A stretch of 45,664 nt of DNA, from contig LLZO01000003.1 in assembly GCA_001567545.1 (NCBI GenBank), forward strand, positions 1-45,664. Reading direction: 5' to 3'. Each line of letters starts with the position of its first letter. Position 1 is the stretch's first letter. Source of the stretch: Candidatus Tepidiaquacellales bacterium OLB5 (lineage in GTDB: Bacteria; Bacteroidota; Ignavibacteria; Tepidaquicellales; OLB5). The notes beneath the pieces were generated by a model. That model ran no database searches, was not told where the DNA came from, and saw only the letters and a list, made by a program, of their open reading frames with translations. Below are positions 1 through 45,664 of this stretch, piece after piece. Both the position numbers and the translations under genes were made by a program.

Positions 1-368
1 TTTTTGTTAAGCATCACAAATTTATTTTTAGAAAGGATGACAGGGTCAATTATTAATTTCAAATTTCTTTCTTTGTTCAGCACTTCAGCAATAATATCAA
101 TAATTCTATCATTAGCCAGCATACCTGTTTTTACCGCTTTAATATCAAAATCGCTGAAAACGCTTTTCAGCTGTTCAAGAACAGCTTTATGCGGCAAAGT
201 ATATGAGGACTGTACTCCTTTAGTATTCTGCGCAGTTACTGCTGTAATGACAGATAATCCGTAAAGACCGTGATTTTTAAATGTCTTCAGGTCAGATTGA
301 ATACCCGCACCGGCACCGGAATCTGACCCAGCAATTGTTAATACACATTTTTTTCTATTAACAGCCAT
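1..368 (-). CDS. thiD: Hydroxymethylpyrimidine/phosphomethylpyrimidine kinase ThiD (partial, 3' end outside window)
   Basis: Phosphorylates HMP and HMP-phosphate to HMP-diphosphate, the pyrimidine half of thiamine, in the cytoplasm. The minus-strand reading frame opens at the ATG at 368-366 and runs off the left edge, so about 122 N-terminal residues are visible. These begin MAVNRKKCVLTIAGSDSG and continue with AGAGIQSDLKTF, the N-terminal substrate/phosphate-binding signature of the ThiD ribokinase-like fold. Further on come YGLSVITAVTAQNT and VKTGML, both typical of the family. The start overlaps the end of thiE by 11 bases, so the two are probably translationally coupled. The last gene of the thiamine operon visible here. 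Confidence 0.95.
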   Translation of the reverse strand, partial: MAVNRKKCVLTIAGSDSGAGAGIQSDLKTFKNHGLYGLSVITAVTAQNTKGVQSSYTLPHKAVLEQLKSVFSDFDIKAVKTGMLANDRIIDIIAEVLNKERNLKLIIDPVILSKNKFVMLNK

Positions 369-984
369 AAATTAGTTTTCTTAAATTCTTCAGTGTTTTT
401 GCTGGATCACTGCTTTTTAGAACAGAGCCTGCAACTGCTGCGCCGTGAACTTCAGTACACATAACATCTGTTATATTTTCAGGACCAATACCCCCTATAG
501 CATAAACCGGTATTTTAATTTTTTTAACTATCTCAGATAATTTTTTAATTCCTTTTGGTTTTTCAGGTTTAAATTTTGTTTTGGTCGGATAAATATGTCC
601 GTATCCTATATAATCAGCCCCCAGTGCCTGGCATGATAAGGCTTCTGCAAGGTTATGTGCTGTTCCCCCTATAATTTTTCTGTTCCCCAGAAGTTTTCTT
701 GCTTCACGTATGGGTAAATCCGTTCTGCCTAAATGAACCCCGTCAGCATCAGATACCATTGCAATATCAACCCTGTCATTAATGATAAATGTAATATTAT
801 GCTTTTTGCACAGGCGTGAAATCTTAATTGCCTCTTCTGCAATCAAACCGGATGGTTTGTTTTTATCACGAAGCTGAATAACATCTGCCCCGGCTTTTAC
901 AGCTATCCTGGCAATTTCGTAATGGGAATATTTCTTCTGGATTTCTGTATCTGTGATAAGATATAATCTTCCTAATTTCTTCAT
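358..984 (-). CDS. thiE: Thiamine-phosphate synthase ThiE
   Basis: Joins HMP-diphosphate to thiazole phosphate to give thiamine phosphate; cytoplasmic TIM barrel of 208 residues. Visible motifs are LYLITD (strand 1), ADVIQLRDKN (diphosphate/substrate strand), FIINDRVDIA, DGVHLGRTDLP, IGGTAHN, GADYIGYGHIYPTKTK and the phosphate-binding PVYAIGGI. The frame is open further upstream to 1092, but the ATG at 984 gives the normal N-terminus. That ATG overlaps the stop of the upstream paralogue (TAATG), and the 3' end overlaps thiD. This is the better conserved of two adjacent ThiE-family proteins and is taken as the real synthase. Certain from motifs; specificity inferred from operon context. Confidence 0.95.
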   Translation of the reverse strand: MKKLGRLYLITDTEIQKKYSHYEIARIAVKAGADVIQLRDKNKPSGLIAEEAIKISRLCKKHNITFIINDRVDIAMVSDADGVHLGRTDLPIREARKLLGNRKIIGGTAHNLAEALSCQALGADYIGYGHIYPTKTKFKPEKPKGIKKLSEIVKKIKIPVYAIGGIGPENITDVMCTEVHGAAVAGSVLKSSDPAKTLKNLRKLIYGC

Positions 985-1622
985 TACAGCTCTCCAAGCT
1001 CTTTCCTGTAAATACTGATTGTCTTCCTGATATTTCCCGTAATCATAAATTCCCGTATACCTGCAATTCCATATGCTCCGGCAGCTGTACACTTTTTAAT
1101 TCTCATCGGATTAATTCCGCCAACCGCATAAACAGGGATATTTACATTATCACATACTTTTTTCAATTTTTTCAGACCCTGCGGCTTTCCGTACTTAATT
1201 TTTGCCGGAGTTCTGAAAACAGGTCCGAATAAAAGATAATCCGCACCATCATTTTCTGCTTTAACTGCTTCGCTGACTGAATGCACACTTTTTCCTATCA
1301 ATTTTCCCGGAAACACTTTTATTACATCTTTCAGTTTGAAACTGTTTCCGGGTAAATGAATTCCGGCAGAATTTGTTAAAAGAGCAATATCGATCCTCTC
1401 ATTAACAATTAGAGAAGTATTTTTATTAATTGAGCTCCTGATCTTTAATGCAGTTTCAAGCATGGTTAATGAATCCATTTCTTTTTCCCTGAGCTGGATT
1501 GCTTTTATACCATTTGCAGAAAGTGTTGAGATTTTTTTAATAAAATTTTTGCCGGCAAGTTTTTTATCTGTTATAACAAGAAGCCGGAAATTTGGTTTGT
1601 TATTTGGAAAGTGTTTGTTAAT
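984..1622 (-). CDS. Second ThiE/TenI-family protein, no canonical start codon
   Basis: A second ThiE-fold protein directly upstream of thiE. Visible motifs are FRLLVITDKKL, GIKAIQLREKEM, LIVNERIDIA, AGIHLPGNS, GKSVHS, GADYLLFGPVFRTPAK and PVYAVGGINP. The first in-frame ATG is at 1478-1476, which would delete the first two barrel strands. The frame is open without interruption back to about 1697, yet it holds no ATG, GTG or TTG before 1478. The best guess is an ATT at 1622-1620, two bases after the stop of the preceding gene, giving 212 residues, the usual family length. GPVF and the SVHS segment resemble TenI (thiazole tautomerase), but synthase or tautomerase activity cannot be settled here. 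It could also be a degrading copy. Confidence 0.7.
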   Translation of the reverse strand: MNKHFPNNKPNFRLLVITDKKLAGKNFIKKISTLSANGIKAIQLREKEMDSLTMLETALKIRSSINKNTSLIVNERIDIALLTNSAGIHLPGNSFKLKDVIKVFPGKLIGKSVHSVSEAVKAENDGADYLLFGPVFRTPAKIKYGKPQGLKKLKKVCDNVNIPVYAVGGINPMRIKKCTAAGAYGIAGIREFMITGNIRKTISIYRKELGEL

Positions 1623-1624
1623 GA

Positions 1625-1957
1625 TCAGTCCCGTTTTTTGATGATAAACTCCTGCCCGGTTCTGTAATCGGTATAAATCCCGCCTGTGTAATCCTGTTTA
1701 AATACCAGCGTGCCGGTTTGCCTGGTAGTTTGTTTTACTTTTTGCCATTCAAGCCAAATCTGGTCATTTTCAGGAGTATTTTCTTCATACTGCAGCAGTC
1801 TTTTGATATTGCCGTCTTCATATATGATATAATAGAAATTGTCCTCAATTGTTATAGTGACTTTTTGCTCACCCACAAAATAGTTACCGGTAAATGACTG
1901 TGAATAAATTACACCTGAAAACAATATCAGTAAAAATTTTACAATGCTTTTTATCAT
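1625..1957 (-). CDS. Small exported protein of unknown function
   Basis: A 110-residue protein with a clear Sec signal peptide: MIKS followed by a hydrophobic stretch ending VIYSQS, with cleavage probably after the SQ region. The mature part alternates hydrophobic and polar residues (NYFVGEQKVTITIEDNFYYIIYEDG) and reads like a small all-beta domain with no catalytic motif I recognise. It sits between thiG and the ThiE-like gene on the same strand, and its stop nearly touches the latter's probable start. Its place in the operon suggests co-transcription, but nothing in the protein points to thiamine. Family not recognised. Confidence 0.75.
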   Translation of the reverse strand: MIKSIVKFLLILFSGVIYSQSFTGNYFVGEQKVTITIEDNFYYIIYEDGNIKRLLQYEENTPENDQIWLEWQKVKQTTRQTGTLVFKQDYTGGIYTDYRTGQEFIIKKRD

Positions 1958-2005
1958 ATAATATCTGATTACGAATTAATAATTCCTTCAAGCGGGCTTG
2001 AAGCA

Positions 2006-2746
2006 TTAGCATAAAGCCTTTTCGGAATTCTGCCCGGATTCAAAAGCCAGCCTTCCTGCTTCAATTGCCAGCTTCATTGCACGCGCCATTTTTACAGGAT
2101 GTTCTGCACCGGCAATTGCTGTATTCATAAGGATACCATCAACGCCAAGCTCCATTGCAAGAGCAGCATCGCTTGCTGTGCCAACACCTGCATCTACAAT
2201 AACAGGTATATCAATAATTTCCCTGATTATCTGGATATTATACGGATTGCGGATTCCCATACCAGACCCGATAGGTGCCCCTAGAGGCATTACAGCAGCG
2301 CAGCCCATATCAGCCAGCTTGCGGCAGGTAACAGGGTCATCGTTGCAGTATGGCAATACAACAAATCCATCCCTCAAAAGCTGCTCGGAAGCTTTAAGAA
2401 GCTCTGTAACATCAGGGAAAAGGGTTTCATCATCGCCGATAACTTCAAGCTTTACCCAGTTGGTTTCCAGCGCTTCACGCGCTAACTGCGCAGTAAGAAC
2501 TGCTTCTTTTGCAGTGTAACAGCCTGCAGTATTGGGGAGTATAGAATATTTATTCCTGTCAATCATATTCATTATACTTTCCTGTCCGTTCCCTGCATTC
2601 AGGTTAAGCCTGCGGATTGATACAGTTATAAAATCCGTTCCGCTTGCTTCAAGAGCTTCCAGCATTGTATGGGGATCCGGATACCTTGATGTACCCACTA
2701 TCAATCTGGATTTGAATTCTTTTCCTGCTATTATTAAGTTGCTCAT
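2006..2746 (-). CDS. thiG: Thiazole synthase ThiG
   Basis: Condenses deoxyxylulose 5-phosphate, dehydroglycine and ThiS-thiocarboxylate into the thiazole phosphate; cytoplasmic TIM barrel. The 246 residues begin [19 protein letters not shown]. They carry [15 protein letters not shown], the WVKLEVIGD segment whose lysine forms the Schiff base with the sugar phosphate, [38 protein letters not shown] and the [11 protein letters not shown] phosphate loop. Length is close to normal. It lies 165 bases downstream of its sulfur-carrier partner thiS, an unusually wide gap that holds a repeat element. ThiF and a cysteine desulfurase needed to charge ThiS are not in the window. Confidence 0.97.
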
Positions 2747-2762
2747 GTGTATTTATATTCCT

Positions 2763-2845
2763 AATCAGGGGCTTGCCGAAGGCACTCCTTTGGCTAAAGC
2801 CCATATTTTTTTCACTTATCCACGATCTAAAGGTCGTGGCAATTC
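2763..2845. repeat. REP-like palindromic repeat inside the thi operon
   Basis: Two units lie between thiS and thiG. The first (2765-2802) contains GCTTGCCGAAGGCACTCC and a self-complementary GGCTT…AAGCC pair. The second (about 2816-2843) is the palindrome CCACGATCTAAAGGTCGTGG. Both recur at the right end of the window: the palindrome at 45569-45588 in opposite orientation with one mismatch, and the GCTTGCCGAAGGCACTCC unit at 45644-45661. It is therefore a dispersed element. It sits inside a co-directional operon and could fold in the mRNA. Confidence 0.8.
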
Positions 2846-2911
2846 ATTTTTTTCTGTTTTTCACTATAATTTTTGACATTTGGATTTTAGCATTTGGCAT
2901 TTTGCCCCTTT

Positions 2912-3118
2912 TTATCCTCCTTGTACAGCATGGACGATCTCAATACTATCATTTTCATTTACAGCTGTTTCATTCCATTTGCTTTTTGGGACTATCATAT
3001 CATTTACAGCAACGGCAATCCCCCGCAGTTCTTTTTTATTCAGCCGCATAATTACAAATTCTTCTAAGCTCATTTTTTCAGCTATCTGAACTGACTCACC
3101 GTTAATTTTAATGTTCAT
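2912..3118 (-). CDS. thiS: Sulfur carrier protein ThiS
   Basis: A 68-residue ubiquitin-fold protein that carries sulfur as a C-terminal thiocarboxylate for thiazole formation by ThiG. It begins MNIKINGESVQIAEKMSLEE, has the family segment GIAVAVNDMIVPKSKW, and ends in IEIVHAVQGG. The terminal Gly-Gly is the site adenylated by ThiF and then thiolated. The ATG lies 5 bases after the thiO stop, so the two are one transcription unit. Length and both ends match the family exactly. Confidence 0.97.
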   Translation of the reverse strand: MNIKINGESVQIAEKMSLEEFVIMRLNKKELRGIAVAVNDMIVPKSKWNETAVNENDSIEIVHAVQGG

Positions 3119-3123
3119 ATTTT

Positions 3124-4242
3124 CTATACAGTTTCTTTATAAAATCTTTCAATACCAAATCCTTTTAAAACATCACTTTTATTCCCTGTACTTATCCATT
3201 CAGCCATTTCAAATGCAGTAACCGGGGTAAGAAGGATGCCGTTGCGGTAATGGCCTGTAGCAAAATATAACCCTTCAACTTCAGAATCGCCCACAATAGG
3301 CATGTGGTCACGGCTTCCGGGTCTTAAACCAACATCAATCGATTCGATTGGCAGGTCATAAATGGAAGGAACTGCTTCCCAGCCTCTTTCCAGCAGGCGG
3401 AAAATTTCTCCGGCAGTTGGATTGACATCGAATCCCTGTTCTTCGACACTTGCTCCTACTATCAGCCTTCCGTCACTTTTAGGAAGCAGGTATACATCAG
3501 GTGCCCTTACAACCTTAGATATTTTACAGCTATCATTAAGCCTCAGGTTTATGATCTGCCCTTTTACGGGTCTGACCGGCGGCAATAAATTATCCGGCAA
3601 TCCCTTAATCTGTTTTGACCATGACCCGGCTGCAACTACAACATTATTAAAATTTAAGTTTGTACCGTGAACTTTAATTCCTTTTACTTTATCACCTTCA
3701 ATGATTATTTCCTCAACCTCGTGGTCTTCATACAGCCTGCCGCCGCATTTTACAAATGCAATTTTAAGCGCATCAAGCAAAAGGCGGTTATTTATCTGTG
3801 CATCATCCTCGATCCATATTGCACCGGTACACCTTGGTGAAAGAAAAGGCTCAATTTCCCTTGCTTCGCTTCCTGTAAGCCAAAGTACCGGCATCCCTAT
3901 TTTTTCCCGGAAATCATACAGCCTGCGTAATCTTTCAGCATCATCCCTGTCAAATCCGGGCAGTATACAGCCGGTTCTTTCAAGCTCAACTTTAATACCG
4001 CTGTCATTATACAGTTCTTCAGTAAAGCGGGGAAACAGATCCAGGCTGCTGCGGCATAAATAGAACAGCTCGATATCTTCAAAGCCCATTTCAGCCTGCG
4101 GAGCCAGCATTCCGGCAGCAGCTCGGCTTGCGCTTAAGCCTGCTTTATCTTTTTCAAGGATTTCAACATTAACACCCTTTTTAGCAAGCTGCCAGCCGAT
4201 TGAAAGACCTATTATTCCGCCGCCGATAATTACAGTATTCAT
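3124..4242 (-). CDS. thiO: Glycine oxidase ThiO
   Basis: FAD-dependent oxidation of glycine to dehydroglycine (iminoglycine), the O2-dependent source of the thiazole C-N unit in organisms without ThiH. It starts MNTVIIGGGIIGLSIGWQLA, a perfect dinucleotide-binding GxGxxG, then VEILEKDKAG and SRAAAGMLAP as in ThiO and D-amino-acid oxidases. The C-terminal part has VGLRPGSRDHMPIVGD and YFATGHYRNGILLTP, the second FAD contact region. The frame is open to 4314, but the ATG at 4242 removes 24 non-homologous residues and gives 372, the usual size. Its presence suggests the organism meets oxygen. It lies 5 bases before thiS. Confidence 0.95.
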   Translation of the reverse strand: MNTVIIGGGIIGLSIGWQLAKKGVNVEILEKDKAGLSASRAAAGMLAPQAEMGFEDIELFYLCRSSLDLFPRFTEELYNDSGIKVELERTGCILPGFDRDDAERLRRLYDFREKIGMPVLWLTGSEAREIEPFLSPRCTGAIWIEDDAQINNRLLLDALKIAFVKCGGRLYEDHEVEEIIIEGDKVKGIKVHGTNLNFNNVVVAAGSWSKQIKGLPDNLLPPVRPVKGQIINLRLNDSCKISKVVRAPDVYLLPKSDGRLIVGASVEEQGFDVNPTAGEIFRLLERGWEAVPSIYDLPIESIDVGLRPGSRDHMPIVGDSEVEGLYFATGHYRNGILLTPVTAFEMAEWISTGNKSDVLKGFGIERFYKETV

Positions 4243-4311
4243 AATTTTACTTAAATGCCTTATATCCTGATTTAAATATATTTGGTTTCTTATTTTTAAA
4301 TTAATAAACTT

Positions 4312-4340
4312 CACCGCCGAGACGCAAAGACGCTAAAATT
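4312..4340. repeat. Left flank repeat of the GxxExxY gene (GACGCAAAGACGCTAA type)
   Basis: Plus-strand text CCGCCGAGACGCAAAGACGC followed by TAAAATT lies immediately downstream of the GxxExxY stop codon. Related copies in the opposite orientation lie at 4759-4788 and 4932-4960. The three share the core CGCAAAGWCGCTAAG in varied order. Confidence 0.65.
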
Positions 4341-4753
4341 TAATAATTATTTACAAATCTTTTAAAACCTTCTTTTAAAATTGGAACATTGAAATTCACT
4401 AAAAATCCTAATTTTAGTTTTGTTAATTTAAGGTAAGAAATAATTTGCGCCTGATAAACAGGGATCATTTTTTCACAAGATTTATTTTCCATTATTATTA
4501 GTTCATCAACCAAAATATCAATTTTTAATTCTTTTCCTACTGAAAACCCTTTATAAATCAGAGGTAACAAAACCTGGTTTCTGGCGGGAATTCCCCTTAA
4601 TTCAAATTCTTTCATTAAGCAAAATTCATATACTGATTCTAAAAGACCTGGACCCATTTCTTTATGAACTGTAATACAAGCATCAAGTATTTCCGAAGAC
4701 AAATATTCCATCTTTTCTTTTTCAGTAGAGAATAATTTGTTTTTATAATTCAT
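4340..4753 (-). CDS. GxxExxY family protein
   Basis: 137 residues. It contains the name-giving GPGLLESVYE (residues about 34-43), preceded by the helix LSSEILDACITVHKEM, and then a beta-rich half with LKIDILVDELIIMENKS and the helix VYQAQIISYLKLTKLKLGFL. The D-x(n)-E-x-K spacing (KIDILV, then IMENKS) is the pattern of PDDEXK nuclease-like folds, to which this family has been tied by structure prediction; activity and biological role are unknown. The first ATG is used, with a possible later start at residue 15. It interrupts the thiC-thiO order and is bracketed by short inverted repeats, which suggests a small inserted cassette rather than a thiamine gene. Confidence 0.85.
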   Translation of the reverse strand: MNYKNKLFSTEKEKMEYLSSEILDACITVHKEMGPGLLESVYEFCLMKEFELRGIPARNQVLLPLIYKGFSVGKELKIDILVDELIIMENKSCEKMIPVYQAQIISYLKLTKLKLGFLVNFNVPILKEGFKRFVNNY

Positions 4754-4758
4754 AATTT

Positions 4759-4788
4759 TCTTTGCGACTTTGCGACTTAGCGGTTTAA
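4759..4788. repeat. Right flank repeat of the GxxExxY gene
   Basis: Plus-strand text TCTTTGCGACTTTGCGACTT followed by AGCGG is the reverse-complement form of the repeat at 4312-4340, so the two copies bracket the GxxExxY gene in inverted orientation just upstream of its ATG. Confidence 0.65.
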
Positions 4789-4931
4789 ATATAATTTAAA
4801 AATAAATTTTCAAGAATATATAATTCTAAAATAAAATATTTAAACTTCAAAATTTGATCCCCGCCTTGCTGCCTGCACTTTCAATTTAACATGCACTTCG
4901 TAAAATGATTAAGAATAGTGTTGAATTATTT

Positions 4932-4960
4932 TTTGCGTCTTAGCATCTTTGCGGTTAAAA
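4932..4960. repeat. Third copy of the GxxExxY-associated repeat, abutting the thiC stop
   Basis: TTTGCGTCTTAGCATCTTTG followed by CGG has the same orientation as the 4759 copy and ends two bases before the thiC stop codon. The 170 bases between the two copies hold no gene that I can see. Confidence 0.6.
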
Positions 4961-4962
4961 TT

Positions 4963-7088
<2,126 letters not shown>

Positions 7089-7093
7089 TTCTG

Positions 7094-7192
7094 TTTTCCT
7101 ACGCCGGCATTACCCGGATCAGGTTTCAGTCACACTTTTAACGGTGTGACAAGGGTTTGATCTCAGCCTCTTTATTAAGAAGCACCCCTGTT
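7094..7192 (-). promoter_or_regulatory. TPP riboswitch (THI element)
   Basis: Read on the minus strand, the element has GGGGUGC, then GGCUGAGAUC (the CUGAGA of the pyrimidine-binding arm), ACCCUUG, a variable stem (CACACCGUUAAAAGUGUG), and then ACCUGAUCCGGGUAAUGCCG and CGUAGGAAA. These are the conserved TPP-aptamer segments in the right order and spacing. It lies about 145 bases upstream of thiC and should sense thiamine diphosphate to control the operon. Confidence 0.97.
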
Positions 7193-7199
7193 ACTGTTT

Positions 7200-7613
7200 C
7201 AAATATAGTTAAATTGTTTAAATAATGAAACTAAAATGATACTCTAAACCCTCCTCACTTTTTGAGAATAAATTAAATACGAATATACTCATTAATTTCT
7301 TGTCTACAAAATCGATTTCACTTCAAGATTTCTATCAGATAAATCAACGATATATATCATTGTTTTACCTTAATTAATACATTAAATTTGTTCAGTAAAT
7401 TTATAAATGACTGGTGTTTACAGAAAATTCATCGGTATTAATTGTTAAATAACTTTATAGAAACAGATTCGCAAAGTATTTTTACCTGATACACAAAAGT
7501 GTGTTGCTTGAATTAGATGTGATATTTATGCATTATAATTATAATATCAAAGAAATTTTTAATAATCTAATTATATTCTACTCTTAGACCTATTACTAAT
7601 GTAAATAAAAAAA
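7200..7613. other. AT-rich spacer, no gene seen
   Basis: Very AT-rich sequence between the riboswitch and the next plus-strand gene. It presumably holds the thi operon promoter on the minus strand near 7200-7260, but I cannot point to a convincing box. No repeat or RNA structure stands out. Confidence 0.5.
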
Positions 7614-8069
7614 ATGAAATATCTACTTATTAAGATTGTCCAAATTGGGAAATATAGCGCAGATGAGAGATTTAAAATGCACATAGCTCAATCACATAAA
7701 TTACCGAATTATACATGCTGGGGATCGAATCATAATCTTAAACCTGAAACGATAAATAATATGATTTCTGATAATAAGAAAATGGGTTATAAGTCCTATA
7801 TTCTAGTACTGTATTCCTCTAAAGAAAGAAGAACTGTAACAAATTTTGAGTATAAAGCACAACTATTAAAAGCTTTTAAGAAAAAATCAAAATGCAAAAT
7901 TGTACCAAATAATCTTAAAAAAAATAAACACAAATTATGGCTAAAATTAAAAAACTTTAGTGATATAAGTAAAAATTATAATTATGAGCTTAAAAATTTT
8001 AGAACGATTAATGACACTCCTTTACAAAACATTAATCTCTGTACTATGGCAAGAATAAAGAAAATCTAA
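7614..8069 (+). CDS. Unrecognised basic protein
   Basis: 151 residues, lysine- and asparagine-rich and strongly basic, with no signal peptide. The N-terminal half looks folded: MKYLLIKIVQIGKYSADERF, then LPNYTCWGSN, KKMGYKSYILVLYSSKERRT. The C-terminal half is a run of basic helices (KAFKKKSKCK, KKNKHKLWLKLKNF). The strand-rich start with a tryptophan (TCWGSN) and the basic character could suit nucleic-acid binding, but this is a guess and I do not recognise the family. Base composition is more AT-rich than its neighbours. It opens the accessory stretch that continues to about 9.6 kb. The start is the first ATG; no clear ribosome-binding site. Confidence 0.55.
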   Translation: MKYLLIKIVQIGKYSADERFKMHIAQSHKLPNYTCWGSNHNLKPETINNMISDNKKMGYKSYILVLYSSKERRTVTNFEYKAQLLKAFKKKSKCKIVPNNLKKNKHKLWLKLKNFSDISKNYNYELKNFRTINDTPLQNINLCTMARIKKI

Positions 8070-8212
8070 AATGCCGTACATTTATTTTAGAAATGTAATT
8101 AAATATAAAAATTTAAAAAATAGTATTGCAGTAAAAAAAATAATGTGTTTAATTATACTAAAAAATCAATTTATTTAACAGCAGTATTGTAAAAACAATG
8201 TAGCAAAATATA

Positions 8213-8895
8213 ATGAAAAATAAAATTTCTTATTTAGTTTCATTGTTTGTTATAATCTCAGTGATGATTTTTTGTTCAAATAAAACTGAAAAAAAAAGAT
8301 AAGTCACAGGAACAAATTCAAACAAATCAAGACCAAACCAATCAAAATAAGGTTATAGATGAAGCTAAAGAAAAAAAATCCTGAAGATTCAAGTATTGAA
8401 ATATTTGATGGTGAAACAGCAATCATAAATGACCCTGATGGTTTTACAAATATAAGATATCAACCTAATACCAATTCAGAAATCCTAGATAAAATAATTG
8501 ATGGTGAAGAATTTCAAGTTATAGTTGATTTATCTAAAGATTGGTGGAAAGTAAAGACTAAAAAAGGTATAATTGGTTATGTACATAAAAGTAGAGTTAG
8601 GTTATTTAATGAAGATAAATATAATAAACCACAAACTAAGAAATCATTTGGCGGAACATTTATTGACGATACATACAAAGCACAATTCGTTATTGATAAA
8701 TTTGGAAAAGGTACAGTTGAGTATAGTACATCTTTATTTGGAGGTAGTATTCAACAAGGTATTTATACGCAATCAGGGAATACATTACATTTTGTGTTTG
8801 ATAGTGGTCGAAGTAATACTGTCAATATATCAGAAAATGAATCTTCTTACTATTTCTACATAGGAGAAACTAGGTACAAAAAAATAAATAATTAG
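8213..8895 (+). pseudogene. SH3-domain lipoprotein broken by two +1 indels in A runs
   Basis: As written, the frame from 8213 encodes a lipoprotein signal (MKNKISY…VMIFCSNKTEKK) and stops at 8302. The rest lies in other frames. Removing one A from the nine-A run at 8289-8297 and one from the eight-A run at 8371-8378 gives a continuous 226-residue protein: lipobox IFC, a Gln/Asn/Lys linker, then a bacterial SH3 domain (GFTNIRYQPNTNSEILDKI … WWKVKTKKGIIGYVHKSRV), then a beta-rich tail with FGGTFIDDTYKAQFVIDKFG. It would be a lipid-anchored periplasmic or outer-membrane protein. The SH3 part suggests binding to peptidoglycan or protein. Either a sequence error or a real pseudogene. Confidence 0.75.
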
Positions 8896-8926
8896 TTTCT
8901 GGTTTCTAATAATTAATTATATTAAT

Positions 8927-9416
8927 ATGCGAAAATTATTATTTGAATTTATTTTTCTATTAATTTGTAATTTTCTTATTCACAAGATACAAAAGATGAA
9001 TATGAGCACGGTGGACTATTCAATTGGTTTGGAAAATGGTCGAGGGCTTACCAACATGACTTTATAATAATCAATCCTCAAGTTTTCGATAACAGATATC
9101 GTAATTTATATACTTGGCAGGGCAATAATTCATACAAATACTATTATTGGATGTTTTCTGATGGCAACTACATTTTGCCCCGTCTGTCGAACAAAAGACC
9201 ATTATCTTTGGTCTATTTGAGAAACAATGTCCTGATTACTCTGTGAGTATTGTTGCTAAAGGCAAACTTTATACTCAACCAAGAGTAAAAAGTAACAACA
9301 GCGATTATATATATTACTCAGAGGAGTTATGGTATAATGATTTAATAATTGCTTCTAATGATACTTTAGAAGTAAGGAATGTCGGCAATCCTTATTACAA
9401 GTTGAAAGATTATTAA
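8927..9416 (+). pseudogene. Small exported protein broken by two -1 indels in T runs
   Basis: The frame from ATG 8927 (MRKLLFEFIFLLICNF) loses phase in the signal peptide. Adding one T at 8971-8974 restores the cleavage region NFSYSQDTKDEY. Adding another at 9173-9176 joins DGNYIF to APSVEQKTIIFGLFEK, and the protein then runs 163 residues to the TAA at 9414-9416, ending YYKLKDY. The reconstructed product is secreted and rich in aromatic residues (WFGKWSRAYQHDF, SYKYYYWMFSDG). I do not recognise the family. It follows the SH3 lipoprotein by 31 bases and was probably co-transcribed with it. No reading frame over 60 codons survives in the raw sequence. Confidence 0.6.
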
Positions 9417-9688
9417 AATACTGTATAGTTTGGAATGCCCTGAAGTCATTGAATTATCAAGAAGAGATGCGATATTAGAAAAGCCAAAAGAAGCTATTTT
9501 TAAAGCATTAAAAGGGACAATAGTGACAATGAATCTTTTAGCCTCTAGGCGTTGATTAAGGGACATTTAAAGCCCTTAGGTAAGAACCAGTTTATAATTC
9601 ACCAGACTTTAATTATACTCCATATTCAGCTTATTTCCTACAAAAATTCACGTAACTATTTTTTAATACTGTAAAAAAAATCAATTAT
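9417..9688. other. Spacer with possible gene remnant
   Basis: A short plus-strand frame around 9432-9554 reads like protein (CPEVIELSRRDAIL, KPKEAIFKALKGTIV) and ends in TGA, but no start belongs to it. It could be the tail of a lost gene, perhaps of a mobile element; I cannot identify it. The rest is featureless AT-rich DNA. Confidence 0.3.
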
Positions 9689-10360
9689 TTAATTTAAAGT
9701 ATAAAAATCCTCTTTTTCGTGGTTATGCAGCCTTATCAGGTCAGCTCTTACCAGATTGACAAGTATCCTGCTTGCGCGCCTGTTAGAAAGATTCAGCATT
9801 TCCCTGAATTCTTTCAAAGTTATTTTTTCATTTTTCCCAAGATAATCGATCAGTACTTTTTCTTTATCTCCAAGGTTAATTATCTGCGCAGGTGCATCCT
9901 GCCTAAGTTTCTTTAAAACCTTTATTGTTTCCTTTGAAGCCTGGACAGAACGGTCTTTCACCCTTATGTAAACTTTAGTTTCATCATCATCAGATTTTCC
10001 ATTTTCAATAAGCCTGTGCGGTTTCTGCAAACTCTCCGGTATATTTACCAAAATCACATCTTTCCGGAAAATATGGATTATATCGGCAGTATATTCCAGC
10101 GGCGGGTCGCAAAAAAATTTTGCAGCAAGGTCGATATATTCAATTTCACCCTTTTCGCTTTCAACACCAACAACGGTCTTATCATCATCAATCCCGAACA
10201 GGATCCTTCCGCCGTGAGTATTAGCAAATGCTATCATTTCCTTTGCAATTTTTTCAGGCTCTGTGAATTTCCGTTTAAATTCAGTATGCTGGTTTTCACC
10301 GCCTTCTATAATTTCATTTATTTCAATTAATGAAATCCTGTTTTTAAAGTTCCGTTTCAA
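9689..10360 (-). CDS. AlbA_2 (Schlafen-type) ATP-binding domain protein with winged helix
   Basis: 223 residues in two domains. Residues about 8-130 form an AlbA_2/divergent AAA-4 domain: ENQHTEFKRKF, IAKEMIAFANTHGGRILFGI (the N-T-x-G-G signature), DDDKTVVGV and DVILVNIPESLQKPH. The C-terminal 65 residues look like a winged helix: EKVLIDYLGKNEKITLKEFREML, then NRRASRILVNLVRADLIRL. Proteins of this kind are usually annotated as predicted transcriptional regulators or ATP-binding proteins, and no reaction is established for most. It is alone on the minus strand, with ruvX 22 bases upstream of its ATG, so it may be co-transcribed with it. Cytoplasmic. Confidence 0.85.
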   Translation of the reverse strand: MKRNFKNRISLIEINEIIEGGENQHTEFKRKFTEPEKIAKEMIAFANTHGGRILFGIDDDKTVVGVESEKGEIEYIDLAAKFFCDPPLEYTADIIHIFRKDVILVNIPESLQKPHRLIENGKSDDDETKVYIRVKDRSVQASKETIKVLKKLRQDAPAQIINLGDKEKVLIDYLGKNEKITLKEFREMLNLSNRRASRILVNLVRADLIRLHNHEKEDFYTLN

Positions 10361-10381
10361 ATTCAGTATCTTTTAATAAAA

Positions 10382-10821
10382 TCATTTTTTAACAACACTA
10401 TCCAGATAACTTTGCAGCATTAAAGCTGCAGAAATAATATCAATGTTTCCTTTATCCTGCCTTTTTTTCTTTTTCATTCCGGATTCTAACATTGATCAGC
10501 CGCCAGGCTTGATGTGAATCTTTCATCCCACCTTGTAACAGCAATACCTGCTGTTTCAGCATTTCCTGCCAAAACGGCAACAAGCTCATTTTCAAATTTT
10601 TCGGTTTCAAGGGTTTGCTGTGTTTTCTGTCCTTTTAAATTTAAAGGATAACCCAGAACGATCTGCGAAATATTTTCTTCAGTAATTATTTTTTTTAATT
10701 CATTGTAAAGATGTTTATTGTTATCAATTACTTTTCTGCCAAAAGCAATAGTAGAAGAGTCATCGGAAACAGCAATCCCGACTCTCACTTTGCCATAATC
10801 TATACCTAATATCTTTGACAT
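10382..10821 (-). CDS. ruvX: RuvX/YqgF Holliday-junction resolvase-like nuclease, frameshifted near its C-terminus
   Basis: RNase H-fold protein linked to 16S rRNA 5'-end maturation and to resolvase-like activity. The intact frame starts MSKILGIDYGKVRVGIAVSD (first catalytic Asp) and has ISQIVLGYPLNLKGQ and VTRWDERFTSSLAADQ. The raw frame then stops at 10486. Restoring one A at 10492-10493 (AA to AAA on the coding strand) continues as MLESGMKKKKRQDKGNID, then IISAALMLQSYLD, the conserved family tail with its last catalytic Asp, to a TGA at 10384-10382. The corrected length is 146 residues, the normal size. The gene is widely conserved and essential in several bacteria, so a sequence error is more likely than true loss. 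Confidence 0.88.
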
Positions 10822-10901
10822 TTACCGCAGGAATTCAGAAAATTGAGAGAATAGAAAATCACTCGCTTAAAATAATGTTTAAGCCGGTAAGATTCAGTAC
10901 C

Positions 10902-10955
10902 AAACTGCAAAAACAGAATACAATATAGAATATTTCTGCAGTTTGAGTACTAAAC
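10902..10955. other. Inverted repeat between HU and ruvX
   Basis: GTACCAAACTGCA near 10900 pairs imperfectly with TGCAGTTTGAGTAC near 10940 across an AT-rich loop. It could be a 3' hairpin of the HU gene transcript, but no U-tract follows on either strand, so I do not call it a terminator. Confidence 0.35.
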
Positions 10956-10972
10956 TTAGACTAAAGAAAATA

Positions 10973-11320
10973 TTAATCGGTTAAAGGCTTTTTCAGGAAT
11001 TCTTTCAAAAGCTTGCCCGGTTTAAAATGCATTTTTTTCCTTGCAGGAACAAATACAAATTCCCCGGTTTTTAAATTCCTTGCTTTTGGTTTTGGTTTTG
11101 TTGTTTTAACTTCAAACACTCCAAAATCCCGGATCTCTATCCTAAGGTCCGGACTGGCAGTCATCAATAATTCCCTTATACTGTCAAACAAAGCATCAAC
11201 GGCAGTTTTTTCGGAGATTTTTCTGCCTTCAAACTTTTTTGCCAGCTTGATCTCAATATCTTTTTTGGTTAGTGTTCTTACTCTCAGCTTCTTTTCGGTT
11301 GATTCCATATCCCTCTCCAT
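10973..11320 (-). CDS. HU/IHF-family nucleoid DNA-binding protein
   Basis: 115 residues. An N-terminal extension of about 14 residues (MERDMESTEKKLRVR) precedes a standard HU fold: helices with KKDIEIKLAKKF and AVDALFDSIRELLM, then the strand region RIEIRDFGVFEVKTTKPKPK, the arm ARNLKTGEFVFVPARKKMHF and the final KPGKLLKEF. The signature G-x-F-x-x-x-x-R-x-x-x-x-N-P-x-T is altered to FGVFEVKTTKPKPKARNLKT, as in the IHF/HU variants of this phylum. It binds and bends DNA in the nucleoid. A second ATG at 11308 is also possible. It may be expressed with the upstream phosphatidyltransferase gene, 15 bases away. Confidence 0.92.
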   Translation of the reverse strand: MERDMESTEKKLRVRTLTKKDIEIKLAKKFEGRKISEKTAVDALFDSIRELLMTASPDLRIEIRDFGVFEVKTTKPKPKARNLKTGEFVFVPARKKMHFKPGKLLKEFLKKPLTD

Positions 11321-11335
11321 TTTTTGAAATATTTG

Positions 11336-11908
11336 TTATTTAGTTTGTAAAAATCTGTAAAAATATGATATTAATGATAATACAATCATTGCTATACTTA
11401 TAAAAAACATTATTGAGTATAAAAGTTCCGTAATTTCACTATGATACAATAAAAAACTTCCAAATTCTCCTGCTGCAGCTGCAGATTTAACAATTGATAA
11501 TAATAAAGTACTTCCAATTGTAAATACGGCAATTTTACCAAGCCAGTTTGATTGTAATACTATGTTCTTTTTATAGTTTAAATATAATCCCCCGCCTAAT
11601 ATCAGCGCATCACGTAAAATGGTGATTATCACATAATAAGTAGGAATTTTTTGCTCAATAAGTAAGAAAATAACCAGAGTTATAATAACAGCTTTATCTG
11701 CTATCGGGTCTATTATCTTTCCAAGCTCGGATATCTCGTTCCTTCTTCGGGCAACATAGCCATCTGCCAGATCGCTCAGCCAGATCACTGCTATCATAAC
11801 GCATGTAAGAAGGTAATTATCATTGATTAAAAAGAACAGGCACACTGCAAGTAAAATGAATCTTGAAAAACTAATAATATTCGAAATATAAAATATTTCT
11901 TTTTTCAT
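11336..11908 (-). CDS. CDP-alcohol phosphatidyltransferase (PgsA-like)
   Basis: Integral membrane enzyme that transfers a phosphatidyl group from CDP-diacylglycerol to an alcohol, most likely glycerol 3-phosphate. 190 residues with about five hydrophobic segments. The active-site signature D-x2-D-G-x2-A-R-x8-G-x3-D-x3-D is complete as DLADGYVARRRNEISELGKI followed by IDPIADK, and gives all four aspartates. N-terminal NIISFSRFILLAVC matches the usual NxLTxxR segment. Which alcohol is used cannot be read from this sequence. It lies just upstream of the HU gene on the same strand; upstream of it is a long AT-rich divergent spacer to the M16 genes. Confidence 0.93.
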   Translation of the reverse strand: MKKEIFYISNIISFSRFILLAVCLFFLINDNYLLTCVMIAVIWLSDLADGYVARRRNEISELGKIIDPIADKAVIITLVIFLLIEQKIPTYYVIITILRDALILGGGLYLNYKKNIVLQSNWLGKIAVFTIGSTLLLSIVKSAAAAGEFGSFLLYHSEITELLYSIMFFISIAMIVLSLISYFYRFLQTK

Positions 11909-12132
11909 TATTGTTTTTCAATTATGAACATTAAACCGAAAATAATTGTTTTATAATTATCTGTATTTATTATCAATATTATTTAATGTAAGAAAGTAGA
12001 TTTAATCTATATTTAATATATGTTTACTTCTGCAAATATACAAATCTTAAAATTTAAAAATAATTCATTTTTTTAGCTTTTTTATTAAAAAAAGCATAGC
12101 TATTTTGCCTAAATTGCTGATTTTTTCCCGAA

Positions 12133-13476
12133 ATGAAAAAATTCTTAAATTCAATATTTTCAATTATAATATTACTAACTATGTCTGTTCTCAGTTACGG
12201 TCAAAATAATAATTTTGCCCAAATTGATTTTAAAGAATACGACCTTAAAAACGGCCTTCATGTTATTTTATATAAAGATAATACAAACCCGATAGTAAGT
12301 GTAAACATTTGGTATCATGTGGGAGCAAAGGATGAGGATTCAGGAAGAACAGGTTTTGCACATTTATTTGAACACATGATGTTCCAGGGTTCTGCCAATA
12401 TCGGTAAAACAGAACATTTCAACTACATACAGAAAGCAGGTGGTACACTTAACGGAACCACAAACCAGGACCGGACAAATTACTTTGCATCGGTTCCAAG
12501 CAACCAGCTTGAGCTGTTATTGTGGCTGGAGTCAGACAGAATGTCAACTTTACAGGTAACCCAGGAAAATTTTGATAACCAGCGGGAAGTTGTAAAAGAG
12601 GAAAAACGGCAGAGATATGATAACGCCCCTTACGGCAGCAGGTGGGAAGAGATGATGAAAAGATTATTCAGGGAACAGACATATGAATGGACACCTATAG
12701 GCTCGATGGATGACCTTAACAGCGCTGATCTTGATTATGCCAAAAATTTTTACAAAAAATATTATTCACCCGATAATGCAGTTCTGGTTGTTTCCGGAGA
12801 TTTTGAATATGAAACAGCAGAAAAGCTTATTAAGAAATATTTTGATGACTTAAAGCCTGCAGGCACTGTTAAAAATAAATATGAAGAAATAATATTTAAC
12901 CAGGGCGAAATTAACGATACTATTTACGATAATGTTCAGCTGCCTGCAGTATATATTGGCTATAAAATTCCGGGCACAACACATAATGATATTTACGCCA
13001 TAACTCTTTTAACCATGGTACTGGGTGACGGTAAAAGCTCAAGGATCTATAATGATATCGTTTACAATAAAAAATCTGCAAGGTCTGCCGGTTCATTTTT
13101 ATGGGATAATGAAATAGGAGGAATGCTGATTGTGACTGCATCTGCATTTAAAAATACAGACCCTGTTAATTTGCTTAACGATATTACCGCAAATATTCAG
13201 AAAATTTCCGATGAAGGGATAACAGAAAAAGAACTGGAGAAAGCAAAGAATTCCATTGAGCATGATTATGTCAATATGATGCAGTCAACCTTAAGAATAG
13301 CAGATGAGCTGGCAAACTATTATACTTTTTTTAAAAATACAGGATTAATTAATACAGCCTTAAATGAATATATGAAGATCACGGCAGAAGATGTGAGAAA
13401 TGCTGCAAAAAAATACCTTGTAAATGAAAACAGGGTAGTTCTTACTTACCTTCCTAAACCGGGTAATAATAAATAA
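12133..13476 (+). CDS. Secreted M16-family zinc peptidase (first of three)
   Basis: 447 residues. The signal peptide MKKFLNSIFSIIILL…VLSYGQ is followed by an M16 N-terminal domain with the inverted zinc motif HLFEHMMFQGS (HxxEH) at about residues 77-81. The third ligand region is REVVKEEKRQRYDNAPYG. The C-terminal half is the structural M16C domain (NVQLPAVYIGYKIPG … GDGKSSRIYNDIVY). It probably degrades peptides in the periplasm as part of a complex with the two following genes. Spacing to the next gene is 11 bases. The upstream 220 bases are AT-rich and probably hold divergent promoters. Confidence 0.93.
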   Translation: MKKFLNSIFSIIILLTMSVLSYGQNNNFAQIDFKEYDLKNGLHVILYKDNTNPIVSVNIWYHVGAKDEDSGRTGFAHLFEHMMFQGSANIGKTEHFNYIQKAGGTLNGTTNQDRTNYFASVPSNQLELLLWLESDRMSTLQVTQENFDNQREVVKEEKRQRYDNAPYGSRWEEMMKRLFREQTYEWTPIGSMDDLNSADLDYAKNFYKKYYSPDNAVLVVSGDFEYETAEKLIKKYFDDLKPAGTVKNKYEEIIFNQGEINDTIYDNVQLPAVYIGYKIPGTTHNDIYAITLLTMVLGDGKSSRIYNDIVYNKKSARSAGSFLWDNEIGGMLIVTASAFKNTDPVNLLNDITANIQKISDEGITEKELEKAKNSIEHDYVNMMQSTLRIADELANYYTFFKNTGLINTALNEYMKITAEDVRNAAKKYLVNENRVVLTYLPKPGNNK

Positions 13477-13487
13477 ATTACTGATTA

Positions 13488-14780
13488 TTGAAAAGAACAC
13501 AGAATATATTTCCGGATAAAAATGTTTCAATGAATATAACTTTTGAAGAATTTACTCTTTCCAGCGGTTTGAAAGTAATTTTAAGTACAGACCGGTCAGT
13601 ACCATCTGCAGCAATTAATATTTGTTACCATGTCGGTTCAAAAAATGAAGTGCCGGGCAAACGCGGCTATGCGCATCTTTTCGAACATCTGATGTTCGAA
13701 GGTTCAAAAAATGTTGAACCAGGAGATTATGACAGGCTTTCACAGCAGGCAGGATGCGAGAACAATGCATATACAACAGAAGATAAAACAAATTATTACC
13801 TTTTAGCTCCAATACACCAGCTTGAGTTTGCCCTTTGGCTGGAATCTGACAGAATGCTTGAATTTGCTGTGACCGAAGAAAGCCTTGAGATCCAGAAAGG
13901 TGTTGTAATAGAAGAGAAAAAGCAGGTTTTTGATAACAGGCCGTACGGCACTGTAAGCCTTGAAATGGCTCCCCTGCTTTACAGCAACAACGGTTACAGC
14001 TGGGATACTATCGGTGATGTAAATGACCTAAAGAATGCCGGGCTGGATGTTATCAAGGATTTTTATGAATCTTATTATACACCCGGCAATGCAGTACTTA
14101 CCATTTCAGGGGATATAAATACGGATTCTACAATAAAGCTTGTTGAAAAATATTTCGGAACAATTTCTCACGGCAACAGGTATCCCGGCAATACCCCGTT
14201 TAATGATAATATTTTACAGGAAGAAACAGTTAAAACCGTATATGATAATATTCAGCTGCCGGGGATATTCGGTGCCTATAAAATACCTAAAGAAAACTCA
14301 CCTGAGTTCTATGCTTTTGATATTCTGACTGATATTCTTTCCACCGGAGAAAGCTCAAGGCTTTACAACGAGCTGGTATACGATAAACAGCTGGTAAGCG
14401 ATATCGGCTGCTGGGTAGAAGGAAGAGAATGTTCAGGGCTGCTTCATTTTTATGCTATTCTGCTTCCGGGTGTAAGCATTGAAACTGTTCAGAAAGAAAT
14501 TGACCGGATAATTTCTGATGTTTGCACAGGCAATATTTCCAAAAAGGAAATTGAAAAAGTTAAGAACAGGACAGAAACCAGGAATGTATACAAGCTTCAG
14601 ACAAATCTTTCAAAAGCTGACATGCTTTCTCATTACAAAACTTTTTATAATGACCCTATGCTGATTAATACCAATATTGATAAATATATGGATGTAACTA
14701 TAAATGATATCAGGAATTATTCAGAAAAATATATTCTAAATGCAGGAAGGGTAATTTTAAATTACCTGCCAAAGAACTGA
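13488..14780 (+). CDS. M16-family zinc peptidase without a signal peptide (second of three)
   Basis: 430 residues from a TTG at 13488; an ATG at 13530 (MNITFEEFTL) is an equally good start. The zinc motif is intact (HLFEHLMFEGS) with the third ligand in GVVIEEKKQVFDNRPYG, so the protein should be catalytic. The M16C half contains NIQLPGIFGAYKIP and STGESSRLYNELVY. Unlike its two neighbours it shows no signal peptide: upstream of TTG there are only 11 bases to the previous stop. It is either cytoplasmic, or exported with a partner in some way not seen here. It lies 4 bases from the next gene, clearly one operon. Confidence 0.9.
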   Translation: MKRTQNIFPDKNVSMNITFEEFTLSSGLKVILSTDRSVPSAAINICYHVGSKNEVPGKRGYAHLFEHLMFEGSKNVEPGDYDRLSQQAGCENNAYTTEDKTNYYLLAPIHQLEFALWLESDRMLEFAVTEESLEIQKGVVIEEKKQVFDNRPYGTVSLEMAPLLYSNNGYSWDTIGDVNDLKNAGLDVIKDFYESYYTPGNAVLTISGDINTDSTIKLVEKYFGTISHGNRYPGNTPFNDNILQEETVKTVYDNIQLPGIFGAYKIPKENSPEFYAFDILTDILSTGESSRLYNELVYDKQLVSDIGCWVEGRECSGLLHFYAILLPGVSIETVQKEIDRIISDVCTGNISKKEIEKVKNRTETRNVYKLQTNLSKADMLSHYKTFYNDPMLINTNIDKYMDVTINDIRNYSEKYILNAGRVILNYLPKN

Positions 14781-14784
14781 AAAA

Positions 14785-16200
14785 ATGAAAATTTTTTATC
14801 ACTTAAAATGGTTCATATTAATACTAATTATGATAAATAATATTACAGCCCAGGAAAAAGAACTGGACAGAACAAAACCTCCCAAAGCCGGTCCGCCAAA
14901 AGATGTTAAGTTTCCTGAATATTTTGATACAACACTGCCAAACGGGATTAACGTACTTGTAATTGAAAATAATAAAATTCCGGCGGTATCAGTCAGGTTA
15001 GTATTCAAAGATGCTGGTTCATTTAACGACGGAAACAAATTCGGCCTGGCCTCATTAACAGCAGAATTGCTCACCAAAGGCACAAAATCCATGAAAGCAA
15101 CTGAAATTGCCGAGGAAATTGATTTTCTTGGCGGCAGTCTGAATGCAGGAAGTGACTGGGACGGAAGTTATATTTCACTTTCGGTACTTAAAAAACATCT
15201 TAATAAAGGAATTGATATCCTGAGTGATGTAGTGCAAAATCCCGTTTTCGAAAATGATGAACTTTCCAGGTTCAAAGAACAGCGGCTTTCGGCAATTTTA
15301 CAGGGTAAAGATGATGCAGGAAATTTAAGCGATAAACGGTTCAATAAAATAGTATTTGGCGACCTGCCATACGGCAATCCACCTGAAGGCACGGAAGAAT
15401 CCATAAAAAACATAACGGCTGCTGATCTGCAGGATTTCTACAGGAATTATTATACTTCATCAAACCTGATAATTGCATTTGTCGGCGATATAACAGTTGA
15501 TGAAGCCCTTAAATTCACAGAAGATAAATTTTCAAAACTTCCTGAAATCGGGATGAACAAAACGAATTCCTTTAAGTATTCAGACCCGGAAAGCTATAAA
15601 AATGTTTATATTGTCAACAAACCCGGTGCTGTTCAGTCTAATTTAAGGATTGGGCATATCGGTATTGCAAGGAACAATCCGGACTACATTGCAGTAACAA
15701 TAATGAATACGATACTTGGCGGATATTTCGGTTCAAGGATCAATTATATTTTAAGGGAAAAACACGGGTTTACTTACGGTGCCAGAAGCTATTTCAATCC
15801 GCATCTGTATTCCGGCGATTTTTCAGTCGATACAGACGTAAGAAATGAAGTAACGGATACTGCAATCAGCCTGATACTGGAGGAGCTGAAAAAAATAACT
15901 GCTGAAAATGTTACTGATGAAGAGCTTGAAACAGTCAAGAATTATATGTCAGGTGTGTTTCCGCTTCAGCTTGAAACTGCAAATGCAGTTGCAACCAGGG
16001 TCATAAACCTGAAACTATATAATTTGCCGAAAGATTATTATAATAAATACATTTCATCGATTACATCGCTTACAAAGGATGATATTCTGAATTCGGCTAA
16101 AAAATATATAAACCCGGAAAAAATTTATATTGTTGTATCAGGTGATGCAGGTGTAATTTCTGAAAAGCTTAAAAAAATTCGGGGACTTGCAGATCTATGA
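14785..16200 (+). CDS. Secreted M16-family protein lacking HxxEH, presumed non-catalytic subunit (third of three)
   Basis: 471 residues with signal peptide MKIFYHLKWFILILIMINNI, ending ITAQ. The fold is M16 (TLPNGINVLVIENNKIPAVS, then DAGSFNDGNKFGLASLTAEL), but the zinc motif position reads GLASLTAELL instead of HxxEH, so the metal site is missing. The C-terminal domain keeps the R/Y pair used for substrate binding (GSRINYILREKHGFTYGARS). This matches the beta-type subunit in two-component M16 peptidases, where an inactive partner completes the active site. The likely partner is the first gene of the trio, which is also secreted. Confidence 0.92.
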   Translation: MKIFYHLKWFILILIMINNITAQEKELDRTKPPKAGPPKDVKFPEYFDTTLPNGINVLVIENNKIPAVSVRLVFKDAGSFNDGNKFGLASLTAELLTKGTKSMKATEIAEEIDFLGGSLNAGSDWDGSYISLSVLKKHLNKGIDILSDVVQNPVFENDELSRFKEQRLSAILQGKDDAGNLSDKRFNKIVFGDLPYGNPPEGTEESIKNITAADLQDFYRNYYTSSNLIIAFVGDITVDEALKFTEDKFSKLPEIGMNKTNSFKYSDPESYKNVYIVNKPGAVQSNLRIGHIGIARNNPDYIAVTIMNTILGGYFGSRINYILREKHGFTYGARSYFNPHLYSGDFSVDTDVRNEVTDTAISLILEELKKITAENVTDEELETVKNYMSGVFPLQLETANAVATRVINLKLYNLPKDYYNKYISSITSLTKDDILNSAKKYINPEKIYIVVSGDAGVISEKLKKIRGLADL

Positions 16201-16360
16201 TGCTGACGGCAATAAGATCAACTAACAATTTACAATTAGCAATTATCACTATACAGGAATATAAGCAGGAGAACACGGAAATACTCGGTAAAATTTTTTT
16301 AGAATCAGCAGTATATAATATTTAAATTAAAATTTGATTTTTTGCAGAAAATAATTTTTA

Positions 16361-17392
16361 ATGGAAGAAAATAAAACAATAGCTTCAAAGCCTTCGATAA
16401 ACTCAAACGGTTCCGGAATGAATGATGTTGAGATGGTAAAATATCTGAACTCTAAATTTAAGGAGCTTAAAAATGAAGTAGCTAAAGTTATAGTAGGTCA
16501 GGATGCTATTATTGACCAGATAATCATAGCCATATTAAGCAAAGGCCACTGCCTGCTGGTAGGTGTGCCCGGACTGGCAAAAACACTGCTTGTAAAAACC
16601 CTGGCTGATGTTCTGGAGCTTAAGTTTTCAAGGGTTCAGTTTACCCCTGACCTGATGCCAAGCGATATTGTTGGCACTGAGATCCTTGAGGATGACAGGC
16701 AGACCGGAACAAAAAGATTTAAGTTCATTCACGGACCTGTTTTTGCAAATATGGTACTGGCTGATGAGATCAACAGGACTCCGCCAAAAACACAGTCTGC
16801 CCTGCTGGAGGCTATGCAGGAGCATAAAGTTACCGCTGCCGGCAATACCTACACTCTTGATGAGCCGTTTTTTGTTCTGGCAACCCAGAATCCAATTGAG
16901 CACGAAGGCACGTATCCCCTGCCTGAAGCGCAGCTTGACAGGTTTATGTTCAATATCTGGCTGGACTATCCAACCGCAAGCGAAGAAATGGATATTATCA
17001 AATATACTACAAGCATGTACCAGCCTAAGCTGAATATTGTACTGAAGAAGGAAGAAATAAATATGCTTCAGGACCTGGTAAAAAGAGTGCCTGTTGCTGA
17101 CAATGTTATTGAATATACAGTAGGACTTGTAAACAAAACCCGGCCGGCCGGCGCAAGCGCTACGAAATATGTAAAAGACTGGCTTGAGTGGGGCGCAGGC
17201 CCGAGAGCTTCGCAGTACCTGATACTTGGAGCAAAAACTAATTCAATACTTGAAGGCAGGTTTTCCCCTGAAATTGATGATATTAAAAAAGTAGCAAAAC
17301 CCGTTCTAAGGCACAGGCTTATTACTAATTTTAATGCTGAAGCTGATGGTATAAAGTCGACTGATATTATCGATAAACTGGTAAATGAATAA
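16361..17392 (+). CDS. MoxR-family AAA+ ATPase
   Basis: 343 residues; an AAA+ chaperone-like ATPase of the MoxR/RavA group. It has Walker A GVPGLAKTLLVKTLA, Walker B MVLADEINRTPPKTQSALLE, sensor 1 FFVLATQNPIE, and the R-finger/lid region EAQLDRFMFNIWLDYP … RASQYLILGAK. MoxR proteins help mature or assemble protein complexes, often with VWA and DUF58 partners. None of those follows here; the next gene is an unrelated lipoprotein. A 20-residue Ser/Asn-rich tail precedes the fold at the N-terminus. The gene starts 160 bases after the M16 operon, so joint transcription is possible but not shown. Confidence 0.95.
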   Translation: MEENKTIASKPSINSNGSGMNDVEMVKYLNSKFKELKNEVAKVIVGQDAIIDQIIIAILSKGHCLLVGVPGLAKTLLVKTLADVLELKFSRVQFTPDLMPSDIVGTEILEDDRQTGTKRFKFIHGPVFANMVLADEINRTPPKTQSALLEAMQEHKVTAAGNTYTLDEPFFVLATQNPIEHEGTYPLPEAQLDRFMFNIWLDYPTASEEMDIIKYTTSMYQPKLNIVLKKEEINMLQDLVKRVPVADNVIEYTVGLVNKTRPAGASATKYVKDWLEWGAGPRASQYLILGAKTNSILEGRFSPEIDDIKKVAKPVLRHRLITNFNAEADGIKSTDIIDKLVNE

Positions 17393-17394
17393 AA

Positions 17395-17437
17395 GATAGT
17401 TTATAGTTGATAGTTGATAATTGATACTTGATAAATG
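17395..17437. repeat. Short degenerate tandem repeat (TAGTTGATA units)
   Basis: About five imperfect units of the type (A/T)AGTTGATA/AATTGATA follow the MoxR stop codon. A related low-complexity stretch with CAATTTACAATTAGCAATTA lies at 16227-16248 before MoxR. No gene overlaps either. Confidence 0.5.
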
Positions 17438-17509
17438 CCAATTAATTGTTAATTAAACATTATAGTTTAAGATTAATTAAAAAATCTTTTAATAAGTTAT
17501 TTTATAACG

Positions 17510-17863
17510 ATGAAAACCATTACTTATTTTTTACTTTTTACTTTAGCCTTTTCGCTTTTGGGATGTTCTGGAACAAAAATATCCAAAAATACAAGCTCGC
17601 TTAAGAATTCAAAATATTTCCGCATTCTGGCAGATGCTGATGATGACCCGATATTCGTAAGGCTTCAGGATGACCTTGGAATTGAACCAAAAATGGAAAG
17701 ATATACAGTTGTTATAGATATAAGGGATGCAAATGACCAGATGAAATATGTTTTGTTTGGCGATGAATACAATCCGGCCCGTTTTGGCTGGCTGCAGTTA
17801 AGCGAACAGGTACGGACCGGTTTGATCAACTGGACAGGCAGCAATAAAGAACGGCTGGATTAA
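17510..17863 (+). CDS. Small lipoprotein of unknown function
   Basis: 117 residues. The N-terminus MKTITYFLLFTLAFSLLGCS is a lipoprotein signal with lipobox LLGC, so the mature protein is anchored to a membrane by Cys19. The mature part has a short Ser/Asn/Lys linker followed by a compact domain: RILADADDDPIFVRLQDDLG, then RYTVVIDIRDANDQMKYVLF and RFGWLQLSEQVRTGLINWTG. I do not recognise the family. It ends 6 bases before the convergent stop of the M61 gene, and neither shows a strong terminator. Confidence 0.8.
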   Translation: MKTITYFLLFTLAFSLLGCSGTKISKNTSSLKNSKYFRILADADDDPIFVRLQDDLGIEPKMERYTVVIDIRDANDQMKYVLFGDEYNPARFGWLQLSEQVRTGLINWTGSNKERLD

Positions 17864-17869
17864 TTCAGT

Positions 17870-19663
17870 TTAATTCTTCAGTCCTAACCAGCTGTTATAA
17901 ATTTTATCCTGAAGTTTTGTAGTATTATCCGGACGTTTTAAAGAATAGTTAAATAACTTTATTTCTTCCAGACTAATAATAAAATCACTTATTTTATTAT
18001 TTCTGAAAACAGTAACTTTTACCCTGTCACCGGTTTTCAGTTCTTTTATCCTCTTTTCAGCCTCTTCATAACTTAAACGGTTTCCGTCTAAAGCAATAAT
18101 TTCATCACCTTTTTGCAGCCCGGCTTTAAGTGCTGAGGAATTTTCTATTACATCCTGCACTATAATTTTATCTCCGTTTTTTGAGCAGAATAAACCCACA
18201 ACAGGTGTGATAACCGAATCAGAATGCTCCAGCTCCAGCCCTGCATATGATAGATATTTTTCCCATTCAATTGGTTTTACGCCAAAAACGTAATCTGCAA
18301 AAAACTGTTTAAGGTTTTTACCGGCAAATTTTTCGCAGGCTTTGCGAAAATCATCATTGGTATATCCTTTAACATCCAGCGGGAATTTTTTAAGCATATA
18401 CCTGAAGACATCATCAAGTGAGTATTTATTTTTTGATGAATTCCGTATTTCAAGATCAAGCACAAGACATACATATGAACCTTTTGAATAATAATCTGAT
18501 TCGGAATTATAGGAATTCCCGGAGCGTTTCCAGAACTTAATCCACGCATCAAAGCTTGATTCAGCCACAGGCTGTACAAGATTACCCGGCCTGCGCCTTT
18601 CATCATTCACACCGTTTGTGATTTCTTTATAAAAGCTTTCAACGCTCATTTGTCCTGTTCTAACCAGCATTAAACCGTCATAATAGCTGGTAGCACCTTC
18701 AGCAATCCACAGTTCTGATGTATAGTTTTCCTTTGTCCAGTCATATGGAGTTAATCCCGCCGGTTTAAGCTGTTTTACATTCCAGGTATGGAAAAATTCA
18801 TGGGATATTAACCTTAAAAATGATTCATAACCCTGCGCTGTTTCAAATGCATTGGGTTTTACACCAACTACGGTAGAATTTATGTGTTCAGTTCCCCCGC
18901 CTGATTGCGGAGTACAGTGAACAATAAAAGTATAATGTTTATACGGTACAGTTCCCCAAAAATCAAAATTCTTTTCTATTATAGTTGTAAAGTCTTTTAT
19001 CAGCCTTTCTTTATCATAATTAGCTTCACCAAAAAATGATATTTTATGCCTGTAACCCCTAACATCAAACTCAAAGTCTGTTTGCGTGCCAATTTCCATC
19101 GGGCAGTCTGCAAAATAATCATAATCCGGGGCATAAAATGTGAACGGGTCATTATTAAAATTTTCCATACCCGTTGTTACATGCCATCCGCTGAAAGGTT
19201 CAACCTTTACTGTTAAAGGTTTACTGTAAAACAACGGAACGAACATAAAAACTGCCGTATTATTGATAAAAGCATGCTGTTCATCCAGGGATCTTGTCCG
19301 GGAATTAAGATCATCGGCAAAAACCTTATACTCAACCGTTATTTCATTTGATGGTTTTTCAATAATCCAGGTAAGCTTATCAGTTTTTTGGTAATTCAGT
19401 TTTTTGCTTTTGCTGTTATATGCAGAAAATTCCTGTACACCTCCGGCAAAATCAAATATAAAATACCTTCCGGAGCGCCACGCAGGCATTTTTAATTCTA
19501 TATTTTTTTTATAAGAAGGGATGTTGCTGATCTTAATTTTAACATGCAGCATATGCTTAGCAGGTTCTGGCATTGAAACATAGTATTCAACGGGAATTTG
19601 CCGGGAAAATGTCATTTGTGTAAATAATATAATAGTTAAGAAATACCGGTGCATTAATTTCAA
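17870..19663 (-). CDS. M61-family (glycyl aminopeptidase-like) metallopeptidase with PDZ domain
   Basis: 597 residues, exported by a signal peptide at MKLMHRYFLTIILFTQ. The long beta-rich N-terminal domain typical of M61 (YYVSMPEPAKHMLHVKI) leads to the zinc site ISHEFFHTWNVKQLKP (HExxH at about residue 289) and the third ligand in SELWIAEGATSYYDGL. The C-terminal region, residues about 490-560, is a PDZ domain (IVQDVIENSSALKAGLQKGD). M61 members cleave N-terminal Gly or Ala from peptides. It is probably a periplasmic or outer-membrane peptidase. The substrate is unknown. Single gene, divergent from yggX with about 125 AT-rich bases between. Confidence 0.95.
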   Translation of the reverse strand: MKLMHRYFLTIILFTQMTFSRQIPVEYYVSMPEPAKHMLHVKIKISNIPSYKKNIELKMPAWRSGRYFIFDFAGGVQEFSAYNSKSKKLNYQKTDKLTWIIEKPSNEITVEYKVFADDLNSRTRSLDEQHAFINNTAVFMFVPLFYSKPLTVKVEPFSGWHVTTGMENFNNDPFTFYAPDYDYFADCPMEIGTQTDFEFDVRGYRHKISFFGEANYDKERLIKDFTTIIEKNFDFWGTVPYKHYTFIVHCTPQSGGGTEHINSTVVGVKPNAFETAQGYESFLRLISHEFFHTWNVKQLKPAGLTPYDWTKENYTSELWIAEGATSYYDGLMLVRTGQMSVESFYKEITNGVNDERRRPGNLVQPVAESSFDAWIKFWKRSGNSYNSESDYYSKGSYVCLVLDLEIRNSSKNKYSLDDVFRYMLKKFPLDVKGYTNDDFRKACEKFAGKNLKQFFADYVFGVKPIEWEKYLSYAGLELEHSDSVITPVVGLFCSKNGDKIIVQDVIENSSALKAGLQKGDEIIALDGNRLSYEEAEKRIKELKTGDRVKVTVFRNNKISDFIISLEEIKLFNYSLKRPDNTTKLQDKIYNSWLGLKN

Positions 19664-19787
19664 AAATGATTAAAATTTTTTTAATAATTAATTGTATAAA
19701 TAATACCCTATTAAATTAACTATACAAATAATTTCATATAAAATAACAATAAATATTTTAATATTGAGGCAATTAAAATCAAAAAAT

Positions 19788-20063
19788 ATGAGTGAAAGAT
19801 TAGTGAATTGTGTGAGATTAAAGGCAGAATTACCGGGACTGGACACTCCCCCGCTGCCTAACGAGCTGGGCCAGCGAATTTTCGAAAATGTATCAAAAGA
19901 AGCCTGGGCTGAGTTTCTTGAGCATTTTAAGATGGTAATTAACGAATACAGGCTGGATCTTACCAGTCCAATGGCTGACCAGGTTTTTGAACAAAAGGCG
20001 GAAGAGTTCTTTTTTTCGGATAATTACAGAATGCCTGAAGGCTATGTGCCTGAAAAACCCTGA
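19788..20063 (+). CDS. YggX-type iron/Fe-S protection protein
   Basis: 91 residues from the ATG at 19788. An in-frame TTG at 19764 would add eight residues not found in the family. MSERLVNCVRLKAELPGLD, then ELGQRIFENVSKEAWAEFLE, MVINEYRLDL and MPEGYVPEKP line up along the whole length of YggX, including the conserved early Cys (NCVRL). In enteric bacteria YggX protects Fe-S clusters from oxidative damage and is linked to iron trafficking. In this group the role is by homology only. A single-gene unit followed by an AT-rich spacer. Confidence 0.92.
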   Translation: MSERLVNCVRLKAELPGLDTPPLPNELGQRIFENVSKEAWAEFLEHFKMVINEYRLDLTSPMADQVFEQKAEEFFFSDNYRMPEGYVPEKP

Positions 20064-20168
20064 AAAATCACGTATTATCGTTAGAAATTTGAGTAATTTA
20101 TACTTGTTTTTTGAACATTTATAATTATATTAGGATTAAGTAGGGGATAAAATTAACACAAGAACATC

Positions 20169-21113
20169 ATGAGAAAGAATTTACTGTTTTTCATTTCATT
20201 AATTTCTTTATTCGCCTTAAATATTTTTTCGCAGCCAAGCTCTCCTATACTCGTAGAGCCTCCTAAGGATGTTGACGTTGCGATCACACCAATTATACTG
20301 GAATGGGATGACGTTCCTGATGCAATTTGCTATAAAGTAGAAATTTATACAGATACTACCAGTCCTGATAAGTTTGAAGGAACATGCAATGCTCCTACAT
20401 CACACTTTGAAGTACCTTTGGAAGAAACAGAATTAAACACCAGGTATTTCTGGAGGGTTTTTGCCTGCAGCAACGAAGGCTGGAGCGAACCATCTGCATT
20501 TTTTAATTTCAAGACAAAAGCTGCTGATGTTGGCGGTACTATTGGTAATTTAACCGATGGCGTTATTGATCTTATTGCAGACGAAGAAGTATCATCATCA
20601 CAGGGTAACCAGCTGATATACAGGCTTGACAGGGCTGCATTAAGATACAGCCAGGGATATAAAATAATGGCTATTTTTGAAATGGTGCTCTTTAAGGCAA
20701 GGGTAGCAATATTATGGTATTCATTACAGATTGATGCACCTACAAACAGAGCTTTACAATACAGCGCAGATGGTGTTATTGATCTGATAGCGGATGAATT
20801 AGATGCTCCAAACGGTATTATTCCTTCAGTTAATGATTACCTGATACCTAAAAATTTTGAACTAAGCCAGAATTACCCGAATCCGTTTAATCCAAGCACT
20901 ACCATAGAATATTCTATTCCAAGGGATGCTAATGTAACTTTAAAGATCTTTGATGTGCTGGGTAAAGAGGTTGCTACACTTGAAAACTCGCAAAAATCAG
21001 CCGGTACTTATATATTAAACTGGAATGCATCCAATTACAGCAGCGGTATTTATTTTTACAGGTTAACTGCAGGTGAATTTACCGAAACCAAAAAGATGTT
21101 TCTTGTAAAATAA
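20169..21113 (+). CDS. Secreted fibronectin-III protein with T9SS sorting domain
   Basis: 314 residues. Signal peptide MRKNLLFFISLISLFALNIF, cleaved near SQP. Residues about 25-115 are a fibronectin type III-like domain (PPKDVDVAITPIILEWDDVP … YFWRVFACSNEGWSEPS). The C-terminal 80 residues are the type IX sorting domain: LSQNYPNPFNPSTTIEYSIP, FDVLGKEVATL, SGIYFYRL and KKMFLVK. Between them lies an odd segment of about 90 residues bounded by two near-identical copies of DGVIDLIADE; its inner part is hydrophobic and basic (GYKIMAIFEMVLFKARVAIL). It is a surface or secreted cargo protein whose function is unknown. A strong terminator follows. Confidence 0.9.
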   Translation: MRKNLLFFISLISLFALNIFSQPSSPILVEPPKDVDVAITPIILEWDDVPDAICYKVEIYTDTTSPDKFEGTCNAPTSHFEVPLEETELNTRYFWRVFACSNEGWSEPSAFFNFKTKAADVGGTIGNLTDGVIDLIADEEVSSSQGNQLIYRLDRAALRYSQGYKIMAIFEMVLFKARVAILWYSLQIDAPTNRALQYSADGVIDLIADELDAPNGIIPSVNDYLIPKNFELSQNYPNPFNPSTTIEYSIPRDANVTLKIFDVLGKEVATLENSQKSAGTYILNWNASNYSSGIYFYRLTAGEFTETKKMFLVK

Positions 21114-21143
21114 AAATCACCGGTATCACAGTTTACTTTTATA

Positions 21144-21183
21144 AAGAAGAGTGTTATTTTATGATAACACTCTTCTTTTTTTG
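21144..21183 (+). terminator. Intrinsic terminator after the FN3-T9SS gene
   Basis: AAGAAGAGTGTTAT (21144-21157) and ATAACACTCTTCTT (21164-21177) form a perfect 14-pair stem with a six-base loop, followed by a T tract. It ends the upstream gene and shows that any start codon inside it (21151) is not the start of the next protein. Confidence 0.93.
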
Positions 21184-21243
21184 CCGGTACCGGATATACC
21201 CTGTACGGCAAATATTGCAGCAGTAAAATTAGATCTGTTAAAA

Positions 21244-23371
21244 ATGGATTTAAATAATTTAAATGGCTTTTCTAATTCAACCTCAATAAATTCAGGCTCC
21301 GTAAACCTGCCTAGCTCATTTCATTCTGTTTTACTTGATCTGAAACAAATGGATAAACGGGACCTTCATGCTTTTATGAAGAAAGTTCTGTATACTGTTG
21401 CAAATGCTCTTGATATAGAAAGGGTTTCCATCTGGTTTTTTGATGAAGGACGTACTTCAATCTATTGTGATTATTTATATCTTAAAAAATTCGGAGAGTA
21501 TGTTAATGAAACCACATTGAGCGTTACAGATTTTCCGGAATATTTTAAAGCAATAGAAACCAGCCTTTTTATTGCCGCTGAAGATGCTCGTAATGATAAA
21601 TCAACTAAAGAATTATCTGAAAAATACCTTGAACCGCGAGGAATTCATTCTATGCTGGATATTCCTATATATTATAATAATGAAATTATAGGTATAATTT
21701 GTCACGAAGAGCAGGATAAAATCAGAAAATGGAAGCGTGAAGAAATTGATTTTACAGCTGCAATTTCAACACTTATTTCAACATCGCTTGAAATTGATTT
21801 CAGCAGGAACAAAGAAAAGGATTTCCTGGAAAACAGGCGGTTTCTTTCAACTTTGATAAGCAATTTGCCGGGTTATGTTTACAGGGTAGTAAAAGAAGGC
21901 GATGTATGGTCAATTCAATATATAAGCGATGGTGTCTACGATCTGACCGGCCATAAACCTGATGAACTGGTTAAAAATAAAGTCCTGTATTATGCAATGA
22001 TGGTAAATGAAACTGATAAAGCAGCAGGCAAAGAAATCATCTCAAAGGCCCTGGCAGAAAAAAAACCATACCAGATCAATTACCGTATAAGCACAGCCGG
22101 TGGTAATATTAAATGGGTATGGGAACAGGGACGCGGCGTATATAACGAAAACAATGAATTGATTGCCACTGAAGGTTTTATTACGGATATTACCGATAAA
22201 AAGATCTTTGAAGAGGAAATTTTAAGAAAAAACAATGAACTTTCAGCTCTTTATCATTTCAGCCGAACCCTGAGCAAGCTTAATGAACCGGGTATACTGC
22301 TCGAAGATATTGGCAATATGCTTGTAAAATTCTTTGACAGGGAAAATGTTTATATTGCATTGTATGATGAGAATAATTCATTAATTACTTACCCGTACTT
22401 TTACCAGAACCGGAAACTGGAAAATATTTCACCAAGGCCTTTCGGAACAGATTTCACTGAATTTATAATAAAGTCCAGAAAAAGTTTAATAATAAATGAA
22501 AACCTGAAAGAATCTCTTAAAGGGCTTGATATTAATATACTTGATTTTGAGGCAAAGTCACTTATTGCAGCTCCAATTATCACTGGCGATAAAGTATTAG
22601 GCGTTATAGTAATACAGGATTACAGGGAAGAAAATTCGTTTACTGCAGGACAGCTTGATTTTTTTAACAACAGTAAGCGCTCAGGCAGCGATAGCATTAG
22701 AAAATGCGTTTTTATATGAAGAAGTTACACGCTCTTTAAAGGAAAAAGAAATGCTGCTTCAGGAAGTACACCACAGGGTAAAAAATAACCTGCAGGTCAT
22801 TTCCAGCCTTATCAAGCTGCAGACAAGATATATAAATGAAGAGAGAATGCTGGAAATTCTTAAAGAAACAGGAAGCAGAATTCAGTCAATGGCAATTGTG
22901 CATACTAAAATTTACAATTCCAAAGATTATGAATTTATAAATTTCGGTGAATATACCAAAAACCTTATAGAAAACTTCCAGGGAAATTACAGCTACAGGC
23001 TGAGAAAAGTACAGTTTATAATTAATATTGATTCCATTAAACTGAATATAGATACGGCTATACCATGCGGTTTGATCCTTAATGAGCTTCTTTCAAATGC
23101 AGTAAAATATGCTTTCAGTGAAAACACTGAAGGTGTCATCGAAATTTCTCTGAAAAATACTGAAGCAAGAAAATTTACGCTTAATGTTAAAGATAACGGA
23201 ACTGGTACAGATGATACCGGTAAAATTACCAAATCAGATTCACTTGGCATGCAGCTGGTTAAATTGCTTACCAAACAGCTGAACGGAGAGCTTAATGTTT
23301 ATTCAGAGCCCGGAAAAGGTGTTGAATTTAAAATAGATTTTGAAGAAGCAGTATATAAATCCAGAAAATGA
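21244..23371 (+). CDS. GAF-PAS-GAF sensor histidine kinase (HisKA_2), one-base frameshift
   Basis: Cytoplasmic sensor kinase of 708 residues after correction. Order: a GAF domain ([20 protein letters not shown], then [20 protein letters not shown]), a PAS domain ([20 protein letters not shown] … [10 protein letters not shown]), a second GAF ([11 protein letters not shown] … [17 protein letters not shown]), then a HisKA_2 phosphoacceptor helix ([20 protein letters not shown]) and an ATPase domain ([21 protein letters not shown]). The raw frame stops at 22719; removing one T from the seven-T run at 22659-22665 fuses it to [20 protein letters not shown]. The ATG at 21244 is chosen because the frame further upstream lies in a terminator. 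No response regulator is adjacent. Confidence 0.9.
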
Positions 23372-23372
23372 A

Positions 23373-23792
23373 CTATTCACCAATAATTTTCACCAGAACT
23401 CTTTTATTCCTTTTACCGTCAAATTCCCCGTAAAAGACCTGTTCCCAGGGACCAAAATCAAGCTTGCCTCCAGTAACAGCAGCTACCACTTCCCTGCCCA
23501 TTACCGAGCGTTTTAAGTGCGCATCAGCATTATCTTCACCTGTATTATTATGGTCATATTGGGAATAAGGTTTTTCAGGAGCAAGTTTTTCAAGCCATTT
23601 TTCAAAATCCCTGTGCAGCCCGCGTTCATCATCGTTGATAAAAACACTTGCGGTAATATGCATGGCATTACATAATAATATACCTTCTTTAATACCGCTT
23701 TCCTTTAAACATTTTTCTATATCCGGCGTAATATTTATATATGCCCTGCGGGAAGGAAGATTAAACCAAAGCTCTTTTCGGTATGATTTCAT
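23373..23792 (-). CDS. YjbQ/UPF0047 family protein
   Basis: 139 residues. [40 protein letters not shown] with its conserved histidine, then [20 protein letters not shown] (the H-x(n)-E-D-N-A-D-A-H metal-binding signature), and [18 protein letters not shown]. Members from this family can replace ThiE weakly and are often labelled secondary thiamine-phosphate synthases. The genuine cellular role is unsettled. In this organism a full thi operon lies 16 kb away, so a thiamine role would be secondary. It lies tail to tail with the histidine kinase, one base apart, so no shared transcription. Confidence 0.93.
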
Positions 23793-23914
23793 ATTTTTTT
23801 CATTATTTAGTCAAAATTTAACTAAATTTTCCCAAATATTAAAACGCTAATTTTTTCTGCATTTAAACAGAATTTCAGGTGATGTATTTTTGTAAAGAAA
23901 TAATTCATTCATCC

Positions 23915-25138
23915 ATGAAGAAAAACTTAGTTGTACTAGGCAGCGGATTCGGAGCTTTCAGCGTTTTAAAAGAAACAGATACAAACCTTTATAATGTAAA
24001 AATAATCAGTCCAAGAAATCATTTCCTGTTTACCTGTTTACTTCCAAGCACTACAGTTGGAACTATTGAGTTCAGAAGTATAATTGAACCTATCAGGAAC
24101 ATAAAAGATGCAGAATACATTCAGGCTTACTGCACAGGTATAAGCGAAAATAATAATTTAATTTACTGCAAAGATACCGATACAAAGAAAGAATTTGAGA
24201 TAAAGTATGACATACTGGTAATTTCTGTGGGAGAAATTACAAATTCATACAATATAGAAGGGGTAAACAAATACGCATATTTTCTGAGAGAAGTTGCTGA
24301 TGCCAGGAGAATCAGGATAAAAGTAATTGATTGTTTTGAAAATGCTTCATTGCCGGGCTTAAGTGAAGAGGAAAAGAAAAATTTCCTGAGATTTTTTGTT
24401 TGCGGCGGGGGCCCGACGGGTGTTGAATTTGCAGCTGAGCTGCATGACTTTATTGAAGAAGATGTAAGGAAAAAATACCGAGGATTTGAAAAACTTATCG
24501 AAATTATTCTTATTGAAGCCGGCGATAAGCTCCTGAATTCTTTTGATGCAAAATTAAGCGAATACACGCTAAAAATTTTCAAAAGGCAGAAAATCAACGT
24601 TAAAACAAATTCTTATATAACCAGGGTAACTGAAAATGAAATATTTGTAAATGACGGAAGCATTTATAATTACGGATTATTGGTTTGGGCAGCAGGCAAT
24701 ACTGCAACAGAGCTTATCAGGAACTCTACACTTCCGAAAAATAGCCGGAATAAGCTTATCATTGACCATTACCTGAAGGTCAACGGTTCCGCAAATGTAT
24801 ATGCATTAGGTGACTGCACTGAAATACCTGATGAACCTTTTCCGGTAACTGCACAAACAGCTCAAAGGCAGGGTAAATATCTTGGCAAGGCATTGAATAA
24901 AATTGCAAAAGGAAAAGAAATCAAACCATTTAAATATAAAGATCTGGGAATGCTTGCATATATCGGCAGCCATAAAGCGCTGGCTAATACCAACCAGTAC
25001 AAAGGGAGCGGGTTTGCTACATGGATATTCTGGCGGAGTGTTTATATAACAAAGCTTGTAAGCTTAAAGAATAAAATACTTGTGCTGTTCGACTGGTTCA
25101 AAACATTCGTTTTCGGAAGGGATGTAAGTAATTTTTAA
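23915..25138 (+). CDS. Type II NADH:quinone oxidoreductase-like flavoprotein (NDH-2)
   Basis: 407 residues from the ATG at 23915; the frame is open 12 codons upstream, but MKKNLVVLGSGFGAFSVLKE is the natural N-terminus with the FAD-binding GxGxxG. A second nucleotide-binding motif FFVCGGGPTGVEFAAEL binds NAD(P)H. FAD contact YALGDCTEIPDEPFPVTAQT follows, and the C-terminal AYIGSHKAL … FWRSVYITKLVSLKNKI is the membrane-anchoring amphipathic region of NDH-2. It transfers electrons from NADH to quinone without proton pumping. This implies a respiratory chain. It converges on rmuC, overlapping by four bases. Confidence 0.9.
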   Translation: MKKNLVVLGSGFGAFSVLKETDTNLYNVKIISPRNHFLFTCLLPSTTVGTIEFRSIIEPIRNIKDAEYIQAYCTGISENNNLIYCKDTDTKKEFEIKYDILVISVGEITNSYNIEGVNKYAYFLREVADARRIRIKVIDCFENASLPGLSEEEKKNFLRFFVCGGGPTGVEFAAELHDFIEEDVRKKYRGFEKLIEIILIEAGDKLLNSFDAKLSEYTLKIFKRQKINVKTNSYITRVTENEIFVNDGSIYNYGLLVWAAGNTATELIRNSTLPKNSRNKLIIDHYLKVNGSANVYALGDCTEIPDEPFPVTAQTAQRQGKYLGKALNKIAKGKEIKPFKYKDLGMLAYIGSHKALANTNQYKGSGFATWIFWRSVYITKLVSLKNKILVLFDWFKTFVFGRDVSNF

Positions 25139-26463
25139 TTGATCAATTTCATATTTTCATTTTCATCTTCATCTTCATTTGCAGCCCTGTCAATTATTCT
25201 TTGATCGATTGCTTTTGATGCTTTTGCACCCATCAATTTCAGATTTTCAGCACGGCTGATAATATTTCCCCTGCCTTCGGAAAGCTTTTTCATAGCACCT
25301 TCATAGCTTTCATTGGCTTTTTTCATTCTGGTACCTACTTCAATAAGGTCATCTACAAAACCTGATAATTTATCATAAAGTTCACCGCCTTTTTTGGCGA
25401 TTTCAAGCGCATTCCTGTTCTGTTTTTCCTGTTTCCAGATACTTGAAATAGTCCTTAAAGTAGCAAGTAATGTTGAAGGACTTACAATTACTATGTTCTT
25501 TTCGAATGCATCGTAAAACAGAGCCGGATCATTCTGCACCGCAAGCGCAAAAGCAGGTTCGATAGGAATGAACATTAAAACAAAATCCAGGCTGTTCAAA
25601 CCGTAAAGGTTCTGGTATTCTTTCGGGCTTAACCCTTTAATATGCCTTCTGATCGAATGAATGTGTTCACTGGCTGATTTTTCTTTTAATCCGTTTTCTT
25701 CAGCTGAACAATATGATTCATAGGCAGTCAGGGATACTTTAGAGTCAATTATCATGCTTTTATTATCAGGCAAATTAATAATTACATCTGGCCTTAAGTT
25801 TGAACCGTCATCTGACCTTATAGTTGACTGGATGACGAACTCCCTGCCTTTTTCCAGGCCGGATTTTTCAAGTATGCTTTCCAGTATAAATTCACCCCAG
25901 TTACCCTGTGTTTTAGTATCTCCTTTTAATGCCCGGGTAAGATTGTTGGCTTCTTCTGACATTTGTTTATTGAGCTCATGCAGGTATTTAAGCTGTTCCG
26001 CCAGGGCAGAGCGTTCTTTGGTTTCAGAAATATATACTTCATTTACCTTCTTCTCAAATTCAGAGATCCTTTCTTTTAATGGGGTTAAAATAATATCCAG
26101 GTTTTCCTTATTCTGATCAGTAAACTTCCTGCTTTTTTCTTCCAGTATTTTAGAAGCAAGGTTTTCGAATTCTTTTGTAAATTTTGACTGAAGTTCTTCT
26201 ATTTCGTTTTTCTGTTCAGCCAGCTTATTTTCCAGATTTCTGTAATCAGCTTTGGATGATGCAAGTTCATTCCCAAGCTCAATAACTTTTGCGCGTTCTG
26301 TTTCAGTTTCCCTTGCAGATTCACTTATAATCCTGTCCTTATCTATTAAAGCTTTCTCTTTTTCTTCAAGCTTTGACTCAAGGGCAGACTGCCTGCTTTT
26401 GGATATAAAATATCCAATCAATACTCCTAAAAACGCGCCTGCTATCAAAAATACTATATCCAT
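25135..26463 (-). CDS. rmuC: DNA recombination protein RmuC
   Basis: 442 residues. An N-terminal membrane helix (DIVFLIAGAFLGVLIGYFIS) is followed by a long coiled coil (about residues 25-150, rich in Glu/Lys heptads) and then the nuclease-like RmuC core: KGDTKTQGNWGEFILESILE, VIINLPDNKSMIIDSKVSLT, LDFVLMFIPIEPAFALAV and IVSPSTLLATLRTISSIWKQ. RmuC limits inversions at short inverted repeats; its core has a PD-(D/E)xK-like fold. The C-terminus is acidic (NEDEDENEN). Its ATG overlaps the stop of the upstream TPR gene (TAATG), so the two are an operon. Confidence 0.95.
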   Translation of the reverse strand: MDIVFLIAGAFLGVLIGYFISKSRQSALESKLEEKEKALIDKDRIISESARETETERAKVIELGNELASSKADYRNLENKLAEQKNEIEELQSKFTKEFENLASKILEEKSRKFTDQNKENLDIILTPLKERISEFEKKVNEVYISETKERSALAEQLKYLHELNKQMSEEANNLTRALKGDTKTQGNWGEFILESILEKSGLEKGREFVIQSTIRSDDGSNLRPDVIINLPDNKSMIIDSKVSLTAYESYCSAEENGLKEKSASEHIHSIRRHIKGLSPKEYQNLYGLNSLDFVLMFIPIEPAFALAVQNDPALFYDAFEKNIVIVSPSTLLATLRTISSIWKQEKQNRNALEIAKKGGELYDKLSGFVDDLIEVGTRMKKANESYEGAMKKLSEGRGNIISRAENLKLMGAKASKAIDQRIIDRAANEDEDENENMKLIN

Positions 26464-27299
26464 TACCTGTTATTTTTTTTATTCCTTGCTTCTTCAAGGT
26501 ATTTTTCGACTGATGATTTTAAATTCGGGTCTAAATTCAGGCCTTTTTCCATATTAATAATTGCCAGGTCAAACTCACCTTTGTACAGGTATGCTATACC
26601 TATCCGGCAATGTGCTTCAGCAGAAAACGGGTCAAGCTCAAGTGCTTTTTTAAAGTCACTTATGGCTTCATCAAACATGTTCATTTCCCTGTAAACTGCC
26701 CCCCTGGCATTATAAACATCCACCCTGTTGGGACCCAGCTCAACAGCTTTGTTCATATCGCTTAATGCGCCTGCTGTATCGCCGGTGAACAGCCTCATAG
26801 AGCCCCTGTTCTTGTATGAATCAGTATTACCCGGGTCAATATCAATTGCTTTATTAAGGTAAGCTAAGGCTTCTGTAACTTTTCCTTCACCGTAATATAT
26901 AACTGCTATCGAATTCATAGTAACAACATCTGCGGGATTTAACTTCAGCGCTTTATTGTAATTTATCAATGCTTCATCGCCGTTTTGAAGATATACATAA
27001 GCAGTACCAAGACCGCTGTAAGCTTTATAGTTTTCAGGGTTAAGTTCACAGGCTTTCTTAAAGTCATTCAGCGCATCTTTGGGCTTTTTAAGAAAAATAT
27101 ATGCATTACCGCGGGCAATATATCCTTTTGAGCTGTCAGGGTTATACTCAATATACTTTGAAAAGCTGAAAAATGCATCGGCAAACCTGCCCTGCTGAAA
27201 ATATTCCTCCCCGGTCTTAAAAAGAATTTCGGATTCCTGCGCATATACCACAGAAACAGTGAACAATAATAACAAATAATATTTTACAATGTGTATCAT
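26463..27299 (-). CDS. Exported TPR-repeat protein
   Basis: 278 residues, signal peptide MIHIVKYYLLLLFTVSVVYA, cleaved near AQ. The mature protein is a string of about seven tetratricopeptide repeats of 34 residues (for example AYSGLGTAYVYLQNGDEALI, NYNKALKLNP and CRIGIAYLYKGEFDLAIINM, EKGLNLDP). It forms a right-handed superhelix for protein binding, probably in the periplasm. Partner unknown. It is co-transcribed with rmuC through an overlapping stop/start, and yqeY is 15 bases upstream on the same strand, though the three do not have an obvious common process. Confidence 0.92.
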   Translation of the reverse strand: MIHIVKYYLLLLFTVSVVYAQESEILFKTGEEYFQQGRFADAFFSFSKYIEYNPDSSKGYIARGNAYIFLKKPKDALNDFKKACELNPENYKAYSGLGTAYVYLQNGDEALINYNKALKLNPADVVTMNSIAVIYYGEGKVTEALAYLNKAIDIDPGNTDSYKNRGSMRLFTGDTAGALSDMNKAVELGPNRVDVYNARGAVYREMNMFDEAISDFKKALELDPFSAEAHCRIGIAYLYKGEFDLAIINMEKGLNLDPNLKSSVEKYLEEARNKKNNR

Positions 27300-27313
27300 T
27301 AAATGATATTAAA

Positions 27314-27727
27314 TTATGCTGTTTTGGATTTAACCAGCTCACTTACGGTTCTGCCGTCATACAATCCGTTATATTTTACTTTAAAATACGGCATAATTTC
27401 TTTCATGGTTTTTCCTTCGGCAACCAGGCCTGAAACTATTTTTTCAATTTCTTCTTTAGAAAGCTGCGCTGGTAGGTATGCTTCCAGTATCTTCTTTTCT
27501 TCTGTTAGTTTTCCCCGTGCCTCTTCAGTTATATCAAAGGATAGTGTTTCATCGGCATTTTTAATGAATTTACGTATAATTTTAAATTCATCATCTTCCG
27601 TCATTTCCTTTCCGCTTTTTGATTGGGTGAAAATTTCAGCGTAAAGTGTAGATAAAAGGTTAGACTTCACTGTTTCTTTGGCAATTTTTGCCTGCTGCAT
27701 ATCCTTGCGTATTTTATCAATTAACAT
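27314..27727 (-). CDS. GatB/YqeY domain protein
   Basis: 137 residues from the ATG at 27727, the second of two close starts (the first is 27739). MLIDKIRKDMQQAKIAKETV, then NLLSTLYAEIFTQSKSG, EKKILEAYLPAQLSKEEIEK and YDGRTVSELVKSK follow the family along its length. The fold equals the C-terminal tRNA-binding tail of the amidotransferase subunit GatB, but the free-standing protein has no proven reaction. Cytoplasmic. It is first of a three-gene minus-strand run with the TPR gene and rmuC. Confidence 0.93.
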   Translation of the reverse strand: MLIDKIRKDMQQAKIAKETVKSNLLSTLYAEIFTQSKSGKEMTEDDEFKIIRKFIKNADETLSFDITEEARGKLTEEKKILEAYLPAQLSKEEIEKIVSGLVAEGKTMKEIMPYFKVKYNGLYDGRTVSELVKSKTA

Positions 27728-27869
27728 AGTAAATAACAAAATTATTTAATTTTGAACGAAATTATGTAAATTTTTGATAATTTGAACTGAAAATATTTGT
27801 ATATAAAGTATTAAAAGAACAATTCGGGGGAAAGTGTATTATATTTGTAGTACGAAAGGAGTGTTAATT

Positions 27870-29953
27870 ATGAAAAAATCAGCTCTTTTTGGCTATGTTA
27901 CCATCATCCTAACCCTGCTTTTTAATATTAATATTTATTCCAACGGAGTTTCAGTAGTAAATGCAGCGACTGGAGTTTATCTAAAACTAACTGACAGCTA
28001 TGTTCATGTTAACTGCGAAAGCCAGGTATCAATAGTAACTGCTACTCAGAAATTTTTAAATAACTTAACGGAAGACAAAAATGTCAAATATGCATTCCCG
28101 CTTCAGGATGGAGCGAGTGCTACAGGATTAAGGTGGAAAATAAACGGCATTTGGTACCAGGCTCAGATAAATCCCAGTGCGCAGGATACTGGTTTACCCG
28201 GCGGGAATATGAATGCAAATTTACGGACTCATTTAGGTTCAACACCGCTCTTTTTTACAATTCCTCAAACAGTCAAAAAAGATTCAGTACTCATTATCGA
28301 ACTTAAGTATGTTAAACTGCTTCCTTATTCATTTGGAAATGTAAATTTTTCGTATCCCAATGCATATACACTGATCCAGTCGTTGCCGCTAGCTTCACAA
28401 ATTCTTGATTTCAATCTTACATCACCAAGAACAATAGACAGTATCCGTTTATTAAGTACACACCCGGTAACAGAATTTTCTAACAATGGTAATTATGCTC
28501 ATATAAAAAGTGAGATATATGAAAGTGCAGCAACTTTGAATTATTCATTAAAGTATTCTCTTAACCTTAATCAATTGGGGCTTTATAGTTACAGTACTTT
28601 GATCCCCCAAAATCAGTTGCCTGATTCATTGGGTGGTTTTTTTACTTTTATAGCAGAGCCTGATCCTAGTGCTAATACTCAGATCATTAAAAAAAGTTTT
28701 CACATTAATAATTGACCGTTCGGGAAGCATGTCAGGCAATAAAATGATACAGGCAAAAGATGCCGCAAAATTTATTGTCAACAATCTTAATGAAGGAGAT
28801 AAATTCAACATTGTTGATTTTATGGATTATGCATATGCATTCAGGCCATACCATGTAAATTATTATCTGAATTCCAAAGATTCTGCAATTTCTTATATAA
28901 ATGCTCTGCAGGCAAATGGTTTAACTAATATTTCAGGGGCTTTCAGCCTGGCTGTTCCGCAGTTTTCTTCTGCTAATGACAGCACTGCAAATATTATCAT
29001 ATTTTTCACAGACGGACAGCCGACTGCCGGTATAACAAATACAACCCAGCTGCTTTTGCATATCAGGAATTTAATTATCAGCACAGAAACAAATATCTTT
29101 CTGTATTGTTTTGGAATTGGCTCTGATGTTAATGTACAGTTGCTTACTTTAATGGGCGCTCAGAATAACGGTTTAACAGAATTTTTGGGAAACGATGAGC
29201 TTTACAGCAGAATTACAGATTTTTTATCTCCGGATCAGGAACCCTGTTTTACTCACACCAACTATTACATTTAATCCCTCAAATGTTATTGAAGTTTATC
29301 CATCACCGCTGCCTAATCTGTATAAAGGGCAGCAGATGATCGTATCCGGAAGGTATTTACAGCCGGGTCCTGTAAACGTAACTTTAAGCGGATTTGCCTT
29401 TAACCATCCGGTTACATATCAATACAGTTTTAACAGGGTTGATAGCGCTGATTCAAGATATCAGTTTCTTACTAAGTTATGGGCTAAACAAAAAATTGAA
29501 TATCTGCTAGTTTTATATTATGCACTTAATCCAAATGACCCTGTTGCTATTGCATTAAAAAATCAAATTATTCAGATAAGTATATCTTATGGAGTACTTT
29601 CTCCATTTACAAGTTATGGCACAATTACGGGTACATCTGAAATAAATAATGAAATAACCGAAGTCTCTGAAACATATAAACTTGCCGGAAATTATCCGAA
29701 TCCATTCAACCCATCGACCAATATTAAATTAATTGTAAATAAAAATATTTTCAGAACAGCTTATATCAGAATTTACAATTCAATTGGTCAGTTAATAAAA
29801 ATTATCGAGTTCAAAATTAATGGAAAAGGTATATATGAAGTTACCTGGAACGGAGATCTTAATAACGGTCATAAAGCTGCTTCAGGAGTATATTTTTATA
29901 TTGTTGATATTGGGGATGTTTACCTGAAAAGTAAAATGGTTCTGTTAAAATAA
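27870..29953 (+). CDS. VIT-VWA secreted protein with T9SS sorting domain, two one-base frameshifts
   Basis: Raw frames break at 28715 and 29274. Removing one A from the seven-A run at 28689-28695 and one T from the six-T run at 29220-29225 gives 693 continuous residues. Order: signal peptide MKKSALFGYVTIILTLLFNI; VIT domain (VSIVTATQKFLNN, NVKYAFPLQDGASATGLRWK); VWA domain with MIDAS DRSGSMSGNK and FFTDGQPTAG; then FYLRIRNPVLLTPTITF and the sorting domain (LAGNYPNPFNPSTNIKL … SGVYFYIV … KMVLLK). VIT-VWA proteins resemble inter-alpha-trypsin inhibitor heavy chains and bind metal-dependent ligands. The ATG at 27870 has AAAGGAG nine bases upstream, one of the few clear ribosome sites here. Confidence 0.9.
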
Positions 29954-29973
29954 TCCGGTATTAATAATTTATA

Positions 29974-30008
29974 ATGCGGTTTCAGTTTTAACTGAAACCG
30001 CATTTTTA
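29974..30008. terminator. Bidirectional intrinsic terminator
   Basis: ATGCGGTTTCAGT (29974-29986) and ACTGAAACCGCAT (29991-30003) form a perfect 13-pair stem with a four-base loop, then TTTTT. It lies between convergent genes (VIT-VWA on plus, 30006 gene on minus) and can serve both. It overlaps the stop codon of the minus-strand gene. Confidence 0.92.
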
Positions 30009-30536
30009 CTTTACAGACTGCTGTTTCGAAAATTCTTCCCAGGCTTTTGGGGAAAAATAACTATATGATTCCCTGCGGTAATTTGCATAATATGCATAAC
30101 CCCATACAGGCGTATTTGGGTAATAATATAAATATCCTGTATTCAGATCCAATGTACTGGGAAACTCTGCAGCTGCAAAATGTTTTGGACAATATTGATT
30201 CAAAAAAGCTGCAAGTTCTGAAGTAATATTTTCAGTTATAACTAAGGGATAAACAACAAGCATAGCCCCAAATCCCAGGGGAGCCCCGGTTCTGTGCCTG
30301 TTTGCAAGGCTGAACATTTTATCACTGTATATACGAAGCTCATCACCGGTTGCACCTTCGGGCATGTATTTAGCGCACACATAACAGTCAACTTTTCCGA
30401 ATTTTGTAACCTCTACCCTGCTGCGTTTATATACTTTATCAGTACCTGCATCTTTATTAACATTTAATGTTTCAAAACCATAATACTTTAGCCAGCCTTC
30501 CAGCATTTGATAATATTTTTCAGATCTTTCAGACAT
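30006..30536 (-). CDS. Unrecognised protein with aromatic C-terminus
   Basis: 176 residues, no signal peptide. Starts MSERSEKYYQMLEGWLKYYG and has VYKRSRVEVTKFGKVDCYVC, ELRIYSDKMFSLANRHRTG, PLGFGAMLVVYPLVITENIT and a Tyr-rich tail (GYLYYYPNTPVWGYAYYANY). The alternating strands plus a central hydrophobic strand suggest one alpha/beta domain. It is not a family I can name. It is placed between a lipase-like lipoprotein upstream (80 bases) and the terminator; co-transcription with the lipase is possible. Confidence 0.7.
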   Translation of the reverse strand: MSERSEKYYQMLEGWLKYYGFETLNVNKDAGTDKVYKRSRVEVTKFGKVDCYVCAKYMPEGATGDELRIYSDKMFSLANRHRTGAPLGFGAMLVVYPLVITENITSELAAFLNQYCPKHFAAAEFPSTLDLNTGYLYYYPNTPVWGYAYYANYRRESYSYFSPKAWEEFSKQQSVK

Positions 30537-30615
30537 ATCAGTAATTTGTTAGTTTTTCAAAAATAGCTAAAATTCATTATCCTTAAAATGAAAAACATTA
30601 CATTATTCTGCAATG

Positions 30616-31677
30616 TCATCGATTTCTGATCCAAATAATTGTATCTGCATTCAGCAGCCTTAAATATGTATTTGAAGCATGTTCAAATCCTACCCAGCAA
30701 AAATATGTGCTGTCTTCGCCCGGTGAGCCGCAATTTACAGGGTCAAAAGAACCCAGTGGCTGTTTTGTTTCTACATGTTTATAAATTATGCTGTCCTTTA
30801 AATAGTCATGAGCAGTCTGGATAACTGCAGCTACCAACGGCGGTACTGTAGTGGGAATATTTTCAGATATTATATTCGGCAAACCTGCCCAGGCATAAGG
30901 TACAACATCCCTGGTATTTACACACCTGTGAGACTGGCTTCCTGTAACAAGCATTTGAGAATGATAAGAATTAACAAAATTTGTATTTCCAACAGTGGGG
31001 GCTGCAAATGTATATGTTTCAAGCTTAAAACTTGCTGTAAAACCCAAATCAAGAAACCATTTTGTTATTAGTGTCGCCATAGCTCCTCCAAGAGAGTGAC
31101 CCGTTATAAACATCTTTTGCTTTGGGGCATTAAGTGTAGTTAAATATGACTGTAAACCCATCAAAGTTACAGGGTCAGTTGTATTGAGCAAAGTATCCAA
31201 ACCTTTGTAGGAACCCAGAGCAATTGAATCCCCGTTTCCGGAAAAAGGCCATTTTTCCATATCCCATACTTCAATATCTTCTACAATATTGGCAAAGTTA
31301 AATACAGTCCCCCTGACACAAATAGCGTATTGGAGAGAATCTCCGGTAGAATCAACTGCCATATAAACCAGGTTATTTCCTGTTGGACTTATTCCCGGTC
31401 CCCAGCAAATTTTCCAGTTACCACCCGTAGCATAATTTGAGTCAGCAAGCTGAATATTGATTGAGTCCCTTATCTGAAGGGCATTAGTGCTGCCTTCGGC
31501 TACGTAGCATAAAGCTGAAAGTGTCATCATCACCCCGGCTTCGTTTTGGTCATAACCTCCGAACATAGGTGTATTAATACCGCCAATTACAGTTGTTTCA
31601 TCTCCGCAGCCGGAATATTGATATGAAATAAAAATTACAGTAATTGAAAAGAAAGCTGCCTTTAAAATATTTGACAT
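30616..31677 (-). CDS. Class 3 lipase-like lipoprotein
   Basis: 353 residues. Lipoprotein signal with lipobox YSGC at about residue 24 (FISYQYSGCGDETT). The alpha/beta-hydrolase nucleophile elbow is MFITGHSLGGAMATLITKWF (GxSxG, catalytic serine). The conserved aspartate follows in CVNTRDVVPYAW, and a histidine near the end (FEHASNTYL) or AHDYL could complete the triad. Class 3 lipases split triacylglycerol esters. The true substrate is unknown. The protein would sit on a membrane facing the periplasm or outside. It lies downstream of the Ycf48-like gene on the same strand with an intervening terminator-like hairpin. Confidence 0.88.
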   Translation of the reverse strand: MSNILKAAFFSITVIFISYQYSGCGDETTVIGGINTPMFGGYDQNEAGVMMTLSALCYVAEGSTNALQIRDSINIQLADSNYATGGNWKICWGPGISPTGNNLVYMAVDSTGDSLQYAICVRGTVFNFANIVEDIEVWDMEKWPFSGNGDSIALGSYKGLDTLLNTTDPVTLMGLQSYLTTLNAPKQKMFITGHSLGGAMATLITKWFLDLGFTASFKLETYTFAAPTVGNTNFVNSYHSQMLVTGSQSHRCVNTRDVVPYAWAGLPNIISENIPTTVPPLVAAVIQTAHDYLKDSIIYKHVETKQPLGSFDPVNCGSPGEDSTYFCWVGFEHASNTYLRLLNADTIIWIRNR

Positions 31678-31758
31678 TAAATTTTTATTTAAATTTTTTG
31701 ATGGATGAATAAAAAATATTATAAAAATATTTCAGATAAATCAGATTTAAGTATAAAC

Positions 31759-31803
31759 AAAAGGCTGTCATTCTACGGAGGTACGAGAATGTCAGCCTTT
31801 TCT
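31759..31803 (-). terminator. Imperfect intrinsic terminator after the Ycf48-like gene
   Basis: AAAAGGCTGTCATTCT (31759-31774) pairs with AGAATGTCAGCCTTTT (31786-31801) apart from one mismatched pair, with an 11-base loop. On the minus strand the stem ends in a U-rich tail (CCUUUUGUUUAU). It lies between two minus-strand genes. Confidence 0.8.
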
Positions 31804-31840
31804 AAAGGAGGAGAAAATTCAGGAAAAATCCAGCATGATG

Positions 31841-33718
31841 TTATTTCACCAATATCATTTTTTTGGTATCGGTAAACTCTGAAGTAATTATTTTATAAAA
31901 ATAAATTCCGCTGGAATATTTAACAGCATTCCAGTCCAGCTTATACGAGCCGGCATTAAGCTGGCTGTTTACCAGCACTTCTACTTCCCTGCCTAACATA
32001 TCATAAACAGCAACTTTTACCATCGTATTTTTCGGCAGATCCAAATCTATCTTTGTCGCAGGATTGAATGGATTCGGATAATTCTGGCTGATTGAATAAG
32101 TTTTGGGAATTAAACCGGAAATTGGTTCAATACCGATAACATTGATGCCTGTCATATAAAAATTGATTGTGTCCGGGCTGACACTACCTACAACAACGTT
32201 CTTTTCTGCCTGCCAGTAACCAAACCTGTCACAAATAACCCTGTATGTACCCTGAGATAAATTATTTATATCATACGGGCCGCCGCTTCTGGATATACTG
32301 AATCCCTTGAATTCGTTCCCGTTCATAGCATATACAATTGCGTTCTGCAGCCCGCCTGTTTGAGGAGGAGCCACATAAACACCACCGCTGATAAATGAAT
32401 TACCGCCGGAACCGGTTATAGGATATACATTGAAATTAATATTAAAGATATTATTGTTTGTGTATAAAGTTCTTGATAATACCCAGCTTATTGTACTTGT
32501 TGAAGTTCCTCCATAATAAGTTGGTACAAATGCCGGAGGCATTGCATTTTCATCTTCATCATCCGGATATGCCATAATATCCACACTATCAATGTGCAGA
32601 TTCCTTAGTATATAATCACCGTTAGGCTGGATTGAAGCAGTATCCAGAACAATCACAGCATTTTGCTGCGGGTCATACTTTAATGCCTTTACCATACCGC
32701 TGCTTACAGGAGAACCGCCCGGATATGTAACTTTGCCTGATACAGCAAAAGGAGGACCAAATACACCTCCATTAAGTGTTTTCTGTACTGAACCTGCTGA
32801 ACCGACTGTATACCCCAGGTTGTTTCCAAGAAAGAAAACTGAATTCAGATCTTTTTCTGTACTAGATACCTGTGAATTCCAGATTGATCCGCCGTTTGTG
32901 GTTTTAAGGATGATCCCGTCTTCACCAACTGTATACCCGGTATATGAATCATGAAAATGTACTGAATTCAAATCCTTATTCACAATTCCCTGCTGAACCC
33001 AGGTTTCACCGCCATTGGTCGATTTATATATCACCCCTGAAGAGCCGTATTCATAACCGCCAACTGCATAACCTACAGCATCATTCGGGAAATGTATGCT
33101 TCTGAAATCAATATCAGCTGATTGAGGTGATACTTCGTACCATGAATTACCGCCGTTAATGGTCTTGTAAATTACACCGCTGTATGGCTCAGTCATTTTT
33201 CCGCCTGCAATAAAACCGGTTATGGGATTTCGGAAGTTAACAGAATTGAACTTATTCCCATACATGCTTACAAACTGAAGCTCCCAGTTGCTTCCGGCAT
33301 TAGTAGTTTTAACAATTTTGCTGTTATAACCAACTGCAAACCCGGTGTTAAGGTCTGCAAAATTAACAGCAAGCAAAGCGGATTGATTCAAATCCAACCA
33401 GCTTATTCCGCCATCTGTTGTTTTAAAAACCGTACCTTCACAAATATAACCGGTAGTAATTGTTGAAAAGTGTATTGATGAGCCGCTGAATGCATTGGAA
33501 ATTACAAGCCAGTTTGTACCGCCATTCATTGTTTTAAGGATAATTCCATTGCCTGACATAAAGCCGGTATTGACGTTAACAAAGAATACGGACTTCAATA
33601 CGTTTTCTGTGCCTGATTGTAAAGGATACCAGCCATTTTGAGAAATGAGGCGGCCGGGCATAACAAACAAAACACATATAATCCAAATGAATATAATATG
33701 TATGTTTTTATTTTTCAT
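31841..33718 (-). CDS. Ycf48-like beta-propeller protein with T9SS sorting domain
   Basis: 625 residues. Signal peptide MKNKNIHIIFIWIICVLFVM. Seven or so blades of about 45 residues repeat the pattern VFFVNVNTGFMSGN…ILKTMNGGTNW (Ycf48/BNR type), up to residue about 325. There follows a carboxypeptidase-like beta-sandwich region with FAVSGKVTYPGGSPVSSGM and SFISGGVYVAP, and the sorting domain (ISQNYPNPFNPATKIDLDLP, SGIYFYKI, KKMILVK). The propeller of the plant and cyanobacterial Ycf48 is for photosystem assembly. Here it is only a structural relative, and the protein is probably a surface or secreted adhesin-like cargo. Confidence 0.93.
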   Translation of the reverse strand: MKNKNIHIIFIWIICVLFVMPGRLISQNGWYPLQSGTENVLKSVFFVNVNTGFMSGNGIILKTMNGGTNWLVISNAFSGSSIHFSTITTGYICEGTVFKTTDGGISWLDLNQSALLAVNFADLNTGFAVGYNSKIVKTTNAGSNWELQFVSMYGNKFNSVNFRNPITGFIAGGKMTEPYSGVIYKTINGGNSWYEVSPQSADIDFRSIHFPNDAVGYAVGGYEYGSSGVIYKSTNGGETWVQQGIVNKDLNSVHFHDSYTGYTVGEDGIILKTTNGGSIWNSQVSSTEKDLNSVFFLGNNLGYTVGSAGSVQKTLNGGVFGPPFAVSGKVTYPGGSPVSSGMVKALKYDPQQNAVIVLDTASIQPNGDYILRNLHIDSVDIMAYPDDEDENAMPPAFVPTYYGGTSTSTISWVLSRTLYTNNNIFNINFNVYPITGSGGNSFISGGVYVAPPQTGGLQNAIVYAMNGNEFKGFSISRSGGPYDINNLSQGTYRVICDRFGYWQAEKNVVVGSVSPDTINFYMTGINVIGIEPISGLIPKTYSISQNYPNPFNPATKIDLDLPKNTMVKVAVYDMLGREVEVLVNSQLNAGSYKLDWNAVKYSSGIYFYKIITSEFTDTKKMILVK

Positions 33719-33924
33719 TTTTTCCTCAATTATAAAATTCTGGTAAAAACTGGTAGTATGGATTTAATATCTATAACTACCCATTCATACGTAATTTAAC
33801 AGTAATTTACAAAAATAAAAGCACAAAAATAAATATCACCGGTTAAACTAACTGCAAACCACTTAAACTGATAAAAAGCATTAAAATACTCTAAAATTCA
33901 AAGTTTTTCAAAGATTTTCTGATT

Positions 33925-34005
33925 TCAAATAATCAACAATAATAAAATGAATATAAAAAACAGGCTGATTATCCCGCTCAATGAAAATTTAATTTTAAAT
34001 TCCAT
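33925..34005 (-). CDS. Candidate 26-residue single-membrane-span peptide
   Basis: A short minus-strand frame, ATG at 34005-34003 and TGA at 33927-33925, starts 7 bases after the stop of the corrected TrmB-type gene. It encodes a charged start (MEFKIKFSLSG) followed by a continuous hydrophobic run (IISLFFIFILLLLII) ending at the stop. The shape is that of many small membrane proteins, and the spacing suggests co-translation with the regulator. It is far below the length at which chance can be dismissed. Confidence 0.4.
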   Translation of the reverse strand: MEFKIKFSLSGIISLFFIFILLLLII

Positions 34006-34012
34006 GGCTGTA

Positions 34013-34841
34013 TTATTTAATTTTAATAAATTCTTCCAAAGTTGATGCTTTCTCCCAGTATGTATTGAACAAGTCTTTCATATGCCCTGCATAATCTGAA
34101 TTTTTTATGATAAGATCTGCCTGTTTATGTTTCGGAACGTTTTTTATCTGCCGATAGATTTATAAAAACATTTTCTGTATCAAAAATTGAAACATTTGGT
34201 ATTTTAAAATCAGCAAGTTTTACTTTTTCACCGCCTTTTTGAAATAATTCACATGCTGCTATCAATTCATCGTTCAGATCTTTATCTCCGTTGACCTGGT
34301 AAATGGATCTTATTATACCGCCTTTTTTAATGAAGTTCTGCGCATCCCGGCTAAGTTCTTCAACTACAACCCTTCTTGGGCTGTACATACCCAGTATCTC
34401 TGACTTTGAAGCCAATACAAGCTCCATATACCTGGCTACGCGGTGTTTGTTGAAGCCCCGGATAAGCTGTATGTTTTTATCCGGTGTATCTGTTTTTGCA
34501 GATTCACTTTTATAGATCTGCTGAAGCTCTCCGAATGTTTCATTCAAGCTGGAAAGCTTGCTGTTAAAACTTTTTTTATAATCGCTGATAATTTTATCAA
34601 GAATTATCGCAGGGTCTATTATCTGGTAGTTAAGAATTGTATTGGTCTCAATTTCGTTGCAATATCCTTTATCAACAAATGATTTCAGAATATCATATAT
34701 CGAGTTCCTTATGATCTTCGCATCTTTGGCAATTTCTGATGCACTCATAGGGTTACCGCTTAGCAGTACTAAAAGTACTTTGGATTCATATTCCTTGAAC
34801 CCGAGCGACTTAAGTTTTTCTATTAAAAATTCCTTATTCAA
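34013..34841 (-). CDS. TrmB-family transcriptional regulator, frameshifted near its C-terminus
   Basis: N-terminal winged helix of the TrmB type: LKSLGFKEYESKVLLVLLSG, then MSASEIAKDAKIIRNSIYDI and VDKGYCNEIE. A coiled-coil-like linker (KSFNSKLSSLNETFGELQQI) joins a C-terminal domain (NIQLIRGFNKHRVARYMELV, SEILGMYSPRRVVVEELSRD). The raw frame ends at 34125 (KKRSET). Removing one base from the six-T run at 34140-34145 changes this to DKNVPKHKQADLIIKNSD and continues to GHMKDLFNTYW … EEFIKIK, 275 residues in all. TrmB regulators are mostly archaeal sugar-transport regulators; the effector here is unknown. It lies next to a candidate structured RNA, which is upstream of its start. Confidence 0.87.
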
Positions 34842-34924
34842 TATTGCTGTAGTTTAAAGCTACTGCAATATAAAATATATTTAAACTATTGTCAAGTCCT
34901 ATAATTAACTGGTTCGGTTAATTA

Positions 34925-34953
34925 AAAAAGCAGCCATAAGTTGGCTGCTTTTT
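34925..34953. terminator. Intrinsic terminator hairpin beside the TrmB gene
   Basis: AAAAAGCAGCCA (34925-34936) and TGGCTGCTTTTT (34942-34953) form a perfect 12-pair stem with a five-base loop. U tracts are present on both strands, longer on the minus strand. It would end a minus-strand transcript coming from about 35.2 kb, before the TrmB gene at 34841. Confidence 0.85.
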
Positions 34954-35190
34954 ATAAATAGCTAGGTCTAACAGAGGGCGATAAATACTTAGCGCAGCTT
35001 CCCTAACTGCAGTGATCACAATTGTTTCTCCCGCCCTTCAGAAGAGATCAATGAATCAAGACAGAGGCTGCTGCGCTTTATAATCTAAACAAAATTCAGA
35101 TGCTAATAAGTTCAAACCGGGGTTAATGCAGATCCATTATATTACCTCCGTTGACGCCTTTGGAACTTGACGTTAACCCCGGCAACAACA
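34925..35190 (-). ncRNA. Candidate structured non-coding RNA, family not recognised
   Basis: No open frame covers this region, yet it has several strong pairings. CCGGGGTTAA (35117-35126) and TTAACCCCGG (35173-35182) form a 10-pair stem. AGCGCAGC (34991-34998) and GCTGCGCT (35070-35077) form an 8-pair stem. CGCCCT in its loop (35032-35037) is complementary to AGGGCG outside it (34975-34980), which would be a pseudoknot. The region is richer in G+C than the flanks and ends on the minus strand at an intrinsic terminator. Not tmRNA, SRP RNA or RNase P by their signature sequences. Could be 6S-like, a riboswitch-like leader or an unknown RNA. Strand assigned only from the terminator. Confidence 0.5.
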
Positions 35191-35593
35191 CCAGCAAGAG
35201 CTTTTAAAGTACCTTTTATATATGCTTAAACACTTAAAGAACAATTTAAATTTCTCAGGTAAAAATAGTTTATAATTCAATAAATGCCAAAGATTTTTTA
35301 AATTGTTTGTTAAAAGCTGTTTTTTATTATTTTTTGGTAATTATGATTAATAAATGCTGAATTTTAAATTTTTTTAATAATATTATATGACAATAATCCT
35401 GTTTTGTTAAACAGATAAAATTTAAATTTATGTAAAATACTGTTTAGGCATAGATTTTTAAATGGTTTTGTTGAAACAAATTTTCAATATTATGAAGTTA
35501 TTTAATTAAATTTTTGTCTATTTATTAAAACCAAGGCTTTAAAAGTTATAATCAAACATTTAAAAAATTAAATTTTAAATTAACCATTAAAAA
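35191..35593. other. AT-rich spacer, no gene seen
   Basis: About 400 bases of very AT-rich sequence between the structured region and the next plus-strand gene. It probably contains promoters for both, but no box is convincing. No repeat seen. Confidence 0.5.
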
Positions 35594-37027
35594 ATGCGGG
35601 AATCAAAGCTAACAGAAATGGTAAAAGGCATAAGCCCGGCTGAATTCAGAAAATTCGGTGAATTCCTGAACTCCCCCTACCATAATAAAAGCAGAAAAAT
35701 AATCCAGCTGTATGAATTGATCAACTTTAATTATGATGAGTTTGATGCCAATGTAATTACAAACGAAAAAATCGCCAAAGCTATTTTCAGCGGTGAAGGT
35801 GATAAAGATCAGAATGTAAGAACACTTATCAGCAGCTTTACAGCGCTGCTTGAGGAATTCCTTATTATCGAAGAGCTGAATCAGAATCCGCTGCACGGCA
35901 AAACTTTCCTGCTGAAATCCCTGAGGGACAGGAACATTCTTAAAACCTTCGACATGGTTTCAAAAGAAATAACTGATATACAAAAAAAAGATTTCAACAG
36001 GAACACTGATTATTATTACAACGAGTTTTCCTTTAAAGAAACATGGCTTAATTACCACGGCGAAGATCTTGACATGGACCTTGATAAAAGCTACCAGGAA
36101 ATGAGCAATAACGCTGATTATCTTTTTATTGTCACTAAGCTTAAAATTCTTAATACTGTTATAAGCAGGAAAATACTTTCCGGCATTACGGTTTACAAAC
36201 AATACTGGGCAGTTGAAAATATACTGAAATATATCGAAAAGAATATTGATGACATCGAGACAAATCACCCGATAATTTATTCAGAATACAAAATACTTAT
36301 GATGGTGCTTGAACCCGACAGGGTTAAACATTTCCACGATCTTGAAAAACATGTATTCAACAACATATCTAAATATAACGAAGAAGAGCTTGAACAGGTT
36401 TATTATTCATTAAGCAATTTCTGCGTGAATAAAATTGCGCTGGGAGAAGATAAATTCATACACGAACTTTACAAGATACATTCCAATTTCGAAAAAACCG
36501 GCTTTTACTCTAAGAATAAGAACCTGCAGTATACTGATTTTATCGGGGTAATTATCTGCGGATTAAACATAAAGAATATTTCATGGGTTAAACATTTCTT
36601 TGAAACATACAAAGGCAATATTGCAAACGAAGTAAAACGCGATACCATAAATTTATCATCTGCCCTAATTGCGTTCCATGAAAAGAAATATAAGGATTGT
36701 ATCGGATATTTAAGCAAAGTAGGTTATAAATTCACTTATTTTTACCTCAAGTCAAAAGAAACACTTATTAAATCATATTATGAGCTTGATGAAATAGAAT
36801 CACTTGAATCTGTTATTGATGCAACCAAACATTATCTCAAAAGGCATAAAGAGCTGCTGTCAATCCATTATGACAGGTACATACTTTTCCTTAATTATGT
36901 AACCAATCTCACAAAACTTGATAAAAAACAAAAAGCGGAGCTTAAGATACTGATGAAGAAGCTGGATGAGAACAGGACCACCATTGCAAGGGAGTGGCTG
37001 ATCGAAAAAATCATTGAAATGAAATAA
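35594..37027 (+). CDS. Bacteroidota-type conserved helical protein of unknown function
   Basis: 477 residues, no signal peptide, almost entirely alpha-helical. The N-terminal ISPAEFRKFGEFLNSPYHNK is a signature I associate with conserved hypothetical proteins of Bacteroidota and relatives, in which SPY(F/H)NK and a nearby L-F-E/L-Y-E segment recur. The rest (ELEQVYYSLSNFCVNKIALG, DCIGYLSKVGYKFTYFYLKS) resembles degenerate TPR-like helical repeats. It may be a cytoplasmic scaffold; no catalytic site seen. Adjacent fmt is convergent, 10 bases away. Confidence 0.85.
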   Translation: MRESKLTEMVKGISPAEFRKFGEFLNSPYHNKSRKIIQLYELINFNYDEFDANVITNEKIAKAIFSGEGDKDQNVRTLISSFTALLEEFLIIEELNQNPLHGKTFLLKSLRDRNILKTFDMVSKEITDIQKKDFNRNTDYYYNEFSFKETWLNYHGEDLDMDLDKSYQEMSNNADYLFIVTKLKILNTVISRKILSGITVYKQYWAVENILKYIEKNIDDIETNHPIIYSEYKILMMVLEPDRVKHFHDLEKHVFNNISKYNEEELEQVYYSLSNFCVNKIALGEDKFIHELYKIHSNFEKTGFYSKNKNLQYTDFIGVIICGLNIKNISWVKHFFETYKGNIANEVKRDTINLSSALIAFHEKKYKDCIGYLSKVGYKFTYFYLKSKETLIKSYYELDEIESLESVIDATKHYLKRHKELLSIHYDRYILFLNYVTNLTKLDKKQKAELKILMKKLDENRTTIAREWLIEKIIEMK

Positions 37028-37037
37028 TCAGGTTTTT

Positions 37038-37967
37038 TTATCCCCTGAACTTTTTGAACATATCACTGTGGCCGTTCAGGAATTCATGAGCCTGCATTTT
37101 CTTTTTTCCTTCAAGCTGAAGCTCGGTTATTTCAAGGAATTCATTGAGCGTGGACACATAAAGTTTTCCATCTTTTATAAAAAACCTGCCCGGACCTTTA
37201 AGGCTATCCCACCTTGATTTAACCGTCTTAAGGATCTTTAAATTTTTACCTTTATAAACAGTAAAAGCTCCGGGATAAGGCGAAAGTCCCCTTATAAAAT
37301 CATATACTTCATCAACAGAACTTTCAAAATTAATTTCGCAATCCTTCCTGAAGATCTTTGGCGCCAAAGAAGCCTCGCTGTTTTTTTGTTTTATTTCGGG
37401 AGTATCTTTACCGTATTGTTCGATCAGAGAAACTGTTTCCATTACAGCCTGCGCTCCAAGAATTTTTAATTTATCATGAAGCGTACCCGCTGTATCATCT
37501 GATGAAATATCTATTGCTTTTTGCAGGATTATATTTCCCGTATCAACTTTTTCCTGCAGGAAAAATGTAGTAACCCCTGTTTCCCGTTCACCATTCATAA
37601 TAGCGTGGTTTATAGGGGCAGCGCCCCTGTATTTAGGGAGAAGCGATGCATGTAGGTTTATGGAACCGAATTCCGGGATTTTAAATATATTTTTTGGCAG
37701 AATTCTGAAAGCAACTACTACAATAAGCTCGGGTGAAAGCTCCTTTAATTCATTTACAAATTCAGGGTCTTTAAGGCTTACAGGCTGCAGAATATTCAGT
37801 GAATGCCCTGCTGCAAATTTTTTAACGTCGCTTTGGCTTAACACCTGTCCCCTGCCTTTAGGCTTATCCGGAACAGTTACAACTGCTGAAAAATTGTGAT
37901 GCGAATTCAGAAGGATCTCAAGTGAAGGCACGGCAAATTCAGGTGTGCCCATAAAAATGATGTTCAT
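37038..37967 (-). CDS. fmt: Methionyl-tRNA formyltransferase
   Basis: Formylates Met-tRNA for translation initiation, using 10-formyltetrahydrofolate. 309 residues, normal length. MNIIFMGTPEFAVPSLEILL, then the catalytic region FGSINLHASLLPKYRGAAPI (NxH … SxLPxxRGxxP) and NHAIMNGERETGVTTFFLQE, then KVDTGNI. The C-terminal OB-fold part has FIRGLSPYPGAFTVYKGK. It overlaps the end of def by four bases (ATGA), and the two gene products act on the same formyl-methionine cycle. Confidence 0.97.
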   Translation of the reverse strand: MNIIFMGTPEFAVPSLEILLNSHHNFSAVVTVPDKPKGRGQVLSQSDVKKFAAGHSLNILQPVSLKDPEFVNELKELSPELIVVVAFRILPKNIFKIPEFGSINLHASLLPKYRGAAPINHAIMNGERETGVTTFFLQEKVDTGNIILQKAIDISSDDTAGTLHDKLKILGAQAVMETVSLIEQYGKDTPEIKQKNSEASLAPKIFRKDCEINFESSVDEVYDFIRGLSPYPGAFTVYKGKNLKILKTVKSRWDSLKGPGRFFIKDGKLYVSTLNEFLEITELQLEGKKKMQAHEFLNGHSDMFKKFRG

Positions 37968-38549
37968 CGTTTTTTCCTGGTATGTATGCTGCTTTTAACC
38001 GGTATTTCTGCTAGCAGGTAATCTGCCTCAATCTCTCCTTTTTTTATCAGGTCAAGCTCGGGCTTTAATATTTTCTTTTCTTCTTTATTCATATGATCAA
38101 TAAATAAAATACCGTTCAGATGGTCAATTTCGTGCTGTGCTACGCGGGCAATAAATCCTTTCAGCTCAACGTAATGTTTGTTCAGGTCAAGGTCCTGGTA
38201 CTCCACATATACTGTCTCAGGTCTTGTTACTTCTCCTCTTACGTACGGAATACTTAAACAGCCTTCTTCCATAGTAATTTCACCGTGAAAATCTTTGATA
38301 ACCGGGTTAATAAGTGTAATTGGTTCGGTTTTTATCTTTTTTTTCTCTTCAGTTCTGGAAATATCAATAACAGTTACAGCCTGTTCAATGCCTATTTGCG
38401 GAGCAGCAAGCCCGATTCCGGATGCTTTATGCATGGTGTTGAACATACTGCCAACCAGCTCGATGAATTTATCATCGATTTTTGTTACTTTTTTAGTCTT
38501 TTTTGCGTAAGACATCAAAGCCGTATGTGTATATTGGTAATGTTTTCAA
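37964..38549 (-). CDS. def: Peptide deformylase, frameshifted near its N-terminus
   Basis: Removes the formyl group from nascent proteins; Fe2+/Zn2+ enzyme. The three motifs are intact: SGIGLAAPQIG (motif 1), EEGCLSIP (motif 2, metal Cys) and QHEIDHLNG (motif 3, HExxH). In the raw frame the protein would begin MMSYAKKTKKVTKIDD and lack the first strand. Removing one base of the six-T run at 38499-38504 joins it to LPIYTYGFDVLRKK, the standard deformylase start, from a TTG at 38549-38547 directly after an in-frame stop. This gives 194 residues. The gene is essential in most bacteria, so the break is probably not real. Confidence 0.92.
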
Positions 38550-38625
38550 TCAGCAAAAATATCCGTAATTGTTTGAAAAATCAATTAACTAATAGTTACC
38601 AAAAACGTAAATGATATAAATAAAA

Positions 38626-38655
38626 AAAGGAACGATGTTTAATCGTTCCTTTAAA
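38626..38655 (-). terminator. Intrinsic terminator after the large T9SS gene
   Basis: AAAGGAACGAT (38626-38636) and AATCGTTCCTTT (38641-38652) pair as an 11-base stem. On the minus strand it is followed by seven U's. It ends the 38674-42991 gene before def. Confidence 0.88.
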
Positions 38656-38673
38656 AACTAACTGATGTGAAAA

Positions 38674-41600
38674 TTACTTCACCAACACCATCTTTTTACT
38701 GTCAGTAAAGTCGCCTGCTTCTATTCTGTAGAAGTAAACACCGGAAGCCAGACCTGTACCATCAAACTGGACTTCATAATTACCCGCATCTTTGTTCTCA
38801 TTTACAAGAGTTTTAACAAGTCTGCCCAGTATATCATAAACCTGAATGTTCACTTTTACTGCTCTTGGCAAAGAATAGTTTATTTTAGTTATAGGATTAA
38901 ACGGATTCGGGTAATTTTGTGAAAGTTTGAATACCTTAGGGATAGTATTGTTTGCATTATTTTTTTTGTTTTTATGAAGCCTGTCCATGATCTTTTTATA
39001 TGCATCTTCTTTAGTAGCTGGTTTTAAATATCCCAATTGCCCGGTGTAATTCGGCGAATCTCCACTGTTTTGAATTATTAAATAAGTTTCAATAATATTC
39101 AGTTCTGCACAAAGTATTTTGGATGAATCATTAGTATTTGAGATAATTATTTCATATTCATCTATTGCATTTGTTGGTTTACCCATACGTACCAGACATT
39201 TTGCAGCAAGTTCTTCTGCAACATTTACAAATGCTGTATCCGTTAAGTTTGACTGTATTTTACCCTGAAAATATGACCTGAGCTGCGAATAGGCAGTTGT
39301 GTCTAAATTCATTTTATCCCTGCAGTGCAATAATTTACGAAGTGAATTTACAGCTGTTAAGCTATCCTGGTAATCCTGAATAACCTGCTCATATTTTGTA
39401 ACTGCTGAAAGATAATTACCGGTTATCTCATCATTATTTGCAGAAAGATATAAAGCCTGATCTGTATTAACCTGAACATTTCTAGTAGTTACCTGTATTG
39501 TATCATAGATTCCATTGCCATAATATATCACAATTGGCTGAGGCGGTGGATCATTTTCTTTTTCAGAACCGCCGCTCCCTTCATAACACCCTGGTGGAAA
39601 AGCCTCCCAATCTGCATCACATATGTTTTCAGAATAATTGTTCCAGGTATTATGCCTTGCAAACAAATAATGGTAAGCTCCTATACAATAGGCAATATGT
39701 CCGCTGAAGCTGTAAGATGAAGTATTTATAGTATTGCAACCAAAATCCAGGTCCGGAATGCTATAATTAGCTATATTCAAGCCAACACCATAATTTACAT
39801 TTTGATCAGTAAATAAAGCTTCAAAATTATTTTTCCCGGCGTCCCAGATAGTCTGACCGCCTGATTCCTGTGGTCTTAAACGGGGTGATGAATTAGTTTC
39901 GCAAACAAGCGCAGTTGCTTCTTCCAGGTTGTTAATAAAATCATTTTCAAACAGCAGCGGTGAACTGTTCTGAAGCTTAATGCCGGTTTGATAATTTATT
40001 ATATTGTTTTGTTTTAAATTAGCGGAATAGGAATTTGAAAGTGTAATAGCACCTGTAACATTATTAACCGGGTCCACTGTATATTCAATATTATTCCTGT
40101 AGATGAACGGGCTGGAATTTGAAACCGTAATACCTTTTGCCAGATTTTTAATATTATTGTTTGAAATTACAATATCATTTCCGTAATCTATAAAAAATTG
40201 CTGATATATCAGCGTTTGTTTCAGTAATTATATTAAAATCATTATCATCTATCAGAATATCATTTGAATTATAACAGTCTATAGCTTTATTAAAAACGGA
40301 TAAACTGCCCGGGTATGACCATTTACATGAGTTTATCGTCACATTATCTCTGTTATTTATAGTAATGGTACCTATTGCAGTATTATTCAGAAAATTACAA
40401 TTGGTTACAGATATTGATGGAGACGGAATAAATGCATCTCCTCCAATTGTAATTGGTATGCTTGTTTGATCAAAATAACAACCATTTAATATTAACTCTC
40501 CGCCCGGTTCAACAACTATTCCATTCCATGAATTTGAACTGTAAAATGCTGCATCAGTTCCACCGACTAATTTACCGCCGTTTTTAATAATTATCTGTTT
40601 ATTGTCATTTATAGTTAAAAGCGCATTATTAATATTTAATTCACCGCCATTACAAATAACTATATTTTTTGAAATTGTAGTATTAGTTGGAATAGACGTT
40701 ATTTCTTTAATATAAATATCTCCTTCTAGCTCAACTTGCCATACACCTCTACCAAATGTTGATGCTAATAATGAATTATTATAACGAACATATTCTAAAT
40801 CTAAAACAGGTGCCATTGGTAGATTTTGAGCGAGTAATTGCCAGCTTAATCCATCATTTGTTGAACTGAAGACACCAACGTCAGTAGCTGCCGCTAATGT
40901 TTTTTGACCAGTACCGCATTCAGCATTCCACCAGACTAAATCATTAACAGGAGAATTTGGTAAATTACCGTTAATATTTATCCAGTTATTTCCTTCGTTA
41001 GTTGATTTTAAAATATGACCTAAATTTGTACCTGTATAAAAACCTGAAAATGTTAAATAAACTTCATCTGGGTAATTTGAATTTGAAGATGGTATTGTTA
41101 CAACTCGTGTAATATATAAATTTGGAATCGTTTCAGTATCATCTTCTGATACTAATGGAGTAAGTAACCAACTTGCACCACCATTAGTTGATTTATATAA
41201 AGCTCTTTTAAAATATTGTGTGTACCAATTTGGTCCGTCATATCCGCTCGTTGATAAATAAACTATGTCAGGATTTTTTGAACTGAATGTAAAATTTTGC
41301 GGTGAACGTGTACCGGAAACACTACCAAATACAGGATTAGTTATCCAGCTGGCACCGTAATCTGTAGATCTGTATATATCGATCTCAGTTCTGCCTGTGT
41401 TTCTCCTAGCAGTATAAATATAACCCGGACTTGTAGGATGTTCCGTTAAAACTCCTATCCAGTCATTGCCCCCATCCCAAACACCGGGAAGTAAAACAAC
41501 ATTATCAAGACTATTGCCATTATTGGTACTTCGGCGTATTCTACCATCATCGGCCCCGCAATTACCAATAACAATATTAGGATTAAATTTTAATGACAAA

Positions 41601-42991
41601 ATTGAAGTTCCATCATGAGTACCCCAAAATGAGTCAGCGAAACCCGAAATAGCAGTTCTTGCAGCAAAACCTCTATCAGTTACACCGGCAAATAATTTTA
41701 AACCATTACTAATTCTGTATGCGTTCATAAACGGTATTTGATCAGTATTGTTAAAATAAACCCAATTATTACCATTATTTGTACTTTTAAAGATACCGCC
41801 ATCATTTACTACAACAACTTCATCGCTGTTATTAGGATTAAAATCCATATCATGAAAATCGTAATAAATGGGTTCCGTACCTGTACCCGAAAAAAAAGTG
41901 CGTCCATAATTTGTTGTTTTTCTCAATGCAACGCCTCCAATAAAAGCAACATTTGGTTCATTAAGCGCAACTTTTATAAACATATTATGTCCGCCTTGTG
42001 CATTTGTTTCAGTATTTACATGACTGTAATAAAACGATGAACCGCCATCAGTTGAAGTATAGGAGTAAATATTTCCGTAATCGGATATTGCGTATATGTA
42101 ATTATCGTTGCTTTCACATACAGCTAATTGAGTTCTGCCATATGGCAAAAAGTCACCTCCCGCATAAATTGTAAAAGTTTCTCCTCCATCAGTAGAAATT
42201 CTGAAACCTACTCCCTTTAATGTTTGATGTGATGGACTTGGCCCGGTTAAATAAGCCTTAGTGTTAGTTTGTTGTGAAAACTGTATATCATTACAATTTA
42301 ACCCGGAAGTTCCCGCTACAACATTCCAGTTATCACCTGAATTAGTACTTCTGTATAATCCTTTATTAGTAGCTGCAAAAATCTGTTCATTATTTTCTTC
42401 TCCCGGTCTTATAGTAATCCTGAATATTTTCAGATCGCTTTCCAGGCCATTACTGATATTTGTCCAGTTATTCCCCCAATTTGTAGTTTTAAATATACCG
42501 TTACCAAGATAAGAATAAGTATAACCATATCTCCCTTCCCCGGTGCCGTAATAAATAGTCGGCGGATTTGTAAAATTATCAATAGCAATTGCACCGGATA
42601 CATTTGATGTAAGCTTGTTATTCGGGTCTAATGATTGCCATCCTGTACTATTATCGTAAATCCATGGTCCGGCATTTGGCCCGCCGATAATCACTCTGTT
42701 ATCATTTGTAAATTTCACAAAATTAATCCTACCAATAATTCCGCCTAAACTTATCCATGAATTTGATAATGGATTTAACATATAACCTGACGATTCAATA
42801 AATAATCTTTCAGAAACAGCATTCTGCATAAACGCTTCAGAAATCGTATCATCCGGTGCATATCGTTGACTATAGAACCAAAGATTTCTTTTAAAGCTGG
42901 AACTGTCATCAGATCCCGAAACTAAAAATGTTGAATTAATAAATAAAAGTGTAAAAAGAAGCAGCTTAATCAGTGAACTAAGATTTTTCAT
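38674..42991 (-). CDS. Giant secreted propeller/beta-helix protein with T9SS sorting domain, one-base frameshift
   Basis: Raw frames run 43063-40175 and 40077-38674. Removing one base from the six-A run at 40192-40197 joins them through AIFIDYGNDIVISNNNIKNL, giving 1438 residues. Start is the ATG at 42991 (MKNLSSLIKLLLFTLLFINS, a signal peptide). Residues about 60-730 are BNR/VPS10-type propeller blades (ILKSTNEGNNWININ, ALYKSTNGGASWLL). Then comes a beta-helix-type region (TINNRDNVTINSCKWS, IDDNDFNI), a helical repeat part (NYLSAVTKYEQVIQDYQDSL), and the sorting domain (LSQNYPNPFNPITKINYSLP … GVYFYRIEAGDFTDSKKMVL). Probably a large surface or secreted protein; ligand unknown. Confidence 0.9.
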
Positions 42992-43082
42992 TCTGGTATT
43001 CCCCTTTTCTCTGCTATTTACGCAGTGGTTATTTTGATTTATTTGTTCAACCTCAAAAAACAAGGTTACAAAAATATTTACA

Positions 43083-44678
43083 TCATTTTATCAAAATCAT
43101 TTTTTTGGTTTCTGTAAACCTCTCCGTTATAAGTTTATCCGAATGGATCGCAATCCGATAGAAATATATACCGCTTGAAAGATCTCCAGCATCAATAGCC
43201 ACTTCATAATAACCTGCATTCTGTTTTCTATTTACTAATCTAGTAATCTCTTTTCCCATTATATCAAAAATAAATAATTCAACATAAGAGTTATTATTAA
43301 CAATTTGATATTTAATTTTCGTCTTCGGGTTGAATGGATTAGGATAATTTTGCTCAAGTTTATTTTTGTTAGGCAAATTATTTATAATTGGTATATTTCC
43401 TACTGTTTGTGAATATTTTATTGTAATATATCCATTAATACCAGAACTATTACCTAAACCCGTTATGTATAAATTTTTTTGATTATCAACCATAACGTTG
43501 TATGATATCCCTCCTCCACCAACTTCATTTGGGTACCTCATTAACCATTGCTGTATTCCCTCCAAATTATACTTTATAGTTACAAAATCATAATCACTAA
43601 AATTACCTAAGCTTCCACCAGTAATGTAAATATTATTTAAATTATCAATTTTTAATGAAAAAGCTATATCCCCTCCATTTCCAATACCATTATACGTTTT
43701 AACCCATAGTGAATCTCCACTAGTATTATATAATATTGTTACGAAATCACCACCAGTACCTATACCTGTACTTAAACCAGTAATTACAATATTACCTAAA
43801 GAATTAATTTTTAAGTCACTCGGTCTATCTGTACCTACGCCAGGTCCATCGTAAATTTTTTCCCATAATTGATTTCCGTTTATGTCATATTTTATTGTAA
43901 GAATTTTACCGAAAAATGAACTACCGGTCACATATACGTTCTCAGTATTATCAACTCCTAGTTTTACTGCAAACTGCATATTAGTAATCAATGGATTATT
44001 TATCCATTTAAACACTGCATTTGAATCATATTTTATAGTAAACTGAGCTCCACTGCTGTTTGTTGTGTGAAGCCGGTTTCCGGTTATATATATGTTATTT
44101 TTACTGTCTAAATGCAAATCAATTACCGGGAACCGGTAATTTATTTCACTATATTTCCTTGTCCATAATGTATCGCCTGATATGTTATATTTTATTATTA
44201 AACTCTGATTACCGGATAAACCGCCTATATATATATTGCCGGCTTTATCCATTTCAATATCGCTGCATTGATCATTTAAACCTGAATCATAAATTTTTTG
44301 CCATTGTAATATACCTGCCGGATTATATTTAATTGTTATTATATCATACGGTCCAAATGATGGTCCAAAATATCCTGTAATATAAACATTGCCAACACTG
44401 TCAGCCACAACTCCAACATTTGTAGACTGAGGATATGTTCTCGTCCAGGCTGTATCTCCTGAAGAATTGTATTTTATCAATACTATAACTCCCCCGCTTG
44501 CCGCAGTATTGCCAAGTACATAACAGTTGCCAACTTTATCCAAAGCCATCTGGTTTGCTATTCCGCTGCTGCCGGCAGGGCGTTCGTATCTTGCAATCCA
44601 CTCCTGTGTTGGCTGAGCTTCCAGGTAAAAAGTAAAAAGGCAAAAGTAAAAAATTACAAATATGTATTTTCTTTTCAT
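43083..44678 (-). CDS. SBBP-repeat beta-propeller protein with T9SS sorting domain
   Basis: 531 residues. Signal peptide MKRKYIFVIFYFCLFTFYLE, ending AQPT. About eight repeats of 50 residues follow the pattern …DKAGNIYIGG…LIIKYNISGDTLWTRKYS (SBBP beta-propeller repeats), with a conserved W at each blade edge. The C-terminus is the sorting domain LEQNYPNPFNPKTKIKYQIV, then FDIMGKEITRLVN, SGIYFYRIAI and TETKKMILIK. A function is not known for such propellers; they are common surface proteins in this phylum. Only 91 bases lie upstream of the large T9SS gene's ATG, on the same strand, so co-transcription is possible. Confidence 0.92.
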   Translation of the reverse strand: MKRKYIFVIFYFCLFTFYLEAQPTQEWIARYERPAGSSGIANQMALDKVGNCYVLGNTAASGGVIVLIKYNSSGDTAWTRTYPQSTNVGVVADSVGNVYITGYFGPSFGPYDIITIKYNPAGILQWQKIYDSGLNDQCSDIEMDKAGNIYIGGLSGNQSLIIKYNISGDTLWTRKYSEINYRFPVIDLHLDSKNNIYITGNRLHTTNSSGAQFTIKYDSNAVFKWINNPLITNMQFAVKLGVDNTENVYVTGSSFFGKILTIKYDINGNQLWEKIYDGPGVGTDRPSDLKINSLGNIVITGLSTGIGTGGDFVTILYNTSGDSLWVKTYNGIGNGGDIAFSLKIDNLNNIYITGGSLGNFSDYDFVTIKYNLEGIQQWLMRYPNEVGGGGISYNVMVDNQKNLYITGLGNSSGINGYITIKYSQTVGNIPIINNLPNKNKLEQNYPNPFNPKTKIKYQIVNNNSYVELFIFDIMGKEITRLVNRKQNAGYYEVAIDAGDLSSGIYFYRIAIHSDKLITERFTETKKMILIK

Positions 44679-44941
44679 TACACTGTTTAATTTTAAACTA
44701 TTTTCTCTTAATCACCGGAGCAAAGGTGGTTATGGGTTGTCGTAAATATATATTTTATCAGGTCATTTGTAAAAGAATGAATAATTATTAAAAAGTCAAG
44801 GGCAATTTTGCAGTATAACGTTAAGTTATTATTAACCTTATATCATTTTTTAAATAATGAAGTTATACTTATATTTTCTTCATAGGTGTATTATTCACAG
44901 GTTTCATAATTCTTGTTTTATTTATATTAACCGTCTATAAC

Positions 44942-45140
44942 TTTCCGGATTTTGTTCCTGTCAGAGCCTCTCCTCTGAATAGACCGGAATGCAAAATTAA
45001 ATTCTGGGGTGCATTGACTATGTCAATGCTTGCAGCAACTTAGTTGATGCACTCTAGAGCAGATTTTGCACCCGTACAGCTGTCCAGGTCAAAAGGACCT
45101 CCTTTTGGGGCTGGGGCGTTTCGATACCGCCTAACTGCCT
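44942..45140. ncRNA. Second candidate structured RNA, family not recognised
   Basis: A GC-richer non-coding stretch with many nested short pairings. TTCCGG/CCGGAA (44943-44948, 44984-44989) encloses CAGAG/CTCTG. TGCAAAAT/ATTTTGCA (44990-44997, 45063-45070) encloses the perfect hairpin GCATTGAC-TAT-GTCAATGC (45011-45029). AGGTC/GACCT (45086-45090, 45096-45100) and GGCG/CGCC (45115-45118, 45128-45131) follow. No frame over 60 codons covers it. Strand unknown. No tRNA, tmRNA, RNase P or SRP signature fits along the length. Confidence 0.45.
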
Positions 45141-45262
45141 AAAAGCCTGAATTTAATCAAAAAACGGTTCCGAATAAATGACTTGACACTGCTATATACA
45201 TATATTATTTTTATATTATATGCATTAAGCATATATTTGTTCTTTGGCACATTAATAAATAA

Positions 45263-45286
45263 GTTGTTGGTCATAAGACCAGCAAC
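45263..45286. other. Isolated hairpin GTTGTTGGTC-ATAA-GACCAGCAAC
   Basis: A 10-pair stem (one G-U pair) with a four-base loop between the second structured region and the palindromic cluster. No long U tract follows, so it is not called a terminator. Confidence 0.5.
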
Positions 45287-45347
45287 GGGGGTAAATACTC
45301 TTAAGATGTAAATACCGGAAATAAACTCATCGTAAATCCCAAAGAAA

Positions 45348-45664
45348 GCCCTGAAAGGGCGAACTGGTATAGCGATGGGCAGAGCCCATCGGAATTTGTA
45401 AAATATTTAAAGCCCCGCAGGGGCGAAATATGATTCATCCTATACACAAGATAGCCTGACTGACGTGTTTGTATAACGAACTATTGCTCATGTCATGTCC
45501 TTTCCTTTGGAGCCCTTTGGGCAGTCCTGTCACATTATTTATTCTTATCAAAACTTTCTTTTGTATTGCCACGACCTTTAGGTCGTGGATAATTTATAAT
45601 TATGATTACGGGTTTTAACCCGCATTTAACAATTTTAATCAGGGCTTGCCGAAGGCACTCCTTC
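45348..45664. repeat. Cluster of short GC-rich palindromes (REP-like) at the window end
   Basis: At least six distinct perfect palindromic hairpins: GCCCTGAAAGGGC (45348), GATGGGCAGAGCCCATC (45374), GCCCCGCAGGGGC (45412), GCCCTTTGGGC (45512), CCACGACCTTTAGGTCGTGG (45569) and CGGGTTTTAACCCG (45609), then the start of the GCTTGCCGAAGGCACTCC unit (45644). Two of these match the element inside the thi operon at 2763-2845. Such arrays in Bacteroidota are often made by Y1/RAYT-type transposases, but no transposase gene is in view; the cluster is cut by the window edge. Confidence 0.75.

Follow-up and report, generated by a model that had tools for sequence, protein, structure and literature searches.

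A GC-richer island in the window, i.e. the whole 45,664-nucleotide stretch of DNA that was analysed, raises the question of whether it encodes a structured RNA and, if so, of which kind. The initial annotation had read it as a candidate non-coding RNA free of ORFs, with a 10-pair stem, an 8-pair stem and a 6-base loop-tail complement upstream of an intrinsic terminator. Each of them is indeed found on the minus strand at the place given. The GC content of the region is 0.39-0.435 vs 0.17-0.33 for its flanks, and the ORF search of the window revealed no ORF of at least 80 aa covering it. As judged from the sequence comparisons described below, the locus very probably encodes an untranslated RNA that has not been described before, and whose fold has been conserved by evolution in one family. 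The 10-pair stem and the remaining elements belong to two separable domains, named A and B. The features are the following.

35449-35475, minus strand: second, degenerate copy of the promoter upstream element (2 mismatches)
35260-35314, minus strand: promoter, TTTAACAAA, then TCTTTG, a 20-base spacer and TATTTTTA; 0 expected by chance in the window
34924-35255, minus strand: proposed non-coding RNA transcription unit of ~330 nt, bounded by the conserved promoter and terminator, with the start site deduced from the -7 box
35114-35200, minus strand: domain A, a hairpin with a 10-bp stem (35173-35182/35117-35126) and a large invariant loop; match to covariance model R2
35142-35151, minus strand: invariant ACGGAGGTAA of domain A, Shine-Dalgarno-like, from comparison with relatives
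34983-35080, minus strand: domain B, an irregular 98-nt hairpin with closing stem 35070-35077/34991-34998; covariance model R1, 12 of 15 family genomes
35027-35039, minus strand: domain B core, GAAGGGCGGGAGA, invariant but for one G>A in genome G013
34975-34980, minus strand: putative pseudoknot tail CGCCCT, the complement of AGGGCG in the core (35032-35037)
34924-34953, minus strand: intrinsic terminator hairpin and T run, AAAAAGCAGCCA-ACTTA-TGGCTGCTTTTTT, from sequence and fold
34867-34895, minus strand: separate promoter of the downstream gene trmB, TTGACA-17-TATATT, with the same boxes visible in relatives

A conserved promoter and sequence-variable terminators delimit the locus

A 276-nt stretch of the minus strand folded better than its dinucleotide shuffles (z = -3.7; 0 of 200 were as good). 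The promoter resembles the published consensus for Bacteroidota, TTTG / TAnnTTTG (PMC7366714), and its spacer is exactly 20 bases in every genome in which the region upstream of the unit is assembled. When up to three mismatches were allowed, the extended promoter element was found at three sites in the whole genome, two of which are at the RNA locus. At the other end, a terminator is present 3' of domain B in 12 out of 12 genomes, located 70-140 nt from the core; these terminators differ in stem, and their sequences are unrelated between genomes. The conservation of the promoter, and of a terminator that is nevertheless variable in sequence, indicates a discrete minus-strand unit. Since the promoter is located at 35260-35314, the transcript would be ~330 nt long and probably not ~260 nt, the length given in the initial annotation. 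Past the RNA terminator, trmB is preceded by what appears to be its own promoter, with a palindrome. With a promoter upstream, a terminator after domain B and then a seemingly separate promoter for trmB, this RNA most likely has its own gene, of ~330 nt in this genome. The promoter and terminator that a stand-alone structured RNA should have are both recognizable in the sequence; the exceptions are G009, G005 and G011, which have a gene upstream of domain B.

Terminating riboswitches with loop-tail pseudoknots share the anatomy of hairpin, pseudoknot and terminator. A compact conserved fold of this kind, ahead of a terminator and a regulator gene, might point to a cis-acting riboswitch or attenuator controlling the downstream gene through the terminator. 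We consider this quite unlikely, because trmB apparently has its own promoter and the palindrome beyond the terminator, the terminators are unrelated in sequence and at variable distance from the core, and no conserved antiterminator was seen. In addition, there is no consistent downstream gene: the gene encoding the TrmB regulator is replaced by fabI (FabI) in one genus, in G014. A riboswitch for trmB in particular was rejected for the same two reasons, i.e. the seemingly separate promotion of trmB and the change of neighbour in G014.

Compensatory changes support the fold of domain B

The closing stem of domain B consists of eight pairs, AGCGCAGC/GCTGCGCT (35070-35077 with 34991-34998), and the core has the sequence GAAGGGCG(G/A)GAGA, in which the G>A change of G013 converts a U-G pair to a U-A pair. 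Internal loops are small and there is no large central bubble. Domain B alone gave a fold z of -2.6. In the alignment of 12 domain B sequences 97.6% of the cells pair, and double-sided compensatory changes are present in 13 of the 31 pairs, vs 2.7 expected and with 0 of 500 shuffles showing as many. Although the sequences had been aligned by fitting them to the model, the key changes are also visible by eye. Control structures slid by 1-3 columns yielded 1-4 double-sided pairs. The closing stem is AACGCAGC/GCTGCGTT in G009 and G005, AGTGCAGC/GCTGCACT, partly rebuilt, in G013, and GGTATGGA/TCCATGCC, rebuilt with different sequence, in G014. Hence, the compensatory base changes expected of a stand-alone structured RNA, for which the initial annotation had proposed to align homologous intergenic regions, are strong in domain B.

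The 10-pair stem of domain A, CCGGGGTTAA/TTAACCCCGG (35173-35182 with 35117-35126), has been replaced in sequence with pairing kept in G009, G005 and G007, and the ACGGAGGUAA of its loop is invariant. The domain A model matches in eight genomes of the genus; in G007 the domain was detected by motif at a contig edge, and G013 retains CGGAGGTAA immediately before domain B. Domain A has thus far been found mainly in one genus. A putative mini-ORF following GGAGGTAA was rejected by eye because its start codon is not conserved: a start codon at Shine-Dalgarno distance after GGAGGTAA occurs in some genomes, and in none of G002, G012, G009 and G007.

Parts of this anatomy are not striking in a single sequence. 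The domain A hairpin alone has an ordinary fold energy (z = -1.6), and the 6-base loop-tail match is weak within the window, as 11% of the shuffled tails did equally well. Both observations would suit chance hairpins without function around a terminator, a reading that is contradicted by the covariation in domain B and by its retention across three genera, and that we regard as scarcely credible. The case for an RNA rests on comparison.

A loop-tail pseudoknot is probable

The initial annotation had also proposed that the loop-tail complement forms a pseudoknot. In favour of this, GCCCT is located 58-62 nt after the start of the core in eight genomes, with GCCTT in G013, and the tail stands out as a conserved island beyond a spacer of variable length. 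On the other side, no double-sided covariation of the tail was found among the 12 genomes, and G009, G005 and G014 either lack the tail or have it shifted into the terminator. With its tail conserved in 8-9 of 12 genomes, the predicted pseudoknot is probable and in part supported.

The RNA matches none of the known classes tested

None of the 4227 Rfam families matched the window or four homologous loci at or above its gathering cut-off, and the matches below threshold were of the kind expected by chance (E above 0.2). This agrees with the earlier impression that the RNA could not be placed among tmRNA, SRP RNA, RNase P RNA or riboswitches. A tmRNA, with its tRNA-like domain and tag ORF, was rejected since both ARAGORN and Rfam were negative in the window, and RNase P RNA since Rfam was negative. 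Bacterial small SRP RNA (RF00169) is likewise a single-copy hairpin RNA; it was rejected because the true SRP RNA is located at another locus in 13 of the 15 genomes (G000:C265 in the present one). Together, the covariation, the conserved promoter and terminator and the lack of an Rfam match support the reading as a non-coding RNA. The Rfam search and the search for compensatory changes, both named in the initial annotation as possible refutations, turned out in favour of its reading.

6S RNA (RF00013 and RF01685) was rejected as well. The 6S-Flavo RNA (RF01685) is a stand-alone hairpin RNA of ~100 nt from the same phylum, about as long as the present one, and in most members of the family neither of the two Rfam models detected a 6S RNA; the present RNA could accordingly be imagined to be a diverged, polymerase-binding 6S RNA. 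This is nevertheless improbable, given that both models fail on the RNA, that domain B lacks a large central bubble, and that 6S RNA has neither a conserved pseudoknot tail nor an apical core that is nearly invariant. Separately, G007 contains a 6S-Flavo-like RNA at another locus (L094:574-678; 50.7 bits with RF01685, which is below the cut-off); a search of other family genomes yielded no homologue of it.

A parallel exists with orphan structured RNAs obtained by comparative genomics (e.g. PMC2864571), which are likewise covarying, independently placed, lineage-restricted and of unknown function; the present RNA differs in lying outside the 4227 Rfam families searched. In the literature on structured RNAs of Ignavibacteria we found nothing on this RNA.

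The RNA is found in one family of uncultured Ignavibacteria

Nine further genomes of the genus, and one of another genus, contain similar DNA. The covariance model search detected domain B as a single copy in 12 of the 15 family genomes, which belong to three genera, and wherever assembled it adjoins the same divergent gene. Two of the three family genomes without it are incomplete (64% and 75%); in the third, G003, no close copy of the divergent gene is present either. Apart from one chance-level score of 24 bits, domain B was not found in the 29 other genomes of the order, among the remainder of the 294 class genomes or in 396 genomes of the phylum, and it had no match in viral contigs. Next to the corresponding gene in the order's other family, even a search with the speed filters off gave no B-like RNA (best score 16 bits). 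A scan of 85,000 species for the exact core picked up nine MAGs of Ignavibacteria, along with two contigs that are unrelated; the core-pattern matches outside the Ignavibacteria (a deltaproteobacterium and Gallimonas) were rejected as they fail the covariance model. The confirmed matches are limited to one family of uncultured Ignavibacteria.

A gene for a secreted protein separates or precedes the two domains in relatives

G009 and G005 have the promoter, domain A, a secreted-protein gene and domain B in that order, so that the gene lies between the RNA domains (L015, L017), and in G011 such a gene is followed by domain B after a gap of 44 bases. In G002 and G008 the gene precedes domain A and has its own copy of the promoter; in G010, G004 and G012 a gene before domain A, also with its own promoter copy, was judged by position to be of this type. 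The protein carries a Por sorting tail (Pfam PF18962; match shown for the G002 homologue) and is sorted by the T9SS. Because a coding gene separates A from B in G009 and G005 and precedes both in others, the two domains are separable; it is domain B that has been retained throughout the three genera.

This arrangement might mean that A and B are UTR elements of the secreted-protein gene, with A as the leader and B at the 3' end; the gene, once located between the two or ahead of them, would then have been lost from the window. Besides the gene orders of G009, G005 and G011, the second promoter copy of the window would fit this, since its equivalent in five relatives precedes the secreted-protein gene that is absent from the window. 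Against it, domain A is preceded by a second promoter, belonging to the unit itself, in G002, G008, G010, G004 and G012, with a terminator visible before that promoter in G002 and G008, and G013 and G014, from other genera, have no such gene and yet retain domain B, promoter and terminator. We therefore regard the UTR reading as unlikely.

Proposed function of the RNA

On balance, we favour a stand-alone non-coding RNA gene whose product acts in trans and whose domain B is bound by a dedicated protein. Transcription, action in trans, a protein partner and contact with the ribosome are the steps that we infer. Transcription would start near 35255 at the TTTG-N20-TATTTTTA promoter, run through domain A and then domain B, and stop at the terminator at 34924-34953. 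Domain B would fold into its irregular hairpin, with the purine-rich AAGGG loop probably closed by the pseudoknot with the tail, and its nearly invariant surface is most likely bound by a dedicated protein, through which the RNA would act in trans. Domain A would expose single-stranded GGAGGUAA, a stretch that might base-pair with 16S rRNA at its anti-Shine-Dalgarno end. Domain A may then be an accessory with a ribosome-binding-like loop, and domain B a protein-binding platform. A more specific version, in which the RNA forms a family-specific RNA-protein particle of a new type that docks through A on the anti-Shine-Dalgarno end of the ribosome, with B bound by its dedicated protein, and tunes translation initiation, is speculative and has a small chance of being correct.

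Alternatively, the RNA could regulate mRNAs in antisense fashion, pairing with them by way of its purine-rich core or GGAGGUAA, given that G-rich conserved stretches are exposed and the transcript appears independent. However, sites complementary to the core were no commoner than those for a reversed control in 15 genomes, and much of the core is paired within domain B, which makes this hardly likely, although short seed pairing with mRNAs may occur. A partly paired core that is almost invariant, together with antisense sites that are not enriched, speaks for a protein or a ligand as the partner of the RNA rather than for extended base pairing.

Some observations are at odds with the stand-alone gene that we favour. 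The secreted-protein gene directly upstream of domain B in G009, G005 and G011 implies that B is there a 3'-UTR element or needs another promoter. The missing or displaced pseudoknot tail in G009, G005 and G014, and the failure to find B in the other family of the order, also count against it.

The RNA adds a well-supported undescribed structured RNA to an uncultured lineage in which little is known of RNA regulation. Its small conserved core makes the search for a partner practical, and the coding gene between the RNA domains of some relatives is a natural test of the role of each domain.

Neighbouring genes

The palindrome upstream of trmB, ATTGCAGTAG...CTAC(T/A)GCAATAT (34841-34871), directly follows the trmB -10 box and is conserved in relatives; it is probably the operator for autoregulation by TrmB. 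The trmB frame of the window encodes 238 aa, vs 275-277 aa in relatives, and the frame shifts within an A-run of the minus strand at 34140-34145, which is a genuine frameshift or else an artefact of the assembly. The divergent gene (35594-37027) encodes a 477-aa protein without a Pfam match. This protein belongs to a large paralogous family, with 24 matches in this genome and up to 38 in others, and its paralogues adjoin secreted-protein genes in several places.
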